This document shows, in pieces, positions 1-64,000 of a stretch of 64,000 nt of DNA; the first letter of the stretch is position 1; each line of letters begins with the position of its first letter. The stretch covers positions 4,003,501 to 4,067,500 of the forward strand of contig NZ_BDEL01000001.1 in NCBI RefSeq assembly GCF_001685485.1. Direction: 5' to 3'. This DNA comes from Formosa haliotis (GTDB lineage Bacteria > Bacteroidota > Bacteroidia > Flavobacteriales > Flavobacteriaceae). The notes beneath the pieces were generated by a model that saw only the letters and a program-made list of their open reading frames with translations, was not told the origin of the DNA and searched no databases. The position numbers were made by a program, and so were the translations under genes.

Positions 1-132
1 AGAGCACGAATTCTTAATGATTTGAAACAATGTCAATATAAACAAACAAAGTTCCCAAACGATAGGGTAATAAATGATACTATTAACATTCTGAAATTAG
101 GAAAGTTTGAAAAAAATCATGAAATTCGACGC

Positions 133-501
133 GTGAAAACAGCAACCCTATTTTTAGCATTATTTCTGCTTCTAAAACCACTAATACCTTTAGTGGAATA
201 TGCTGCGTTTTATGATTACATTAAAAACGAACTTTGTGAAAACAAAGAAATTGTTGAAATGAAATGTAATGGAAAATGTTATTTAGCAAAAGAAATGGCT
301 AAAGTTTCAGACACACCAGAGTCTGGAACTAGTGATAAACAAACCGCTTTCGAAACAACGGTTGTGTTTTACCAGAACATTGTAGATACTGTTTTTACTC
401 CTTTATTCTTAGATCTTAATTCAGAAAAAATAGCATCTAATTATAACAGATCTTACGCTTATTTAGATCAAGATGCCGTGTTTCATCCTCCTAAAGCTTA
501 A
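133..501 (+). CDS. small CNGKC-motif protein, function unknown
   Basis: A 122-residue protein with one hydrophobic N-terminal segment (about residues 5-22), followed by a short polar domain containing C35 and a C-N-G-K-C motif (C45, C49), and ending in a conserved-looking FHPP tail. The frame is open to the left window edge. I chose the GTG at 133 because the signal/anchor segment starts there and the upstream translation is charged and unlike a secretion signal; a TTG at 22 or a start outside the window cannot be excluded. I recall similar short flavobacterial proteins with the same CNGKC and FHPP signatures, with no assigned function. It lies just before a copper-uptake cluster, and the spaced cysteines would suit a periplasmic metal or redox role. 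That role is inference. Confidence 0.6.
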   Translation: MKTATLFLALFLLLKPLIPLVEYAAFYDYIKNELCENKEIVEMKCNGKCYLAKEMAKVSDTPESGTSDKQTAFETTVVFYQNIVDTVFTPLFLDLNSEKIASNYNRSYAYLDQDAVFHPPKA

Positions 502-803
502 AACTTCAAGTATTTATAATTATTAAGTTGCCATGTGTTTTTCCGAATTTATCGGTAGCGCGTATTGGCTAAAACTTATATGTTATTACAATACACTTTA
601 AATCAACTTTTATTAAGCATCAATTGTAGTTTTCAAATCATTTACATTTTAAATGTAATGTCTGTTTTACGCTAATTTGTAATGCTTCTTAAAAATGGTT
701 TCCTACAGTCTCATGTAAAACAATGAGGATATTCTAAAGAAAATAATATAGCAATCCACTCGCCAAGGATATTGGGGATATGGGCTAAAAATGTCTTTGC
801 AAA
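502..803. other. gene-free interval, probable promoter region of copper cluster
   Basis: No credible ORF on either strand. The interval separates the CNGKC protein from the lipoprotein at 804 and should hold the promoter of the copper cluster. I see no clean TAnnTTTG element at a sensible distance; TGTCTTTG ends at 799, too close to the ATG at 804 for a normal leader. No clear operator or riboswitch is visible. Confidence 0.4.
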
Positions 804-1727
804 ATGAAGTTTTTAAACGTTCTTTTACCTGCAATTTGTATTGTGATTACCTCGTGTACTATCGCAAAAACAGATTATGAAGCAGAAATAAATAATGAAA
901 CAACAGAATATTTCGAATTCGAAGAAGTCACGCGCACAACAAGCGGCGATTATACCATAAGTATAGAAGCTTTAAACGGTACACTTTATAAGGGCTATAA
1001 CGAAATTCATATAAAAATTTTTAATACCCAAAGTAGTATCGGGTTAGAGCGTGCAGATGTTACGTTTCTTCCCATTTTAACAGATGCTAATGGGAATAAA
1101 AGTTCTTGTCCGCATGATTATAATTTAGAATTTGTGACGGAAGAAGATTATTATTTGGGCTATGCCGTGTTTAGTAGCGAAAGTAATACTACAGTTAATT
1201 GGCAAGCTTATATTGGTTTTCAGGCAGATTCAGAATCCTTTACTATAAATCCGAGTATTACCGTTGAAACACAAACCAATAAGAATTTAAATATGACGGC
1301 TTTTACGGGTAATGATGATGAGCAGTACATTATAGCGCTGGTGTCTCCGCAAAGCCCGAATGTGTCTGAAAACGATTTGGTAGCTGGAATTTACAAGTAT
1401 AATAAGCCAGAGAAACCGGCAGGAAATTTTCCAGATTTGTCGCAATATTCTTATTCCATTGTTAAAGATTATAACTTGTTGTTAGACCCAAGGATGCCAG
1501 AACCTTCAATGGGAAATCATTCTTCGCCTAACAATCAAGATTTAACGCAACAAAATGATAGTTTATACCATGGCGTTGTAAATTATACAATGACAGGAAA
1601 TTGGACTCTGAATTTTATTCTTCACAATGAGAAAGGTAAAATAATAAAGGGAACCGTGGTTCCTACAGATTTTACTCCGGGGATAGAGGGCGTAAAAAGT
1701 GAACTTTTTATAGATATTTTATTCTAA
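804..1727 (+). CDS. lipoprotein of copper-uptake cluster, unknown family
   Basis: A 307-residue exported lipoprotein. The N-terminus is a type II signal peptide with lipobox ITSC and Cys18 as the lipidated residue. The rest looks like beta-rich extracellular or periplasmic domains: segments resembling 'GYNEIHIKIFN' and later 'GNWTLNFILHN' are reminiscent of YtkA/FixH-like beta-sandwich repeats, roughly residues 45-140 and 255-305. A Met/Pro/His-containing linker (about residues 228-240, with 'MPEPSMGNHSS') might bind metal. The stop codon is 4 bp before the start of the TonB receptor, so the two are almost certainly cotranscribed. I infer a surface or periplasmic copper-binding partner of the receptor; the family assignment is tentative. 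Confidence 0.6.
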   Translation: MKFLNVLLPAICIVITSCTIAKTDYEAEINNETTEYFEFEEVTRTTSGDYTISIEALNGTLYKGYNEIHIKIFNTQSSIGLERADVTFLPILTDANGNKSSCPHDYNLEFVTEEDYYLGYAVFSSESNTTVNWQAYIGFQADSESFTINPSITVETQTNKNLNMTAFTGNDDEQYIIALVSPQSPNVSENDLVAGIYKYNKPEKPAGNFPDLSQYSYSIVKDYNLLLDPRMPEPSMGNHSSPNNQDLTQQNDSLYHGVVNYTMTGNWTLNFILHNEKGKIIKGTVVPTDFTPGIEGVKSELFIDILF

Positions 1728-1731
1728 AGAA

Positions 1732-3717
1732 ATGAAACAAATACCCCTAGTTATACTGTTTTTTAGCGTATTAGCATTCGCACAAAATAAACCTGTTGCA
1801 ACCGATAGTCTAGATGTTGTTTTAGATGAGGTTTTAATTATTGCAGCTAAAAAATCTAAAATAGAAACAGATATGAAAATGGCTGTTACTGTTGATGAGT
1901 TTTTAGCGTCGTCCAATAGTATCAGTTTTATTAAACGTGGGGCTTATGCTTGGGAGCCCTTATTGAATAATATGAGTACAGAACGTTCTTCGCTAACCAT
2001 AGACGGGATGCACGTTTTTGGTGCTTGTACAGATAAAATGGATCCTATAACCTCGTATGTAGAAAGTAATAATCTGTCTGAAATTGATATAACATCTGGG
2101 CAGGAGGGTAGTATGCATGGCGCAACAGTGGCAGGAAGTATCGATTTAAAACGTAAAAGTACAGCGTTCGGACTCAGTAAAGCATGGAATGGTGCTTACC
2201 AAACAGGTTTTGAGTTTAATAATAATCAGTTTTTTAACCTCGGAAATGTGTCGTATTCAAGCGATAAACTTGTTGCCGATGCAAGTATGTCTTACAGAAA
2301 AGCAGGAAATTATACCGATGGACATAACGATGAGGTAAAGCATTCGCAATTTACGAAATTCAATACTTCATTGGGCTTGGCGTATAAAACAAGCGATTTG
2401 TCTTCTCTTCGTGTTGATGCTATTTTCGATAAAGCCAAAGATGTGGGGTATCCTGCATTACCTATGGATTTGTCGCTGTCTAGAGCATTAATTACTTCGG
2501 TAGCCTACAAACAGTTTTTTGAAGATAAACTTATAAAAGTATGGGATAGCAAAGTGTATTTTAATGCTGTAGAACATTATATGGACGACACCACAAGGCC
2601 AGAAAATTTAGTGCATATGGATATGCCCGGCTGGAGCACCACTTACGGTTTATTGTCTTCAATTAATTTAAAAACAAAAAACTATGCAGCAGAAATTCAG
2701 GTAAATGCTTACGATAATTTATCTATTGCCGAAATGCGTATGTATCCGCAAGACCGTAGCGAAACCACGATGTTTGCTTATAGTTGGCCTTGGGTTACCA
2801 CGTGTTACGCCGGACTTTCCATGAGTAATACTTTGGATATCTCAGAACGCAGTTTGTTGAGTTTTGGAGGAACTTTAGGGGTAAATTACAATTATTCAAA
2901 ATATATAGAATTCAATTGGATTTTTCACCCTGGAGCACCTCAAGAAAAAACTCGGTTTCTACCAAATGTATATGCGAGCTATCAACTAGAAACAGAACAT
3001 TTTAATGCCTCTGTAGGCGGAGGGTATGGCCATAGAGCGCCTTCAGTTTCCGAAGGTTATGGGTATTATATTTATAACAGTTTTGATAGGTACGATTATA
3101 TAGGAGATCCAGATTTACCCAACGAAATTTCTTATGAAGCGAATGCCAGTGCTGGTATTAAAAACAACAAAGGAGGCATTCAAGCACAGGTAAATTACTT
3201 CTATATTAAGAACTATATCATCGGAAGAATTTTAAGTCAGGGAAGCCCCATGAATTACCAATCGGTTGGTGTTAAAGGGTACACGGCTTTAGAATATGCT
3301 ACCTTATTCAACTTTTCTATAAATGCGAATTATGCCATTTTAAACAACTTACATTGGGATGGTTCCTTAACCTATGCCCGTGGCTTAGATGAAAATGAAA
3401 ATAATTTACCCTTTATTCGTCCCCTTAGCTATCAAACATCATTGCATTTTTCGTATAAAAAATTTGGAGTTTTAACGGCCTTAAATGGCGATTTCGAACA
3501 AGTGAATTATAGCCCAGAATACGGAGAAGACGAAACTCCAGCGTATACCAACTGGAATATTTCAGCAGACTATTCCTTTTATATAAAAGACTATAGAACG
3601 GTAGTTCAAGTTGGCGCAGAAAATATTTTTAACACCTATTACAGTACCTATGCAGACTGGGGGAATATCCCAAGAATGGGACGAAACATTTTTACTTCAT
3701 TAAAAATAAATTTTTAA
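1732..3717 (+). CDS. TonB-dependent copper receptor, OprC/NosA-like
   Basis: An outer-membrane TonB-dependent transporter of 661 residues: signal peptide (1-17, cleavage near AFA-Q), plug domain (about 30-140) and a C-terminal beta-barrel ending in an aromatic residue (KINF). Two features point to copper. In the plug there is C-T-D-K-M at residues 99-103, the CxxxM pattern. In the barrel there is H-Y-M at 282-284, the HxM pattern. In Pseudomonas OprC, a CxxxM/HxM set forms the Cu site, so substrate prediction rests on these four ligands plus context. No carboxypeptidase-like or SusC extension is present. It follows a lipoprotein by 4 bp and precedes MbnP/MbnH-like genes, consistent with one copper-acquisition operon. 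Confidence 0.85.
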   Translation: MKQIPLVILFFSVLAFAQNKPVATDSLDVVLDEVLIIAAKKSKIETDMKMAVTVDEFLASSNSISFIKRGAYAWEPLLNNMSTERSSLTIDGMHVFGACTDKMDPITSYVESNNLSEIDITSGQEGSMHGATVAGSIDLKRKSTAFGLSKAWNGAYQTGFEFNNNQFFNLGNVSYSSDKLVADASMSYRKAGNYTDGHNDEVKHSQFTKFNTSLGLAYKTSDLSSLRVDAIFDKAKDVGYPALPMDLSLSRALITSVAYKQFFEDKLIKVWDSKVYFNAVEHYMDDTTRPENLVHMDMPGWSTTYGLLSSINLKTKNYAAEIQVNAYDNLSIAEMRMYPQDRSETTMFAYSWPWVTTCYAGLSMSNTLDISERSLLSFGGTLGVNYNYSKYIEFNWIFHPGAPQEKTRFLPNVYASYQLETEHFNASVGGGYGHRAPSVSEGYGYYIYNSFDRYDYIGDPDLPNEISYEANASAGIKNNKGGIQAQVNYFYIKNYIIGRILSQGSPMNYQSVGVKGYTALEYATLFNFSINANYAILNNLHWDGSLTYARGLDENENNLPFIRPLSYQTSLHFSYKKFGVLTALNGDFEQVNYSPEYGEDETPAYTNWNISADYSFYIKDYRTVVQVGAENIFNTYYSTYADWGNIPRMGRNIFTSLKINF

Positions 3718-3761
3718 CAATTAACACTAAAATAAAATCTTAACCATTAAATCAAAAAAAA

Positions 3762-4619
3762 ATGAAAAATTTAAAAAAACACCTTTTATTAGCCGTTGTG
3801 GCTTTAGCATTAGTCTCTTGTAACGACGACGATATGCCTGTTGCAAACGATGTAACATTACAATTTAATAATACTTTTTCGGGAGAAACTATAGTACTGG
3901 GCAATGCAACTTCTACATCTGCTACCGTAAACACATCGGTAGAGGGGCAAACACATCATTTTTCTGAATTAAAATACGTTATTAGTAACATTCGTCTTAT
4001 TAAAGCCGATGGTACCGAAATTCCATACCATGTTAATAATTTAGATAATGGAGCAACGATGGTAGATCAGGCAAAATCTGAAACATTACAATATGTTTTA
4101 AACGATATTCCAACGGCAGAATACAGTCAAATTAAATTTGGATTGGGTGTAAAATCTGATTTAAACACCTTAGATCAAGTAAGTTTTCCTGAATTTTATG
4201 CAGCCGCAGGAGCAAACGATACCCAAATGCATTGGGAGTGGGGAACAGGGTACCGTTTTACTAAAATTGAAGGATTTTACAATGAGGAAAACAACGAATT
4301 ATCCTTTCATTCTGGTAGTACTGTAGAAGGTGAAGTAGACGATGAAAGTAGTTATGTACCAGGTTTTGATGCTTACAGAGATATTACATTAAACTTGCCA
4401 ACTAACGCTGTTGTAGGAGAACATGCACCAACAATCCATATAGAAGCAGATTTTGATAATCTATTAAGCGGAAAAACAAACACAATTATTTTAAGCGATA
4501 CTAATGCAACACCAAGTGCGCATACCTCTGTAACTATGTCGGAGTATGTAGACAATATTGGTGGTAATGGCACTAGCGATATTACAGGAATGTTTTCTAT
4601 ACAAAACGTAGAAAACTAA
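3762..4619 (+). CDS. MbnP-like copper-binding lipoprotein
   Basis: A 285-residue lipoprotein with lipobox LVSC (Cys20) and a short Asp-rich spacer. The body matches what I know of the MbnP family: an N-terminal beta strand LQFNNTF, 'FSELKYVISNIRL' around residues 67-79, and the family signature with two Trp near M156-H157-W158-E-W160-GTGYRF. In Methylosinus, MbnP carries a Trp that MbnH oxidises to kynurenine, creating a Cu(I) site; W158 or W160 are candidates for the same modification here. Surrounding His residues (H65, H66, H157, H183, H221, H226) are available as ligands. The gene sits 44 bp after the receptor and is followed by an intrinsic terminator and an MbnH-like gene. Confidence 0.82.
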   Translation: MKNLKKHLLLAVVALALVSCNDDDMPVANDVTLQFNNTFSGETIVLGNATSTSATVNTSVEGQTHHFSELKYVISNIRLIKADGTEIPYHVNNLDNGATMVDQAKSETLQYVLNDIPTAEYSQIKFGLGVKSDLNTLDQVSFPEFYAAAGANDTQMHWEWGTGYRFTKIEGFYNEENNELSFHSGSTVEGEVDDESSYVPGFDAYRDITLNLPTNAVVGEHAPTIHIEADFDNLLSGKTNTIILSDTNATPSAHTSVTMSEYVDNIGGNGTSDITGMFSIQNVEN

Positions 4620-4631
4620 ATCTTAAATATT

Positions 4632-4668
4632 TCGGTCGGTTAGGTAATACCACTTGGCCGACTTTTTT
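4632..4668 (+). terminator. terminator after mbnP-like gene
   Basis: GTCGG at 4635-4639 pairs with CCGAC at 4658-4662, followed immediately by seven T. It lies between the MbnP-like and MbnH-like genes, so the latter may be expressed at a lower level by read-through or from its own promoter. Confidence 0.6.
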
Positions 4669-4697
4669 TAATAATTGTAAACCATACTTGTTGCCTT

Positions 4698-5717
4698 ATG
4701 AAACTATGCTTTAGAATATTCGCATTAGCTTTGGTGTTAACCGCTTGTAGTCAGGATGATTCCGATACCGTTTCTTATATTAATCCAGAACTCACATTAG
4801 ATATTCCGATGGGTTTTCCAGAGTTTAATACTTCGGTATATACCAATAAACCAACTGAATATGGTGTGGTTTTGGGAGAAAGATTATTTAACGAAAAGAA
4901 ATTGAGTGCAGATAATACCGTGTCGTGTTCTAGTTGCCACATACAGGAAAGTGCGTTCGCAGATCATAACCCAAAAGGAATTGGTATAGAAGGCAGAATC
5001 GGACTCCGAAATGCACCGGCTATACAAAATATGGCTTTTATGCAGGTCTTTAATTGGGATGGTAATAAGCGTGTTTTAGAGAGTCAGCCGTTGGTTCCAA
5101 TTATTACACATGAAGAAATGGATTCCTCTATTCTTGAAGTTATAGAAAAGCTTGAAGCCGATGGTTCTTATGTAGATTTGTTTAATAAAGCTTTTAATGG
5201 TGAAGGTATAACTGCTAACGGCATTTATAATAGTATTGCGCAGTTTGAATATACTTTAATATCGGCAAACAGTAAGTACGATAAAATGAAGCGCGGAGAA
5301 GGAGAAACCTTTACAACTGAAGAAGCACAGGGGTATGCTGTTTTTCAGAAGAAATGTATTAGTTGCCATAGTACAGGATTATTTACCGACCAAAGTTTTA
5401 GAAATATAGGATTTCCTTTAAATCCAGATCCTGAAGAAGCTGGGAGAGCTAGAGTTACAGGGAAAGTTGAGGACTTTATGCGTTTTCGTGTTCCATCGTT
5501 ACGCAATATTGCTTATACAGCTCCGTATGGTAGCTTTGGACAATTTGAAACGTTAAAAGCAGTTTTAGATTATTTGGATGCCGGTGTTTTAGAAGCCGAT
5601 AATCTAGATCCTATTTTAAAAGAAAATGGAAATAGTATTCCACTTTCCGAAACCGAAAAAGAGAATCTTATTGCCTTTATGAATACCTTAAGCGATGTTG
5701 ATTTTGTAAGCCCTTAA
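4698..5717 (+). CDS. MbnH-like diheme cytochrome c peroxidase family protein
   Basis: A 339-residue exported protein of the bacterial cytochrome c peroxidase/MauG superfamily. The signal peptide ends in lipobox LTAC (Cys17). Two c-type heme motifs are visible: CSSCH at residues 77-81 and CISCH at 220-224. 'GLRNAPAIQN' after the first heme and 'FRVPSLRNIAYTAPYG' after the second are classic superfamily segments. Its position directly after an MbnP-like gene identifies it as the probable MbnH partner, which in methanotrophs forms a high-valent diiron-heme state and converts a Trp of MbnP into kynurenine. Plain CcpA-type peroxidase activity is the main alternative; the neighbour argues against it. 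Confidence 0.85.
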   Translation: MKLCFRIFALALVLTACSQDDSDTVSYINPELTLDIPMGFPEFNTSVYTNKPTEYGVVLGERLFNEKKLSADNTVSCSSCHIQESAFADHNPKGIGIEGRIGLRNAPAIQNMAFMQVFNWDGNKRVLESQPLVPIITHEEMDSSILEVIEKLEADGSYVDLFNKAFNGEGITANGIYNSIAQFEYTLISANSKYDKMKRGEGETFTTEEAQGYAVFQKKCISCHSTGLFTDQSFRNIGFPLNPDPEEAGRARVTGKVEDFMRFRVPSLRNIAYTAPYGSFGQFETLKAVLDYLDAGVLEADNLDPILKENGNSIPLSETEKENLIAFMNTLSDVDFVSP

Positions 5718-5774
5718 TAGGTTACAAAGGTCTTATTAAAGTGAAAATTGGACTGTAAAGTTTAAAGCTTCGTT

Positions 5775-6098
5775 TTAATCAACAAAAGTTTCTTTCATTA
5801 TTGATTTTAGTTCCTTTATCTCGGGATTAGTCATTTTTCCTAAACGTTTCACAATTCTTAATTTATCAACAGTTCTAATTTGGTCGATAACTATCCAGCC
5901 AATTTGATTATTGTGTTTTATTTCTATTCTTGTAGGATAATTTATAGAACTTGTAGTCATTGGTGCAACAATAATAGTCTTTAAAAATTTATTCATTTCG
6001 TTTGGTGAAATAATTACACAAGGGCGTGATTTATTGATTTTACTTCCAACGGTGGGATTAAGATTAATTAGGACTATATCGTATTGTTTTAATTCCAT
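5775..6098 (-). CDS. MazF/PemK-type endoribonuclease toxin
   Basis: A 107-residue protein with the MazF/PemK fold signature: the N-terminal 'YDIVLINLNPTVGSKINKSRP' strand-loop, 'RPCVIIS' with the conserved Arg (about residue 25), the 'IVAPMTTS' segment (about 42-49) and 'DQIRTVDK' (about 72-79). The family cleaves single-stranded RNA at short sites and arrests growth. The start codon overlaps the 3' end of the upstream antitoxin gene by 10 bp, the usual coupled arrangement. Length is normal for the family. No frameshift or missing key residue is seen, so it is probably active and held in check by the antitoxin. Confidence 0.85.
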   Translation of the reverse strand: MELKQYDIVLINLNPTVGSKINKSRPCVIISPNEMNKFLKTIIVAPMTTSSINYPTRIEIKHNNQIGWIVIDQIRTVDKLRIVKRLGKMTNPEIKELKSIMKETFVD

Positions 6099-6334
6099 TC
6101 TTCAAAGGTTTCATCTTCAAAGACATCATTAAACAACAACTTATCATCTCCATTTTCGGTCATTTGTTTAAAAGATTCTTCCCACCCTTTTCTAGGAGTT
6201 GATATGGGTTGAATTATGATTTTTCCTTTTTCAAGAATTAATTCTACTTTATCCTTTATATTGTATTTTTCAAGTATAGTTTTACTAAAACGTATGCCCT
6301 TTGAATTTCCTATTTGTATGACTGAAACTTCCAT
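6089..6334 (-). CDS. MazE-type AbrB-fold antitoxin
   Basis: An 81-residue antitoxin. Residues 1-45 form a SpoVT/AbrB (MazE) swapped-hairpin DNA-binding domain: 'IQIGNSKGIRFSKTILEKYNI' followed by 'VELILEKGKIIIQP'. The acidic C-terminal tail (about 50-81, ending near DETFEEW) is the expected toxin-binding segment. It precedes and overlaps the toxin gene, so antitoxin is made first, and the DNA-binding domain would autoregulate the pair from the promoter just upstream (about 6335-6400). No transposase or integration site is visible beside it, but such modules are commonly acquired horizontally. Confidence 0.83.
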   Translation of the reverse strand: MEVSVIQIGNSKGIRFSKTILEKYNIKDKVELILEKGKIIIQPISTPRKGWEESFKQMTENGDDKLLFNDVFEDETFEEWN

Positions 6335-6470
6335 AATTAAACACTTTTGTTATTACAAAGTTTTTACTAAATTTTTTAATAAACAATTAAAGCTAAGGCT
6401 ATACTTTTTACATTATTTATTAAGAAGGAAGGAGTGGTGTTGAAACGGTTTTAAGCGATGACTACTTCTA

Positions 6471-7484
6471 TTATTTAACAGTATAGCGTACCAAGACTTC
6501 ATTATCTAAGATCACATTTGTAGACCAAATAAATTTCGCATCTTCTGTGGGATCATCAAAAATAGAAGTGAAATTGGTGTACGACGGTTTATTATCTACT
6601 CCTATAGTTTCGTTAGAAAACGTGGTGGCATTCGGCCAATTAGAATCATCAAAATCCGTATTCATCCATCCATTAGGAATTTCCCAATGCAAACCGTAAA
6701 AGGATGAACCGTCTTGGCCACCATTGGTATCGCAAGTTTTAGAATATCTATAATTTCCTACTTCCTTAGTGCAGTTTAAGTCTGTAATTGGTGCCGTGTA
6801 AAAGGTCTGTGCTTTCCAATTCTCGTTAGTTGTAGCTATTATATGGTTTGCGGCATCTTTAATAACAGCTACCAATCCGCCGTCCCCAGCATGAAAAGAT
6901 TTTCCTCTATTCGCTTCACAGCCCACCCCAAGGTGCTCTTCCCAATCTACTAATTTAAAGGCTATAGTAAATGGTTTTTGAACTTTAAATTTCACGATGC
7001 TAGAATTAAACTGTGTAAACGGAACTTTGTCTTTACCAACAGGCATGCCGTTAACATACATTTCAAAATAATTGTCGGCAAAAATATAGGCTGTAAAAAG
7101 CGCTCCAGTTTCGTCAATTTCAATGATTTTAGAGTCATCAAATTGAGATAAAGCTTCTTGAACTGTTGCATACGTGTTTCCTTCGCAGGCATTAAACAAA
7201 TCTGAAGCAAAAGGAAAATTAGTATTTGTATAATTTGTTTGGGCAGGTACAATCCATGTTTTACCATCGGTAGATTGTATTTCTCCTACATCTGTTTTCC
7301 GGCCTCGCTCACAGGAATAAAGGTCTTCTGTTATAGTTTTAGCGATACCTTGAGTTATGCTAGCCGTACCTTTGTAAATTGGTGACTCTGGTGTTTTTAA
7401 AGACGCTGTTTCAGACTTTTTGCTAGCGGTATTACCGCAACTTATGCTTAATAAAAATACAGATAAAAGTAAAAGATGTTTCAT
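6471..7484 (-). CDS. exported lipoprotein, unknown function
   Basis: A 337-residue lipoprotein: signal peptide with lipobox SISC (Cys16), then a Ser/Lys/Thr linker. The mature part is beta-rich with four or more spaced cysteines (for example 'YSCERGR', 'NACEGNT', 'GVGCEANRG', 'DLNCTKEVG', 'SKTCDTNGG') that could form disulfides. The C-terminal third has the 'WMNTDFDDSNWPNATTF' pattern often found in galactose-binding-like jelly-roll modules. I do not recognise a named family. It stands alone, with its own promoter region upstream (7485-7600), and is convergent with nothing close. A role in binding a surface ligand or carbohydrate is possible but unsupported. Confidence 0.6.
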   Translation of the reverse strand: MKHLLLLSVFLLSISCGNTASKKSETASLKTPESPIYKGTASITQGIAKTITEDLYSCERGRKTDVGEIQSTDGKTWIVPAQTNYTNTNFPFASDLFNACEGNTYATVQEALSQFDDSKIIEIDETGALFTAYIFADNYFEMYVNGMPVGKDKVPFTQFNSSIVKFKVQKPFTIAFKLVDWEEHLGVGCEANRGKSFHAGDGGLVAVIKDAANHIIATTNENWKAQTFYTAPITDLNCTKEVGNYRYSKTCDTNGGQDGSSFYGLHWEIPNGWMNTDFDDSNWPNATTFSNETIGVDNKPSYTNFTSIFDDPTEDAKFIWSTNVILDNEVLVRYTVK

Positions 7485-7775
7485 GCTTTAAAGTTAATTG
7501 TTTTTTTGAAATGTCCGAAACGTCGTTTTTGAGCTGTTTTCTTAGTTGTGATAAGCGGCTTGTTCGAGATTATAAATTTTGTGTTCTTTAAAGGTTTATT
7601 TATTGAGTTAGTAGCGTTAAATATATTATAACTTCTTAAGGATATTTTATTTGAAATTTATCAATATCTCATGGAATAGGTTAGATTTTAATGGTTTGGG
7701 CTGTAATTATTTGAATAAATACAGAGTTTGTTACTATTTTTTTATAATTTAAACTAACATTTTAAAAAGGGTAAT

Positions 7776-8573
7776 ATGCCAAAGGGTTTTGAACAGGTTT
7801 TAGATTTATGGAGAAGAGAGTATTCTAGTAAAGTAAATATATATGAACCTTATAAATCTAAAGATCAACTTCGGTTATTTGCCTCGTTATTTGCTCCTGG
7901 TGAAACATATTTTTATATTCTAAATATGCATAATCTGCAATTAGAATATGTGTCTGAAAGTATAATGAATGTTCTTGGAATTACTCCTGAAGAGGCTACA
8001 ATCGAAAAAATAGTGAGTACGGCTCTTCTAGATGATCTTGAGCTTTTAGAAAAAAAAGAGGAAGTAATAAAAGACTTTTTTCTTAATTTTTGTAATTCAG
8101 AGCAACGGTTAGATTATAAAGCATTGTATACCTACCGTATGAAGGATTTTAATAATGAAATAAAAAACATGTTACATCAGGTTACTGTACTCTCCCTAGA
8201 TAATAACAATTTGCCGCAACATGCCATTAGTATACACACCGATATTTCTCATGTGCAACAACAGTCATTATCTAAAATTTCGTTTATGAGTTTGTCTGGA
8301 GAAAAGTCATACTATAATATAGATGTATCTGAAGGTATTTTTAATCCTAATATTACGTGTAAAAATAGTATGAATTTATTAGAACTCTTAACAAATCGCG
8401 AGCTAGAAATAGTAAAACTTTTATCTAAGGGGTTTTCTACAAACCAGATTAGCGATAAAATAAATGTCTCCGTACATACTGTACAAACGCATCGTAAAAA
8501 CATTAATAAAAAAACTGGTTTCAAAAATGCAGCAGAACTTATTGCTATATGTTTAATGTCTGGTGTAATTTGA
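7776..8573 (+). CDS. PAS-LuxR family transcriptional regulator
   Basis: A 265-residue regulator. Residues about 40-165 resemble a PAS domain ('YFYILNMHNLQLEYVSESIMNVLGITPEEA'), a likely sensor for a small ligand or redox signal. Residues about 200-262 are a LuxR/GerE helix-turn-helix: 'LTNRELEIVKLLSKGFSTNQISDKINVSVHTVQTHRKNI'-type pattern with the canonical T-x-R-E-x-E-I start. There is no receiver domain, so it is not a classical two-component regulator. It stands alone in a 291-bp upstream AT-rich region that probably holds its promoter. Target genes cannot be deduced. Confidence 0.85.
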   Translation: MPKGFEQVLDLWRREYSSKVNIYEPYKSKDQLRLFASLFAPGETYFYILNMHNLQLEYVSESIMNVLGITPEEATIEKIVSTALLDDLELLEKKEEVIKDFFLNFCNSEQRLDYKALYTYRMKDFNNEIKNMLHQVTVLSLDNNNLPQHAISIHTDISHVQQQSLSKISFMSLSGEKSYYNIDVSEGIFNPNITCKNSMNLLELLTNRELEIVKLLSKGFSTNQISDKINVSVHTVQTHRKNINKKTGFKNAAELIAICLMSGVI

Positions 8574-8599
8574 AATTAATACTATAAAGGCATCGTGTA

Positions 8600-8992
8600 T
8601 TAGAAAACACTTACATCATCATTTATTTCAATCCAATAATTGTCTGGGTCCTGAAAATAAATCTGTTTAATACCATCGTTTCTCACATAATCTTTATTTG
8701 GAGTATCGAGCCAATCGGTATAATCAATATTTAATGTTTTTAAATGAGAAACAAATGAATCGACGTTTGCTGTTGATAGCGCAAAATGAACAGCTTTATT
8801 GGTTTTTATTTCGGCATCTGGGCGCGGAATAATATGAAGCTGTTTGCCCTCGCCAAGTGACAAACATCTTGTTTTAGAATTTGAAGCTGTATTTTTTATT
8901 TCTTTAAGCTGAAGTACCTTTTGGTAAAACGCTACAGATACACCTACATCTTTTACAGAAATAGCAATATGGTTGAAGAGAAAGGTATGCAT
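8600..8992 (-). CDS. VOC (glyoxalase/bleomycin-resistance) superfamily protein
   Basis: A 130-residue single-domain member of the vicinal oxygen chelate superfamily: 'FNHIAISVKDVGVSVAFYQKVLQL' at the N-terminus supplies the first metal His, 'KAVHFALST' (about residue 68) the second half, and 'IKQIYFQDPDNYWIEIND' at the C-terminus the conserved Glu. Such proteins act on small reactive or aromatic substrates, but the exact reaction cannot be read from the sequence. The gene is convergent with the LuxR-type regulator with a 26-bp gap, and has no operon partner. Confidence 0.8.
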   Translation of the reverse strand: MHTFLFNHIAISVKDVGVSVAFYQKVLQLKEIKNTASNSKTRCLSLGEGKQLHIIPRPDAEIKTNKAVHFALSTANVDSFVSHLKTLNIDYTDWLDTPNKDYVRNDGIKQIYFQDPDNYWIEINDDVSVF

Positions 8993-9107
8993 GGGGTATT
9001 GGTGTTTTATTAGTTTAAAATTGGAATCTATTTATAATTTTGAATGTAAGAACAACCGGATAATAAGTGGTTTCGGATTTTGATTTTTATACTTTTTTCA
9101 TTCAATC

Positions 9108-9485
9108 TCACATCACCTTTTCGGCCAAATATTTCTGAACTTCATACACATCTATACTTTTATTAAATTTTTTACTTACAGATGGGGTGTCTTCACTAGA
9201 AATCCAAATTTTTAATTCGGCATCCAAATCGAAAGTTCCCGCGGTTTCTAGAGAAAATCGAGATATACTTTTATAAGGCATCGATCTGTATTCCATTTTG
9301 CTTCCCGTAAATCCTTGCACATCAATTAAAATTAAACGCTTATTGGTAAACATAAACGTGTCTCTTAGAAGTTTAAATCCCAATTCAACATGTTCGTTTG
9401 TAATAAGCAATCTTCCGTATTTTTGATTTAGTTGTTCGGCAGATACTTCGGAAGCATTGCCTAATATTTTATTGAATATTCCCAT
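9108..9485 (-). CDS. bacterial PH-domain protein
   Basis: A 125-residue cytoplasmic protein of the bacterial pleckstrin-homology type (bPH_1, PF08000-like): 'LLITNEHVELGFKLLRDTFMFTNKRLILIDVQGFTGSKMEYRSMPYKSI' is the characteristic core. I start it at MGIFNK (ATG at 9485), since family members begin this way; an in-frame ATG 33 bp upstream exists but adds a non-conserved extension. Function of the family is unknown. Confidence 0.8.
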   Translation of the reverse strand: MGIFNKILGNASEVSAEQLNQKYGRLLITNEHVELGFKLLRDTFMFTNKRLILIDVQGFTGSKMEYRSMPYKSISRFSLETAGTFDLDAELKIWISSEDTPSVSKKFNKSIDVYEVQKYLAEKVM

Positions 9486-9827
9486 TGTATTTTCTGTTTG
9501 AAAAGTAAGTGCATGCAAGTTAAATAATTAAATGAATTTATTTTATTCGAATTGAAATGAGAATTGACTTGAAAACAAGGAAAAACTATGGATTTTCTTA
9601 TCCTTTAGCTTTAAAAAAGGGTATTTTTGATATTAAAAATTAACAATTTGCTTGCATTCGCCTTATCATTAATTTTTGATCTATAACGCTATAGGTTTCG
9701 ATTTGTAAGTTGCACTTATATAATACTATGGAAAAATTTGCCGATGCTATGTATAACGTTCCTATAAACAATTAAAAAATATCTTTTAGATAACATGAAA
9801 ATTTTAGATTAAACACATTGCTACCCT
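9486..9827. other. gene-free interval upstream of cidA-like gene
   Basis: AT-rich region holding the promoters of the PH-domain gene (leftward) and the CidA/LrgB pair (rightward). The only ORF worth naming is a 15-codon one at 9728-9775, which has no recognisable similarity. No tRNA or strong terminator is seen. Confidence 0.4.
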
Positions 9828-10184
9828 ATGAGACAAGTTGTAATAATATTAGGATGTTTACTTTTTGGAGAAATCGTTGTACACCTTACCGGAATTAAAA
9901 TGCCATCTAGTATAATTGGTATGATACTTTTAACCGTTTTATTAGAACTGGGTTGGGTTAAATTAAATTGGGTGAGTGGTCTTAGTGATTTTTTAACTAA
10001 GAATATGGCCTTCTTTTTCGTACCTCCAGGGGTCGCTATTATGTTGTATTTAGATATGATAAAACTATCGTTTTGGCCCATAATTATAGCCTCTTTAATT
10101 AGTACTATAATTGTTTTTGCTTGCACAGGATGGACACATCAGTTATTCATGAAGCACAAAAACACGTTTAAAAAAAATAAATAA
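9828..10184 (+). CDS. CidA/LrgA family membrane protein
   Basis: A 118-residue integral membrane protein with four predicted membrane helices and the family pattern 'GIKMPSSIIGMILLTVLL' and 'MAFFFVPPGVAIM'. It is followed 16 bp later by an LrgB/CidB-type gene, the standard pair. The proteins were first described as holin/antiholin-like; Bacillus homologues act as a pyruvate transporter and the plastid fusion as a glycolate/glycerate carrier, so metabolite transport is a credible role here. No adjacent LytTR/LytS regulator is visible. Confidence 0.87.
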   Translation: MRQVVIILGCLLFGEIVVHLTGIKMPSSIIGMILLTVLLELGWVKLNWVSGLSDFLTKNMAFFFVPPGVAIMLYLDMIKLSFWPIIIASLISTIIVFACTGWTHQLFMKHKNTFKKNK

Positions 10185-10199
10185 GCAAAAACTAAAATT

Positions 10200-10907
10200 A
10201 TGGTTGAGGTTTTACAGTCCGAGATTTTTATTTTAACACTAACCTTTGTTGCTTTTTTTGTGGCTCAAATTATTCAGAGAAAGACAAAAATGATTTTTCT
10301 GAACCCTGTTTTGCTTGCCATTTTATTTATTATAGGAACCTTGTTGCTTTTAAAAATTGATTTTACCGCTTATCAGCAAGGTAGCAGAATGATAGAGTTT
10401 TTATTAAAACCAGCTATTGTGGCCTTAGGTGTGCCTTTATATAAGCAACTAGGGAAAATTAAAAAGCAAGCAATTCCCATTATTACTTCGCAATTGGTTG
10501 GTTGTGTGGCAGGAATCGTGTCTGTGGTTTTAATAGCAAAAGCTTTAGGCGCTCCAAAAGACATAGTTTTTTCTTTGGCCCCAAAATCGGTAACAACACC
10601 TATAGCCATAGAAGTCTCTAAAACTTTAGGGGGAATTCCGCCACTTACGGCTTCTGTCGTGATTTTGTTTGGAATTATAGGATCTATTTTCGGATACGAA
10701 ATAATGAAAATTACGCGTATAAAAAGTACTATTGCTCAGGGGATTTCTATGGGAACTGCAGCGCATGTTTTAGGGGCTTCAAAATCTATGGAAATTAGTG
10801 GAAATTTTGGTGCGTTGTCTAGTATTGGTCTTATAGTAAACGGAATTTTAACGGCCCTTTTAACCCCTTATATTATTCAGTTTTTAAGTATATGGATCGA
10901 TTTTTAG
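10200..10907 (+). CDS. LrgB/CidB family membrane protein
   Basis: A 235-residue polytopic membrane protein of the LrgB family (about six to seven helices). Recognisable segments are 'LLKPAIVALGVPLYKQ', 'SLAPKSVTTPIAIEVSKTLGG' and 'GTAAHVLGASKSMEISG', all conserved in LrgB/CidB and the plastid PLGG1 C-terminal half. Cotranscribed with the CidA-like gene (16-bp gap), it would form the larger subunit of a two-component organic-acid (pyruvate/glycolate-like) carrier or a lysis-modulating complex. Confidence 0.88.
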   Translation: MVEVLQSEIFILTLTFVAFFVAQIIQRKTKMIFLNPVLLAILFIIGTLLLLKIDFTAYQQGSRMIEFLLKPAIVALGVPLYKQLGKIKKQAIPIITSQLVGCVAGIVSVVLIAKALGAPKDIVFSLAPKSVTTPIAIEVSKTLGGIPPLTASVVILFGIIGSIFGYEIMKITRIKSTIAQGISMGTAAHVLGASKSMEISGNFGALSSIGLIVNGILTALLTPYIIQFLSIWIDF

Positions 10908-11080
10908 AACCATAGTTTTAAGATTTTAATCAGTCAAATAGTTTTACATACTTGTGTTCAGGATATAGTCTTGAGCACTTTTTTTTGTTTTAAAATGAAA
11001 TAAAATGGCTTTTTATAAGCATGATATTTTATTACAATAATACAATGGAATTTTACTATAAAGTATCTTGAGTTCACCAA

Positions 11081-11088
11081 TATATTTG
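11081..11088 (+). promoter_or_regulatory. candidate -7 element of deacetylase-like gene
   Basis: TATATTTG matches the Bacteroidota -7 consensus TAnnTTTG and lies 22 bp before the ATG at 11110. A clear -33 TTTG at the preferred spacing is not obvious. Confidence 0.4.
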
Positions 11089-11109
11089 TAGGTATAAAAC
11101 AATACAGCC

Positions 11110-12123
11110 ATGAAAATACTTTACATCCTAAAACAATCACGTACGAAAAAGCAAATGACAATATTAACATGTATTTTATTGGTATTGGTCGGGTTTACAG
11201 CCTGCAATACATCTAATGCAGAAAATAAAACAGTCATGAAATCACCAGAACAGAATCAGAAAAAGAGTTATTGGCCTAATAAAGCTCAATTAGTCATTTC
11301 AGTATCCATGCAATTTGAAACAGGCGGACAGCCAGAGGGGGCAGAAAGTCCATTTTCGGGCAATCCATTACCGAAAGGAAATCCAGATATGCCAGCAGAA
11401 AGTTGGTTTAGATACGGTGCAAAAGAAGGAATCTATAGAATGTTAAGATTATGGAAGAAGAATGATATTCATGTTACCTCGCATGTTGTTGGTGAAGCCG
11501 CAGCGCAATACCCTGAAGTGGCTAAAGCCATTGCCGATGGTGGACACGAAATTGCTGCTCACGGTATGTCTTGGAGTGATCAATGGAATATGAGTTACGA
11601 TGAAGAGTTACAATTCATTAAAAAAGGAATAGACACTGTAGAGGCAATCACCGGACAGCGCGGTATTGGTTATAATGCCAATTGGTTGCGTAGAGGCCCA
11701 AATACATTAAAAGTTTTACAAGAATTAGGCTTTTTATATCATATAGATGACTTGAGTCGTGATGAACCATTTATTACAAAAGTACGAGGAAAGAACTTTG
11801 TAATTATGCCTTATACTTTACGTAATAACGACATTGTAAATATTGAAGGAAAACAATGGAGTCCAGATCAGTTTTTAGCTCAATTAAAAGCGGAATTCGA
11901 TCAATTGTATGCCGAAGATGCTAATCAGCGTCGTATGATGAGTATTAGTTTACACGATAGAATAGGGGGAACACCAGCTGTGGTACATGTAGTAGACGAA
12001 TTTATTCAATATGCAAAAAGTCATGAAGCTGTGGTATTTATGCGTAAAGATGAAATCGCAAATATGGTTAAAGACGATCCGAATACTCCAATTGATAATT
12101 CGGAATTAGAGTTTAATAAATAA
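11110..12123 (+). CDS. PuuE-like polysaccharide deacetylase family lipoprotein
   Basis: A 337-residue lipoprotein: hydrophobic segment and lipobox FTAC (Cys32 counted from the first ATG; a second ATG at 11155 would give a shorter n-region). The catalytic-like domain resembles the NodB/polysaccharide deacetylase barrel of the PuuE/cyclic-imidase branch: 'ISVSMQFETGG' with 'PEGAESPF', 'DGGHEIAAHGMSW' (about residues 150-160), 'GYNANWLRRGPNTL', and 'SISLHDRIGGTPA' near the C-terminus. The classic NodB Asp-Asp metal motif is replaced by 'VSMQFE', which suggests a metal-independent hydrolase as in PuuE allantoinase. Substrate unknown. It is followed 10 bp later by a cupin gene. Confidence 0.75.
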   Translation: MKILYILKQSRTKKQMTILTCILLVLVGFTACNTSNAENKTVMKSPEQNQKKSYWPNKAQLVISVSMQFETGGQPEGAESPFSGNPLPKGNPDMPAESWFRYGAKEGIYRMLRLWKKNDIHVTSHVVGEAAAQYPEVAKAIADGGHEIAAHGMSWSDQWNMSYDEELQFIKKGIDTVEAITGQRGIGYNANWLRRGPNTLKVLQELGFLYHIDDLSRDEPFITKVRGKNFVIMPYTLRNNDIVNIEGKQWSPDQFLAQLKAEFDQLYAEDANQRRMMSISLHDRIGGTPAVVHVVDEFIQYAKSHEAVVFMRKDEIANMVKDDPNTPIDNSELEFNK

Positions 12124-12133
12124 GACCATTAAA

Positions 12134-12520
12134 ATGAAAACAACCATAATAAATGAGACCGGAAATTGGAACGGATTATGGACGGATGCTTTAATTTCTG
12201 AATTAAAAACTAATACAGATAATGTTCAGGTTGGTGAACATCTAATTTTAGAAACCGAAGCTTTTAAAGTGTGGAGTATTGCTATACCTGTAGGCGAGTC
12301 TTTGCCTTTTCATAAACACAATAAACCTTATTTTTATACAGCAATACAACCAGGGAAATCGAGATCGTTTTATGCAGATGGTAAAATTATAGAGACCGAA
12401 TATGAAGCGAATGATATTAAGTATTATAATGACTTAAATTCAGCTCAGTATTTTATTCATAACCTGGAGAACATAGGAGAAACCACTTTAATCTATACGA
12501 CTGTAGAATTTAAGAAATGA
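12134..12520 (+). CDS. cupin-domain protein
   Basis: A 128-residue small cupin: 'IPVGESLPFHKHNKPYFYTAI' carries the first cupin motif (H-x-H with a following aromatic) and the C-terminal 'NIGETTLIYTTVEF' closes the barrel. It starts 10 bp after the deacetylase-like gene, so a shared transcript is likely and it may act on or sense the product of that enzyme. No signal peptide, so cytoplasmic. Exact function unknown. Confidence 0.75.
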   Translation: MKTTIINETGNWNGLWTDALISELKTNTDNVQVGEHLILETEAFKVWSIAIPVGESLPFHKHNKPYFYTAIQPGKSRSFYADGKIIETEYEANDIKYYNDLNSAQYFIHNLENIGETTLIYTTVEFKK

Positions 12521-12560
12521 CCTCTAATCCTAAATGATTAGGAATTTAGCTCAAATAAAA

Positions 12561-12693
12561 GAGAGGCTGTCCAAAAAGTTGAATTTTCGTCAACTTGAAA
12601 TTGATTCAGGTTCTCACAAAATTGGTAATCAGTATAATGAGATTCTGAAATAAATTAAGAATGACGGTTTTAAAAATTTTTAGACGGCCTCTT
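12561..12693. repeat. inverted-repeat element with REP-like core
   Basis: An element about 133 bp long bounded by imperfect inverted repeats: 12561-12577 (GAGAGGCTGTCC then A5) and 12677-12693, matching at 14 of 17 positions. Inside lies a module starting CGTCA (12588) and ending TGACG (12666) with two internal hairpins, one around 12592-12611 and one around 12637-12661. The order CGTCA, hairpin, hairpin ending in GAAATAAATT, TGACG is the same as in the units of the tandem array at 19.3-20.2 kb, but the sequence is diverged. It sits between two convergent genes, so it may also act as a terminator. No transposase is encoded. Confidence 0.55.
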
Positions 12694-12714
12694 TCTATAA
12701 ATATTTAGTAAAAA

Positions 12715-13404
12715 TTATCTTTTAATTTCTTGAATGTAAGCATCTAATTTTTCACCGTATTTAGATGCTTTAATTTCTGGTGTAAGAGATTTGTTTATAG
12801 TGTCTAACCATTTAATATTAGCATTGTAAATTTCTGTAAGGGCTAAATAGGGAGCCACTTCTGCATCTCTATGATTAATAGCATAATTTACAGTGTATAA
12901 ATACTTACGCTTAATTAAGCTTGCATCAGCTTTATTTATGCTATCAATTTTAATAGTGTCGTTGGCTCTGGTAGCATCAAATTTTGCCTTAATTAAGTCT
13001 AAACGCGAGTTGTTTATTTTAGAATTTACAGTAAGATATTCATCTAAAAGCGCCTGATTTCTCGAACCTGAAACTTGAGCATCAATAATAAAGTTTTTAA
13101 GTGTACTATTAATCGTTACTATACCAGGTTCAGCAAAAAACGGAAGACGTTCAAAGGATTTATCATGTTTGTTTAGTGTCAAATAAAATATTTCTGGGGA
13201 ATCTACTTGTCCGTGTAACTCGAACGTTTCATTACCATTAATCTTTAAAGAATCTAAAGTTAGTATTAAAGAATCTTCGGTTTTTTGAAGATAAACGGTT
13301 CCTTTTTTTAAGCCTTTAATATGTGCATTTACAGTTAAGTTTCCTTTATCCTTTCCGCAGGATACGACAATTAATAAAAGGAATAAAATAGCTAGATTTT
13401 TCAT
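12715..13404 (-). CDS. DUF4369-domain lipoprotein
   Basis: A 229-residue lipoprotein with lipobox VVSC (Cys16). Residues about 20-125 form a DUF4369 domain ('GNLTVNAHIKGLKKGTVYLQK', 'GNETFELHGQVDSPEIFYLTL'), the beta module usually placed in front of a thioredoxin-like domain in Bacteroidota periplasmic proteins. Here the thioredoxin part is absent; the C-terminal half is helical and charged. Function unknown. It stands alone, 49 bp before the stop of the DUF819 gene. Confidence 0.75.
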   Translation of the reverse strand: MKNLAILFLLLIVVSCGKDKGNLTVNAHIKGLKKGTVYLQKTEDSLILTLDSLKINGNETFELHGQVDSPEIFYLTLNKHDKSFERLPFFAEPGIVTINSTLKNFIIDAQVSGSRNQALLDEYLTVNSKINNSRLDLIKAKFDATRANDTIKIDSINKADASLIKRKYLYTVNYAINHRDAEVAPYLALTEIYNANIKWLDTINKSLTPEIKASKYGEKLDAYIQEIKR

Positions 13405-13453
13405 TGTAATATTGAATTAGGAGCGCAAATATCTTATAATTATTTATTAAAAA

Positions 13454-14719
13454 CTAACCGTTAGCAACGATTTTCATTAACTCGGTACAAAGTATCGCGC
13501 CATAGGTTCCTACAACATATCCAAATACGGCTAATAACGCACCTACAGTGGCTAAAGACGGGTGAAAAGCGGCGGCTACAACAGGAGCAGAAGCGGCACC
13601 ACCAACATTAGCTTGGCTACCTACGGCCAAAAAGAAATACGGAGCTTTTATAATTTTCGCTACTATAATAAGTAATACTGCATGTATGGTCATCCACACT
13701 AATCCAATTAAAATTAATCCTGGATTATCGAATAACTTAGTTAAATCCATTTTCATACCAATGGTTGCCACTAAAATGTAAATAAAGACACTCCCAATTT
13801 TACTTGCTCCAGCACCTTCATAATTTTTAACTTTTGTGAATGATAGTAAAATACCAATACATGTTGCAATAGTAATTAACCAGAAAAAACTACTTCCAAA
13901 AGAAGATAGCGGACTTTTAGGATCGCTAACAGCTGTGAAATTTGTTGTTAAAAAATCAGAAATAATTTCCGATCCAAAATGTGCTAAACCTACAGCACCA
14001 AAAGCATAGGCAAGAATCATCATAAAATCGGTTAGGGTTGGTATTCTTGTGGTTTTATCGCTGAATTGTTGAACACGTTCCTGTAATTCATCAATGGCGG
14101 TATTATCTGCTTTTAGCCATTGGTCGATTTTTTTACGTTTACCAATACCTAATAATATAATGGCCATCCAAATGTTGGCAACAACAATATCTACCAAAAC
14201 CATTCCGCCATATAATTCCTGATTGAACTCGTAAATTTCTAACATCGCTGCCTGGTTAGCACCACCTCCAATCCAGCTACCTGCAAGGGTAGAAAGTCCG
14301 CGCCATACCGCATCGAAACCAGCGCCGCCTACTGTTTCAGGAGAAAACGTAGAGATTAATAAGATGGCTATAGGTCCTCCAATTATAATACCTATAGTTC
14401 CTGTGAAAAACATAATTAATGCTTTCCAGCCTAGGTTGAAAACCGCTTTTAAATCGATACTTATGGTCATTAAAACCAAAGCAGCAGGCAATAAATAGCG
14501 ACTGGCTATAAAATAGGTTTCAGAAATATCTGCAGAGATAATTCCTAAAGAATTAAATATTGCAGGTATTAAATAACACATTAATAAGCCTGGAATATAT
14601 TTATAAAAGGTTGTCCAGAATTTTGTTTTTTTCGACTCGGTGAAAAATACGAATCCTAGCGAAATCATGAGTATGCCAAAAACAATGGCATCGTTAGTAA
14701 ATAGGGGTGTGTTTTCCAT
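13454..14719 (-). CDS. DUF819 (YjcL-like) family membrane protein
   Basis: A 421-residue polytopic inner-membrane protein with about 11-12 helices. Signature segments are 'GSWIGGGANQAAMLEIYE' (about residues 148-165) and 'AVGSQANVGGAASAPVVAAAFHPSLATVGALLAVFGY' near the C-terminus, both typical of the DUF819/YjcL family, which resembles ion-coupled symporters. Transport substrate is unknown. The repeated Gly/Ala-rich motifs in the two halves suggest an inverted-repeat transporter fold. Its leader region reaches to the terminator at 14.9 kb. Confidence 0.8.
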   Translation of the reverse strand: MENTPLFTNDAIVFGILMISLGFVFFTESKKTKFWTTFYKYIPGLLMCYLIPAIFNSLGIISADISETYFIASRYLLPAALVLMTISIDLKAVFNLGWKALIMFFTGTIGIIIGGPIAILLISTFSPETVGGAGFDAVWRGLSTLAGSWIGGGANQAAMLEIYEFNQELYGGMVLVDIVVANIWMAIILLGIGKRKKIDQWLKADNTAIDELQERVQQFSDKTTRIPTLTDFMMILAYAFGAVGLAHFGSEIISDFLTTNFTAVSDPKSPLSSFGSSFFWLITIATCIGILLSFTKVKNYEGAGASKIGSVFIYILVATIGMKMDLTKLFDNPGLILIGLVWMTIHAVLLIIVAKIIKAPYFFLAVGSQANVGGAASAPVVAAAFHPSLATVGALLAVFGYVVGTYGAILCTELMKIVANG

Positions 14720-14892
14720 AAAATTTTGTTAAAGTCGCAAATTACCACTTTCACACCTTAAAAAAAAGAAGATTGATTTAAAGTTTGGCACGATGATTGC
14801 TTTTTACATTACAATTATTATGATGACGATTATTAGAGTGTGGTTACTTTAATATTAAGAGTAATAATTTTTCATATTGGTTGGTTAGTTAG

Positions 14893-14924
14893 TGAAAAAG
14901 CATCCCTAGAGGATGCTTTTTTTT
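14893..14924 (-). terminator. terminator of alpha/beta hydrolase gene
   Basis: An 11-bp stem (14893-14903 with 14909-14919) with a five-base loop lies just past the stop codon of the leftward hydrolase gene at 14930. Both flanks are homopolymeric, so it could work in either direction. Confidence 0.75.
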
Positions 14925-14929
14925 TTGCC

Positions 14930-15862
14930 TTATATTTTTTGAATAAAATCTACAATAGTATTAATTAATTCTGGAGATAAAGGTCTTGCAGATTCGTTAT
15001 AGGATTTGGTGTTTTCAAGAGGGTCGCCACTTTCAATGGGCACTAAAACATGGTTCATTTTATCGATGATAACTAATTGAGCTAATGGAACAGCGGTTTT
15101 TAATCGTTCGGCTTCTGTTACGCTAACTTGCAAATCTTCTGTGCCATTTACTATTAATATAGGCATGTTTAATGTTTTAAGTTCTTCTTCAGGATTGTAA
15201 CTCATCCAATTGGCAAAAAATGGTTGCATGTCTATATTAAATATAGATTCTAGAGCAGCTGGATAATCTGTGGTTGTTTCGCCTACTTTAAGCTTGGCAA
15301 ATACTTTCTTGGAATCTTCTATATAATTTGGAGCATTGACAGAAATTTGATCAATAATTATGTTATCTATGGTTTGTGCAGGTCCCGCTACTGATATATA
15401 TCCGTCGGCTTTATCTTTGGCTATCAACATACCTATTAAACTACCTTGACTATGGCCAATAACAATAATATGTTTATAAGCGTTTTTAGATTTAAAGTAG
15501 TCTAATACAGCTTGTGCGTCCGACACGAAGTCGTCAAATAAAATAGTCTTGTCAATGTTTCGCATTTTAATTTGCTTCACAATGCGTTTGTCGAACCTAA
15601 AAGAGGCTATGTTGTGAATAGCAAGTTGCTCGGCCAACTTTTTAAGAGAATTATTTTTTAAAAAGTTTTGATTACCATTTCTATCAGTCGGACCAGATCC
15701 TCCAATTAAAATGACAAGATTGGGATTGTCTGCATTTAAGGGAGTAAGTAAAGTACCATCTATAAGATTGGTAATAGATAAATCTTCGGAATTAAATTTT
15801 TGATCTTGTGCAAATCCAATAAGCGAAAAAACACAAATTATACAAGTTAAGATGGACTTCAT
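14930..15862 (-). CDS. secreted alpha/beta hydrolase
   Basis: A 310-residue alpha/beta-hydrolase with a cleavable signal peptide (1-18, cleavage near GFA-Q). Visible features are the oxyanion segment 'IGGSGPTDRNGN' (about residues 53-64), the nucleophile elbow GHSQG with Ser138, the acid-containing 'NGTEDLQVS' (about 250) and the catalytic His in 'MNHVLVP' (about 275). This pattern is shared with periplasmic esterase-like proteins annotated as alpha/beta hydrolases in flavobacteria. The natural ester or peptide substrate is unknown. It is expressed alone, with a terminator directly downstream. Confidence 0.82.
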   Translation of the reverse strand: MKSILTCIICVFSLIGFAQDQKFNSEDLSITNLIDGTLLTPLNADNPNLVILIGGSGPTDRNGNQNFLKNNSLKKLAEQLAIHNIASFRFDKRIVKQIKMRNIDKTILFDDFVSDAQAVLDYFKSKNAYKHIIVIGHSQGSLIGMLIAKDKADGYISVAGPAQTIDNIIIDQISVNAPNYIEDSKKVFAKLKVGETTTDYPAALESIFNIDMQPFFANWMSYNPEEELKTLNMPILIVNGTEDLQVSVTEAERLKTAVPLAQLVIIDKMNHVLVPIESGDPLENTKSYNESARPLSPELINTIVDFIQKI

Positions 15863-16069
15863 AGTGGATGATTTTTAATAAATTTTGACGTATTACGTTG
15901 CTATCAAATGTACATTAAAAGTATTAGATATATAATTGATCTTGCCGTTATATTAAGAATTACAATTGGTTTTTAGTCGGTTTTTACTGTTTTTAGTCGA
16001 TTTTTGTTAAAATTTAGTGCATTTCGTCGAAAAATAGAGTAGTTAAACAGTTTAGCTCGTGGTTAATTT

Positions 16070-16077
16070 TATCTTTG
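16070..16077 (+). promoter_or_regulatory. candidate promoter of a small RNA
   Basis: TATCTTTG at this position is an exact TAnnTTTG -7 element on the + strand in a gene-free region. An upstream TTTAG lies about 15 bp away, closer than the usual -33 spacing. There is no + strand gene downstream before an intrinsic terminator. Confidence 0.4.
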
Positions 16078-16082
16078 AATTG

Positions 16083-16222
16083 TACTAAAAAATATTTTAG
16101 TTAATGGATTAATTAATTAATGTTTGCATTATGTTGTTGATACTGGATTCCCAAATCTAACTACATTATAAAAAAGTGCAAATAGTAAGAAACCGAGGTT
16201 GAGGGACCTCGGTTTTTTTATT
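16083..16222 (+). ncRNA. candidate small RNA, about 135 nt
   Basis: The interval 15863-16217 has no ORF of note. On the + strand, a promoter-like element (16070-16077) is followed about 110 bp later by a strong intrinsic terminator: a 10-bp stem, 16190-16199 with 16206-16215, then seven T. No protein gene lies between, and the T-tract polarity fits the + strand better than the leftward AlkB gene ending at 16218. The terminator is directly sequence-supported; the transcript is inferred. It could instead be a terminator shared with the AlkB gene. Confidence 0.35.
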
Positions 16223-16817
16223 TTATAATAGTTCGAAACGTCAGATTTATACGTTTGCCAATATCTTTTTTTGTTTTAGGAAGTTGATGCAACCAATGGG
16301 TTTGTGTGCCTTTTTTCATAAGTAAAAGACTGCCGTGTTTTAGTACGAGTTTTTGTTTTAACTCTGGGTTTTCTTTATGTTTAAAATGAAAAATGCGTTC
16401 TGCCCCAAAAGATACCGATGCGATAATAGGATCGGGGCCCAATTCTTTTTCGTTATCGGCATGCCAACCATTACTATCTTGTCCGTTGCGATATAAATTA
16501 CATAAACAGGTTGTAAAAAGATGGGCACTTTCAGTTTCAATCTTCAATTTAATTTCTAATAGCGTCTTATTAAAAGGATGAGGGTGCATGGTAATTCCTG
16601 AATACGAATAAGTCTTATTGTTATCGGCAAACAATGCAGTTAGGCGAGGTTGCAAATGTGTTTTTCCGAACAAAGTTATTTCATCCTGTTGCCAATCTAC
16701 ATTTTTTAATAACGTATTGTAATATTGATTAGCTTCGGAAATATTGAAAAATGAAGGATAATAAATCACTTCAGCATCTTTCATTTGTAAAGAAATAGGA
16801 TTGTTATCGGACAGCAT
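16218..16817 (-). CDS. AlkB-family 2-oxoglutarate/Fe(II) dioxygenase
   Basis: A 199-residue protein of the AlkB DNA/RNA dealkylation family, closer in pattern to the ABH2/ABH3 type. Key residues: H119 and D121 in 'WHADNE' and distal His177 in 'HWLHQLP' as Fe(II) ligands, and R189/R195 in 'KRINLTFR' for 2-oxoglutarate. 'PRLTALF' and 'YSYSGI' are substrate-lid segments. Expected reaction: oxidative removal of methyl groups from 1-methyladenine and 3-methylcytosine. I start it at ATG 16817, which follows the stop of the upstream DoxX gene by 2 bp; the longer frame would run into that gene. Translational coupling with DoxX is likely. Confidence 0.9.
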   Translation of the reverse strand: MLSDNNPISLQMKDAEVIYYPSFFNISEANQYYNTLLKNVDWQQDEITLFGKTHLQPRLTALFADNNKTYSYSGITMHPHPFNKTLLEIKLKIETESAHLFTTCLCNLYRNGQDSNGWHADNEKELGPDPIIASVSFGAERIFHFKHKENPELKQKLVLKHGSLLLMKKGTQTHWLHQLPKTKKDIGKRINLTFRTIIK

Positions 16818-16819
16818 AA

Positions 16820-17179
16820 CTAGAGTGTTATATACGAATAAGCCCAATACATAAGAATAAATTGTAAAGGGATACGTAAAATTAATACCCATTTAGGAAT
16901 ACCTGCACCTGTTTTTTCGTTTTTCAGCATATAAAAATGAACGAGTAAAAAGACCAAGAGCATGGCTATGAGTCCGTAAATCGAAATTGTTTTTAAAGCG
17001 GGAATGCAAATGCAAATACCTAAAACAATTTCGAAAGCGCCACTCAATTTTACTAAGAACTTGGGGTTTGGTAAATAATCGGGTATAATACGTAGATAGG
17101 TTTTTGGTTTTATAAAATGTAAAATACCAGCAACGATATATAAAAAGGACATAACATATAAATGCCAAGGATATAACAT
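16820..17179 (-). CDS. DoxX family membrane protein
   Basis: A 119-residue, four-helix membrane protein of the DoxX/DoxX-like family: 'YIVAGILHFIKPKTYLRIIPDYLPNPKFLVKLSG' and 'EIVLGICICIPALK' are typical. Function in flavobacteria is unknown; some relatives associate with sulfur or redox metabolism. It is the first gene of a two-gene unit with the AlkB homologue, separated by 2 bp. Confidence 0.82.
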   Translation of the reverse strand: MLYPWHLYVMSFLYIVAGILHFIKPKTYLRIIPDYLPNPKFLVKLSGAFEIVLGICICIPALKTISIYGLIAMLLVFLLVHFYMLKNEKTGAGIPKWVLILRIPLQFILMYWAYSYITL

Positions 17180-17222
17180 AGAGAAAATTATTTTCTCTAA
17201 ATTAGCCTTTAATGTTGTTGCT

Positions 17223-17888
17223 ATGAAATTTAAAGTTGCCTTTTTCTTATTCCTTATTAGTTTTTGTGGGTTTTCGCAATTACCAAAGGGGTTTGTATAT
17301 ATAAATGATGTCTCGCCAAGTATTCAATTAGAGTTGCGCTATTGTACTGCTTATAATTTTGTGGGCGAGCCTATATATGGCTATCATAACGCCGTTGGTA
17401 TAGTAACCAAAGAAACTGCAGTTGCCCTAAAAGCGGTTCAGGAGGAGTTAAAAGCACAGAACCTATCGCTTAAAATTTACGATGCTTATCGACCGCAAGA
17501 AGCCGTAAACCATTTTATTGCTTGGGCTAAAAATGTAAATGATACTTTGATGAAACCTCAGTTTTATCCTGACATTAATAAAAGGTATTTGTTTAGAGAT
17601 GGTTATATCGCATCGCGTTCTCGACACAGTAGTGGGAGTACGGTAGATTTAACGATTGTACATGCAGATACTGGAGAAAATTTAGATATGGGTTCGCCTT
17701 TCGACTTTTTTGGAGAACCATCTTGGGGGTCTTTTGTAAAGTTAAGTAAGGACCAAAAAGCAAATAGAATGTTACTGCAACATGTTATGCAAAAACATGG
17801 CTTTAGAAGTTATAGTAAAGAATGGTGGCATTTTACCTTAAGAAATGAACCTTTTAAAAATCAATATTTTAATTTTCCTGTCGAATAA
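17223..17888 (+). CDS. D-alanyl-D-alanine dipeptidase, VanX/DdpX family
   Basis: A 221-residue zinc peptidase of the M15D family with a cleavable signal peptide (1-18). Active-site residues can be placed: R90 in 'YDAYRP', zinc ligands H135 and D142 in 'SRHSSGSTVD', catalytic base E200 and zinc ligand H203 in 'EWWH'. VanX-type enzymes hydrolyse D-Ala-D-Ala. A periplasmic location, with no vanH/vanA genes nearby, points to peptidoglycan turnover or nutrient use rather than vancomycin resistance. It is convergent with the DEAD-box gene, 8 bp apart. Confidence 0.9.
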   Translation: MKFKVAFFLFLISFCGFSQLPKGFVYINDVSPSIQLELRYCTAYNFVGEPIYGYHNAVGIVTKETAVALKAVQEELKAQNLSLKIYDAYRPQEAVNHFIAWAKNVNDTLMKPQFYPDINKRYLFRDGYIASRSRHSSGSTVDLTIVHADTGENLDMGSPFDFFGEPSWGSFVKLSKDQKANRMLLQHVMQKHGFRSYSKEWWHFTLRNEPFKNQYFNFPVE

Positions 17889-17896
17889 AATTTAGT

Positions 17897-19135
17897 TTAA
17901 TACCAACGTTTCTTGTTCTTTTTAGAACCTTCAGACTTTCGTCCTTTTTTGTGTTTACTTCCACCTTGTTTTTTATGAACTTCAGGTTTTGCTTTCGGAT
18001 CTAATGGATAGGGATGATTTTCCTCAACAGCAATTTCTTTTTGAATTAGTTGCTGAATAGATTTTATATATGTTTTCTCGTCTGCAGAACAAAACGAATA
18101 CGACATTCCTGTATTTCCAGCACGACCTGTACGGCCTATTCTGTGCACGTAGGTTTCAGGAATATTTGGAATATCGAAATTAATAACAGCATCTAAATCG
18201 TCTATATCTATTCCTCTAGCAGCAACATCGGTAGCAATTAAAATGTTAGCCCCATTATCTTTAAAATTGTTTAAAGCGGCTTGTCTATCGCTTTGTGTTT
18301 TATCGCCATGAAAACTCTCTACCTTAAATCCGTTTTTAATTAAAGTCTTTTCTAATTTATCGACACCAAATTTGGTACGTCTAAAAATTAGCATATTTCC
18401 TGTAATGGTGTTTCGTAACAAATGTAAACACAATTCGATTTTTTTAGGTTTCGGAACATAAAACAGTAATTGCGAAACACTTTTAGCAGCAGAAGATGTA
18501 GGTGAAACTTCTACACGTTCTGGCGATTTTAAAATGGTATTGGCAAGCTGCTCTACCTTAAAAGGCATGGTAGCCGAAAACAATAAAATTTGTTTCTCTC
18601 TAGAACACAGACGTTCAATTTTTTTAACATCGTCTATAAACCCCATGTCTAACATAAGGTCTGCCTCGTCTAGTACCAAGGTTTCTACAAAATCTAAGTT
18701 TACTACATCTTGTTTGTGTAAATCTAATAACCTTCCTGGGGTTGCAATTAAAATATCAACTCCTTTTTTTAAGACCTCTATTTGTGGCTCTATTGAAGCA
18801 CCACCAAACACAACCGTGCTTTTTAAATTGGTGTATTTACTATAGTTTTTAAAATTTTCTTCTATTTGAATGGCTAATTCTCGTGTCGGACTTATAACCA
18901 AAGCTTTTATCTTCTTACCCCGTTTAGGAGCGTCTTGATTATCGAATAATAATTGAAGTATAGGTAAAGCAAAGGCCGCTGTTTTTCCCGTTCCGGTTTG
19001 TGCAGAAGTAATAACATCTTTCCCTTCTAAAACAAAAGGAATAGTTTTTTCTTGAACCAAAGTTGGTTCGTTATAACCCGATTCTGCAATGGCACGTAAA
19101 AGCGGTCTGTTAAGTTGTAAATCTTTAAACGACAT
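17897..19135 (-). CDS. DEAD-box ATP-dependent RNA helicase
   Basis: A 412-residue RNA helicase with all core motifs: Q motif ('PTLVQEKTIP'), motif I AQTGTGKT, Ia 'PTRELA', DEAD (written VLDEADLM), SAT, 'DVAARGIDI' and HRIGRTGR. A basic Lys/Gly tail follows, typical of RhlE/CsdA-type enzymes that remodel structured RNA or assemble ribosomes. Start at ATG 19135 rather than 19162: a TATCTTTG promoter element sits at 19160-19167 on the same strand, so the longer start would lie inside or upstream of the promoter. The helicase lies downstream of the 184-bp repeat array on the same strand. Confidence 0.9.
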   Translation of the reverse strand: MSFKDLQLNRPLLRAIAESGYNEPTLVQEKTIPFVLEGKDVITSAQTGTGKTAAFALPILQLLFDNQDAPKRGKKIKALVISPTRELAIQIEENFKNYSKYTNLKSTVVFGGASIEPQIEVLKKGVDILIATPGRLLDLHKQDVVNLDFVETLVLDEADLMLDMGFIDDVKKIERLCSREKQILLFSATMPFKVEQLANTILKSPERVEVSPTSSAAKSVSQLLFYVPKPKKIELCLHLLRNTITGNMLIFRRTKFGVDKLEKTLIKNGFKVESFHGDKTQSDRQAALNNFKDNGANILIATDVAARGIDIDDLDAVINFDIPNIPETYVHRIGRTGRAGNTGMSYSFCSADEKTYIKSIQQLIQKEIAVEENHPYPLDPKAKPEVHKKQGGSKHKKGRKSEGSKKNKKRWY

Positions 19136-19159
19136 GATGTAATTGAATAAGAATTGATG

Positions 19160-19167
19160 CAAAGATA
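19160..19167 (-). promoter_or_regulatory. -7 promoter element of DEAD-box helicase gene
   Basis: On the minus strand this reads TATCTTTG, an exact TAnnTTTG. It is 25 bp upstream of the ATG at 19135 and decides that start against an in-frame ATG at 19162. Confidence 0.65.
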
Positions 19168-19283
19168 GTGTAAAAGCTATGAGAAATGGCTTCTTTGAGA
19201 GTTTACTAAATTTTGAACCCTGTTTTAAGTTAAAAACCGAAGAAGGAATTACTTAAATGATAGTATAAATTAATAAACTCTCT

Positions 19284-20206
19284 GTTTGATTGCAGTCAAG
19301 ATATCTTGTTGTCGTCATGCCGAACTTGTTTCGGTTTCGCATCAAATTTGTAATTTAAATAAAGTGATGAGACCCTGAAATAAATTCAGGGTGACGCGTA
19401 ATTTTAATATTGATATCGGGTATTTTGGTGAGTTTTTTAATGAAAAGCATGAAGGTATATTTCTGCAGGCTAGATGCTGTCATAATATCTTGTTTTCGTC
19501 ATGCCGAACTTGTTTCGGTATCGCATCAAATTTGTAATTTAAATAAAGGAATGAGACCCTGAAATAAATTCAGGGTGACGCGTAATTTTAATATTGATAT
19601 CGGGTATTTTGGTGAGTTTTTTAATGAAAAGCATGAAGGTATATTTCTGCAGGCTAGATGCTGTCATAATATCTTGTTTTCGTCATGCCGAACTTGTTTC
19701 GGTATCGCATCAAATTTGTAATTTAAATAAAGGAATGAGACCCTGAAATAAATTCAGGGTGACGTGCAACTTTAATAATGATTACGGATATTAAGGTGAG
19801 TTTTTTAATGAAAAGCTTGAACGTATGTTTTTGCAGGCTGAATGCTGTCAAAATATCTTGTTTTCGTCATGCCGAACTTGTTTCGGTATCTCATTCAATT
19901 TATAACTTAAATAAAGTGATGAGACCCTGAAATAAATTCAGAGTGACGCGTAATTTTAATAAAGATTTCGGGTATTACGGTGAGTTTTTTAATGAAAAGC
20001 TTGAACGTATGTTTTTGCAGGCTGAATGCTGTCAAAATATCTTGTTTTCATCATGCCGAACTTGTTTACGTATCTCATTCAATTTATAACTTAAATAAAG
20101 TGATGAGACCCTGAAATAAATTCAGGATGACGCGTAATTTTAATATTGGTTTCGGGTATTAAGGTGAATGTTTTAATGAAAAACTTGAACGTATTTTTCT
20201 GTAGAT
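19284..20206. repeat. 184-bp tandem repeat array, five units
   Basis: Five head-to-tail units with an exact 184-bp period; the CGTCA-like start of each unit is at 19313, 19497, 19681, 19865 and 20049. Each unit contains an 84-bp module: CGTCA, hairpin CCGAA-cttgt-TTCGG, an AT spacer, hairpin CCCTGAA-ataaa-TTCAGGG and TGACG. The remaining 100 bp includes a segment matching the last codons and stop of the FUSC gene, which itself ends inside the array at 20173. Units 1 and 2 are nearly identical; unit 3 is a mosaic of unit 2 (left half) and unit 4 (right half); unit 5 is the most diverged. No ORF, transposase or CRISPR architecture is present. Confidence 0.93.
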
Positions 20207-22422
20207 TTTTTTAAGTTTTCAGATAAACCTTTAAGCCAAGTTAGTTGGTTATAAATTAAATGCGCTTCTTGTAAATCGTTAAGTAAATTCTTGTCGATTT
20301 TAGTTTTGCCTTTTTCAATTTCTTTATTTCGTTTTCTCGATAACTTCTGGAAATTAAAAAGTAAATTATTTTCCGCCTCGGTAATTTCAGCTTCAATATT
20401 TAGAGGCTTAAATTCCTCATGGTTTAAAAGCGCTAAGGTATAATCTAAATTGTTTTTTATGTGATTGATAATAACATCAAAAGGTTTAGAAGCATCGGTG
20501 GTGTTATGGTGCTGAATAAAACTTCCTAATGATGCTATAGCCGACAAAAAGGTGTGGTTTAAGGTTACAATTTTATAAATTAAATCAAGTTCCCTCTGTT
20601 TCGATTTTGGGTCTTGAGTCATGCGCTGAAACGCGGCATTAAGGTTTCCTATGGCTAAGAAAGCTTCTTTTCTATGCACTTTATAATTCAGCTTATTGGT
20701 GTTTTTATCGTGATATAATTTTTGAGTCGCTAATAAATAGATGGTATTGTTTTTAATTACCGATTCGATAACTTCATTCAAGTTGCGATATTCCCAATTA
20801 GGCCATAAAAAATACGTTGCAGAGAGGGAAAGTAAGGCACCTATTAAGGTATCTATTACGCGATATTTTATAACAGACATGGCATTAGGATCCATTAAAG
20901 CGTAAACAAAAATAATGTAGGTGGTTATAAAAGCAGCACCCACTCTATAATTCTGTTGAATTAATGAAAAGGCTAATATTAAGGAAAAAATGGCTAAAAC
21001 GGCATAAACTACGGGATTTGTAGTAAGCATAATAATGGCTATGGCAAAGGCTGCACCAACCAAGGTTCCTATAATCCTGTTTTTGGTGCGTTCCTTGGTT
21101 AAACCATAATTAGGACGCATAATTACAATAATGGTTAGAATAATCCAGTAGGCATTTCTAATTTCAAAAAAGTGACCTAGAAAAAAAGCCAATAACACAG
21201 AAATTGTTAAACGTAAAGTATGTCTGAAAATAGGTGATTTAAAACTGATGTTTTCAAAGAAAATGGAAGGCGAATATTCTTGATAGGTAATAAATTGTGC
21301 CGCCTCTGTACTCTTTAATTTTAATTTTGAGGCATCTTTAACATTGGCCATTACACGTCGAATAGACCTTATTTCTTGTAGTAATTTTTCCTGATAATCG
21401 TACAAATTATGAAGCATCATTGCGCCTTCTCTTGCCTTAGGAAGTTGTACGTCGTCTACATAATGTTTAATCCCTTTAGAAGCTTTATTTAGGGCTTTAA
21501 GAAGTTTGTTTTTTGGAGGGATCTTATTCCCTTTTATAATCGATTCCGATAACATTAGCAAGTGGTTCCCCATAACTTTATTTAACGTTATAAAGGGTTT
21601 TAAATGCTGTTTTCGTTCGCTAAATATGTTACTAAGTTTTACATAATCTAAATTGTTGGCAATGGCCAATTCAAAAATATCGACCAAGGAAATAAAAATA
21701 AGCAAGCGTTTCTCATCGAAATGTGATCTACCAGAACGTTTACGCTCGGTGAGTAGCATTTCTCGAAGGGTTTCATGCTTTTCGCTGATTTGAGATTGTA
21801 ATTGAAATAATTCGTGCAGCAGCTTGTCTCTGTTCGTTTTTTTAGAGATTAGTTTTGCTCGAATTTTGAGGTAGTTCCCAGTGAGTTGTAAGGTTTCTGA
21901 AAGGACCTGATCTTCATCTTTTTTTGGAATCACCCAATGAAAAAATAAGGAAAACAATAAATACCAGAGTCCGCCACAACCTATTAAAACGGAATGAATA
22001 ATAATATCTGCGCCGGTTTCTTTTTGTACCCCTAGAGCAATAACCATGGCTAAAAGACCGGAAAAAGCGATTAAGGATCCGCGAAATCCATAAGCAGAAA
22101 AGAAGGAGATGAAAAACGTGATTACCGTAATAACAATGGCTAAAATGGTAAAGTACGGTTTCGCAAATAGCACGATACACGTGGTAATCATGGTAATTAC
22201 TATGCTTAAAAGAATACCGTTAATTTTACGCCTTAAACTTCCAGGAATATCACTCGGGGCATTTAAAAATACACCTATAGCTACGGAAGGGGCAAAGGCC
22301 CATAAATCGAGGTAATAAAAACTTATTAGAGGGATTAGAATGGAAACCGTGAGAATTAAACCGCGGTAAAAATTAGATCCTTTAAAGAATAATTCGATGG
22401 ATTTTAAATAGTCTTTTATCAT
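20173..22422 (-). CDS. FUSC/YccS-type inner-membrane protein
   Basis: A 749-residue protein with two groups of membrane helices (about residues 18-165 and 400-545), each followed by a helical cytoplasmic domain; this is the FUSC/YccS-YhfK/aromatic acid exporter architecture. Segments such as 'RNAYWIILTIIVIMRPNYGLTKERTKNRIIGTLVGAAFAI' are diagnostic. Likely an efflux or envelope-related transporter; substrate unknown. The promoter element at 22439-22446 lies 16 bp upstream of the start. The last codons (KYVQVFH) and stop lie inside the tandem array, and copies of this 3' end appear in the other units. Confidence 0.85.
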   Translation of the reverse strand: MIKDYLKSIELFFKGSNFYRGLILTVSILIPLISFYYLDLWAFAPSVAIGVFLNAPSDIPGSLRRKINGILLSIVITMITTCIVLFAKPYFTILAIVITVITFFISFFSAYGFRGSLIAFSGLLAMVIALGVQKETGADIIIHSVLIGCGGLWYLLFSLFFHWVIPKKDEDQVLSETLQLTGNYLKIRAKLISKKTNRDKLLHELFQLQSQISEKHETLREMLLTERKRSGRSHFDEKRLLIFISLVDIFELAIANNLDYVKLSNIFSERKQHLKPFITLNKVMGNHLLMLSESIIKGNKIPPKNKLLKALNKASKGIKHYVDDVQLPKAREGAMMLHNLYDYQEKLLQEIRSIRRVMANVKDASKLKLKSTEAAQFITYQEYSPSIFFENISFKSPIFRHTLRLTISVLLAFFLGHFFEIRNAYWIILTIIVIMRPNYGLTKERTKNRIIGTLVGAAFAIAIIMLTTNPVVYAVLAIFSLILAFSLIQQNYRVGAAFITTYIIFVYALMDPNAMSVIKYRVIDTLIGALLSLSATYFLWPNWEYRNLNEVIESVIKNNTIYLLATQKLYHDKNTNKLNYKVHRKEAFLAIGNLNAAFQRMTQDPKSKQRELDLIYKIVTLNHTFLSAIASLGSFIQHHNTTDASKPFDVIINHIKNNLDYTLALLNHEEFKPLNIEAEITEAENNLLFNFQKLSRKRNKEIEKGKTKIDKNLLNDLQEAHLIYNQLTWLKGLSENLKKSTEKYVQVFH

Positions 22423-22438
22423 GAGCTGTATTCATGGA

Positions 22439-22446
22439 CAAAGATA
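22439..22446 (-). promoter_or_regulatory. -7 promoter element of FUSC gene
   Basis: Minus-strand TATCTTTG, an exact TAnnTTTG, with the ATG of the FUSC gene at 22422 giving a short leader of about 10 nt. Confidence 0.6.
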
Positions 22447-22477
22447 CTCTAAAAGGTGCTATACCTTGAAATAATAA

Positions 22478-22873
22478 CTAATGTTTTACGTACTCAATTT
22501 TTCTGAAACGCAGGGCATTCCAATCTTGATTAAGTTCGAGTTGGCGAACAGGCTGCAGTCGATAATCCATTAATTCATCCCAAGCCTCGTCCTTGTATAA
22601 TTCTACAATATCTTCTTTAGACGTTTCATTTGGGTAAGCAATCCAGAGTATAGAATCGCCAGTGAGTTTTGGAAACAGCGTTAACATTTCGTTTATAAGC
22701 TGCTTTTTAGACGTAATAAATAACAACGCACAAGATACACTAGAGGTTTTTAGGAGCGAGCCTAATACGTTACAGTCTAAATTCCCGATAAGCTCATTAA
22801 AAGCTTCAGGTTCGTTTAACACAAGGATTTCATTGTGTTTGTCGAGTTTTAATTTTTGAATAAGCGTTTTCAT
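22478..22873 (-). CDS. conserved cytoplasmic protein, DUF3052-like
   Basis: A 131-residue soluble protein with an alternating alpha/beta pattern: 'LKLDKHNEILVLNEPEAFNELI' at the N-terminus, 'CALLFITSKKQLINEM' in the middle, 'DSILWIAYPNETSK' and 'NQDWNALRFRKIEYV' at the C-terminus. This pattern resembles proteins annotated DUF3052, but I hold the family name loosely. No catalytic motif is evident. It lies upstream of the FUSC gene on the same strand, but the FUSC gene has its own promoter between them. Confidence 0.65.
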   Translation of the reverse strand: MKTLIQKLKLDKHNEILVLNEPEAFNELIGNLDCNVLGSLLKTSSVSCALLFITSKKQLINEMLTLFPKLTGDSILWIAYPNETSKEDIVELYKDEAWDELMDYRLQPVRQLELNQDWNALRFRKIEYVKH

Positions 22874-22962
22874 AACCTTTAAACTACTGTTGACTTAAAG
22901 TTATGAAAAATTAAACGGATAGCCTAATCAATTAAGCATCTGTTTGAATGGTTTTAAAAGGC

Positions 22963-23331
22963 TTATCGTTTGTCGATATGTGGCGATTTATCTGGAACTA
23001 CTTCGGTAACAAAGTGCTTGCTATCTCCCCATATAAATAAGGTTTTATAGCGTTCTACATAAGTAAGCTTTACATACTGTCCTTGAAGCTCGTTAAGTTT
23101 TTCAATAACTTCCTGATCGTCGTCCATTACTGAAAATGAAAAAATTTGAGCGCCACTAATTCCTTGACTAATCTCACCTTCCCAAGTTTTAAAAATCATG
23201 CCTTTTTGGCTAATTTTAATTAATTCGCCTGCCCTTGTTCCGGTACTATATGGCACATAATAAATAAAGGCAAAATAGGCTGCTGTTAAAAGCGATAGAC
23301 CTAATAATACTAAAAGTATGGTTTTTTTCAT
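22963..23331 (-). CDS. conserved single-pass membrane protein, unknown
   Basis: A 122-residue protein with one N-terminal membrane segment (about residues 4-25) and a periplasmic beta domain: 'STGTRAGELIKISQKGMIFKTWEGEIS', 'FSFSVMDDDQEVIEKL', 'YVKLTYVERYKTLFIWGDSKHFV'. This is a widely conserved small protein in Bacteroidota and some Proteobacteria that, as I recall, often carries the misleading label '6-phosphogluconate dehydrogenase'; no dehydrogenase motif exists here. Function unknown. Confidence 0.72.
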   Translation of the reverse strand: MKKTILLVLLGLSLLTAAYFAFIYYVPYSTGTRAGELIKISQKGMIFKTWEGEISQGISGAQIFSFSVMDDDQEVIEKLNELQGQYVKLTYVERYKTLFIWGDSKHFVTEVVPDKSPHIDKR

Positions 23332-23448
23332 GGAGGTAAAATATGCTTATATGGAGACAAATTTAGTGAATTAATTTATCTTTTAGATTGTAAATTACAT
23401 GAAAAACAAACGGTGGTTTTCGGTTCGTTTATTATATTTATAGGGTAT

Positions 23449-23754
23449 ATGCTAAGGAGAAATATAAACGTTAAAACAGTAAGAATAGGCCAAGTATTTA
23501 CTATAGGGACACCTGTGGTATATGGATTTTCTGCCTTACATTTTCCGAAGTCCCACGCAATTATTAAAAGAGGTGGTGTTCCTAATTATTTAAGTTTGGT
23601 GGGCGTAAAAGTAAAAGTGTTGGAGGTTAATCGAACTCAAAACTGTACATGCGAAGTTGTTTTACAACGCTGCGACGGGACCAAATTTTTTAGGGTTTTA
23701 ACTAAAATTAAGGCAAACTTGAATGAAGCTATAGCAAAAAAAGAATTATATTAA
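23449..23754 (+). CDS. hypothetical protein
   Basis: A 101-residue protein of unknown function starting at ATG 23449; an in-frame start at 23413 would add a hydrophobic stretch. The sequence looks like a small beta-barrel ('TVRIGQVFTIGTPVVYG', 'YLSLVGVKVKVLEV', 'CTCEVVLQRCDGTKFFRVLTKI'), with an unusual CTC...C cysteine cluster near residues 63-73. Codon use is like that of its neighbours and it ends just before a good bidirectional terminator, which supports a real gene. I recognise no family. Confidence 0.5.
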   Translation: MLRRNINVKTVRIGQVFTIGTPVVYGFSALHFPKSHAIIKRGGVPNYLSLVGVKVKVLEVNRTQNCTCEVVLQRCDGTKFFRVLTKIKANLNEAIAKKELY

Positions 23755-23777
23755 AGTAAGATAATCTCTAAAATAAT

Positions 23778-23815
23778 AAGCCCTCACTAAAACAATTTAA
23801 TGAGGGCTTTTTTAT
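23778..23815. terminator. bidirectional terminator between hypothetical gene and htpG
   Basis: A 9-bp stem, 23778-23786 with 23801-23809, flanked by T-runs, lies between two convergent genes and can serve both. Confidence 0.8.
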
Positions 23816-23833
23816 GGAATTAAGTATTTTAAT

Positions 23834-25744
23834 TTACTTAATCATTTCGTAACTACGTTTTATAAATTTAGTAAGTTCTTCTCCTTTTAATAAACCTTGA
23901 GATAAACGTGCTAAATCTAAACTTTGTGTAATCAATCGTGTTTGCTCGTCTTTAGCTTCTGTATTTAAAATATCAGACACTAATGGAGCGTTGGTATTCA
24001 CTATAAGATTGTACATTTCTGGCATGCTACCAAACATTTGCATACCGCCGCCGCCAGTTTGTTGCATTTCTTTCATTCTACGCATAAATTCTGGTTGCGT
24101 AATAATAAATGGTGTCGCATCGCTATCTGAAGCTTCTAATTGTACCATGAATTTTTCTGAAGGAATAGCCGCCTTTAAAACCTCTTCTAAAGTTTTCTTC
24201 TCGTCATCACTTAATTTAGAAATTTGAGTGTCTTCTTTTTTAATTAGGTTGTTAATATGATCGGCATCAACTCTAGAGAATGTAATGTTTTCTTTAGATC
24301 CTTCTAGTTTTTGCATTAAATGCGATACTATAGGAGAGTCTAACAATAACACTTCGTAACCTTTAGCTTTGGCATCTTCTATATAACTGTGTTGCGTTTC
24401 TTTATCTGAAGCATATAAAATAACAAGCTTACCATCTTTATCGGTTTGTGCGTCTTTTATTTTTTCAGTTAACTCAGCATACGTATAATATTTACCATCT
24501 ACAGTAGGGTATAAAGCAAAGGCATCTGCTTTTTCGAAGAATTTTTCTTCAGAAAGCATACCGTATTCAATAACAATTTTAATGTCATTCCATTTTGCTT
24601 CAAAATCTTCGCGGTTTTCATTGAAAAGCGATTTTAATTTATCGGCTACTTTTCTAGTGATGTAAGAAGAGATTTTCTTAACAGCACCATCGGCTTGTAA
24701 ATAACTACGAGATACATTAAGTGGAATATCTGGAGAATCTATGACACCACGAAGCATAGTTAAAAATTCTGGAACTATACCCTCAACATTATCTGTTACA
24801 TAAACTTGGTTTTGGTATAGTTGAATTTTATCCTTCTGCATGTTCATATCGTTTGTCATCTTAGGGAAATATAAGATTCCAGTAAGATTAAACGGATAAT
24901 CTACATTTAAATGAATGTGGAATAAAGGCTCTTCGAATTGCATTGGATACAACTCGCGGTAAAAGTTTTGATAATCTTCAGTCTCTAATTCCGATGGTTG
25001 TTTTGTCCAAGCCGGATTAGGATTGTTTATAATATTATCAACAGTAATTTTACGTTGAGGTTCTTTGGTTTCTTTACCGTCTTTATCTGTAATTGTAGCA
25101 GGTTCATGAGAAGGATCGTCTATCTCCTTAGTTCCAAATTTAATTGGAATAGGCATGAACTTGTTGTATTTGTTTAATAAAGTACTAATACGAGATTCTT
25201 CTAAAAATTCTGTAGAGTCGTCTGCAATATGAAGAATAATTTCTGTTCCGCGCTCTGTTTTATCTGCAGACTCTAAAGTAAATTCAGGAGATCCGTCGCA
25301 AGTCCAATGTGCAGCTGGTTCGTCTTTATACGATTTCGTGATGATTTCAACCTTTTCTGCAACCATAAAGGCTGAGTAAAAACCAAGACCAAAATGACCA
25401 ATAATTCCTGAATCTTTAGCCGAATCCTTGTATTTGTCTAAAAACTCTTCAGCTCCAGAGAAAGCCACTTGGTTGATGTATTTTTCAACTTCCTCGGCAG
25501 TCATACCTATACCTTGATCGATGATATGAAGTTTTTTACCTTCTTTATCAATCTTTACTTCTAGCATTGGGTTACCGTACTCTACAGTCGCTTCACCAAT
25601 ACTTGTTAAATGTTTTAATTTTAACGTAGCGTCAGTTCCGTTACTAATTAATTCACGTAAAAATATTTCGTGATCGCTATATAGGAACTTTTTAATTAAT
25701 GGAAAGATATTTTCTACCGAAACATTAATACTTCCTTTTGTCAT
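23834..25744 (-). CDS. htpG: molecular chaperone HtpG (Hsp90)
   Basis: A 636-residue cytoplasmic Hsp90. The N-terminal GHKL ATPase domain shows 'REIFLRELISNGTDATLKLKHL'-type helix with the ATP-site Asn (normally ELISNASDA, here ELISNGTDA), 'DQGIGMTAEEV' and 'GHFGLGFYSAFMVA'. The middle domain holds 'LNVSRSYLQ', and the C-terminal dimerisation domain ends in 'KFIKRSYEMIK'. Length is normal. The NGTDA variation looks like a lineage feature, because the ATP-contacting Asn and Asp are kept. Convergent with the hypothetical gene; a strong terminator lies between. Confidence 0.95.
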   Translation of the reverse strand: MTKGSINVSVENIFPLIKKFLYSDHEIFLRELISNGTDATLKLKHLTSIGEATVEYGNPMLEVKIDKEGKKLHIIDQGIGMTAEEVEKYINQVAFSGAEEFLDKYKDSAKDSGIIGHFGLGFYSAFMVAEKVEIITKSYKDEPAAHWTCDGSPEFTLESADKTERGTEIILHIADDSTEFLEESRISTLLNKYNKFMPIPIKFGTKEIDDPSHEPATITDKDGKETKEPQRKITVDNIINNPNPAWTKQPSELETEDYQNFYRELYPMQFEEPLFHIHLNVDYPFNLTGILYFPKMTNDMNMQKDKIQLYQNQVYVTDNVEGIVPEFLTMLRGVIDSPDIPLNVSRSYLQADGAVKKISSYITRKVADKLKSLFNENREDFEAKWNDIKIVIEYGMLSEEKFFEKADAFALYPTVDGKYYTYAELTEKIKDAQTDKDGKLVILYASDKETQHSYIEDAKAKGYEVLLLDSPIVSHLMQKLEGSKENITFSRVDADHINNLIKKEDTQISKLSDDEKKTLEEVLKAAIPSEKFMVQLEASDSDATPFIITQPEFMRRMKEMQQTGGGGMQMFGSMPEMYNLIVNTNAPLVSDILNTEAKDEQTRLITQSLDLARLSQGLLKGEELTKFIKRSYEMIK

Positions 25745-25839
25745 AATATATATGTTTTTATTATTGATTTTAATCTGTGTAGTTAATAGTCAAAAAAATA
25801 CCAAGGATGAAAAAGTGACAAAGTGACACAGCTGTTATT

Positions 25840-25872
25840 AAAAAATGCCATTCAAGTTGAATGGCATTTTTT
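25840..25872 (-). terminator. terminator of S9 peptidase gene
   Basis: A long stem (about 13 bp, 25841-25853 with 25859-25871, five-base loop) with A and T tails lies 30 bp past the stop of the S9 peptidase gene and 96 bp before the htpG start. Confidence 0.8.
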
Positions 25873-25901
25873 AGTAATAATTTATTCGAAATATATTTTA
25901 G

Positions 25902-28331
25902 TTATTTGGTTTCTTCAACCTCCGCTTTATTTTTAACATAGGTTTCTAGCCATTGATCCTGCTCCCAAAGCATATGGAATATAGATTCTTTTGCCGAGTA
26001 GCCATGACTTTCGCGTGGTAACATGACTAAACGTACAGGAGCTCCTAGTCCTTTTAAAGCGTTAAAATAGCGCTCGCTTTGTAAAGGGTAGGTACCCGAA
26101 TTATTGTCGGCTTCCCCATGAATTAATAGCAAGGGCGTTTTCATTTTATCGGCATTCATAAAAGGTGACATGTTGTAATAAATTTCTGGAGCGTCCCAAT
26201 AATTACGCTCTTCACTCTGAAAGCCGAATGGAGTTAAGGTTCTGTTATAGGCTCCCGATCTTGCAATTCCTGCTGCAAACAAATTAGAATGCGATAATAA
26301 ATTAGCCGTCATAAAAGCACCATAACTATGTCCGCCAACAGCCACACGGTCTCTGTCTATATAACCCAAATCGTCTACAGCATCAATAGCAGCTTTTGCA
26401 TTGGCTACCAATTGTGTTCTAAAGGTATCGTTAGGTTGTTCGTCTCCTTCTCCAATTATTGGAAACGCAGCATCATCTAAAACCACATAGCCTCGAGTTA
26501 CCCAATAAATAGGGGAACCGTAATACGGATAGGTGAATTCGTTAGCATTCGACGTGTTTTGTCCGGCGCTATTTTTATCTTTAAATTCTCTTGGGTAGGC
26601 CCACATTATCATCGGGTATTTTTTTCCCGCTTCATAATCTGTAGGTAAGTAGAGTGTCCCTGTTAAATCTAATCCGTCGTCTCGCTTATAAGAAATAACT
26701 TCCTTTTTTACATTTTGGATACTTTTAAACGGATTCTCAAACTCAGTTAATGGTTTTAAGCCATTACGCTTATTAATGTTTCTTATATAATAATTAGGAT
26801 ATTCGTTTTTAGATTCTATACGCACCACGTACTCACCAGCTTTAGCATTTAAAGCCATAGATATGCTTTCTACTTGGTCTGTAAGCTTAGATTGATAAAG
26901 ACGTTTTGTTTTGTTGGTGCTTAAATTGAGTTCGTCTACAAAAGGAAATTTTCCGGCATCGCTATAGCCATCTCCAATTAAGTAGGCAGAATTTTTGTTT
27001 AGGTCTAATATCGATTCGTTAAACTCGTTTTTTGTAGAAACAAATCGCCCGGGATCGCTATATCGATCTTGATAGTTGCGGTCGAAAATTATTTTAACTT
27101 TTTCAGATGGTGCAGATGGGTTAAACACATAGGTTCTCGTGTTTCGTGTATTCCACCAATAATCGTAGGCGATGGCAAGCTTGTCGTTACCCCAAGTAAT
27201 ACCTCTAAAACGGTCTTTGGTTTTTAGTAGAGAAGTTACCTTTCCGTTAAATGGCGCATCTTGTTGAAAGATCTCGTCGCGAAAAGGAACATCAACAGCA
27301 GGATCTCCGCCATCTAAAGCTTCGGCCCAATACAGAGTTGCTGGTTTATCGCTACGCCAATCTAGGTCTCGCTTTCCTGTGCGTTCGGCCATAAAACCTT
27401 TAGGAAGATCTTCTATTAACGGCACTTGTAATACAGACTTTACAACGTCACCTTGATCGGTATATACAATAGATTCTGATGGAAATCTGTAATACGGAAC
27501 TAAATACGAAAATGGTTTTTCTATAGTGGTAAGCATGACGTATTGACCATCTGGAGAAAATGAAATTCCACGATACATATTTGCCGATTTCCAAAGTGTA
27601 GATTTTCCATCCAATTCGATTTTATATAATTCAGATTGTGCTAATTGTTCAAAATTATGTTCGTCGTTTTTATTTTTCAATAAATCTTGGTAAGTTCTAT
27701 TTTGGGCTTTTACTCCAGCCTCACTAACCGATATGGTAGGTCCGGTTGGTATGGCCTCGGTCGTGTTTATTAAAGCCTGGCGTTTTGCAGGTAAAACTTT
27801 TACCAATACAGCCTTGCTGTCTTTAAACCAAGTTACCGGATTTCCCATATTGGCATTTAAATTAGCCTGGCTTAATTTTGTTACCGATGCCTCTGCAATG
27901 TTTAAGATCCATAATTCTACACCTGTGCTTGTTGTGTTTGTAAAAGACATGTATGCTTCGTTTGGCGACCATGTAAAATTAGCATAACGCCCTTGTTTAG
28001 GTAAGCCTGTAATGGTTTTAGGAGTTCCGTCTTGTCTTGAGCTTAGTTTAATATCTGTATAAAATCTGGTACGACTTCCTATGTTGGTAACAGGGTTAAT
28101 TCGTAATCCACCCAAACGAAGTTCGGTTTCCGAGAGTTCTTCAATTGTTTTATAGCTACTTCTATAAAGTAAAACAATATGTTCTCCGCTATCATCTATT
28201 CGAATGCTAGGCGCTAAAGGAGCTTCGGCCAATTCTAAAATGTTTTTGTGCGGTTTTTGGTACGTTAAATGTTCTTGAGAAAACATAGTGTTTACTAGAA
28301 GAAGTAAAAGGAGCGTGCAAAGCTGTTTCAT
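25902..28331 (-). CDS. S9 family prolyl-oligopeptidase-type peptidase
   Basis: An 809-residue secreted serine peptidase: signal peptide (1-18, cleavage near MFS-Q), an N-terminal beta-propeller (about 40-540) and a C-terminal alpha/beta-hydrolase domain. The catalytic triad can be placed: Ser669 in 'GGHSYGAFM', Asp742 in 'GEADNNSG' and His776 in 'ESHGYS'. The overall pattern resembles the S9C/S9D branch that includes glutamyl endopeptidase-like enzymes. It probably trims peptides in the periplasm. Monocistronic, with its own terminator. Confidence 0.9.
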   Translation of the reverse strand: MKQLCTLLLLLLVNTMFSQEHLTYQKPHKNILELAEAPLAPSIRIDDSGEHIVLLYRSSYKTIEELSETELRLGGLRINPVTNIGSRTRFYTDIKLSSRQDGTPKTITGLPKQGRYANFTWSPNEAYMSFTNTTSTGVELWILNIAEASVTKLSQANLNANMGNPVTWFKDSKAVLVKVLPAKRQALINTTEAIPTGPTISVSEAGVKAQNRTYQDLLKNKNDEHNFEQLAQSELYKIELDGKSTLWKSANMYRGISFSPDGQYVMLTTIEKPFSYLVPYYRFPSESIVYTDQGDVVKSVLQVPLIEDLPKGFMAERTGKRDLDWRSDKPATLYWAEALDGGDPAVDVPFRDEIFQQDAPFNGKVTSLLKTKDRFRGITWGNDKLAIAYDYWWNTRNTRTYVFNPSAPSEKVKIIFDRNYQDRYSDPGRFVSTKNEFNESILDLNKNSAYLIGDGYSDAGKFPFVDELNLSTNKTKRLYQSKLTDQVESISMALNAKAGEYVVRIESKNEYPNYYIRNINKRNGLKPLTEFENPFKSIQNVKKEVISYKRDDGLDLTGTLYLPTDYEAGKKYPMIMWAYPREFKDKNSAGQNTSNANEFTYPYYGSPIYWVTRGYVVLDDAAFPIIGEGDEQPNDTFRTQLVANAKAAIDAVDDLGYIDRDRVAVGGHSYGAFMTANLLSHSNLFAAGIARSGAYNRTLTPFGFQSEERNYWDAPEIYYNMSPFMNADKMKTPLLLIHGEADNNSGTYPLQSERYFNALKGLGAPVRLVMLPRESHGYSAKESIFHMLWEQDQWLETYVKNKAEVEETK

Positions 28332-28472
28332 AGGCGATTTTGAAATTTTAATTTATTTTTTGAGCTTGAATATACTAAAAAATAAAATTGTGGTTAATAG
28401 GAAAGGCTTATAGCGTCGTTGAAAAGAAGCTTTTATAACATTTTATTTAGATTTAAAAAAATCAAAAATATG

Positions 28473-28480
28473 TAACTTTG
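28473..28480 (+). promoter_or_regulatory. -7 promoter element of fabH
   Basis: TAACTTTG (TAnnTTTG) lies 52 bp upstream of the fabH ATG. Confidence 0.6.
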
Positions 28481-28532
28481 CAGCCCTTTTATTAATAATT
28501 AGATTATCTTAAACCTGAAAATAGAGGTAAAT

Positions 28533-29543
28533 ATGTACAATTCTAAAATAATAGGTCTTGGGTATTATGTACCGGACCATGTGGTAAGCAACGACGATTT
28601 GTCTAAACTAATGGATACGAACGATGCTTGGATCCAGGAGCGAACAGGAATAAAGGAACGCAGATGGGTAAAACCAGGATCGGAAGATACAACTTCGGTG
28701 ATGGGTGTTAAAGCGGCTAAAATTGCTATAGAACGCGCTGGAATAGATAAGGATGAAATCGATTTTATAGTGTTTGCTACGTTAAGTCCAGATTATTACT
28801 TTCCAGGTCCAGGGGTACAAGTACAAGAAGCTTTAGGGATTAAAACTGTTGGAGCTTTAGATGTAAGAAACCAATGTTCTGGTTTTATTTATGGGTTGTC
28901 TGTAGCCGACCAGTTTATAAAAACAGGTATGTATAAGAATGTATTGGTAATTGGAAGTGAGTTACATTCTAAAGGTTTAGATAAGACCACACGCGGACGT
29001 AGTGTTTCTGTAATTTTTGGTGATGGAGCAGGGGCCGCTGTTTTAAGTAGAACCGAAGACAATTCTAAAGGCGTTTTATCTACACATTTACATTCTGAAG
29101 GCGAGCATGCTAAAGAACTTGCTTTAACAGCGCCAGGAATGGGAACGCGTTGGGTGGATGATATTTTAAGAGAAAACGATCCTAAAGATGAAAGTTATTT
29201 TCCGCACATGAACGGACAGTTTGTATTTAAAAATGCTGTAGTACGTTTTAGTGAAGTGATTATGGAAGGGTTAATGAAAAATAATTTAGATAAAAAGGAC
29301 ATAGATATTTTAATTCCGCATCAAGCGAATTTACGTATAGCACAATTTATTCAGAAGAAATTTGGATTGAACGACGACCAAGTATTTAATAATATTATGA
29401 AATACGGAAATACCACAGCGGCTTCAATCCCGATTGCTTTAACAGAAGCTTGGGAACAAGGAAAAATTAAAGAAGGAGATACTGTTGTTTTAGCAGCCTT
29501 TGGTAGTGGATTTACTTGGGGAAGTGCTATTATTAAATGGTAA
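28533..29543 (+). CDS. fabH: 3-oxoacyl-ACP synthase III family (KASIII)
   Basis: A 336-residue thiolase-fold condensing enzyme. The Cys-His-Asn triad is complete: Cys115 in 'NQCSGF', His263 in 'HQANLR' and Asn293 in 'YGNTTAAS'. The N-terminal 'DTNDAWIQERTGI' segment is the usual KASIII signature. It would start fatty-acid chains by condensing acyl-CoA with malonyl-ACP in the cytoplasm; a secondary-metabolite starter role is possible but nothing nearby supports it. Monocistronic, with promoter and terminator visible. Confidence 0.88.
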   Translation: MYNSKIIGLGYYVPDHVVSNDDLSKLMDTNDAWIQERTGIKERRWVKPGSEDTTSVMGVKAAKIAIERAGIDKDEIDFIVFATLSPDYYFPGPGVQVQEALGIKTVGALDVRNQCSGFIYGLSVADQFIKTGMYKNVLVIGSELHSKGLDKTTRGRSVSVIFGDGAGAAVLSRTEDNSKGVLSTHLHSEGEHAKELALTAPGMGTRWVDDILRENDPKDESYFPHMNGQFVFKNAVVRFSEVIMEGLMKNNLDKKDIDILIPHQANLRIAQFIQKKFGLNDDQVFNNIMKYGNTTAASIPIALTEAWEQGKIKEGDTVVLAAFGSGFTWGSAIIKW

Positions 29544-29566
29544 TGTTTCTAAAATAAACGATAAAG

Positions 29567-29598
29567 AAAAAGCCGAAACATATGTTTCGGCTTTTTGA
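29567..29598 (+). terminator. terminator of fabH
   Basis: A 12-bp stem, AAAAGCCGAAAC pairing with GTTTCGGCTTTT over a four-base loop, ends in a T-run 24 bp after the stop codon. Confidence 0.85.
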
Positions 29599-29880
29599 AT
29601 TTTGTGCTAAAAATCAATTCTAAAAACTAACATAGCTCACGAATACTGATTTTGGTAAGAAGACTAATTCAAAAGTAAAATGCTATTCGGTGAATGTCGT
29701 TATTTAAAGGTAACGAAAAAGCTTAACGTGTATTGTGTTGATTTTCAGTATTTATGAAATTTTAACACAATTAACACAATATTTAGAATCCCAAAAGTTA
29801 AAACCTTTGGGATTCTGTGTTAATTATCGCATTCTCTAATACTAACCATCAAAATATTTCGAATAGATTTTTAACACGTT
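29599..29880. other. gene-free interval with long inverted repeat
   Basis: No ORF. Holds an 11-bp perfect stem (29785-29795 with 29804-29814) nested between TTAACACA and TGTTAA. There is no T-run on either side, so it is not a standard terminator. It lies 67 bp past the end of the leftward TonB receptor gene. Confidence 0.5.
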
Positions 29881-32343
29881 TTATATAAATCCGCCACCAC
29901 TAGATTTTTCATTTCGATCTCGATTTTTTCGCGATAAAGCTTTATAAGAGTTGCCTCCAAAGCGATACGATAAACCAACATACCAAGTATTACTTTCCCA
30001 ATTAAATTGCCCGGTAGCAGGGAATGGAGTGTTTTGGTCGAATTCAAATTTCATCGAATTAAAAATGTCATTGTAATTAAAACTAAAGGTAGCAGCATCG
30101 TTTAAGAACGAGTATTGCAAACCGGTATTAACCATAATCATAGGTTTTGTTTGAAATTGTATGCTTTTTTGTGCGCCACGATACATTCCGAATAAAGAAA
30201 AATTAAGTCGTTTGGTAGCTTTAAATGTATTGTTCATTCTAAAATTCCATACCAAATTATCAACCTCTATTTCTGTTAATTCGATGTCGTCTGGGGTAGG
30301 AATTTCATTATCAGAAGTATTTAAAATTTCGGTTATTCCAGATTGTGTTTGGCCGTATAAATCGAAGCTTGCATTAAAATTCCACCAAGGTGTAGGTTTG
30401 TAGTTACTCGATAATTCAATCCCATAAGCCGAAGTGTTATCAAAATTATCATAGGTTAAAATCACTTTGTTTAAATCGTTTCTGTCAATATAAACGGCAC
30501 GATTAATTTCATCTTCAATAAATCGATAGAATACGCCTCCGGTAATTGTTCCTTTACCAAGTTTTCTTGTGTAATTAAGTTCAACCGAATTTGTAAATTG
30601 AGGTTGTAAAGCGGTATTTCCGTAAGAAGAAATTCGCGGTGTGCTCCATTCGCGAATAGGATTCACCTGACTTAAGCCTGGTCTGTCTACACGACGACTG
30701 GCACTAAATTGATAGGTGTTTTTTTCTGATGGGTTATAAGTGATAAATGCAGATGGGTATACTTGAAAATAATCATTAGAAAACGGAATGCTCTCTGTGG
30801 TGTTTTCGTTAGAATTTAAAGCATTAGCATCTTCTGCAACTTGCTCGAAGCGCGCTCCTGCTTGGTAACTCCATTTTTCGTAGGTTTTACTATAGGTAAT
30901 ATAAGCCGAATAAATATCTCTAGTATAATCGAAATCTGTACTTGGGGTTGGATTTAAATCCCCATTGCCGTCGAAAGAATAACCCGTAGATTCATAATCT
31001 ATTTGTGTGTTGTATAATCGGGCCTCTGCACCCAGTTCTAACTTGGCTTTTTCGCTTAACGGGTTTACATAATCTACGTTAATGGTTGTCTGTGTACGGT
31101 CTGTTTCAACATGGTCTTTGTAATTAGGAGAATTTTCAATATTTACAAATCCGAATGCCGCATCTTCGGTCTGCCCGAAATCGTTATAATCTATTTCAAT
31201 ATCTAATTTCTCGCCTTCTTTTTTAAACTCATGTTTGTAAGCTAAATTATATTGCGACGATAAATTGTCGGTTAGGCTATTAAAGGTTTGAAATTGCGTG
31301 TCTTGCGAAGGAAAAACAATATCGGTAGTTCCGTCGCCCTTGCCGTCGTATACATTCTGATTGGTGAAAAATGAAATCGTATTATTGTCATTCATATAAA
31401 AATCGATTCCAACTTTGTATAAATGTGATTTGTTATTGTTGTTGAAATTGAAGATTTGATGGGTTAAATCGTCTAAACGGTCTATAGTACCGTAATTTTT
31501 ATTCTTACCGGTATTGTTTCCGTAATTTCCATAAATATTGAATTTTCCGTTTCGGTAATTTAAATCTATAGAGCTATTAAATTTAGCGTTGTATTCGTGA
31601 GATAGGCCTAAATTAATATTCCCGTTAAAACCGATATTCGTGTTTTTATGTAGGATGATGTTTATAATTCCGCTCATACCTTCGGGATTGTATTTAGCCG
31701 ACGGATTAGTAATAAGTTCAATACTTTTTATGGAGGTAGATGGAATTTGTTTTAGTAATTGAGCCACCGGCACATTAGATAGTTTACCATCTACCATTAC
31801 ACGTACATTTGCGTTACCACGCATGCTTATGTTTCCCGTTTGTTGGTCTACACTTACAGACGGAAGATTATTCATAATGTCTGATGCTGTTGGGCCAACG
31901 GTAGTTAAATCTTTCCCGATGTTAATGACTTTGCGGTCTACTTTTTGTTGAATAGTTGTGACTTCTGCTACAACCGTAACCTCGTCTAATTGCGATACAT
32001 CTTCGGTAAGATTTATATCGCCTAAATTAATATTGCTTTTGTTTTTAGAGAAGCTAACCGTTTTGGTTTCTCTTTTAAAACCTACATATTGAATTACGAC
32101 TTGTAGTTTTTTTAACGGAAGATCTGTAACACTAAAAAGGCCATTATCGTCGGTTATGCTTCCCGTGAGGGTCGAGCCATCAAGGTTTTTAATAACTACT
32201 GTAACATAGGGTAAGGGTTGGTTTAAATTTGCGTCTAAAACACGACCGGTTAAAGTGGCAGTTTTTAAAAGGTTGGGGGCAGAGTTTTGTGCCTTAATTA
32301 TTAAAGAAAATAATAGTAAGACGATGGTTAATGTCTTTTTCAT
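29881..32343 (-). CDS. TonB-dependent receptor, OMP_b-brl_3 type
   Basis: An 820-residue outer-membrane receptor: signal peptide (1-18, cleavage near IKA-Q), a carboxypeptidase-regulatory-like beta domain (about 27-115, 'LTGRVLDANLNQPLPYVTVVIKN'), a plug (about 130-235, 'DIMNNLPSVSVDQQTGNISMRGNANVRVMVDGK') and a long beta-barrel ending in 'GLSYRFGG' plus a basic tail. This is the Bacteroidota-specific PF14905-type receptor, not a SusC. Ligand unknown; it has no SusD partner. Expressed alone and divergent from a CoA-binding protein gene. Confidence 0.85.
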   Translation of the reverse strand: MKKTLTIVLLLFSLIIKAQNSAPNLLKTATLTGRVLDANLNQPLPYVTVVIKNLDGSTLTGSITDDNGLFSVTDLPLKKLQVVIQYVGFKRETKTVSFSKNKSNINLGDINLTEDVSQLDEVTVVAEVTTIQQKVDRKVINIGKDLTTVGPTASDIMNNLPSVSVDQQTGNISMRGNANVRVMVDGKLSNVPVAQLLKQIPSTSIKSIELITNPSAKYNPEGMSGIINIILHKNTNIGFNGNINLGLSHEYNAKFNSSIDLNYRNGKFNIYGNYGNNTGKNKNYGTIDRLDDLTHQIFNFNNNNKSHLYKVGIDFYMNDNNTISFFTNQNVYDGKGDGTTDIVFPSQDTQFQTFNSLTDNLSSQYNLAYKHEFKKEGEKLDIEIDYNDFGQTEDAAFGFVNIENSPNYKDHVETDRTQTTINVDYVNPLSEKAKLELGAEARLYNTQIDYESTGYSFDGNGDLNPTPSTDFDYTRDIYSAYITYSKTYEKWSYQAGARFEQVAEDANALNSNENTTESIPFSNDYFQVYPSAFITYNPSEKNTYQFSASRRVDRPGLSQVNPIREWSTPRISSYGNTALQPQFTNSVELNYTRKLGKGTITGGVFYRFIEDEINRAVYIDRNDLNKVILTYDNFDNTSAYGIELSSNYKPTPWWNFNASFDLYGQTQSGITEILNTSDNEIPTPDDIELTEIEVDNLVWNFRMNNTFKATKRLNFSLFGMYRGAQKSIQFQTKPMIMVNTGLQYSFLNDAATFSFNYNDIFNSMKFEFDQNTPFPATGQFNWESNTWYVGLSYRFGGNSYKALSRKNRDRNEKSSGGGFI

Positions 32344-32443
32344 TTTGATTGATGATTTTGATTGATGATTTGATGATTGTTATTAGATAGACTGTTAACT
32401 TTGAGAATTGTTACAAAAATAGAATTAATAATACCTATTTAAC

Positions 32444-32809
32444 ATGATGAGTAAGAAAACATTAGTGATTGGAGCATCCTTAAATCCGATGCGGTATTCG
32501 CATATGGCGATACAGAAGTTGGTAAATTATAAACATGAAACTGTTGCATTTGGCTTAAGGGTTGGCGAGGTTTCGGGAGTGGCAATCGATACCGAATTAA
32601 TACCTTATAAAGGAATAGATACGGTAACATTATATTTAAATCCGAAACGCCAAGAGCAGTACTACGATTATATTATTGGTTTAAAACCAAAGCGCGTTAT
32701 ATTTAATCCGGGAACAGAAAATCCTGAATTTTATAAGAAATTGGAAGCCCATGGTATTGCTACCGAAGTGGCGTGTACTTTAGTTTTGTTGTCTACGAAT
32801 CAATACTAA
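32444..32809 (+). CDS. CoA-binding domain protein (YccU-like)
   Basis: A 121-residue single Rossmann-fold protein of the CoA-binding family: 'KKTLVIGASLNPMRYSHMAIQKLVNY', 'TVTLYLNPKRQEQYYDYI' and 'RVIFNPGTENPEF' are conserved. Start is ATG 32444 or the second ATG 3 bp later. Function unclear; perhaps a CoA or nucleotide-binding regulator. Its 3' end overlaps the 3' end of the convergent symporter gene by 30 bp. Confidence 0.82.
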   Translation: MMSKKTLVIGASLNPMRYSHMAIQKLVNYKHETVAFGLRVGEVSGVAIDTELIPYKGIDTVTLYLNPKRQEQYYDYIIGLKPKRVIFNPGTENPEFYKKLEAHGIATEVACTLVLLSTNQY

Positions 32810-34221
32810 ACCAAGAAAAGTTAATAGTCCGTTTAATATTAAAATAAAAAACCCAAATTCAAATCCGAACCATTTTAAGCTATTTACGCTAATAAAATAG
32901 GATAGAATAGGGGAAAGCACAGCGATTACCGGAACCAATTTGTCTTTAATTTGCCAATTTGTAAACAGTCCGAAACTATATAGTCCTAATAAAGGGCCGT
33001 AGGTATAACCAGCAAAAACAAACAGTTTAGCAATAACACTTTCGTCTTTAATAATATATTTAAAGGTAATAATAACAAGAATTAATAAGATTGAAATAAA
33101 AACGTGAATTCGTTTTCTAATGGCTACTTGTTTGGCTTGGTCGTACTTTTTTTCAATATCTAAAATATCAATACTAAAAGATGTTGTTAGCGAGGTTAAT
33201 GCACTATCTGCGCTACTATAAGCTGCGGCGATTAAACCGAGAAGAAAGAAAATAAAAACTCCGGTCCCTAGATGATGCTTGGCAAGAATAGGAAATAAAT
33301 CATCTTTATGCGCATCAATACCATTTTGTTGTGCATAAACCGTTAGTAAAAGGCCTAAGCTTAGAAAAACAAAATTAGTGATGGTTAAAACTATGGTGAA
33401 CCAAAACATATTTTTTGAGAATCTTTCAGCGTCTTACAGGTTAGGTTTTTTTGCATCATATCTTGGTCTAAGCCAGTCATTACAATCGCTATAAATGCTC
33501 CAGAGATAAACTGTTTCCAGAAATAATTAGCAGTTTTAATGTCGTCGAAAAAGAACATTTGAGATAAATCGCTATCTAGAACAAAGTTTAAGGCCGATTT
33601 TCCGCCTAAATCTAGATCCTGACTTACCGAATAAATAGCGACTCCAACAGCGGTAAGCATAAATAATGTTTGTAAAGTATCTGTCCAAACAATAGTTTTT
33701 ATTCCAGATTTAAAGGTGTATAACCAAATGAGTAAAACAGTAATGGTAACGGTTTGCCAGAATTGAATTCCTAAATCATCAAATAAAATAATTTGTAACA
33801 CATTGGCTACTAAGAATAACCTGAAACTAGCACCTACAATTCTTGATATTAAAAAGAAAGAAGCCCCCGTTTTGTAGGAATAATTTCCGAAGCGTTCTTC
33901 TAAATAGGTATATATAGATGTTAAATTTAGTTTATAATATAATGGGAGTAAAACCGTGCCTATCACTAAATAACCTACAATATACCCAAAAACAACTTGC
34001 ATATAGCTAAACTGTGAGGCTTCAACCCAGCCAGGAACCGAAATAAAAGTGACTCCAGAAAGCGAAGCCCCGATCATTCCAAAAGCGACCACATACCATG
34101 GCGATTGCTTGTTTCCTTTAAAAAAAGTATTGTTATCACCTTTTTTGCCAGTGATGTAAGAAATTAAAATAAGGACGCCAAAATAGGCAGTAATTAGTAA
34201 AATAATTTGGGTAGCGCTCAT
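32780..34221 (-). pseudogene. sodium:solute symporter, one-base frameshift
   Basis: A member of the sodium:solute symporter (SSS) family that would be about 480 residues if one base were restored. The N-terminal part (34221 to 33391) has helices up to '[13 protein letters not shown]', and the C-terminal part (33409 to 32780) continues directly with '[13 protein letters not shown]'. The break is in an A-run that has six A on the coding strand (33411-33416) where seven keep the frame. I start it at ATG 34221 because a TACGTTTG promoter element lies at 34254-34261. A natural null allele, a phase-variable switch or a sequence error would all look the same; see the findings. Confidence 0.82.
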
Positions 34222-34253
34222 AACTAAGTTTTCGCAGACCAAAATACAAATTA

Positions 34254-34261
34254 CAAACGTA
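34254..34261 (-). promoter_or_regulatory. -7 element of the symporter gene
   Basis: Minus-strand TACGTTTG, an exact TAnnTTTG, 33 bp upstream of ATG 34221. It forms a divergent promoter pair with the recR element. Confidence 0.5.
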
Positions 34262-34288
34262 TAAGAACAAATCTTAAAACTAAAATTG

Positions 34289-34296
34289 TAAATTTG
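34289..34296 (+). promoter_or_regulatory. -7 element of recR
   Basis: TAAATTTG (TAnnTTTG) ends 7 bp before the recR ATG, so the transcript would be nearly leaderless. Confidence 0.4.
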
Positions 34297-34303
34297 AAGC
34301 CTT

Positions 34304-34921
34304 ATGGAATTTTCTTCAAAATTATTAGAAAAAGCGGTAAACGAAATGTCGCAATTACCGGGGGTAGGGAAGCGTACCGCCTTACGATTGGTTTTACATT
34401 TATTACGTCAGCCAGAATCGCAAACCGTACAATTGGCACAAGCCTTGTTAAAAATGCGTACAGAGATTAAATTTTGTAAATCGTGTAATAATATTAGCGA
34501 TAATATTCTTTGTGAAATTTGTTCGAACCCAAGACGAAATGAAGAAATTATTTGCGTGGTTGAAGATATTCGCGATGTTATGGCTATTGAAAATACCAGT
34601 TCGTTTAAAGGGTTATATCATGTATTGGGAGGTAAAATATCGCCAATGGATGGTATTGGTCCTCACGATTTAAATATTATGCCATTAGTAAATAAGGTAA
34701 AAGAAGGGCGTGTAAAAGAACTTATTTTTGCCTTGAGCCCGACAATGGAAGGCGATACGACTAACTTCTATATTTATAAACAAATTCAAGGTCTCGATGT
34801 GGTTACCTCTACAATTGCTCGAGGTATATCGGTTGGAGACGAATTGGAATATGCCGATGAGATTACCTTGGGACGTAGTATTTTAAATCGGATTCCTTTT
34901 GAAGGATCTTTAAAATCTTAA
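34304..34921 (+). CDS. recR: recombination mediator RecR
   Basis: A 205-residue protein with the full RecR order: an N-terminal helix-hairpin-helix ('[17 protein letters not shown]'), a four-Cys zinc finger ('[19 protein letters not shown]', about residues 57-75), and a Toprim domain ('[14 protein letters not shown]', '[15 protein letters not shown]'). With RecO and RecF it loads RecA at single-strand gaps. The following glycosyltransferase begins 5 bp after its stop, so they are likely cotranscribed, although unrelated in function. Confidence 0.95.
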
Positions 34922-34926
34922 GAGAC

Positions 34927-36024
34927 TTGAAGCTCTCTGTAATTATATTAAACTACAATGTGCGCTATTTTTTAGAGGTCTGTCTAAAAAGTGTAGTTGC
35001 AGCCATTCAAAATATCGATGCAGAAATTATTGTAGTCGATAATCAATCGTCAGACGATAGTTGTACTATGGTTAAAACGTTGTTTCCAGAAGTTAACCTT
35101 ATAGAAAACAAGGAGAATTTCGGATTTTCAAAGGGAAATAATATTGGCGTTTCTCAGGCAAAAGGAGCATATGTTTGTATTTTAAATCCAGACACTGTAG
35201 TGGCAGAAGACACTTTCGAAAAACTTTTAAAATTTGCAGACATACAACCTAAGCTAGGAGCAGTTGGCTGTAAATTAATCGATGGTACCGGTGGGTTTTT
35301 ACCAGAAAGTAAACGAAATATTCCCACCCCAAAAGTGGCTTTAAAAAAGATTTTAGGTCAAGACGAGTTGTATTATGCCAATGGCTTAAATGAACATAGT
35401 ACCGGAGAAGTTGAGGTTTTAGTAGGCGCCTTTATGCTTATAAAACGAGAGGTTTATCTTGCTGTAAATGGTTTCGATGAGGATTACTTTATGTATGGCG
35501 AAGATGTCGATTTGTCTTATAAAATATTGAAAGCAGGATTTAAAAATTACTATTTTGGAGATACTACTGTCATTCATTTTAAAGGGGAAAGTACCTTGCG
35601 AGATAAGGAATATGCCAAACGTTTTAATGGTTCTATGCAAATTTTTTATAGAAAACATTTCAAAAATAATGTGCTTGTAGAACAATTGGTTGGCTTGGGT
35701 ATTAAAGGGTTAACCGTTTTAAATCTTCAACCTAAAATAGAAAACAGAGTAGTGAAATCGGTAGTTCTAATTTCAAAAAAACAAAATATAAACTTGAATG
35801 TAGCTTTGGGTTGTAAGGTGCAGTTAAAACCTAAAATGGAAATTGTAGAAGATCATCAGCAATATATTTTAGATAATAACTGGTTGACGTTTAAGGAGAT
35901 TATACAAATACTAGAACAGTACAAAACGAATAAAACCTTAACCTTTAGAATTCTTTCCAAACAATCTAATTTTATTCTTGGGAGTGATAATACAGTATCT
36001 AAAGGAATTGTAGTTCATTTTTAG
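34927..36024 (+). CDS. family 2 glycosyltransferase
   Basis: A 365-residue GT2 enzyme with a GT-A fold: 'SVIILNYNVRYFLEVCLKSV' at the start, 'VDNQSSDDS', 'KENFGFSKGNNIGVSQAKG' and 'CILNPDT' (the DXD-like site), then 'FDEDYFMYGEDVDLSYKI', the rhamnosyltransferase-like acceptor segment. Probably transfers a sugar to a cell-surface polysaccharide in the cytoplasm. The start codon is TTG at 34927, the only one that gives the standard N-terminus. It follows recR by 5 bp. Confidence 0.85.
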   Translation: MKLSVIILNYNVRYFLEVCLKSVVAAIQNIDAEIIVVDNQSSDDSCTMVKTLFPEVNLIENKENFGFSKGNNIGVSQAKGAYVCILNPDTVVAEDTFEKLLKFADIQPKLGAVGCKLIDGTGGFLPESKRNIPTPKVALKKILGQDELYYANGLNEHSTGEVEVLVGAFMLIKREVYLAVNGFDEDYFMYGEDVDLSYKILKAGFKNYYFGDTTVIHFKGESTLRDKEYAKRFNGSMQIFYRKHFKNNVLVEQLVGLGIKGLTVLNLQPKIENRVVKSVVLISKKQNINLNVALGCKVQLKPKMEIVEDHQQYILDNNWLTFKEIIQILEQYKTNKTLTFRILSKQSNFILGSDNTVSKGIVVHF

Positions 36025-36032
36025 TACATTTG
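36025..36032 (+). promoter_or_regulatory. candidate -7 element of E2 gene
   Basis: TACATTTG (TAnnTTTG) begins right after the glycosyltransferase stop and would give a leader of about 110 nt for the acyltransferase gene. Confidence 0.4.
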
Positions 36033-36146
36033 TGTCAAATTTGAATGATTAAATTAAGAAATGTTTATTGACTATAATTTATGGAAATAGATTTTTATTC
36101 ATTAATTTCGCAATATAAATTTATAAAACAGCTTTAATTTAGTAAT

Positions 36147-37487
36147 ATGGCAAAATTTGAACTGAAATTACCTAAGATGGGAGAGAGTGTTGCTGAAGCA
36201 ACAATAACTTCATGGTTAAAAGAAGTTGGAGAAACTATTGATGCCGACGAGGCTGTTTTAGAAATCGCAACAGATAAAGTTGATAGTGAAGTCCCAAGTG
36301 AGGTAGAAGGTGTTTTAATTGAAAAATTATTTAATGAAGACGACATAGTACAAGTTGGGCAAACCATTGGTATTATAGAAGTAGCTGGAGATGGTGATGT
36401 TGTTTCCGAAACTTCAGAAGCAGAAGCAGAAGCTGAAGAAGAAGATGTAGTGCCAGAACATGTTGAAGCTCTAGAGAAATCGGTTGCAGACGCTCAAGAA
36501 ACCGCAGCCAGTTCGGTAGTGTCTAGTGAAGGCCGATTTTATTCGCCATTAGTAAAAAACATAGCAAAAGCAGAAGGTATCGATCAAGCAGAACTAGATG
36601 CTATTGCAGGAACAGGGCTAGAAGGTCGGGTTACTAAAAACGATATTCTTTCGTATATAGAAACTAGAGGTACTAAAACGAATCAACCCTCAGCACCTGT
36701 AAATAACAGTGCGCCGAAAGAAAAGGTGATGCCAGAGACCAAAAAATCATCGGTCGCTACGCCTAGTGTGGCGACAGGCGAAGATGAAATTATAGAGCTG
36801 TCTAGAATGGGTAAACTCGTAGCGCAACATATGACAGACTCTTCTAAAACGTCTGTTCACGTTCAAAGTTTTATAGAAGCCGATGTGACTGCGATTTGGA
36901 ATTGGAGAAAACGTGTTAAAGACGAGTTTTTGAAACGAGAAGGGGAAAACTTAACGTTTACACCTATTTTTATGGAAGCCATTGCAAAAGCCTTACGCGA
37001 CTATCCTATGCTCAATATTTCTTACAAAGACGGAGTAATTACTAAAAAGAAAAATATAAATCTTGGTATGGCAGCAGCTTTACCAGATGGAAATTTAATT
37101 GTTCCGGTAATTAAAAATGCCGATCAATTAAACTTAGTAGGACTTACCAAAAGTGTAAACGATTTGGCAACACGCGCCAGAGATAATAAATTAAAGCCAG
37201 ATGATATACAAGATGGAACTTATACAGTGACAAATGTAGGAACGTTTGGTAGTATCATGGGGACACCTATAATTAATCAGCCGCAAGTAGGAATTCTAGC
37301 TTTAGGTGCTATTCGTAAAGTACCAGCTGTAATAGAAACCCCTGAGGGAGACTTTATTGGAATTCGTTACCGTATGTTCTTATCGCATTCTTACGATCAT
37401 CGTGTGGTTAATGGTGCGCTTGGTGGTATGTTTGTAAAAGCAGTAAAAGATTATTTAGAAGCTTGGGATAGTAACCGAGAAATATAG
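36147..37487 (+). CDS. 2-oxo acid dehydrogenase E2 acyltransferase
   Basis: A 446-residue E2 component: one lipoyl domain (1-78, Lys44 in 'EIATDKVDSEVPSE' carries lipoate), an acidic linker (about 85-130), a peripheral-subunit-binding domain ('SPLVKNIAKAEGIDQAELDAIAGTGLEGRVTKNDIL', about 133-175) and a catalytic domain ending in 'SHSYDHRVVNGALGG', where the active-site His is present and Asn replaces the usual Asp. Best match in pattern is a branched-chain or 2-oxoglutarate type; the E1 and E3 genes are not in the window. Substrate therefore uncertain. Confidence 0.88.
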   Translation: MAKFELKLPKMGESVAEATITSWLKEVGETIDADEAVLEIATDKVDSEVPSEVEGVLIEKLFNEDDIVQVGQTIGIIEVAGDGDVVSETSEAEAEAEEEDVVPEHVEALEKSVADAQETAASSVVSSEGRFYSPLVKNIAKAEGIDQAELDAIAGTGLEGRVTKNDILSYIETRGTKTNQPSAPVNNSAPKEKVMPETKKSSVATPSVATGEDEIIELSRMGKLVAQHMTDSSKTSVHVQSFIEADVTAIWNWRKRVKDEFLKREGENLTFTPIFMEAIAKALRDYPMLNISYKDGVITKKKNINLGMAAALPDGNLIVPVIKNADQLNLVGLTKSVNDLATRARDNKLKPDDIQDGTYTVTNVGTFGSIMGTPIINQPQVGILALGAIRKVPAVIETPEGDFIGIRYRMFLSHSYDHRVVNGALGGMFVKAVKDYLEAWDSNREI

Positions 37488-37506
37488 CAAAAATTATAAA
37501 TTTTGT

Positions 37507-37538
37507 AAAAACCCAACTTAAATGAGTTGGGTTTTTTT
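37507..37538 (+). terminator. terminator of E2 gene
   Basis: A stem of about 12 bp, 37507-37518 with 37525-37536, rich in A/T at its base and followed by T, lies 20 bp past the stop of the E2 gene. Confidence 0.85.
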
Positions 37539-37590
37539 ATTATACCCAAATAACATTTACTAAATTTACATTTTAATTAAAACTATTTTA

Positions 37591-38366
37591 ATGAATCTTA
37601 ACCTTAAAAAGCCCATTTGTTTTTTTGATCTAGAAACAACTGGTATCAATATATCTAAAGACAGAATTGTAGAAATCGCAATTTTAAAAGTATACCCAGA
37701 CGGAAAAGAAGAATCTAAAAGGTGGTTGGTGAACCCCGAAATGCCAATCCCAGCAGAAGTTACAGAAATTCACGGAATCTCTGATGCCGATGTAGCCGAT
37801 GCTCCAACATTTAAAGTTTTAGCAAAAGAAGTATATAGCTTAATAAAAGATTCAGATTTAGGAGGCTATAACTCCAACCGGTTCGATATTCCACTACTTG
37901 CAGAAGAGATGCTACGTGCCGAGGTCGATTTTGATATGAAAACGAATTTGGCTATCGATGTGCAAACCATTTTTCATAAAATGGAACAACGTACCTTAAG
38001 TGCAGCCTATAAGTTTTACTGCGGAAAAAATTTAGATAACGCGCACAGTGCAGCGGCTGATACTTATGCTACCTACGAGATTCTTAAGGCTCAGGTTGAA
38101 CGATATGATGAGTTAGAAAATAACACAAAATTTCTTTCAGAATTTAGTAGCAGAAAACAATTTGCAGATTTTGCAGGATTTCTTGTGTTCAATAAAGATG
38201 GAGAGGAGTGTTTTTCTTTCGGAAAACATAAAATAAAAAGGTTGTAGATGTTTTAAACGATGAACCAGGATATTTCGGGTGGATATTAAATGCAGATTTC
38301 CCGTTATATACCAAAAAAGTTTTAACGGCTATAAAGCTGCGCGGTTTAAATAATAAGTTGAATTAA
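37591..38366 (+). pseudogene. 3'-5' exonuclease (DnaQ-like), one-base frameshift
   Basis: A DEDDh exonuclease: 'FFDLETTGINISKDRIVEIAILK' (Exo I), 'GYNSNRFDIPLLAEEM' (Exo II) and 'NAHSAAADTYATYEIL' (Exo III) are complete in the first 218 residues. The frame then ends early at 38247. Adding one A in the A-run at 38235-38239 joins it to 'VVDVLNDEPGYFGWILNADFPLYTKKVL', a tail conserved in this flavobacterial protein, to give 258 residues ending at 38366. The nuclease core is intact, so even as written the product could be active. Likely role in DNA repair or RNA processing. Confidence 0.78.
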
Positions 38367-38384
38367 TTTTAAGTCCATTACAAG

Positions 38385-38996
38385 ATGAAACTTATTTGTA
38401 TAGGTAGAAATTATACCGAACATATAGAAGAATTAGAAAACGAAAAACCCACAGATCCAGTTGTGTTTCTAAAACCAGATACGGCTATATTATTGAAAAA
38501 ACAGCCGTTTTTTATTCCTGATTTTTCTGAAGACGTACATTATGAAGTTGAGGTTTTAGTAAAAATTAACAGGGTAGGGAAGCATATAGATCGTAAATTT
38601 GCACATAAATACTATGATGAAATTGGGTTGGGTATCGATTTTACAGCACGCGACTTACAAGCAAAATTGAAAGCTAAAGGTCTACCTTGGGAAAAGGCAA
38701 AGTCATTTGACGGATCGGCAGTTGTAGGAGAGTGGCTTCAGAAAAGTGAGTTCTCAAACTTAAATCAGCTTGGTTTTTCATTGCAAAAGAACGAAAATAC
38801 TGTCCAAACCGGAAATACTAGTCACATGCTCTGGAAAATTGATGAGTTGATAGAATGTGTTTCAAAATATTTTACTTTAAAGATAGGAGACATTATCTTT
38901 ACGGGGACGCCTTCTGGAGTAGGTCCGGTAAGACCCAACGATGTGCTTAAAGGATTTATAGAAGATAAACAACTGTTTTCAATAACTGTGAAATAA
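38385..38996 (+). CDS. fumarylacetoacetate hydrolase family protein
   Basis: A 203-residue FAH-superfamily protein: 'CIGRNYTEHIEELENEKP' at the start, 'VHYEVEVLVKI' (metal ligands Glu-x-Glu), 'GIDFTARDLQAKLKAKGLPWEKAKSFDGSAVVGEW' and 'GDIIFTGTPSGVGPV' are all diagnostic. These enzymes hydrolyse or isomerise 2,4-diketo acids; FAHD1-type oxaloacetate decarboxylase activity is also known. It is followed 2 bp later by the Hpt gene, likely coupled. Confidence 0.88.
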   Translation: MKLICIGRNYTEHIEELENEKPTDPVVFLKPDTAILLKKQPFFIPDFSEDVHYEVEVLVKINRVGKHIDRKFAHKYYDEIGLGIDFTARDLQAKLKAKGLPWEKAKSFDGSAVVGEWLQKSEFSNLNQLGFSLQKNENTVQTGNTSHMLWKIDELIECVSKYFTLKIGDIIFTGTPSGVGPVRPNDVLKGFIEDKQLFSITVK

Positions 38997-38998
38997 TT

Positions 38999-39343
38999 AT
39001 GGAAGAGCATTATAAATTATATAGGGTGAGAGAATTGGCGGATAATGATGAGGGATTTATTAAAGCCTTAGCTGTAACATTTACTGAAGAAGTTCCAGAA
39101 GATTTAAAAGTTTTAAAAAAAGCAGTACAAGACAATAATTATAACGAAACCTATCAGATGGCTCATAAATTAAAGCCTACTGTAGATTTGTTTGAACTTG
39201 GTGTTCTAGACGATGTTATAGAATTACAAGACTGGGGAAAATTTGAAAAGAAGGATTTAGATATTACACACACTTTTAATAAGGTGATTACGGCTATAGA
39301 ATCTGCAGTTGCAGAAATAAAATCCGATTTTGATATTTCATAA
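38999..39343 (+). CDS. Hpt-domain phosphotransfer protein
   Basis: A 114-residue four-helix Hpt protein: 'QMAHKLKPTVDLFELGVLDDVIELQ' has the phosphorylatable His (about residue 56). It has no receiver or kinase domain and would relay phosphate in a phosphorelay. The partner kinase is not in the window. Its stop codon overlaps the start of cinA by one base (ATAATG). Confidence 0.8.
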   Translation: MEEHYKLYRVRELADNDEGFIKALAVTFTEEVPEDLKVLKKAVQDNNYNETYQMAHKLKPTVDLFELGVLDDVIELQDWGKFEKKDLDITHTFNKVITAIESAVAEIKSDFDIS

Positions 39344-40595
39344 TGCAAGCAGAAATTATTACCATTGGCGATGAAATTCTCATCGGGCAAATTATTGACA
39401 CTAATTCAGCATATATAGCCCAAGCACTAAATAAAATTGGTGTTTCTGTCTACCAAACTACCTCGGTACAAGACGATAAGTTACATATTTTAAAAGCACT
39501 TAAGGAGGCCGAAGAAAATGCAGATATTGTTATTGTTACAGGTGGGTTAGGCCCGACCAAAGATGATATAACAAAGCATACTTTAGCCGAGTATTTTAAT
39601 GATACTCTAATTATAGACAACGTTGTTTTGAAACATGTTGAAAACATCTTTTCAAAATATTCATCTAATCCTATTTCTCAATTAAATGTAAATCAGGCTT
39701 TGGTGCTAACAAGTGCTTCGGTTTTACATAATGCCTATGGCACAGCGCCAGGAATGTGGATTGAACGTAATAATAAGGTGTTTGTATCGCTTCCCGGTGT
39801 GCCTTTCGAAATGAAGGGGTTAATAGATAGCGAAGTTATTCCGCGAATTCAACAAAAATATAAGTGTCCCTTTATCATGCATAAAACTTATATTACTTAT
39901 GGGATGGGAGAGAGTGCATTGGCAGAGCGGCTAGAAATTTGGGAAGATGCCTTACCAAAACATATTAAATTAGCGTATTTACCAAATTTGGGCAAAGTAC
40001 GTCTAAGATTATCTGCAAAAGGATTTGATAAAAATGCTATTATAGCAGAAATGGACAGGCAAGAGCAGTATTTAATGCCACAAATACAAGAGATTTTTAA
40101 GGGGATTGAAGGTGAAGCAGAGTCGATAGAAGAGCAAATCGGGAAAAGCTTAACACTTTTAGGGCAAACCGTATCTACGGCAGAGAGTTGTACGGGCGGT
40201 AAAATTGCAGAACAATTTACAGCTCATGCTGGAGCATCAGAATATTTTAAAGGCAGTATAGTTAGTTATGCAACCCAAGCTAAAATAGATGTGTTGCAAG
40301 TTCCAGAAGCCATCATTTTAGAGCACTCTGTAGTTAGTGCAGCAGTGGCCGAAGCCATGGCAAAACAAGCTCTAAAATGTTTAATACAGATTACGCCATT
40401 GCAACAACTGGTAATGCAGGACCAAGCAAAGCGACCGATCGCGAAGAATTAGGGACTGTTTTTATAGCAATTGCTTCAAAAACAGGCGTGTATTCAGAGA
40501 AATTTAATCTCGGAAACTTAAGGCTAAAGGTGGTTAATAAGGCTGTAGACAAGGCTTTAGAGATGCTTCAAAAAGAAATTTTAAAAAATAGATGA
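39343..40595 (+). pseudogene. cinA: CinA-family protein, one-base frameshift
   Basis: A CinA protein (N-terminal MoaB/MogA-like domain plus C-terminal PncC/nicotinamide amidase domain). The first part, 39343 to about 40377, shows 'IITIGDEILIGQIIDTNSAYIAQAL' and 'VTGGLGPTKDDITK', then 'TVSTAESCTGGKIAEQFT'. The reading frame then ends in an unrelated tail at 40452, while the proper continuation '[18 protein letters not shown]' lies in another frame up to 40595. One extra A in the run at 40374-40377 joins them into 417 residues, the family's normal length. Likely function: nucleotide pool cleanup (ADP-ribose pyrophosphatase and NMN deamidase). Confidence 0.85.
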
Positions 40596-40625
40596 TAATT
40601 AAGTTGTTATAAGACAAAGAATTCA

Positions 40626-40633
40626 TATATTTG
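40626..40633 (+). promoter_or_regulatory. promoter of rpmB-rpmG operon
   Basis: TATATTTG (TAnnTTTG) with a TTG about 19 bp upstream, 41 bp before the rpmB ATG. This is the best-spaced example in the window. Confidence 0.7.
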
Positions 40634-40673
40634 CACCTCGTTTTGAAATAACAACATTTAAAGTTTAGAAAGA

Positions 40674-40910
40674 ATGTCAAGAGTTTGTGAACTTACAGGT
40701 AAGAAGGCAATGGTAGGGAACAATGTGTCTCACGCTATGAACAAAACTAAACGCAGATTTGATGCGAATTTAGTTAAGAAGCGTTTTTACATTCCTGAAG
40801 AAGATAAGTGGGTAACTTTAAAAGTATCTACTTCAGCGTTGAAAACTATCAACAAAATAGGAATTTCGGCTGCTATAAAAGAAGCTAAATCTAAAGGGTT
40901 TTTAAAATAA
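40674..40910 (+). CDS. rpmB: 50S ribosomal protein L28
   Basis: A 78-residue bL28: 'RVCELTGKKAMVGNNVSHAMNKTKRRFDANL' and 'VSTSALKTINKIG' are family hallmarks. It lacks a zinc ribbon. It is first in the rpmB-rpmG-DUF4295 operon conserved in Bacteroidota. Confidence 0.96.
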   Translation: MSRVCELTGKKAMVGNNVSHAMNKTKRRFDANLVKKRFYIPEEDKWVTLKVSTSALKTINKIGISAAIKEAKSKGFLK

Positions 40911-40933
40911 GCCGCTTTTAAAATAATACAATA

Positions 40934-41116
40934 ATGGCAAAGAAAGGTAACAGAGTCCAAGTAATATTGGAGTGCACAGAGCATAAAGAATCTGGGGTTG
41001 CAGGAACTTCTAGATATATTACTACAAAAAACAAGAAAAATACTCCTGATAGAATGGAAATTAAAAAATTCAATCCTATCTTAAAGAGAATGACTGTTCA
41101 TAAAGAAATAAAATAA
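40934..41116 (+). CDS. rpmG: 50S ribosomal protein L33
   Basis: A 60-residue bL33 of the zinc-free type: '[11 protein letters not shown]' and '[23 protein letters not shown]' are conserved, with no CxxC pairs. It lies 23 bp after rpmB and 7 bp before the DUF4295 gene. Confidence 0.95.
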
Positions 41117-41123
41117 TTGAGTC

Positions 41124-41276
41124 ATGGCAAAGAAATCAGTAGCATCATTACAAACGGGGTCTAAGAGATTAACAAAAGCTATCAAAATGGTAAAGTCTGA
41201 TAAAACAGGAGCTTACACATTTGTTGAAGCAATTATGGCACCAGAACAAGTAAACGACTTCTTGAATAAAAAATAA
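41124..41276 (+). CDS. DUF4295 small protein
   Basis: A 50-residue basic protein read directly from the sequence: starts MAKKSVASLQTG, ends VNDFLNKK. This tiny family is found almost only in Bacteroidota, right after rpmG, and is thought to be ribosome-associated. The start codon is 7 bp after the rpmG stop, and an intrinsic terminator follows. Confidence 0.88.
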   Translation: MAKKSVASLQTGSKRLTKAIKMVKSDKTGAYTFVEAIMAPEQVNDFLNKK

Positions 41277-41305
41277 TAATTTATTTTTTATCAATAAAGA
41301 TATTT

Positions 41306-41340
41306 AAGCTGCTTTCTATTTAAGAGAGCAGCTTTTGTTT
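41306..41340 (+). terminator. terminator of ribosomal protein operon
   Basis: An 11-bp stem, 41306-41316 with 41324-41334, followed by a short T-rich tract, 30 bp after the DUF4295 stop. Confidence 0.75.
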
Positions 41341-41478
41341 TATATTTACGTTTAAAATAGTGACAAATTTTCTGCTTGGGTTTTTGGGCAGACTATTTGT
41401 GTTAAGAGTTTTTAAAAGTTACTACGCCATTTGTGTAGTATAACCATGCTTGATATCATAAATTCTAAATTATAACTA

Positions 41479-42431
41479 ATGAGCTTTTTTAAAAAAATTT
41501 TTACTTCTGAAAAAAGGAAACTTTAGATAAAGGCTTAGAGAAATCTAAGACTAATTTTTTTGATAAACTAAGTAAGGCAGTTGCCGGAAAATCTAAGGTT
41601 GATGATGATGTTTTAGATGATTTAGAGGAAGTTTTAGTGTCTAGCGATGTTGGGGTAAATACCACTTTAAAAATTATTAAACGTATAGAAGCTCGTGTAG
41701 AACGAGATAAATATTTAGGAACAGAAGAATTAAATCTTATTCTTCGCGAGGAAATTGCCGGTTTATTATCTGAAACAAATTCAGGTGAAGAAACCGAATA
41801 TACTATTCCAGCCAATAAAAAACCATATGTTCTTATGGTTGTTGGTGTAAATGGAGTGGGAAAAACTACGACTATCGGGAAACTTGCTTACCAGTTTAAA
41901 AAGCAAGGTCTTAAAGTGGTTTTAGGTGCAGCAGATACTTTTAGAGCTGCAGCAATAGATCAATTGCAAGTGTGGGCAGATCGCGTAGAAGTGCCTATTG
42001 TAAAGCAAGACATGGGAAGTGATCCGGCTTCGGTAGCTTTTGATGCTTTACAATCGGGTGTGTCTCAAAATGCCGATGTTATTATTATTGATACCGCGGG
42101 ACGTTTGCATAACAAAATTAATTTGATGAACGAGCTAACTAAGGTAAAACGCGTTATGCAAAAAGTGATAGGCGATGCGCCTCACGATGTTCTATTGGTG
42201 TTAGATGGCTCTACAGGACAAAATGCATTCGAGCAAGCTAAACAGTTTACTGCAGCTACAGAGGTAACGTCCTTGGCGGTTACTAAATTAGACGGTACAG
42301 CTAAGGGTGGCGTTGTTATAGGTATTAGCGATCAGTTTAAAATTCCCGTAAAATATATTGGTGTTGGAGAAGGGATTAACGATTTACAAGTGTTTAATAA
42401 ATTCGAATTTGTAGATTCTTTTTTTAAATAA
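41479..42431 (+). pseudogene. ftsY: signal recognition particle receptor FtsY, one-base frameshift
   Basis: The SRP receptor GTPase, which targets membrane proteins to the translocon. The GTPase (NG) domain is intact in the long frame: 'VVGVNGVGKTTTIGKLAYQ' (G1), 'DTFRAAAIDQL', 'IIDTAGRLHNKINLMNEL' (G3), 'TKLDGTAKGG' (G4). The ATG at 41479 starts 'MSFFKKIFTSEK', but that frame stops after 15 codons; one extra A in the A6 run at 41510-41515 restores 317 residues with the expected acidic N-terminal region ('TNFFDKLSKAVAGKSK'). As this gene is essential, the break is very probably an error in the sequence. Confidence 0.88.
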
Positions 42432-43055
42432 ATACAATCCTTATTCTACACACATAATTTCTCATAACTGAATGATCTTTGCTTGTTTTAGCGAAGGTTT
42501 AAGACTTTGACTTTGATGTCTATTTCTTTAGGCATGCCATGACTATTTTCTGGTATTCACAGATTCATCTTAGAATCTGCAAATCAATATAATTTACTTC
42601 TAAAATTATAGGTTGACTTCCTATATGCCTTAATTTCTATTCGGACTCATTTAGTGATTCAATTCTTAATTTATAATCTTGTTAGATAATGGATCTTGTT
42701 TAAAAAAAAAGCGAGACTATAATGTGCATAATAAAGATATGCACTTAACATACTTTTCCTTTAATTTGATTGTTAAAGAGGGGGTAAGTTAAAAAGCTAT
42801 GTAGCTATTTTATGAGATCATTAAAACATGGAATGATGTTTTCCGGCGAAGCGTCATTGTTAACTTAACGAGGAGGTTTTAAAATGCTTTTAAACGATGT
42901 CTTTCAATTAAAATTCTATAGAGGAAAATATCAAGTTAATAGATTTTAAAGATGTTTAGGTTACCTCGAGGATGATTTTTCTCTATAAATCCCAATTTAG
43001 TATGCTTCATTATTCCATTTTAAAACATAAGTTAGCTAAATAAAGCGCATAAAAA
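42432..43055. other. long gene-free interval before tRNA cluster
   Basis: About 620 bp without a convincing protein gene. It contains a 7-bp hairpin (42560-42566 with 42573-42579) and one small ORF of 21 codons at 42884-42949, which is notable only because a perfect AGGAGG lies at 42871-42876, unusual for this lineage. No tRNA or known riboswitch is seen. Confidence 0.45.
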
Positions 43056-43082
43056 AAGGTTAAACATGATGTTTAACCTTTT
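43056..43082 (-). terminator. terminator of tRNA-Lys copy 1
   Basis: AAAGGTTAAACAT pairs with ATGTTTAACCTTT around a short loop; in the minus direction it runs into T7. It lies 6 bp past the tRNA 3' end. Confidence 0.85.
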
Positions 43083-43087
43083 TGTTG

Positions 43088-43160
43088 TGACCGGGCTGGG
43101 GCTCGAACCCAGGACCCTCTCCTTAAAAGGGAGATGCTCTACCAACTGAGCTACCAGGTC
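43088..43160 (-). tRNA. tRNA-Lys (anticodon UUU)
   Basis: A complete 73-nt cloverleaf on the minus strand: D stem GCTC/GAGC, anticodon stem TCTCC/GGAGA with loop CTTTTAA (anticodon TTT), T stem CTGGG/CCCAG. The acceptor GACCTGG/CCCGGTC has a U-C mismatch at positions 5-68. CCA is not encoded. Confidence 0.95.
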
Positions 43161-43187
43161 ATTGTTTTTGTTTGCGTATTGCGGGTG

Positions 43188-43195
43188 CAAAGATA
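43188..43195 (-). promoter_or_regulatory. promoter of tRNA-Lys copy 1
   Basis: Minus-strand TATCTTTG, an exact TAnnTTTG, 27 bp upstream of the tRNA 5' end. Confidence 0.75.
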
Positions 43196-43371
43196 CTATC
43201 TTTATTTAAAAAACCAACCCTTTTTTAATATAAATAGAAAAAATAATTATTTCTGTTTATAATAGATCATTTAAGTTTAACAAAACTGCGCTGTTATAGT
43301 CTGATAAATAGTTCCTTATCTATACCATTAGACATGTAAATCTTGTTATGTAAATGAGCAATTTTTTAAAG

Positions 43372-43456
43372 TGCGCACGAGAAGATTCGAACTTCCACAT
43401 CCTAAACGGATACTGGCCCCTCAAGCCAGCGCGTCTACCAATTCCGCCACGTGCGC
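43372..43456 (-). tRNA. tRNA-Leu (anticodon GAG)
   Basis: An 85-nt class II tRNA on the minus strand: acceptor GCGCACG/CGTGCGC, anticodon stem CTGGC/GCCAG with loop TTGAGGG (anticodon GAG), a long variable arm and T arm with TTCGAAT. CCA is not encoded. It sits between the two tRNA-Lys copies, and may rely on read-through or on a weak TATATTTT element just upstream. Confidence 0.95.
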
Positions 43457-43474
43457 CTAAAATATATAACTAAA

Positions 43475-43503
43475 AAAGGTTAAACAATAATGTTTAACCT
43501 TTT
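43475..43503 (-). terminator. terminator of tRNA-Lys copy 2
   Basis: A hairpin with the same stem as at 43056 (AAAGGTTAAACA/TGTTTAACCTTT, slightly different loop), followed in the minus direction by T-rich sequence. Confidence 0.82.
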
Positions 43504-43508
43504 CGTTG

Positions 43509-43581
43509 TGACCGGGCTGGGGCTCGAACCCAGGACCCTCTCCTTAAAAGGGAGATGCTCTACCAACTGAGCTACCAGGTC
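43509..43581 (-). tRNA. tRNA-Lys (anticodon UUU), second copy
   Basis: Identical in sequence to the copy at 43088-43160, including the U-C mismatch at acceptor positions 5-68. Both copies lack an encoded CCA. Confidence 0.95.
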
Positions 43582-43608
43582 ATTGTTTTTGTTTGCGTAT
43601 TGCGGGTG

Positions 43609-43616
43609 CAAATATA
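43609..43616 (-). promoter_or_regulatory. promoter of tRNA-Lys copy 2
   Basis: Minus-strand TATATTTG, an exact TAnnTTTG, 27 bp upstream of the tRNA 5' end, the same position as in copy 1. Confidence 0.72.
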
Positions 43617-43715
43617 TCACCTTTATTTAGAAAACCAAGCCTGTTTCTTGTTTTTTTTTTGTTTTTTTGTGCTGCAATATTGTATGTTTTTAAGTATCAA
43701 TAAATAGGAGTTTAA

Positions 43716-44237
43716 ATGAATTTAATTTTAATAGGATATATGGGGTCGGGTAAATCAACTTTAGGTAAAAAGTTGGCCAAAATATTAAATTACCCATTTA
43801 TAGATTTAGATGATTATATAGAAGAACAGGAACAAAATTCTATTTCAAATATTTTTGAGGAACGGGGAGAAATCTATTTTCGAAAAAAAGAACATGACTA
43901 TTTAAAAGCACTTTTAGAAAATAATACGCAAAGTATTTTGGCTTTAGGCGGAGGTACCCCGTGTTATTCTAATAATATGGAATTGATTAAAAATGATAAA
44001 ACGTCGACTTCTATTTATTTTAAAGCAGGTGTTAAAGAACTCACCTCAAGATTAAAACATGAACGTGCTAAGCGTCCGTTATTAAGCCGATTTACGACAG
44101 ATGATGAATTGGCAGAGTTTATAGGTAAACACTTATTTGAACGTGCTATATTCTATAATGAAGCCGATATTATTATTGATGTAGATAACACCAGTGAAAT
44201 CGCTATTTTAGATCGTTTAATGACGCATTTAGTCTAA
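43716..44237 (+). CDS. aroK: shikimate kinase
   Basis: A 173-residue P-loop kinase of aromatic amino-acid synthesis: Walker A 'GYMGSGKST' (residues 7-15), 'FIDLDDYIE' for shikimate binding, 'LALGGGTPCY' (GGG motif) and the lid 'HERAKRPLL'. It phosphorylates shikimate at the 3-hydroxyl. Its 3' end overlaps that of the convergent phosphoribosyltransferase gene by 9 bp. Confidence 0.93.
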   Translation: MNLILIGYMGSGKSTLGKKLAKILNYPFIDLDDYIEEQEQNSISNIFEERGEIYFRKKEHDYLKALLENNTQSILALGGGTPCYSNNMELIKNDKTSTSIYFKAGVKELTSRLKHERAKRPLLSRFTTDDELAEFIGKHLFERAIFYNEADIIIDVDNTSEIAILDRLMTHLV

Positions 44238-44732
44238 ATACGCTTCAAATACATCATTCTCAAAATTAACAGTTACATGTTCGTTTAAGGATGTAGATAA
44301 CGAAATACCCTTGAAATCTGCTTTTACTGGGTATTTTTTATGATTTCTATTTACTAATACCGCAGTTTTAAACTGCTTTAAAGGTACATCTAAAAAGAAA
44401 CGAACACCGTAGATTAAAGCTGTTCCTGAATTTAAAACGTCATCAATTAAAACAATAGATTTATTTTCATAATCTTCTACTTTTAAAGATGTTTTAATTT
44501 CGTTTCGCGGATTTTTCTTGTCAATTTTTACTTTACACAAAATCGGTTTAATAGGAGATATTTTACTTAAAACCGATTTTAGCTTTTTTGCTAATACATA
44601 ACCATTACTATCAATACCAGCCAAAATCACTTCAGACTCATAAACATTGCTTTCGTAAATTTGATATGCAATACGCTTAATTTTATGATTGATTTCGTCG
44701 TGAGTTAAAATAATATTTTTAGTCGTTTCCAT
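44229..44732 (-). CDS. phosphoribosyltransferase, PyrR-like
   Basis: A 167-residue type I PRTase: 'SIVLIDDVLNSGTALIYGV' is the PRPP-binding loop, and 'AGIDSNGYVLAKKL' the flexible-loop region. The order resembles PyrR, but no uracil-specific residue can be assigned and the pyr operon is not near. Hypoxanthine or pyrimidine salvage are both possible. No signal peptide. Confidence 0.8.
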   Translation of the reverse strand: METTKNIILTHDEINHKIKRIAYQIYESNVYESEVILAGIDSNGYVLAKKLKSVLSKISPIKPILCKVKIDKKNPRNEIKTSLKVEDYENKSIVLIDDVLNSGTALIYGVRFFLDVPLKQFKTAVLVNRNHKKYPVKADFKGISLSTSLNEHVTVNFENDVFEAYLD

Positions 44733-44823
44733 CTTGTGTTATGTAATTTAGTCAAATATAAAAGAGTTTTTTATCTCGTGCTAGTTTTCAGAATTAAAAA
44801 AACTTCAAAAAAAAAGTAATTAA

Positions 44824-45216
44824 TTAAAGGTCTTCAGAAGTTGTTTCTTCTTGGTCGTCTTGATAATCGTCAATATCGCGGCGATCTTTTTTAGTAGGAC
44901 GACCTGTTCCTTTTTTACGGTAATAATCTTTGGCGTATTTTAAAAGTTCTTGAGCTTCAAAGGCCTCTTTAGGGGTTGTGTCCACGCGATAAATATCAAC
45001 TAATTTAGCGCCAACACGGTTTGGAGGTAAGTCGTTTACCTTCAGGCTGTAGTTTACTTGATCCTTTCTAAGTTCAATTTTGTCTTGCGGATAAACGTCA
45101 CGACTAGGTTTTACTACGGCTCCATTTACTTTAACATGTCCTTTTTTACAGGCTGTAGTAGCTATACTTCGTGTTTTATAATACCTAACACACCATAAAT
45201 ATTTATCTATTCGCAT
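44824..45216 (-). CDS. S4-domain RNA-binding protein (Hsp15-like)
   Basis: A 130-residue protein with an N-terminal S4 domain: 'MRIDKYLWCVRYYKTRSIATTACKKGHVKVNG' and 'KPSRDVYPQDKIEL'. This matches Hsp15/YrfH, which binds stalled 50S subunits carrying nascent chains. The C-terminal tail is basic then acidic. Monocistronic, divergent from the FKBP gene. Confidence 0.88.
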   Translation of the reverse strand: MRIDKYLWCVRYYKTRSIATTACKKGHVKVNGAVVKPSRDVYPQDKIELRKDQVNYSLKVNDLPPNRVGAKLVDIYRVDTTPKEAFEAQELLKYAKDYYRKKGTGRPTKKDRRDIDDYQDDQEETTSEDL

Positions 45217-45298
45217 CTTTTTTTTGTAAAAATCAACATTTCACTTTCGTGAAAAATTCTATTTAAAATCGTATCTTGCGCCCCAAAAATAAGCAATA

Positions 45299-46237
45299 AT
45301 GAAATTAAGAACAGTTACTTTAACTATTTTATTAGCGGCAATGGTTTTTACGTGTAAAAATGATGATGACGATAACACGGAAACTGTACCAGCTAGAGAT
45401 GCTACAGAAGTATACGAAGAAAATATGGCTGAAATAGAAGCCTATCTTGAAACGCATTTTTATAACTATGAAGATTTTGATTTCGATAATCCTTATAGTC
45501 CAGCAAATGATAATTTTCAGATTGTGTTTGATACTATAGCAGGTGTAAATAGCGATAAAATTCCTTTAAGCGACCAAGTAGTAAGTAAAGAAGTTCCTGA
45601 TTCGGTTGAAGAAGATTTAATTTACACTATGTATTATTTGGTAGTACGCGAGGGTAAAGGCGAAGAAATACATTTTACAGATCGTGCTTTTGTTCAATAT
45701 AGAGGAACCTTACTAGATGGTTCTATTTTCGATAGTACGGTAACTCCAGTGGGTTTAAGTATGTTGTCTTATGGAACTGATTATGGTGTGGTTGATGGCT
45801 TTAAAGAAACAGTTATAGAATTTAAAACCTCTACAGGTAATTCTGAAAACGGAGATGGTACAGTAACTTATCACGAACATGGTATAGGTGCTGGTTTTCT
45901 ACCTTCTGGTTTAGCTTATTTCAATTCTGCAACATCTACTATTCCTGCATATTCTCCACTTATATTTGCTGTGAATACATCTGGAGTAACGTATTTAGAT
46001 CATGATAATGACGGGGTATATTCTTATTTAGAAGATTTAAATGGTGACGGCGATGTGTATGATGATGATACCGATGGTGATGGTATTCCTAATTTTATAG
46101 ATCTTGATGATGACGGTGATGGCGTATTTACTATTCACGAAGATATTGATGGTGATGGCGATCCGTCTAACGATATAGGGAAAAACGGTATTCCTAAGTA
46201 TTTAGATCCTGAAGAAACAGAATCTACAGAAGATTAA
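45299..46237 (+). CDS. FKBP-type peptidyl-prolyl isomerase lipoprotein with Asp-rich repeats
   Basis: A 312-residue lipoprotein: lipobox VFTC (Cys19), an acidic spacer, then an FKBP domain (about 100-222: 'FTDRAFVQYRGTLLDGSIFDSTVTPVGL', 'GFLPSGLAYFNS', 'SPLIFAVN'). After it comes a C-terminal region of D-x-D-x-D-G repeats (about 225-300, such as 'DHDNDGVYSYLEDLNGDGD' and 'DTDGDGIPNFID') like the thrombospondin type-3 or dockerin calcium loops. So it would be a calcium-binding, surface-exposed isomerase that may help fold outer-membrane proteins. Followed by a bidirectional terminator. Confidence 0.86.
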   Translation: MKLRTVTLTILLAAMVFTCKNDDDDNTETVPARDATEVYEENMAEIEAYLETHFYNYEDFDFDNPYSPANDNFQIVFDTIAGVNSDKIPLSDQVVSKEVPDSVEEDLIYTMYYLVVREGKGEEIHFTDRAFVQYRGTLLDGSIFDSTVTPVGLSMLSYGTDYGVVDGFKETVIEFKTSTGNSENGDGTVTYHEHGIGAGFLPSGLAYFNSATSTIPAYSPLIFAVNTSGVTYLDHDNDGVYSYLEDLNGDGDVYDDDTDGDGIPNFIDLDDDGDGVFTIHEDIDGDGDPSNDIGKNGIPKYLDPEETESTED

Positions 46238-46263
46238 GACTAGATAATCTTAAAATAAAGCAT

Positions 46264-46306
46264 AAAAAAACCGTTTGTAGTTCATGTACTGCAAACGGTT
46301 TTTTTA
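46264..46306. terminator. bidirectional terminator after FKBP gene
   Basis: AACCGTTTG-T/C-AGT stem around TCATGT, with A7 and T7 flanks, between the convergent FKBP and outer-membrane protein genes. Confidence 0.85.
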
Positions 46307-46326
46307 TGCTTATAAGTCTTATTGGT

Positions 46327-46911
46327 TTATAATTTTACCGAAAGACTTAAGATTAATTGACTTGGTCTAGAGTCTATAGAAACAACATCGATACCATTGT
46401 TTTCAATAAACTTTGTTTCGTTTTTACTAAATCCGCGTTCGTATCTTAGGTCGATACCAATTTTTCTAATATTAACAGCAAACCCAAAATTAAAGCCCAT
46501 AGAGATGTCCTTATCTATATCATCGGCTTTAACATCGTCAAATTTAGAATCTAGTATATACTGAAATGCAGGTCCAGCAAATATGCTTAAAGGCCCTATT
46601 AAGCGAATTCCAAATAATGCTGGTAAATCTAATTTCTGAACTTTTAATTTGCCAGCATCGTATTCACTACTAGTATTCGTGTACATTAATTCTGGTTTAA
46701 AGTAAATCCAGTCTCCAAATTTACCAAAAACACCCAGATGAAAACCTACGTTTTTATCTGGGTGTTTAACTGTATTACTTATGGATGAAAAATAATTTCC
46801 ATTTGCTCCATAGTTTAATCCGCCTTTAATTCCATAACCTGAACCTGATTGTGCTGTAGATAGATTTAAAGCACCTACAACAATACAAAGTGTTAAGATT
46901 AATTTTTTCAT
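46327..46911 (-). CDS. outer-membrane beta-barrel protein (PorT-like)
   Basis: A 194-residue protein with a cleavable signal peptide (1-20, near STA-Q) and an eight-strand-type barrel: 'GYGIKGGLNYGANGNYF', 'VGFHLGVFGKFGDWIYFKPELMYTNTSSEY', 'LSIFAGPAFQYIL' and a terminal strand 'PSQLILSLSVKL'. It belongs to the OMP_b-brl_2 type (PF13568). Function unknown; relatives are common in gliding flavobacteria. Confidence 0.82.
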   Translation of the reverse strand: MKKLILTLCIVVGALNLSTAQSGSGYGIKGGLNYGANGNYFSSISNTVKHPDKNVGFHLGVFGKFGDWIYFKPELMYTNTSSEYDAGKLKVQKLDLPALFGIRLIGPLSIFAGPAFQYILDSKFDDVKADDIDKDISMGFNFGFAVNIRKIGIDLRYERGFSKNETKFIENNGIDVVSIDSRPSQLILSLSVKL

Positions 46912-46957
46912 AGTTTCGTTTTTAATGATTGTTACATTAAACGCGAAACTAATAAAA

Positions 46958-47911
46958 TTATTTTCTTTTAATAACGGTTTCGCAAGCCTTTACAATGGCA
47001 GCGCTATTTAATCCGTATTTATCCATAAGTTGTGCAGGCGTACCAGACTCCCCAAAGGTGTCTTGAGTACCAACAAATTCTTGTGGTGTTGGTTTGTTTG
47101 TAGCTAAAACACGTGCCACACTTTCACCTAAACCTCCAAAGATATTGTGTTCTTCTGCAGTAACTACACATCCTGTTTTTGCTACAGAATCTAAAATTGC
47201 TTTAGCGTCTAAAGGCTTAATGGTATGCATGTCTATAACCTCGGCAGAGATTCCTTTTTCATGTAAAACTTTAGAAGCTTCTAAGGCTTCCCAAACTAGG
47301 TGTCCAGTTGCTACAATAGTAACGTCGCTACCTTCTGTTAAATTAATCGCTTTGCCAATTTCGAATTTCTGATCGGCAGGAGTGAAAATTGGCACAGAAG
47401 GTCTTCCAAAACGTAAGTAAACAGGACCGTCATGTTCTGCAATTGCAATAGTAGCTGCTTTTGTTTGGTTGTAATCGCAAGGATTAATAACAGTCATGCC
47501 TGGTAACATTTTCATTAAGCCTATATCTTCAAGAATTTGATGCGTGGCACCATCTTCTCCTAAAGTTAAACCTGCGTGAGATGCACAAATTTTTACATTC
47601 TTACCAGAATACGCAATAGATTGACGTATTTGATCATAAACACGACCTGTAGAAAAGTTAGCGAAAGTTCCTGTAAATGGAATTTTTCCACCAATAGTTA
47701 AACCGGCAGCAATACTCATCATGTTTGCTTCTGCTATTCCGATTTGGAAAAAACGCTCTGGATTTTCTTTAATAAATTCATCCATTTTTAATGAACCAAT
47801 TAAATCGGCACATAGCGCTACAACATTAGGATTTGTTCTTCCAAGCTCTGCTAAACCAGCTCCAAAACCACTTCTTGTATCTTTTTTCTCTGTATATGTA
47901 TATGTTTTCAT
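46958..47911 (-). CDS. transketolase, C-terminal subunit
   Basis: A 317-residue protein equal to the Pyr and C-terminal domains of transketolase: '[27 protein letters not shown]', '[19 protein letters not shown]' (the Glu that activates TPP), and '[16 protein letters not shown]'-type segment near residue 200. It pairs with the N-terminal subunit gene 20 bp upstream. Together they form the transketolase of the pentose phosphate pathway; the two-gene form is common in Bacteroidota. Confidence 0.92.
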
Positions 47912-47931
47912 TGTCTTTTAGATTGTGAAGG

Positions 47932-48777
47932 TTAGTAGTCGCCTAAAGTTTCAGGGTTTTGTGCTAAAGCATTTTCTAATTGTTCGTCGTTTGGTGCTTT
48001 ACCATGCCAAGCGTGAGTGTACATCATAAAATCTACACCATGACCCATTACTGTTTTTAAAAGCACGCATACAGGTTTTCCTTTTCCTGTTTTCGATTTA
48101 GCTTCAGCCATACCATTTAATATAGCGTCAATATTGTTTCCTTCTTCTATGTCTATAACATCCCAACCAAAAGCTTCAAATTTAGCTCTCAGACTTCCCA
48201 TAGGTAGTACGGTGTCTGTAGAACCATCAATTTGCTGTCCGTTTAAATCTACAGTAGCAATTAAGTTATCAACCTTTTTTGCAGAGGCATACATAATCGC
48301 TTCCCAGTTCTGACCTTCTTGTAGTTCGCCATCCCCGTGTAATGTATAAACTAATTTATCGTCTCCATTTAGTTTCTTAGCTTGTGCTGCTCCAATACCA
48401 ACAGACATACCTTGACCTAAAGACCCCGATGCAATACGCACTCCTGGTAATCCTTCGTGAGTAGTAGGGTGTCCCTGTAATCTAGAGTTTAATAATCTAA
48501 ACGTACTTAATTCCTCTACTGGAAAATAGCCAGCATGTGCAAGTACACTATAAAATACAGGTGAAATGTGGCCGTTAGATAAAAAGAATAAATCTTCATT
48601 TATACCATCCATTTCAAAACCGTCTTTGCGGTCCATAATTTCGTTGTAAAGGGCTACTAAAAATTCTGCACATCCTAAAGAGCCCCCTGGGTGACCAGAG
48701 TTTACCTTATGTACCATGCGTAGAATATCTCTACGAACCTGAGTCGTTAAATCTTGTAATTCTTTTGTATTAGACAT
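47932..48777 (-). CDS. transketolase, N-terminal subunit
   Basis: A 281-residue protein equal to the PP domain of transketolase: 'VNSGHPGGSLGCAEFLVALY', 'ASGSLGQGMSVGIGAA' and the TPP-Mg motif 'GDGELQEGQNWEAI...' ending near residue 165. It precedes and is coupled to the C-terminal subunit gene. No promoter element of the TAnnTTTG type is evident in the short upstream region. Confidence 0.92.
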   Translation of the reverse strand: MSNTKELQDLTTQVRRDILRMVHKVNSGHPGGSLGCAEFLVALYNEIMDRKDGFEMDGINEDLFFLSNGHISPVFYSVLAHAGYFPVEELSTFRLLNSRLQGHPTTHEGLPGVRIASGSLGQGMSVGIGAAQAKKLNGDDKLVYTLHGDGELQEGQNWEAIMYASAKKVDNLIATVDLNGQQIDGSTDTVLPMGSLRAKFEAFGWDVIDIEEGNNIDAILNGMAEAKSKTGKGKPVCVLLKTVMGHGVDFMMYTHAWHGKAPNDEQLENALAQNPETLGDY

Positions 48778-48921
48778 GTTATATAACTTGATTTATAAAG
48801 GCTCAAAAATAAGCCTTTATGTGTGTTTAACAAATTAATATTTTAGTAATTTAAGTAAAGGTTTACGTAGAGGTATTTTTTTATTTTTTTTAAATAACAA
48901 TACAGATAAGAACGAGTTAAT

Positions 48922-48929
48922 TATCTTTG
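48922..48929 (+). promoter_or_regulatory. -7 element of tgt
   Basis: TATCTTTG, an exact TAnnTTTG, 21 bp before the ATG at 48951. It argues against an in-frame start further upstream at 48927. Confidence 0.65.
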
Positions 48930-48950
48930 CCTCCTGATGAATATTTGAAT

Positions 48951-50081
48951 ATGACATTCGACTTAAAAGCCCAAGACACCCAAAGTAAAGCCAGAGCTGG
49001 AGTAATAACTACAGATCATGGTACAATAGAGACACCTATTTTTATGCCAGTAGGAACCGTAGGTTCTGTAAAAGGTGTACACCAACGCGAACTTAAAAAT
49101 GATATTAACCCAGATATTATTCTGGGAAACACCTATCATTTATACTTAAGACCACAAACCAAAATCCTTGAAAAAGCAGGAGGGTTACATAAATTTATCA
49201 ATTGGGATAGAAATATTTTAACCGATTCTGGAGGTTATCAAGTGTATTCCTTGTCTTCTAACCGAAAAATTAAAGAAGAAGGAGTAAAGTTTAAATCGCA
49301 TATCGACGGAAGTTACCACGTATTTACGCCAGAGAACGTGATGGAAATTCAGCGTAGCATTGGTGCCGATATTATTATGGCTTTCGATGAATGTACACCA
49401 TATCCTTGCGATTATAATTATGCAAAACGTTCGATGCACATGACGCATCGTTGGTTAGAGCGTTGTTTAAAGCATTTAGACAAAACGCCGTTTATGTACG
49501 ATTATAGTCAGACGTTTTTCCCAATTGTACAAGGAAGTACATATAAGGATTTACGTAAACAGTCTGCAGAATACATTGCCGGAGTAGGAGCAGAAGGGAA
49601 TGCTATTGGAGGTTTATCGGTGGGGGAACCCGCAGAAGAAATGTATGCCATGACCGAAGTGGTAACCGATGTGTTGCCATGGGATAAACCCAGGTATTTA
49701 ATGGGAGTTGGTACACCAATAAATATTTTAGAAAATATAGCTTTAGGGGTCGATATGTTCGATTGTGTTATGCCTACCCGTAACGCAAGAAATGGAATGC
49801 TGTTTACGGCCCATGGTTCTATCAATATAAAAAATAAAAAGTGGGAAGATGATTTTTCTCCTATTGATGAAATGGGGATAACTTTTGTTGATACCGAATA
49901 TTCGAAAGCGTATTTAAGACATTTGTTTTCGGTAAATGAATTGCTGGGAAAACAAATTGCAACGATACATAATTTAGGCTTTTACTTATGGTTGGTTCGT
50001 GAAGCTAGAAAACATATCTTAGCAGGTGATTTTAGAACTTGGAAGGATATGATGGTAAAACAAATGGATAATAGATTATAG
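48951..50081 (+). CDS. tgt: tRNA-guanine transglycosylase without zinc-site cysteines
   Basis: A 376-residue TGT, which exchanges guanine 34 for preQ1 in tRNAs with GUN anticodons. Active-site segments are present: 'LTDSGGYQVYSL' (general acid/base Asp), 'MAFDECTPYP' and 'GVDMFDCVMPTRNARNG' (nucleophilic Asp). In E. coli the C-terminal zinc site is CxCxxC plus His; here that segment reads 'IDEMGITFVDTEYSKAYLRHLF', with none of the three Cys but the His kept. I recall other Bacteroidota enzymes with the same loss, so it is probably a lineage trait. Start at 48951 is fixed by the promoter element just upstream. Confidence 0.93.
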   Translation: MTFDLKAQDTQSKARAGVITTDHGTIETPIFMPVGTVGSVKGVHQRELKNDINPDIILGNTYHLYLRPQTKILEKAGGLHKFINWDRNILTDSGGYQVYSLSSNRKIKEEGVKFKSHIDGSYHVFTPENVMEIQRSIGADIIMAFDECTPYPCDYNYAKRSMHMTHRWLERCLKHLDKTPFMYDYSQTFFPIVQGSTYKDLRKQSAEYIAGVGAEGNAIGGLSVGEPAEEMYAMTEVVTDVLPWDKPRYLMGVGTPINILENIALGVDMFDCVMPTRNARNGMLFTAHGSINIKNKKWEDDFSPIDEMGITFVDTEYSKAYLRHLFSVNELLGKQIATIHNLGFYLWLVREARKHILAGDFRTWKDMMVKQMDNRL

Positions 50082-50110
50082 GATCTAGAATTTAGTGACC
50101 ATAAAAATGT

Positions 50111-50142
50111 AGTCTGAAAAGATTTTAAGGCAGACTTTTTAA
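50111..50142 (+). terminator. weak terminator after tgt
   Basis: AGTCTG at 50111-50116 pairs with CAGACT at 50131-50136, followed by T5. The stem is only 6 bp, so read-through into the permease gene is likely. Confidence 0.5.
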
Positions 50143-50201
50143 ATTTTATAACATATAAAACACCCATATAACCTCGGTTTTAGAGGTTGGGAGCGGCAAG
50201 A

Positions 50202-51277
50202 TTGAAGATATTAGATTGGTACATATTAAAGCGCTATTTATTCACATTTTTAATGATGTTATTGCTGTTTATTCCAATTGCAATAACCGTAAATTTAGCT
50301 GAAAAAATTGGTAAAATTCTTGAAAACGAAGTGCCTTTTCCAGAGGTGGCAATGTTTTATTTGAATTTCACTATATATTTTGCGCATCTTTTATTTCCGT
50401 TATTTTTATTCCTTTCGGTAATTTTCTTCACTTCTAAATTAGCAAACAATACAGAAGTTATTGCTTTTTTAAGTTCGGGAGTATCGTTTAATCGATTTTT
50501 AAGACCGTATATGTATGGGGCAACAATTGTTGCGATCTTATCTCTGGTTTTAGGTATGTATCTTGCGCCGGAAGCAAGTAAGGGGTTTAATGATTTCGAT
50601 TATAAATATTTTAAAAAAATAAAAAAGCACAAGAAACAGGTACGGTTTATAGACAAATTAACGACAACGATTTTATCTATGTGAGTAGTTTTGATGCCAA
50701 AAATAAAATGGGTCAGAACTTCTCTTTAGAGCATATTGTAGATAATAAATTGGTGTATAAAATGAGTGCTAGAAACTTGAGGTATATTGAAAAAGATTCG
50801 GTGTACCGACTGGTAGACTACGTTAAACGCACCATTGGTGAAGATGATGATGTTATTGAAACTTTAAGACGAAAAGATACCATATTTAGTTTCGATTTAG
50901 AAGATTTAACACCATTAGAATATATTGCTGAAACCTTAAATTATAGCGATTTAAATGCTTTTATAGAGAAAGAGAAAAAAAGAGGATCTTCTAGTATTGG
51001 GCGATACGAATTGGTGAAATACAGAAAATGGAGTTTGCCAGTTTCGGTGTTTATTTTAACTATTATTGCTGTGGCAGTATCGTCTCAAAAACGGCGAGGA
51101 GGAATGGGAGTTAATCTAGCTTTCGGAATATGTATTGCCATGGTATTTGTGTTTTTCGATAAAATTTTCGGGGTTATGGCAGAACAATCCGATTTCTCTC
51201 CTTTGATAGCTGTATGGTTTCCAAATATAATTTTTGGGGTGCTAGCCGCCTATTTACTGTATAATGCGAGACGCTAA
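50202..51277 (+). pseudogene. LptF/LptG (YjgP/YjgQ) permease, one-base frameshift
   Basis: An inner-membrane permease of the LPS export system, six membrane helices around a periplasmic beta-jellyroll. The first part (50202-50640) has helices 1-3 ('ILDWYILKRYLFTFLMMLLLF'), and the second part in another frame carries the jellyroll ('NFSLEHIVDNKLVYKMSARNLRYIE') and helices 4-6, up to 'AAYLLYNARR'. One base, most simply a G near 50642-50645, restores 358 residues. The likely start is TTG at 50202, since it gives the family's usual 'KILDWYILKRYL' opening. LptF/LptG are essential in Gram-negatives, so an error is the favoured cause. Confidence 0.83.
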
Positions 51278-52160
51278 ATTACTCAATTATCTGCATTTGC
51301 ACCTGCTGGTGTTTATAGCAGGATTTACCGCAATATTAGGCGAATTAATCACTATAGATGCTATAGCTTTAGTCTGGTACCGTATGTTAATGGCAACGGT
51401 TTTAATGTATGCCTATATCCGTGTTAAAGGGATTAATATTAAGGTGCCACCAAGAACAATACTTCGATTTGGGTTTGCAGGAGTTATTATTGCTCTGCAT
51501 TGGATCACTTTTTTTGGCGCTATAAAAGCGTCAAACATTTCCATTACCTTATCAATGGTGTCTTCGGGAGCTTTTTTTGCTTCAATTTTAGAGCCCATTA
51601 TTCATAAACGAAAAATTATTAAGTACGAAATGGTGTTTGGATTTGTGGTTGTTTTGGGCGTTTTTTTAATCACCCAAAGCGAACTTCAGTATATCGAAGG
51701 CATCATATTAGGCATACTGTCAGCATTTTTATCAGCTTTATTTGCTGTTTTAAATGGTAAATTTGTGAAAGAATATCGACCTTCGGTAATCTCTATTTAT
51801 GAGTTTATAAGTGGCGTATTGTTTATTACCTTATTTATAGCCTTATTTGGTTCAGGATTTAATTCAGAATTTTTTAGTGTAAGTCCCACAGATTTGTGGT
51901 ATCTTTTTATATTAGCCTCAGTTTGTACAGCATATGCCTTTATTGCTTCAGTGAAAATCATGGAACATGTAAGTCCATATACGGTAATGCTTACCTTTAA
52001 TTTAGAACCTATTTACGGTATAATTCTCGCCTTAATATTATTTCCAGAGAAAGAAAAAATGTCGAGTAATTTTTATTACGGAGCATCGATTATTTTAGGG
52101 GCTGTTTTATTAAACGGTATCCTAAAAAATTGGAAAGCTTTAAAAAGAAAACGGTCTTAA
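51264..52160 (+). CDS. EamA/DMT-family transporter
   Basis: A 298-residue membrane protein with ten predicted helices in two EamA repeats: 'YRMLMATVLMYAYIRVKG' and 'ITFFGAIKASNISITLSMVSSGAFFASILEPI' in the first, 'ASVKIMEHVSPYTVMLTFNLEPIYGIILALILFPE' in the second. Probably an exporter of a small metabolite. Its start overlaps the permease gene's end by 14 bp, suggesting cotranscription. Confidence 0.86.
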   Translation: MRDAKLLNYLHLHLLVFIAGFTAILGELITIDAIALVWYRMLMATVLMYAYIRVKGINIKVPPRTILRFGFAGVIIALHWITFFGAIKASNISITLSMVSSGAFFASILEPIIHKRKIIKYEMVFGFVVVLGVFLITQSELQYIEGIILGILSAFLSALFAVLNGKFVKEYRPSVISIYEFISGVLFITLFIALFGSGFNSEFFSVSPTDLWYLFILASVCTAYAFIASVKIMEHVSPYTVMLTFNLEPIYGIILALILFPEKEKMSSNFYYGASIILGAVLLNGILKNWKALKRKRS

Positions 52161-52183
52161 CAAAATTAGAACGCGAAAGTTTT

Positions 52184-52191
52184 TATATTTG
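52184..52191 (+). promoter_or_regulatory. -7 element of accA
   Basis: TATATTTG, an exact TAnnTTTG, 32 bp before the accA ATG. Confidence 0.6.
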
Positions 52192-52223
52192 TAAGCTAAC
52201 TAAAAAAGAAATCCTTAATTGGT

Positions 52224-53177
52224 ATGGAGTATTTAGAATTTGAACTTCCTATAAAAGAACTTGAAGAGCAATTGGACAAGTGCCAAATTATAGGCAAGGA
52301 AAGTGAAGTAGACGTAACAGAAACCTGTAAGCAAATAGAAAAAAAGCTTATAGAGACTAAAAAAGACATATATAAAAATTTAACCCCTTGGCAACGCGTT
52401 CAATTATCGCGTCACCCAAATAGACCGTATACATTAGATTATATAAAGGCGATTTGTGGTAATACATTTTTAGAGCTACATGGCGATAGAAATGTAAAAG
52501 ACGATAAGGCGATGATTGGTGGTCTAGGTAAAATAGGCGACCAAAGCTATATGTTTATTGGCCAACAAAAAGGGTTTAATACCAAAACACGTCAATTACG
52601 TAATTTCGGAATGTCTAACCCAGAGGGTTACCGTAAAGCCTTACGCTTAATGAAATCGGCCGAGAAATTTGGAATTCCTGTAGTAACTTTAATCGATACT
52701 CCAGGTGCATACCCAGGTTTAGAAGCTGAAGAACGCGGACAAGGAGAAGCCATTGCTAGAAATATTCTAGAAATGACTCGTTTAAAAGTGCCTATTATTA
52801 CCGTTATTATTGGTGAAGGTGCATCTGGTGGTGCCTTAGGTATAGGTGTAGGAGACCGTGTATTGATGCTAGAAAACACTTGGTATTCGGTGATTTCGCC
52901 AGAATCTTGTTCTTCTATTTTATGGCGTAGTTGGGAGTTTAAAGAGCAAGCAGCCGAAGCTTTAAAGCTTACTGCAGCCGATATGAAAAAACAAAAATTG
53001 GTAGACGAAATTGTAAAAGAACCTTTAGGAGGAGCACATACAGATCGTCAAGAAACGTTTAATATTGTAAAGTCGGCAATTGTAAAATCTTTTGAGGCTT
53101 TAAAAAACTTATCACCAAAAGAATTAGTGAAACAACGTATGGAAAAATACGAAAACATGGGCGTCTTTAAAGAGTAA
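52224..53177 (+). CDS. accA: acetyl-CoA carboxylase carboxyltransferase subunit alpha
   Basis: A 317-residue AccA: '[21 protein letters not shown]', '[19 protein letters not shown]', '[38 protein letters not shown]' and '[34 protein letters not shown]' are conserved. With AccB, AccC and AccD it makes malonyl-CoA. Full length, with its own promoter and a strong terminator. Confidence 0.96.
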
Positions 53178-53200
53178 TCCCTTGATACCCTCATAGTAAG

Positions 53201-53233
53201 AAACCTGAAGCTATTTAACTTCAGGTTTTTTTA
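53201..53233 (+). terminator. terminator of accA
   Basis: A 10-bp stem, AAACCTGAAG with CTTCAGGTTT (53201-53210 and 53219-53228), followed by T, 23 bp after the stop. Confidence 0.88.
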
Positions 53234-53331
53234 TGGTTATTAACAAAATATGTAAGTTGTTAACAATTAGAATGTTGAAGAAAGGTTAACATCAACCTTC
53301 TAAAAACATCAAAATATAAAGCCTTTTTAAT

Positions 53332-53339
53332 TACTTTTG
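53332..53339 (+). promoter_or_regulatory. -7 element of dnaB
   Basis: TACTTTTG (TAnnTTTG) ends 5 bp before the ATG at 53345, so either the message is leaderless or translation starts at the next in-frame ATG, 53363. Confidence 0.5.
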
Positions 53340-53344
53340 TAGCT

Positions 53345-54889
53345 ATGAAACAACCGAACTCAATGCAGGGCTACAAAGTAGACAAAAGTACTTTAATCAA
53401 TTTAGAACGTGGTAAAATTCCACCGCAAGCTATTGATTTAGAGGAAGTTGTGCTTGGAGCTATGATGGTCGATAAAAAAGGAGTGGATGAAGTTATCGAC
53501 ATTTTAAGTCCAGATGCTTTCTATAAAGAATCTCATAAAGTGATTTTTGAAGCGATCTTTCAGTTGTTTGAGGGGAGCGAACCTATCGACTTATTAACTG
53601 TTTCTAGTCAATTAAAGAAAAGTGCGAAGCTTGAAGTTGCAGGTGGTGATTTTTATCTGATTTCACTTACCCAAAAAGTGTCTTCTTCGGCGCATATAGA
53701 GTTTCATGCCCGTATTATTTTACAGAAATTTATTCAACGTAGTTTAATTAAAATTTCAAGTGAAATTATTGAAGAAGCTTACGATGAAACCCAAGATGTA
53801 TTCGATTTACTAGATAAAGCCGAAACCAAACTTTACGAAGTTACTCAAGGTAACATCAAAAAGTCTAGTGAAACGGCGCAGGAATTGGTTATTCAGGCGA
53901 AGAAGAAAATTGAAGAGATTTCGAATAAAGAGGGCTTAAGTGGTATTCCTACCGGATTTGATAAGTTAGATAAATTAACTTCTGGTTGGCAACCTTCCGA
54001 TTTAATTATTGTGGCGGCTCGTCCAGGTATGGGTAAAACAGCCTTAACCTTATCTATGGCACGAAACATAGCCGTAGATCAAAATATACCCGTTGCTTTT
54101 TTCTCTTTAGAGATGGCATCGGTGCAGTTAATTACGCGTTTAATTTCTTCGGAAACTGGATTGTCTTCAGAAAAATTAAGAACAGGTAAATTAGAAAAAC
54201 ACGAGTGGGAGCAATTAAATGTAAAAGTAAAAGGCTTAGAAAAAGCACCTCTTTTTATAGATGATACCCCTTCGCTTTCTATTTTCGATTTACGTGCCAA
54301 AGCCAGACGTTTATCGTCGCAACACGGTATAAAACTAATCATGATTGACTACTTACAGTTAATGACGGGAGGAACAAGTCATGGTGGAAACCGTGAACAA
54401 GAGATCTCGATGATTTCACGTAACCTAAAAGCCTTGGCAAAAGAATTAATGGTTCCTGTAATTGCACTGTCTCAGTTATCGCGTGCTGTAGAAACGCGTG
54501 GCGGAAGTAAACGTCCGTTACTGTCTGACCTTCGTGAATCGGGTGCGATCGAGCAAGATGCCGATATTGTATCGTTTATTTATCGTCCCGAATATTATAA
54601 AATTGAAGAATGGGATGATGATGAGCGCTCTCCAACAGAAGGACAAGCAGAATTTATTATTGCAAAACACAGAAATGGTGGATTAGAAAACATCCGATTA
54701 AAATTCTTAGGTCACTTAGGTAAGTTCGATAACTTAGATGATTTTGATTCTCCTTACGAGTTCCATAGTAAAATGAATACCAACCCGAATGAAGATTCTG
54801 GGTTTAGCTCTGGAGGTCATTTTCCTTCGCCCACAGATGCCTTTGGAAGTGCTATGAACGAGGATGATGATAACGATGTACCGTTTTAA
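53345..54889 (+). CDS. dnaB: replicative DNA helicase DnaB
   Basis: A 514-residue hexameric helicase: N-terminal domain (about 25-125, 'PPQAIDLEEVVLGAMM'), linker, and RecA-like C-terminal domain with Walker A 'AARPGMGKTALT' (about 224-235), Walker B 'LIMIDYLQLM', and 'LSDLRESGAIEQDADIVSFIYR'. It unwinds DNA at the fork. A Ser/Gly/Asp-rich tail ends in 'DDDNDVPF', like the tips of SSB-type proteins, which may bind partner proteins. No intein is present. The start at 53345 or 53363 is uncertain because the promoter lies very close. Confidence 0.96.
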   Translation: MKQPNSMQGYKVDKSTLINLERGKIPPQAIDLEEVVLGAMMVDKKGVDEVIDILSPDAFYKESHKVIFEAIFQLFEGSEPIDLLTVSSQLKKSAKLEVAGGDFYLISLTQKVSSSAHIEFHARIILQKFIQRSLIKISSEIIEEAYDETQDVFDLLDKAETKLYEVTQGNIKKSSETAQELVIQAKKKIEEISNKEGLSGIPTGFDKLDKLTSGWQPSDLIIVAARPGMGKTALTLSMARNIAVDQNIPVAFFSLEMASVQLITRLISSETGLSSEKLRTGKLEKHEWEQLNVKVKGLEKAPLFIDDTPSLSIFDLRAKARRLSSQHGIKLIMIDYLQLMTGGTSHGGNREQEISMISRNLKALAKELMVPVIALSQLSRAVETRGGSKRPLLSDLRESGAIEQDADIVSFIYRPEYYKIEEWDDDERSPTEGQAEFIIAKHRNGGLENIRLKFLGHLGKFDNLDDFDSPYEFHSKMNTNPNEDSGFSSGGHFPSPTDAFGSAMNEDDDNDVPF

Positions 54890-54911
54890 TTTTGAAACAA
54901 TTTTTTAATAG

Positions 54912-54958
54912 AAAACCATGAAAGATACCCTAACCGTATTTTTCATGGTTTTTTTTAT
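54912..54958 (+). terminator. terminator of dnaB
   Basis: A stem of about 12 bp (AAAACCATGAAA with TTTCATGGTTTT) with a 16-base loop and a T8 tail. Confidence 0.82.
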
Positions 54959-55045
54959 GTTTAATAGAATGCATTTTGATTTTAACCCTTCTGTTAAATT
55001 ATAATTTAAAGCTTACATCTCATTCCATATTTGACATAGTTTAGC

Positions 55046-55053
55046 TACTTTTG
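55046..55053 (+). promoter_or_regulatory. -7 element of cydAB
   Basis: TACTTTTG (TAnnTTTG), 34 bp before the cydA ATG. Confidence 0.55.
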
Positions 55054-55087
55054 AGGCAGAGTAACCATACCAAAATCAATTACTTCT

Positions 55088-56419
55088 ATGGAAGATATGT
55101 TATTTTATGATAGAATGCAGTTTGCGTTCACGATCACCTTTCATTACCTTTTTCCACAACTCACCATGGGACTATCTTTAATGATAGTTTATTTTAAATG
55201 GTGCTTTTTAAAAACCGATAATTTACAGTATAACGATGCGGCAAAATTCTGGATGCGCATATTTGCAATTAATTTTGCCATGGGTGTAGTAACTGGAATC
55301 CCTATGGAGTTTCAATTTGGAACTAATTGGGCAAAATTTTCGGAATTAACCGGAGGAATCATTGGTCAAACCTTGGCTATGGAAGGTATGTTTTCATTTT
55401 TCTTAGAATCTTCTTTTTTAGGATTATTTCTTTTTGGTGAAAAACTACTCGGTCATAAATGGCATTTTGTAACTGGATTTTTGGTCTTTTTAGGATCTTG
55501 GGCAAGTGGTTTCCTTATTATCGCAACACATTCTTGGATGCAATATCCCGTGGGCTACGAGATTTTAGAAAACGGTAAATTCGTATTAAATAATTTTTCG
55601 GCTTTATTTTCTAACCCATGGTTGTTGCCCTCTTATTTTCATAATCAGGCAGCCTCTTTAATTACAGCGTCCTTTTTTGTATCGGCCGTTGGTGCATTTT
55701 ATATTCTGAATAAAAAGCATGTTGAATTTGGTAAGCTATTCCTGAAAACAGGCGTTATTTTCGGTTTGTTTTCTAGTATAATTGTAGCTTTTCCTACAGG
55801 AGATTTAGTGGCTAAAAATGTGGTAAAGCATCAGCCCGTAACTTTTGCGGCCATGGAAGGGATCTTCCAGACAGAAGAAGGAGGTGCCGAAATTGTACTT
55901 ATTGGTCAGCCTAATATCTTAGAAAAAAAATTAGATAATAAGATTGCAGTGCCTAATATATTAAGTTTTCTAACCTATCAAAATTGGAATGCAGAAATTA
56001 AAGGTTTAAATGAATTTGATAGTAAAGATTACCCTACTAACATTCCTGGACTATATTATGCCTATCATATTATGGTTGGATTGGGAACTATATTTATTGG
56101 GTTAATGATTATTGCTACGTTTCAATTATATCGTAAGAAATTATACGAAACCCATTGGATTTTATGGTGTTTGATGTTTATGATACCATTTCCATATATT
56201 GCAAATACAACGGGCTGGTATACCGCCGAATTGGGTAGACAACCTTGGTTAGTTTACAATTTATTACGAACGTCTGAAGGGGCATCTCCAACTGTTTCTT
56301 CTGGTAATACGTTATTTACATTACTCGGATTTGTAGGGTTATATTTATTACTAGGTATTTTATTTTTAATGCTAGTAGGAAAGATAGTCAATAAAGGTCC
56401 TCAACTTATAAAACACTAA
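55088..56419 (+). CDS. cydA: cytochrome bd oxidase subunit I, short-Q-loop type
   Basis: A 443-residue integral membrane protein with the heme b595/d ligand region 'ITFHYLFPQLTMG' (His19), 'GIPMEFQFGTNWAKFSE' (Met/Glu heme b558 region) and 'YTAELGRQPWLVYNLLRTSEG' near the C-terminus. It is about 80 residues shorter than E. coli CydA, in the part that forms the quinol-binding Q-loop, so it belongs to the short-Q-loop group. It reduces oxygen with quinol at high affinity. cydB follows 2 bp later. Confidence 0.93.
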   Translation: MEDMLFYDRMQFAFTITFHYLFPQLTMGLSLMIVYFKWCFLKTDNLQYNDAAKFWMRIFAINFAMGVVTGIPMEFQFGTNWAKFSELTGGIIGQTLAMEGMFSFFLESSFLGLFLFGEKLLGHKWHFVTGFLVFLGSWASGFLIIATHSWMQYPVGYEILENGKFVLNNFSALFSNPWLLPSYFHNQAASLITASFFVSAVGAFYILNKKHVEFGKLFLKTGVIFGLFSSIIVAFPTGDLVAKNVVKHQPVTFAAMEGIFQTEEGGAEIVLIGQPNILEKKLDNKIAVPNILSFLTYQNWNAEIKGLNEFDSKDYPTNIPGLYYAYHIMVGLGTIFIGLMIIATFQLYRKKLYETHWILWCLMFMIPFPYIANTTGWYTAELGRQPWLVYNLLRTSEGASPTVSSGNTLFTLLGFVGLYLLLGILFLMLVGKIVNKGPQLIKH

Positions 56420-56421
56420 TT

Positions 56422-57501
56422 ATGGAGTTATTCTGGTATATGGTCTTAATGACTATGTTAGCGATTTATATCATTTTAGATGGTTATGATTTTGGAGCGG
56501 GAATAATTCATTTATTTTTCGCCAAAAAGGAAGCCGATAAAAAGGCAATTACAAATGCTATTGGTCCGTTTTGGGATGCCAACGAAGTATGGTTAATTGC
56601 CGTTGGAGGTGTTTTGTTTTTTGCCTTCCCAACCCTATATGCTTCGTCGTTTAGTGGTTTTTATTTGCCTTTAATGATGATTTTATGGTTGTTAATTTTT
56701 AGGGCGATAGGATTAGAATTACGCGGACAAATACATAATCGTTTATGGGAAAAGATTTGGGATAAAGCTTTTGGAGTAGCGAGTTTGTTATTGGCTTTAT
56801 TTTTTGGAATTGCTTTAGGAAATGTTGTTCGTGGTGTAAATTTAGGTATGGTTAACGAAACCGGAGTATCTACTCATGAGGCTCATTATTTCTTTTTACC
56901 GCTTTGGAATGACTCCTTTAGTCCAGAAGCAAATCATCTTGGTATTATAGACTGGTTTACAATCCTGTTAGGGATTATCGCTGTAATTACACTAACAATT
57001 CATGGAGCCAACTGGATCTTATATAAAACGAATTCTGATTTAAATCCGAAATTAAAACAGGTAGTTTTTAAACTTAATTTTGTACTACTATTTTTTGTTA
57101 TTGTATCTATTTCTATTTGGCATTTAATAGAGTCAAATCCGTTTGAAAATTTTATAAACTACCCATGGTTAGCTATATTTCCTATTGTCACACTTGTTGG
57201 TTTATTTGGTTTATTTAAGGTGAAATCATTTAAAAAAGATGGAACACCTTTTGTGTTTTCGTCGTTATTTTTGGCAGGTGGTTTTTTTACAACCGTGTCT
57301 TCAATTTTTCCTAACTTGTTGCCTTCAACAAACGGTGTTAATCCATCGTTAACCATCTACAATGTTGCAGCAGAAGACTATGGTTTAACTGTAGGTGTGT
57401 ATTGGTTTGTAATTGCCATAGTGTTAGTGGCGGTTTATTTTACCATTCAATATAAAGTATTTAAAGGTAAAATGGATAATATTGGTTATGGCGATCACTA
57501 A
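56422..57501 (+). CDS. cydB: cytochrome bd oxidase subunit II
   Basis: A 359-residue membrane protein with about nine helices: 'MLAIYIILDGYDFGAGIIHLFFAKKEADKKAITNAIGPFWDANEVWLI' and 'LMMILWLLIFRAIGLELRGQI' are diagnostic of CydB. It forms the oxidase with CydA, from which it is separated by 2 bp. No cydX-like small ORF is seen directly after it. Confidence 0.93.
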   Translation: MELFWYMVLMTMLAIYIILDGYDFGAGIIHLFFAKKEADKKAITNAIGPFWDANEVWLIAVGGVLFFAFPTLYASSFSGFYLPLMMILWLLIFRAIGLELRGQIHNRLWEKIWDKAFGVASLLLALFFGIALGNVVRGVNLGMVNETGVSTHEAHYFFLPLWNDSFSPEANHLGIIDWFTILLGIIAVITLTIHGANWILYKTNSDLNPKLKQVVFKLNFVLLFFVIVSISIWHLIESNPFENFINYPWLAIFPIVTLVGLFGLFKVKSFKKDGTPFVFSSLFLAGGFFTTVSSIFPNLLPSTNGVNPSLTIYNVAAEDYGLTVGVYWFVIAIVLVAVYFTIQYKVFKGKMDNIGYGDH

Positions 57502-57509
57502 AGTAATGT

Positions 57510-57740
57510 TTAGTCTTTAAACATGCTATCTGTTATCGTCATTAAACCCTTAAAAGCAAAAAAGATAGCTAGACCACAAATAATTAATCCAATAATAAGA
57601 ATTGGAATATAAAGGGGTTTTTCGGTATTTGTAAATGCGATATGTATAAATGAAGGTCCTAAAAGCATACAAGCTAAAGAGATTCCCATTTTTTTTAAAC
57701 CTTCAATAAGGACTTTTTTGTTTGTTCGTTTAGTTTCCAT
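57510..57740 (-). CDS. DUF6095 small membrane protein
   Basis: A 76-residue protein with two membrane helices (about 15-35 and 45-65) and a basic N-terminus ('METKRTNKKVLIEGLKKMG'). Small proteins of this pattern are labelled DUF6095 in flavobacteria, as I recall. Function unknown. The start overlaps the 3' end of murQ by 11 bp, so it is translated from the same message. Confidence 0.72.
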   Translation of the reverse strand: METKRTNKKVLIEGLKKMGISLACMLLGPSFIHIAFTNTEKPLYIPILIIGLIICGLAIFFAFKGLMTITDSMFKD

Positions 57741-58548
57741 GATTGGTATGTTTTAAAACATTTCTAACACTTTTGTGTTCTTTAAGTAAGATTTCAGCCT
57801 CAGCGTAAGTGATGTTAAGTTCGGTCATAATCATTTTAATTCCTCGATCCACTAACTTATCGTTACTAAGTTGCATGTCGACCATTTTATTGCCTTTAAT
57901 TTTTCCTAACTGAATCATTGTAGCAGTAGAAATCATGTTTAAAACCAACTTTTGAGCCGTTCCTGCTTTCATTCTGGAACTCCCCGTTACGAACTCTGGA
58001 CCAACAATAACTTCAATAGGAAATTGAGCTGTTTGCGATAAAGGACTGTTATGGTTACATGTAATGCATCCCGTAATAATTTGGTGTTCATTACAAGCTT
58101 GTAATGCAGCTATTACGTATGGTGTGGTTCCAGAAGCAGCAATGCCAATAACCACATCTTTTGTAGATATGTTATGTTGAAGTAAATCTTCCCAACCTTG
58201 AGTTTTAGAATCTTCGGCAAATTCTACAGCATCTCTAATGGCTTTATCTCCACCAGCAATTAACCCAACAACTAATCCAGAAGATACTCCAAAAGTTGGA
58301 GGACATTCTGAAGCATCTACAACACCTAATCGACCGCTAGTACCTGCTCCGATATAGAAAATGCGACCACCTGCTTTAAGTTTTAGAACGGTTTGTTCGA
58401 TTAAAGATTCTATTTGTGGCAATGCTTTTTCAATGGCAAAAGGCACGGTTTTGTCTTCATTATTAATATTAATTAATAAGTCGGAGATAGTCATGTTTTC
58501 TAAATTATTGTATTTAGAATCGGCTTCGGTTGTTTTAATAAAATCCAT
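57730..58548 (-). CDS. murQ: N-acetylmuramic acid 6-phosphate etherase
   Basis: A 272-residue SIS-fold lyase that cleaves the lactyl ether of MurNAc-6-phosphate in cell-wall recycling. Diagnostic segments are 'AGTSGRLGVVDASECPPTFG' (about 69-88), 'AASGTTPYVIAAL', and 'EVIVGPEFVTGSSRMKAGTAQKLVLNMISTATMIQLGKI'. Full length for the short form. A TATCTTTA element lies just upstream of the start. Partner kinase and transporter genes are not in the window. Confidence 0.94.
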   Translation of the reverse strand: MDFIKTTEADSKYNNLENMTISDLLININNEDKTVPFAIEKALPQIESLIEQTVLKLKAGGRIFYIGAGTSGRLGVVDASECPPTFGVSSGLVVGLIAGGDKAIRDAVEFAEDSKTQGWEDLLQHNISTKDVVIGIAASGTTPYVIAALQACNEHQIITGCITCNHNSPLSQTAQFPIEVIVGPEFVTGSSRMKAGTAQKLVLNMISTATMIQLGKIKGNKMVDMQLSNDKLVDRGIKMIMTELNITYAEAEILLKEHKSVRNVLKHTNHGN

Positions 58549-58606
58549 GGTGTAAAGATACGAAATTGTAAAAGTTGTACTTCTAATTTATAAATTGTTT
58601 TAAATG

Positions 58607-58637
58607 AAAAAAGACTCCGAAAAGGAGTCTTTTTAAA
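58607..58637 (-). terminator. terminator of icd
   Basis: A stem of about 12 bp built on GACTCC/GGAGTC with A/T-rich base (58607-58618 with 58624-58635), 23 bp past the stop of the leftward isocitrate dehydrogenase gene. Confidence 0.85.
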
Positions 58638-58659
58638 GCATATATTATAGAATGACTTC

Positions 58660-61038
<2,379 letters not shown>

Positions 61039-61065
61039 TTAAAATAATTTATTGAGAAGTATATA

Positions 61066-61515
61066 AAACAAAAGCCATATCATGGTAGTAAAACTACTTT
61101 GACATGGCTTTCTCTGAAATAGCATTTTAAATTTATTAGCCTCTTGACTAATCACTTTCGGATATATTAATCTTACTTGCTTACATTAAAAGTGAACTAT
61201 TTCAAAAATGAAACATTTATAGTGTAACGTTCAAAATGTATTTACTAGCTACGAAATGTTTCTATTTAATTGTTTTTCTTTATGTTTTCCTTCCGTTTAT
61301 TTAATACAAACACAGTCCAACATTGTTTTCTTCCCTATACTTAAATTTTCATTTCTCGTACCTCCGAAAACTTTCAATTTTACTAGTTTTACTTGACAAC
61401 AAGTTTACTTTTTAAAATATCATGATTTTAAATGCAAAAACATGCCGTTTAAAATCTCAAAAAACAATTATTAAAAGAACGTTTAATACTTTAAAACTAA
61501 ATTAGAGTATTAATT
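61066..61515 (-). ncRNA. candidate non-coding RNA, about 450 nt
   Basis: The interval 60969-61612 has no protein gene of note. On the minus strand, TATCTTTA at 61522-61529 has a TTG 19 bp upstream (about 61549-61551), near-consensus Bacteroidota promoter spacing. About 410 bp downstream is a structured hairpin: AAAGCCAT at 61071-61078 with ATGGCTTT at 61104-61111, enclosing GTAGT/ACTAC, then TTTTGTTTTAT in the minus direction. No ORF longer than a few codons lies between. The AT-rich content does not fit tmRNA or RNase P. Transcription is inferred. Confidence 0.35.
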
Positions 61516-61521
61516 GTTTTA

Positions 61522-61529
61522 TAAAGATA
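61522..61529 (-). promoter_or_regulatory. candidate promoter of the non-coding RNA
   Basis: Minus-strand TATCTTTA, one base off TAnnTTTG, with a TTG at the usual 19-bp spacing upstream. The same variant precedes murQ. Confidence 0.4.
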
Positions 61530-61612
61530 AGAATAAATTCTAGTTTTTCAATGGGTTTTAACATTTTATATATCAACATTTTATAAACAGGAGTTATTAA
61601 CTTTTGTTCATA

Positions 61613-61646
61613 AAAAAAGCCCTAACGTGAAGTTAGGACTTTTTGA
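61613..61646 (-). terminator. terminator of rplS
   Basis: A 13-bp imperfect stem, AAAAAG-C-CCTAAC with GTTAGG-A-CTTTTT, 23 bp past the stop of the leftward rplS gene, with A/T flanks on both sides. Confidence 0.8.
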
Positions 61647-61668
61647 TGTTATTCGGAAATCGCAAAAA

Positions 61669-62019
61669 TTAGCGTCTTCTCTCTTTAATTCTAGCTTTCT
61701 TACCAGTAAGACCTCTAAAATAGAAGATACGAGCTCTACGCACTTTACCTTTTTTGTTGATTTCAATTTTTTGTAATGCTGGCATGTTAATAGGGAAGAT
61801 ACGCTCTACACCTACAGTTCCAGACATTTTTCTAATTGTAAACGTTTCAGAAGAACCAGTTCCTCTTTTTTGAATAACTACCCCTCTAAAAAACTGAGTA
61901 CGTACTTTTTCACCTTCTCTAATTTCGTAGTACACTGTAATTGTGTCTCCAGCGCCGAATTCAGGAAATTCTTTTTTTGTTACAAATTCGTCTTGTACAA
62001 ATTTTATTAAAGATTCCAT
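61669..62019 (-). CDS. rplS: 50S ribosomal protein L19
   Basis: A 116-residue bL19: 'FGAGDTITVYYEIREGEKVRTQFFRGVVIQKRG', 'TFTIRKMSGTVGVERIFPINMP' and 'KVRRARIFYFRGLTGKKARIKE' are conserved. It lies downstream of trmD, as in many bacteria, but has its own promoter element at 62095-62102. Confidence 0.97.
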   Translation of the reverse strand: MESLIKFVQDEFVTKKEFPEFGAGDTITVYYEIREGEKVRTQFFRGVVIQKRGTGSSETFTIRKMSGTVGVERIFPINMPALQKIEINKKGKVRRARIFYFRGLTGKKARIKERRR

Positions 62020-62094
62020 ATCTTTATTATTTTATTAGTGTTAATTCAAAGCAACATTCACGATTTTCGCCAGAGGTTGGTCCGAAATTGGGTG

Positions 62095-62102
62095 CAAAGA
62101 TA
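62095..62102 (-). promoter_or_regulatory. -7 element of rplS
   Basis: Minus-strand TATCTTTG (TAnnTTTG), about 75 bp upstream of the rplS ATG. Confidence 0.65.
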
Positions 62103-62172
62103 CTCTTTTTATTTAAATTCCAAACTTTTTAATTCTGAGTTTTATTTCGGAATTATAAATTTCTCAAATCAA

Positions 62173-62850
62173 TTAATCGTCTAATAAATCTGGACGTCTC
62201 GTTTTGGTACGCTCATAGGCTTGTTCTTCCCGCCATTTTTCAATCTTCGGAAAATTACCACTGAATAATACTTCGGGAACATGTAATCCTTTATATTCTC
62301 TGGGGCGTGTATAAATAGGTGGTGCCAATAAATTATCCTGAAAAGAATCGGTTAGGGCAGAGGTTTCGTTTCCTAATACCCCAGGAATTAATCGTATTAC
62401 GGCATCGCATAATACAGCTGCACCTAATTCGCCACCAGATAAGACATAATCGCCTATAGATATTTCTTTGGTGATAAATAAATCTCGTACGCGCTGGTCT
62501 ACACCTTTATAATGACCACATAAGATTATGATGTTTTCTTTTAACGATAAGGTGTTTGCAATACCTTGTTTTAGTGTTTCTCCATCTGGTGTCATATAGA
62601 TCACTTCATCATAATCTCTTTCCGATTTTAATTGAGAGATACATTTATCTATAGGCTCTATAAGCATAACCATACCTGCGCCGCCACCAAACTGATAATC
62701 GTCTATTGTTTTATAATTATCGGTCGTATAATCTCTTAAGTTATGAAAGTGTACTTCTACTAAATTGGCATCTATAGCACGTTTTAAGATGGATGCTTCA
62801 AACGGACTTTTAATTAATTCTGGTAAAACAGTGATGATATCTATGCGCAT
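62173..62850 (-). CDS. trmD: tRNA (guanine-N1)-methyltransferase TrmD
   Basis: A 225-residue SPOUT methyltransferase that makes m1G37 in tRNA. '[30 protein letters not shown]', '[14 protein letters not shown]' and '[30 protein letters not shown]' (the SAM-binding knot) are all present. Upstream of rplS on the same strand, the standard pairing. Confidence 0.97.
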
Positions 62851-62933
62851 GGCTTCAATTTATAAACAACTGCAAAGATGCAAAGAATCGAATTAAAATC
62901 GAGATAATTTATAGCTCAAATATGGGAACAAAA

Positions 62934-62962
62934 AAAGTCCATGATTTTAAACATGGACTTTC
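62934..62962 (-). terminator. terminator of 62987 gene
   Basis: A 10-bp stem, AAAGTCCATG with CATGGACTTT (62934-62943 and 62952-62961), with T8 in the minus direction. Confidence 0.85.
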
Positions 62963-62986
62963 TATATCTGATATTTTTTAAATGAA

Positions 62987-63607
62987 TTAAGCGTTAGACT
63001 TTTGCTTGTTTAATTCGTCTTGTAATTGTCTGCGTACTTTTTGCTCACGTTCTAAAGCTGTTTTACGGTGCTCGTCGAATTCTTCTTCTATTTCTGCAAG
63101 CATACGTTTAGCTTCTCTTGTGGTGGTATTACTGTTTTTAAATTTATAAATGAAGAATAATAAGAACACAAATAATCCTCCAATAATAGACCAAATAAAA
63201 GTGTTGTATGTGGTTTTACTTAGATTCATGCCAAAAAATTGCATGCTATCTTTTTCTTCATTAGTTAAATCTAAGGTTTTTTGCGTTTCGCTTAAATTAG
63301 ATTTTAAAGTAGCAATTTCACTAGCTTGTAAATCTACATTTTCTTGTGTTTCTATTAAATCTTTTTGAATGGCTTTTAAAGAGTCTAAGGTGTGAGCCTT
63401 TAATGTTTGTAACCAAGCTTTTTTTACAACTTTATAATTTTGATAATTATTAGATTTTTGAATTATGTATTCAAATTGATTGTCTAATGTACCATCATTT
63501 AAAGATAATTGATCTTCAGATTCTGTAGATGTTTGCGTTTGAGCAAATGAAGATACTGTTATTAAGCAAGTTATTAGCGTAGTGGTTAACGTTTTTATTA
63601 CATTCAT
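62987..63607 (-). CDS. secreted coiled-coil membrane protein, unknown
   Basis: A 206-residue protein: cleavable signal peptide (1-22), a helical coiled-coil region (about 60-120, 'LDSLKAIQKDLIETQENVDLQASEIATLK'), a membrane helix (about 132-155, 'TFIWSIIGGLFVFLLFFIY') and a charged cytoplasmic tail (160-206). I recall relatives next to trmD in many flavobacteria, which are sometimes mislabelled as a tRNA methyltransferase because of the position; no methyltransferase fold is visible here. Function unknown. Confidence 0.75.
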   Translation of the reverse strand: MNVIKTLTTTLITCLITVSSFAQTQTSTESEDQLSLNDGTLDNQFEYIIQKSNNYQNYKVVKKAWLQTLKAHTLDSLKAIQKDLIETQENVDLQASEIATLKSNLSETQKTLDLTNEEKDSMQFFGMNLSKTTYNTFIWSIIGGLFVFLLFFIYKFKNSNTTTREAKRMLAEIEEEFDEHRKTALEREQKVRRQLQDELNKQKSNA

Positions 63608-63686
63608 TATTGAAATTGTGTTTGGGGTTTTTTAGATTTTTACGAAATTATAAAATAATGTCAAATTTCAACATTTTAATTAACAA

Positions 63687-63710
63687 AAAACCTCACATTA
63701 GTGAGGTTTT
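63687..63710 (-). terminator. terminator of gapdh gene
   Basis: A 10-bp stem, AAAACCTCAC with GTGAGGTTTT over ATTA, 39 bp past the stop of the leftward dehydrogenase gene, followed in the minus direction by a T-rich tract. Confidence 0.85.
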
Positions 63711-63748
63711 ATATATACGATTGAAATTCGTTTTTGGATGATTTCCTA

Positions 63749-64000
63749 TTAATAATACGTGTAGCGTCTTACTTTTGCAATGTATTTTGCTAGCCTAACT
63801 ACTTGATGGCTATAGCCGTACTCATTGTCATACCAAATATATAAAATTGCATTTTTGTTATTCGGACTAACTATTGTGGCTTTACTATCAAAAATGGAAG
63901 GCGCCGAACTTCCTACTATATCGCTAGACACTAACTCGTCGCTTAATTCGTATTTAATTTGCTCTACTAAAGGTCCTTCTAAAGCACTTTTTTTCATGAG
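63749..64000 (-). CDS. glyceraldehyde-3-phosphate dehydrogenase, C-terminal end
   Basis: The last 83 or so codons of a GAPDH that runs off the right edge of the window. 'SDELVSSDIVGSSAPSIFDSKATIVS' and 'AILYIWYDNEYGYSHQVVRLAKYIAKVRRYTYY' match the C-terminal half of the catalytic domain (the WYDNEYGYS segment is diagnostic). The YTYY tail resembles the longer flavobacterial form. The active-site Cys and NAD domain are outside the window. Confidence 0.85.
   Translation of the reverse strand, partial: LMKKSALEGPLVEQIKYELSDELVSSDIVGSSAPSIFDSKATIVSPNNKNAILYIWYDNEYGYSHQVVRLAKYIAKVRRYTYY

Follow-up and report, generated by a model that had tools for sequence, protein, structure and literature searches.

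A conserved small protein with a three-cysteine module and a terminal Pro-Pro heads a putative copper-acquisition operon in Formosa haliotis

The window, a 64,000-nucleotide stretch of the Formosa haliotis genome, carries at 133-5717 (+ strand) a five-gene locus that comparative evidence supports as a copper-acquisition operon. Its head gene, ORF1, overlooked earlier, tells more than any other part of it. Comparison with relatives reveals a conserved head-of-operon small protein in which a three-Cys module lies at a near-fixed distance from a terminal Pro-Pro, and this anatomy suggests that ORF1 may sense copper while being translated and may switch the other operon genes on or off.

Results

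Operon layout

The features, all on the + strand, are as follows.

133..501, +, ORF1 head gene, 122 aa; candidate nascent-chain copper sensor
235..279, +, ORF1 codons C35, C45 and C49 (C35 235-237; CxGxC 265-279)
487..501, +, ORF1 Pro-Pro codons (487-492), then Lys, Ala and stop; proposed arrest site
502..803, +, ORF1-lipoprotein gap, 302 nt; proposed site of regulatory decision
804..1727, +, YtkA-like lipoprotein gene, 307 aa; probable copper chaperone
1732..3717, +, OprC-type TonB-dependent copper receptor gene, 661 aa
2026..2040, +, receptor C99xxxM103 codons, equivalent to OprC C143xxxM147 in the 6fok alignment
2575..2583, +, receptor H282xM284 codons, equivalent to OprC H323xM325 in the 6fok alignment
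3762..4619, +, MbnP lipoprotein gene, 285 aa; PF20243
3954..3959, +, MbnP H65/H66 codons; further MbnP codons W158 4233-4235, W160 4239-4241, H183 4308-4310
4634..4663, +, mbnP-mbnH intergenic hairpin, terminator-like, with a T-run
4698..5717, +, MbnH diheme gene, Tyr-less (GSFG) clade, 339 aa
5529..5576, +, MbnH codons G278-S-F-G281 through Y292-L293; replaced MHDG...Y heme-ligand region

A sequence-only reading had described four genes at 804-5717 as a copper operon built around an MbnP/MbnH pair without methanobactin genes. All four ORFs are real and lie on the + strand at the coordinates it gave, and family, fold and ligand conservation support the copper assignment; MbnB and MbnC each lack a match at E ≤ 1 in the single-contig 4,305,801-base genome. 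That reading missed the head gene: the operon starts further upstream, with the ORF at 133-501. Nor are MbnP/MbnH pairs without methanobactin genes new: one study describes the pair as conserved far beyond methanobactin producers (PMC3621798), and another lists MbnPH-like genes in cruR operons (PMC9426467). The five-gene order, including the leading ORF1, occurs in 9 of 20 fetched loci (L034-L042).

The hairpin at 4634-4663 may lower mbnH output. A strict scan found no such hairpin between mbnP and mbnH in eight of the nine other five-gene loci (all but L040, whose gap is 20 nt), and the hairpin is rejected as a conserved feature of this gene order.

Head gene ORF1

We infer a GTG start for ORF1 at 133, in a frame that continues upstream without a stop to a TTG at 22 (22-501 in the ORF list). 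The protein comprises a hydrophobic N-terminus, a C35-x9-CxGxC module (C45, G47 and C49; CNGKC), a variable middle and a C-terminal FHPPKA-stop, with the Pro-Pro at residues 119-120. Judged by the appearance of its N-terminus, ORF1 is probably exported.

C35, C45 and C49 are invariant in 102/102 aligned relatives of the host's family. The profile that retrieved this first set of 102 contains the PP columns; 43 members come from loci fetched for MbnP, where the MbnP neighbour (27/43) is present by construction. Outside the host's family, relatives found with an N-terminal-only profile carry Pro-Pro within the last 12 residues in 60 of 61 cases, versus 5/411 other ORFs. The two outside-family sets, hand-picked from the listed matches (40 loci from 39 genomes, mostly stronger; 20 weaker), give 41/41 and 19/20, respectively, and of the 137 genomes with an ORF1 match, 102 lie outside the family. 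In the weaker set, Cys spacing is looser (8-10 residues before CxxxC in 15/20), and the next gene of one relative lies on the opposite strand. A named set, some of whose contigs are the same as in the unnamed set, was found via Cys-module peptide patterns, so its Cys count of 106/106 is by construction. The number of residues preceding the first Cys has a standard deviation (10.9) that is inflated by mechanical start choice and carries no weight here.

Within the host's family, CxGxC-to-PP spacing is near-constant at about 68 residues. The residues before PP are mostly [HKRPQ]PP and not RAPP/RGPP; therefore, arrest strength is not to be assumed.

Genes behind ORF1

ORF1 lies upstream of at least 38 of 110 MbnP matches (within 8 kb) and, among the matches listed, downstream of none within that distance. 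For 59 ORF1 matches away from MbnP, the next gene is OprC-like (25), YtkA-like (12), another protein of ≥750 residues (11), other (9) or none in reach (2). The next gene lacks an assignment in 15/106 of the named set and in 9/59 here, apart from the 11 that are receptors or other proteins ≥750 residues long; therefore, the evidence for a copper link does not cover every ORF1 relative. The systems behind ORF1 vary, spanning TonB receptors, MbnP and, at one locus, cytochrome bd; some Bacteroidota relatives have a receptor followed by PepSY_TM (4/6 second genes tested; L063, L072, L119, L142), and in some operons a second ORF1 copy directly precedes mbnP.

It is very unlikely that an ordinary transcription factor encoded elsewhere controls the operon and that ORF1 is an unrelated short gene, since in many genomes ORF1 stands at the head of copper genes and, within 8 kb, it lies ahead of at least 38 MbnP matches and behind none of those listed. 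Such regulators do occur near some relatives, with an AraC-type gene between two ORF1 copies in L042; ORFs of 285-288 residues, which may be further candidates, occupy this position in L180, L181, L192, L200 and L201.

A small chaperone that binds Cu(I), is anchored in the membrane or periplasmic and acts in trans with the receptor, with the PP as a structural or sorting feature, would fit the three invariant cysteines and the hydrophobic N-terminal stretch, and it would just as readily be encoded next to copper genes. Such a chaperone would need neither first place in the operon, nor a PP so close to the stop, nor a fixed CxGxC-PP distance across an unconserved middle. One head gene before different systems, and its second copy before mbnP, likewise speak against this reading, which we regard as unlikely.

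Gap 502-803

An alignment of the gap across 12 relatives has a mean column identity of 48%, and its sole conserved block is A-rich and lies immediately ahead of the next gene. No Rfam family reaches its gathering score in 502-803, and the fold z of -1.65 is matched by 5/100 shuffles, leaving a CutF-like stem-loop or conserved RNA structure unsupported. TAnnTTTG is the Bacteroidetes promoter motif; no such element is present in window positions 1-830.

Lipoprotein and receptor

The lipoprotein encoded at 804-1727 has a lipobox Cys at Cys18 and matches PF13115 (YtkA-like; E 0.0018, below cut-off). Its Met/His motif is kept (M231, H239 and M263 each in 82/82, M236 in 81/82), consistent with a probable copper chaperone.

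The best NCBIfam match of the receptor is TIGR01778 "TonB-dependent copper receptor" (71.6 bits, below the cut-off of 472.45). Its overall sequence similarity to OprC of Pseudomonas aeruginosa (PDB 6fok) is weak (E 9.9e-10; 661 versus 723 residues), but the CxxxM-HxM copper ligands of OprC, named in PMC8610252, occur at aligned places and are kept among sequence-matching receptors: C99 in 55/58 and M103, H282 and M284 in 58/58 each.

MbnP/MbnH pair

MbnP matches PF20243 (E 2.9e-37; 128.9 bits, over the cut-off of 27) and NCBIfam TIGR04052 (56.1 bits, below the cut-off of 140). As a single sequence it has no match in the PDB, and a profile search retrieves MbnP 7l6g (E 1e-4), which is also the only strong match of the predicted structure (pLDDT 87), lower Foldseek matches being weak (E > 0.01). 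W158 and W160 lie where the sequence-only reading placed them and are present in 10/10 clade members and 45/46 others each; H183 is present in 56/56. The H65/H66 pair is clade-specific and carried by partners of Tyr-less MbnH, and H254 is a further His. Unlike MbnP of Methylosinus trichosporium (7l6g), whose PDB name includes a four-Cys motif, the window's protein is a lipoprotein with the extra H65/H66 pair, and its only Cys is the lipobox C20.

MbnH matches PF03150 (E 8.2e-47), and among NCBIfam entries it scores best, at 199.1 bits, with TIGR04039 "MbnH family di-heme enzyme" (cut-off 362.85, above that score), an unspecific model that also matches a second protein in the genome (179.6 bits) as well as E. 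coli and Methanosarcina, and weakly matches ordinary diheme proteins. MbnH 6e1c ranks first by fold (TM 0.83, E 9.2e-22), closely followed by peroxidase 9qdt (E 5.0e-21); by sequence, ordinary peroxidases are slightly ahead (E 5.3e-37 versus 5.1e-32 for 6e1c). Thus, a family search proposed as a check on the pair is only partly favourable: it bears out the MbnP gene as PF20243 and the MbnH fold, with peroxidases close behind in structure, ahead in sequence, and the axial Tyr gone.

The window's MbnH shares its fold, both CXXCH heme motifs (residues 77-81 and 220-224), the inter-heme Trp (W120) and the Glu (E140) with MbnH of Methylosinus (6e1c) and MauG, but lacks their MHDG and axial Tyr; PMC7567364 gives Tyr294 as the axial heme ligand of MauG. 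In a 95-sequence alignment, in which some species may be counted twice, 19 sequences carry GSFG with L/F at 293 and the other 76 carry MHDG/THDG with Tyr. The axial column is L or F in 19/19 clade members versus Tyr in 76/76 others, and Tyr292, one residue off that column, is present throughout the clade (19/19). In the tree, which includes ten sequences of the clade, its stem branch measures 1.26 changes per column and support for the ten is 100/100. With peroxidases so close and the axial Tyr missing, kynurenine chemistry is not simply transferable.

This clade may no longer oxidize Trp, serving instead as a peroxidase or electron-transfer partner, with MbnP binding copper through H65/H66, H183 and H254 without kynurenine. 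The clade-wide loss of MHDG and Tyr, the stem branch, the H65/H66 pair of the partner MbnPs and the sequence ranking of peroxidases above 6e1c argue for this reading; retention of WxW and H183 in the partners, of both heme motifs, W120 and E140, and an invariant Tyr292 that might be a ligand argue against it. We consider it a serious but somewhat doubtful possibility.

Discussion

The operon at 133-5717 is, in our reading of the sequence comparisons, fairly likely to be switched by the product of its own first gene; the genes behind ORF1 encode proteins whose copper ligands are conserved among relatives. ORF1 would be exported co-translationally, and the ribosome would pause at its Pro-Pro, about 68 residues past the cysteines, which would then be outside the ribosome and able to reach the translocon or periplasm. 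Under scarce copper, the paused ribosome would hold the long gap open for transcription or translation into the uptake genes; Cu(I) on C-x9-CxGxC would alter folding or chain pull, free the ribosome and turn the operon down, as in the CruR direction. Copper ions would cross the outer membrane through the OprC-type receptor and pass to the YtkA-like lipoprotein and MbnP, and MbnH would oxidize a tryptophan of the MbnP WxW, completing a Cu(I) site, the least sure step because this MbnH clade is without the axial Tyr.

Observations that run counter to this model include the gap at 502-803, which is unconserved and has no clear structure for a pause to act through, and the absence of the axial Tyr from the window's MbnH clade, which stands against plain MauG/MbnH chemistry. 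It is quite possible, if short of probable, that much Bacteroidota copper acquisition is run by a separate nascent-chain sensor class (C-x9-CxGxC and a terminal xPP ~68 apart, the pause placing the cysteines on the translocon's far side, periplasmic copper read by translation), which in the window would control an MbnP/MbnH pair without the axial Tyr and with another ligand set on both partners.

To our knowledge, Bacteroidota lack a well-characterised copper sensor that controls uptake genes. This question is now testable, and the Tyr-less MbnH clade offers a natural test of which heme ligand Trp-to-kynurenine chemistry requires. A 2025 survey of RAPP/RGPP arrest peptides reports copper-factor uORFs in a range of lineages, with exceptions that include Bacillota and Bacteroidota, and a TonB-related uORF class throughout Gram-negatives (PMC12992588). 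Most ORF1-family members use other residues before PP and would therefore be missed by a RAPP/RGPP search.

Comparison with known systems

The Bacteroidota terminal-proline uORFs before secA/secDF, as described in PMC10987492, end in one Pro directly followed by the stop (NSP-stop, NAP-stop) and have protein-export genes downstream, whereas ORF1 precedes copper genes.

CutF-like proteins (PMC9973294), which fall into 29 similarity clusters, share with ORF1 a CxxxC (here CNGKC), a length below 150 residues, PP in the last 15 residues and a same-strand gene less than 1000 nt away. ORF1 (122 aa, PP 119-120, gap 302 nt, CNGKC) fits these broad criteria; its N-terminus, where CutF-like proteins have a signal peptide, is hydrophobic by eye. 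In list D of that study, 19% are from Bacteroidota (40% normalised), with TonB-like proteins among frequent neighbours. In CutF itself, copper turns on a multicopper oxidase via a stem-loop gap, whereas the window has uptake genes behind a long gap without conserved structure.

CruR (DUF2946), known from the Bordetella pertussis cruR-bfrG/crtA-bp2921 operon (PMC9426467, PMC12914433), resembles ORF1: both are small head-of-operon proteins that carry a Cys metal motif and, close to the stop, a C-terminal Pro-Pro, with conserved spacing between the two motifs, a long gap and a TonB copper receptor behind. The two differ in detail: CruR has CXXC and RAPP ~45 residues apart, whereas ORF1 has C-x9-CxGxC and mostly [HKRPQ]PP at ~68. 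Copper-dependent Rho termination after translation arrest is among the defining traits of CruR. DUF2946 (PF11162) matches 0/102 ORF1 relatives at E ≤ 0.01 and 5/148 genomes of the phylum (2 over cut-off), the host genome being without it. By its sequence, ORF1 thus has the anatomy of the nascent-chain copper regulators CruR and CutF, with another arrest motif.

A small cysteine-containing protein with a Pro-Pro end heads the copper operon

The four genes recognized by the sequence-only reading are present, all on the + strand and separated by short intergenic distances. The operon starts upstream of the lipoprotein gene, with ORF1, a gene that this reading omitted. A flavodoxin-type gene on the opposite strand (L241) is the neighbour beyond the upstream edge of the window, and a single further + strand ORF, listed as 22-501, lies between it and the lipoprotein gene. 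Because relatives start at the residue aligned with the GTG at 133, ORF1 is taken as a protein of 122 residues.

Features of the operon
133-501, + strand: ORF1 (122 residues); hydrophobic N-terminus, C35-x9-C45-x-G47-x-C49, loosely conserved middle, ...FHPPKA-stop
804-1727, + strand: lipoprotein; YtkA-like match, weak
1732-3717, + strand: OprC-type receptor; match to the TonB copper receptor model, below the model's cut-off
3762-4619, + strand: MbnP; PF20243 match, 128.9 bits against a cut-off of 27, bearing out the initial assignment
4698-5717, + strand: diheme peroxidase/MauG-type protein; best NCBIfam model MbnH (TIGR04039), below its cut-off

A MazF/PemK-like toxin and a MazE-like antitoxin (5775-6334, - strand) adjoin the 3' side of the operon in convergent orientation. 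The reported lack of methanobactin genes holds for MbnB and MbnC, with zero matches at E ≤ 1 across the single-contig, 4,305,801-base genome; an MbnP/MbnH pair without methanobactin genes is already known.

Among 20 fetched loci, a non-random set picked by MbnP score, ORF1 precedes the same four genes in nine (L034-L042) and lies immediately 5' of mbnP in L043 and L050. Six of the remaining nine carry MbnP and MbnH without an ORF1 match, and three gave no MbnP match in that scan. A second locus in the same genome (L064, G000:C1:2963449-2970436) reads ORF1-YtkA-OprC-like receptor, without MbnP/MbnH.

ORF1 is widespread and constrained at both ends

ORF1 relatives are found in 116/199 genomes of the Flavobacteriaceae with a 15-sequence profile and in 137/395 genomes of the Bacteroidota with a profile restricted to the N-terminal half. 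Across 102 same-family relatives, C35, C45, G47 and C49 show no variation, and the mean top-residue share is 0.66 in the Cys module versus 0.24 in the middle of the protein. Pro-Pro is present in the last 12 residues of 100/102 of these full-profile relatives, compared with 1/286 downstream genes and 27/1588 other ORFs of ≥60 residues, and of 104/106 members of a second relative set, from named genomes. A fair check on the C-terminus comes from loci outside the family, searched with the N-terminal-only profile: Pro-Pro falls within the last 12 residues of 41/41 relatives from the 40 stronger hits (4/288 other ORFs) and of 19/20 relatives from the 20 weaker hits (1/123 other ORFs). The spacing from CxGxC to Pro-Pro is 67.6 ± 2.2 residues (63-73, n=100), and the preceding residue is His, Lys, Pro, Arg or Gln in 97/100.

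None of the 102 relatives matches DUF2946, the family of the copper regulator CruR; a weak stray Pfam hit occurs in two of them. Genuine DUF2946-type small proteins that carry CxxC and end in RGPP or RAPP are present, separately from ORF1, in a few Bacteroidota genomes (L236, L237 and L239); 5/148 genomes of the phylum match PF11162 (DUF2946).

Copper-related genes follow ORF1

The next gene lies on the same strand in 100/100 same-family loci, 39/41 and 19/20 loci outside the family, and 106/106 loci of the second set. The median gap after ORF1 is 103 nt (n=141) versus 44 nt between the next two genes (n=117; Mann-Whitney p 8e-16). The window's own gap after ORF1 (502-803) shows no conserved structure. 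The second set, fetched by ORF1 alone (n=106), has as its next gene a YtkA-like protein (45), MbnP (37), an OprC-like receptor (7), a second ORF1 (2) or another gene (15). ORF1 is located same-strand upstream, within 8 kb, of at least 38/110 MbnP hits, and downstream of none among the matches listed. It also occurs between receptor and mbnP, a position without ORF1 in the window, in Winogradskyella loci, one Flavobacterium locus (L176) and six loci of another genus (g127).

Loci with ORF1 between receptor and mbnP
L158-L161, L163, L165, L176, L184, L243, L244, L246-L249

Directly 3' of one ORF1 relative lies cytochrome bd oxidase subunit I (L073:1349-2728). Cytochrome bd is an oxidase without copper, and its position here is what a change to a copper-free oxidase would predict. 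Proteins of 339-340 residues follow ORF1 at L062, L068, L069, L070, L074, L086, L130 and L271; five were scanned, giving weak Phenol_MetA_deg (PF13557) matches in L068, L074 and L130 and no Pfam family in L062 and L086. Another follower is a second receptor type; of the six genes tested behind it, four encode PepSY_TM and two a BNR-repeat protein. The receptor-then-PepSY_TM order is that of the Bordetella cruR-crtA-bp2921 operon (PMC12914433).

At one locus an AraC-type regulator (L042:5709-6581, - strand) is flanked by two ORF1 copies; ORFs of 285-288 residues occupy the same place in L180, L181, L192, L200 and L201.

The MbnH of the window belongs to a divergent clade

The sequence-only reading named as one refuting outcome a family search that places the diheme protein with ordinary CcpA peroxidases and the MbnP-like gene in an unrelated family. 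For the diheme protein the result is divided: the predicted fold (pLDDT 91) best matches the MbnH structure 6e1c (TM 0.83), with a peroxidase a close second, and by sequence peroxidases slightly outscore 6e1c. One alignment column holds Tyr in 6e1c and Met in the peroxidase 1iqc. This Tyr is the conserved axial heme ligand of MauGs, with Met or His in its place in peroxidases (PMC7567364); Met280 is one such residue (PMC10094543). Of 95 aligned MbnH sequences, 76 combine MHDG or THDG with a subsequent Tyr in this column, and 19, close relatives of the window's protein, have GSFG, Leu/Phe in the column and Tyr one residue earlier. The ten MbnH sequences from five-gene loci form one clade (support 100/100, stem 1.26 changes per column) in a tree that leaves out nine clade members found later. 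Their MbnP partners carry H65 (10/10) and H66 (9/10), and both His are also present in nine further partners. The pair has thus changed together, and the published MbnP/MbnH chemistry cannot be assumed for the window's proteins.

A hairpin lies between mbnP and mbnH (4634-4663), and ten further MbnPH loci, none of the five-gene type, also have hairpins in that gap; perhaps they set the ratio of substrate to enzyme. The genome encodes a second diheme protein (G000:C1:1728591-1729484; L003, L242; TIGR04039 E 1.1e-52), whose reading frame contains one stop.

Discussion

The ribosome exit tunnel holds 30-40 residues, and a translocating chain emerges beyond the translocon at about 65 residues. With Pro-Pro in the ribosome, the 68-residue tether of ORF1 would exceed the tunnel and come near the far-side distance of the translocon, and would thus suit a periplasmic sensor.

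The general idea has precedents, since Bacteroidota proteins make up 19% of a list of CutF-like entries (PMC9973294) and terminal-proline uORFs precede sec genes in Bacteroidota (PMC10987492). A 2025 survey describes Bacteroidota without copper-related RAPP/RGPP uORFs and a TonB-related class throughout Gram-negatives (PMC12992588). In literature searches, which covered few subscription papers, no title or abstract among the matches listed concerned the ORF1 family, its spacing rule or the MbnH clade lacking the Tyr.

ORF1 combines parts found in two published nascent-chain copper regulators. CutF has a CxxxC and a proline-rich end, needs co-translational export, and turns the next gene on with copper; stalling by its proline-rich end is without direct demonstration there (PMC9973294). 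In CruR, copper relieves an arrest, with Rho terminating transcription ahead of the receptor gene (PMC9426467), and the arrest was observed in vitro (PMC12992588). Because uptake genes follow it, ORF1 should act in the CruR direction.
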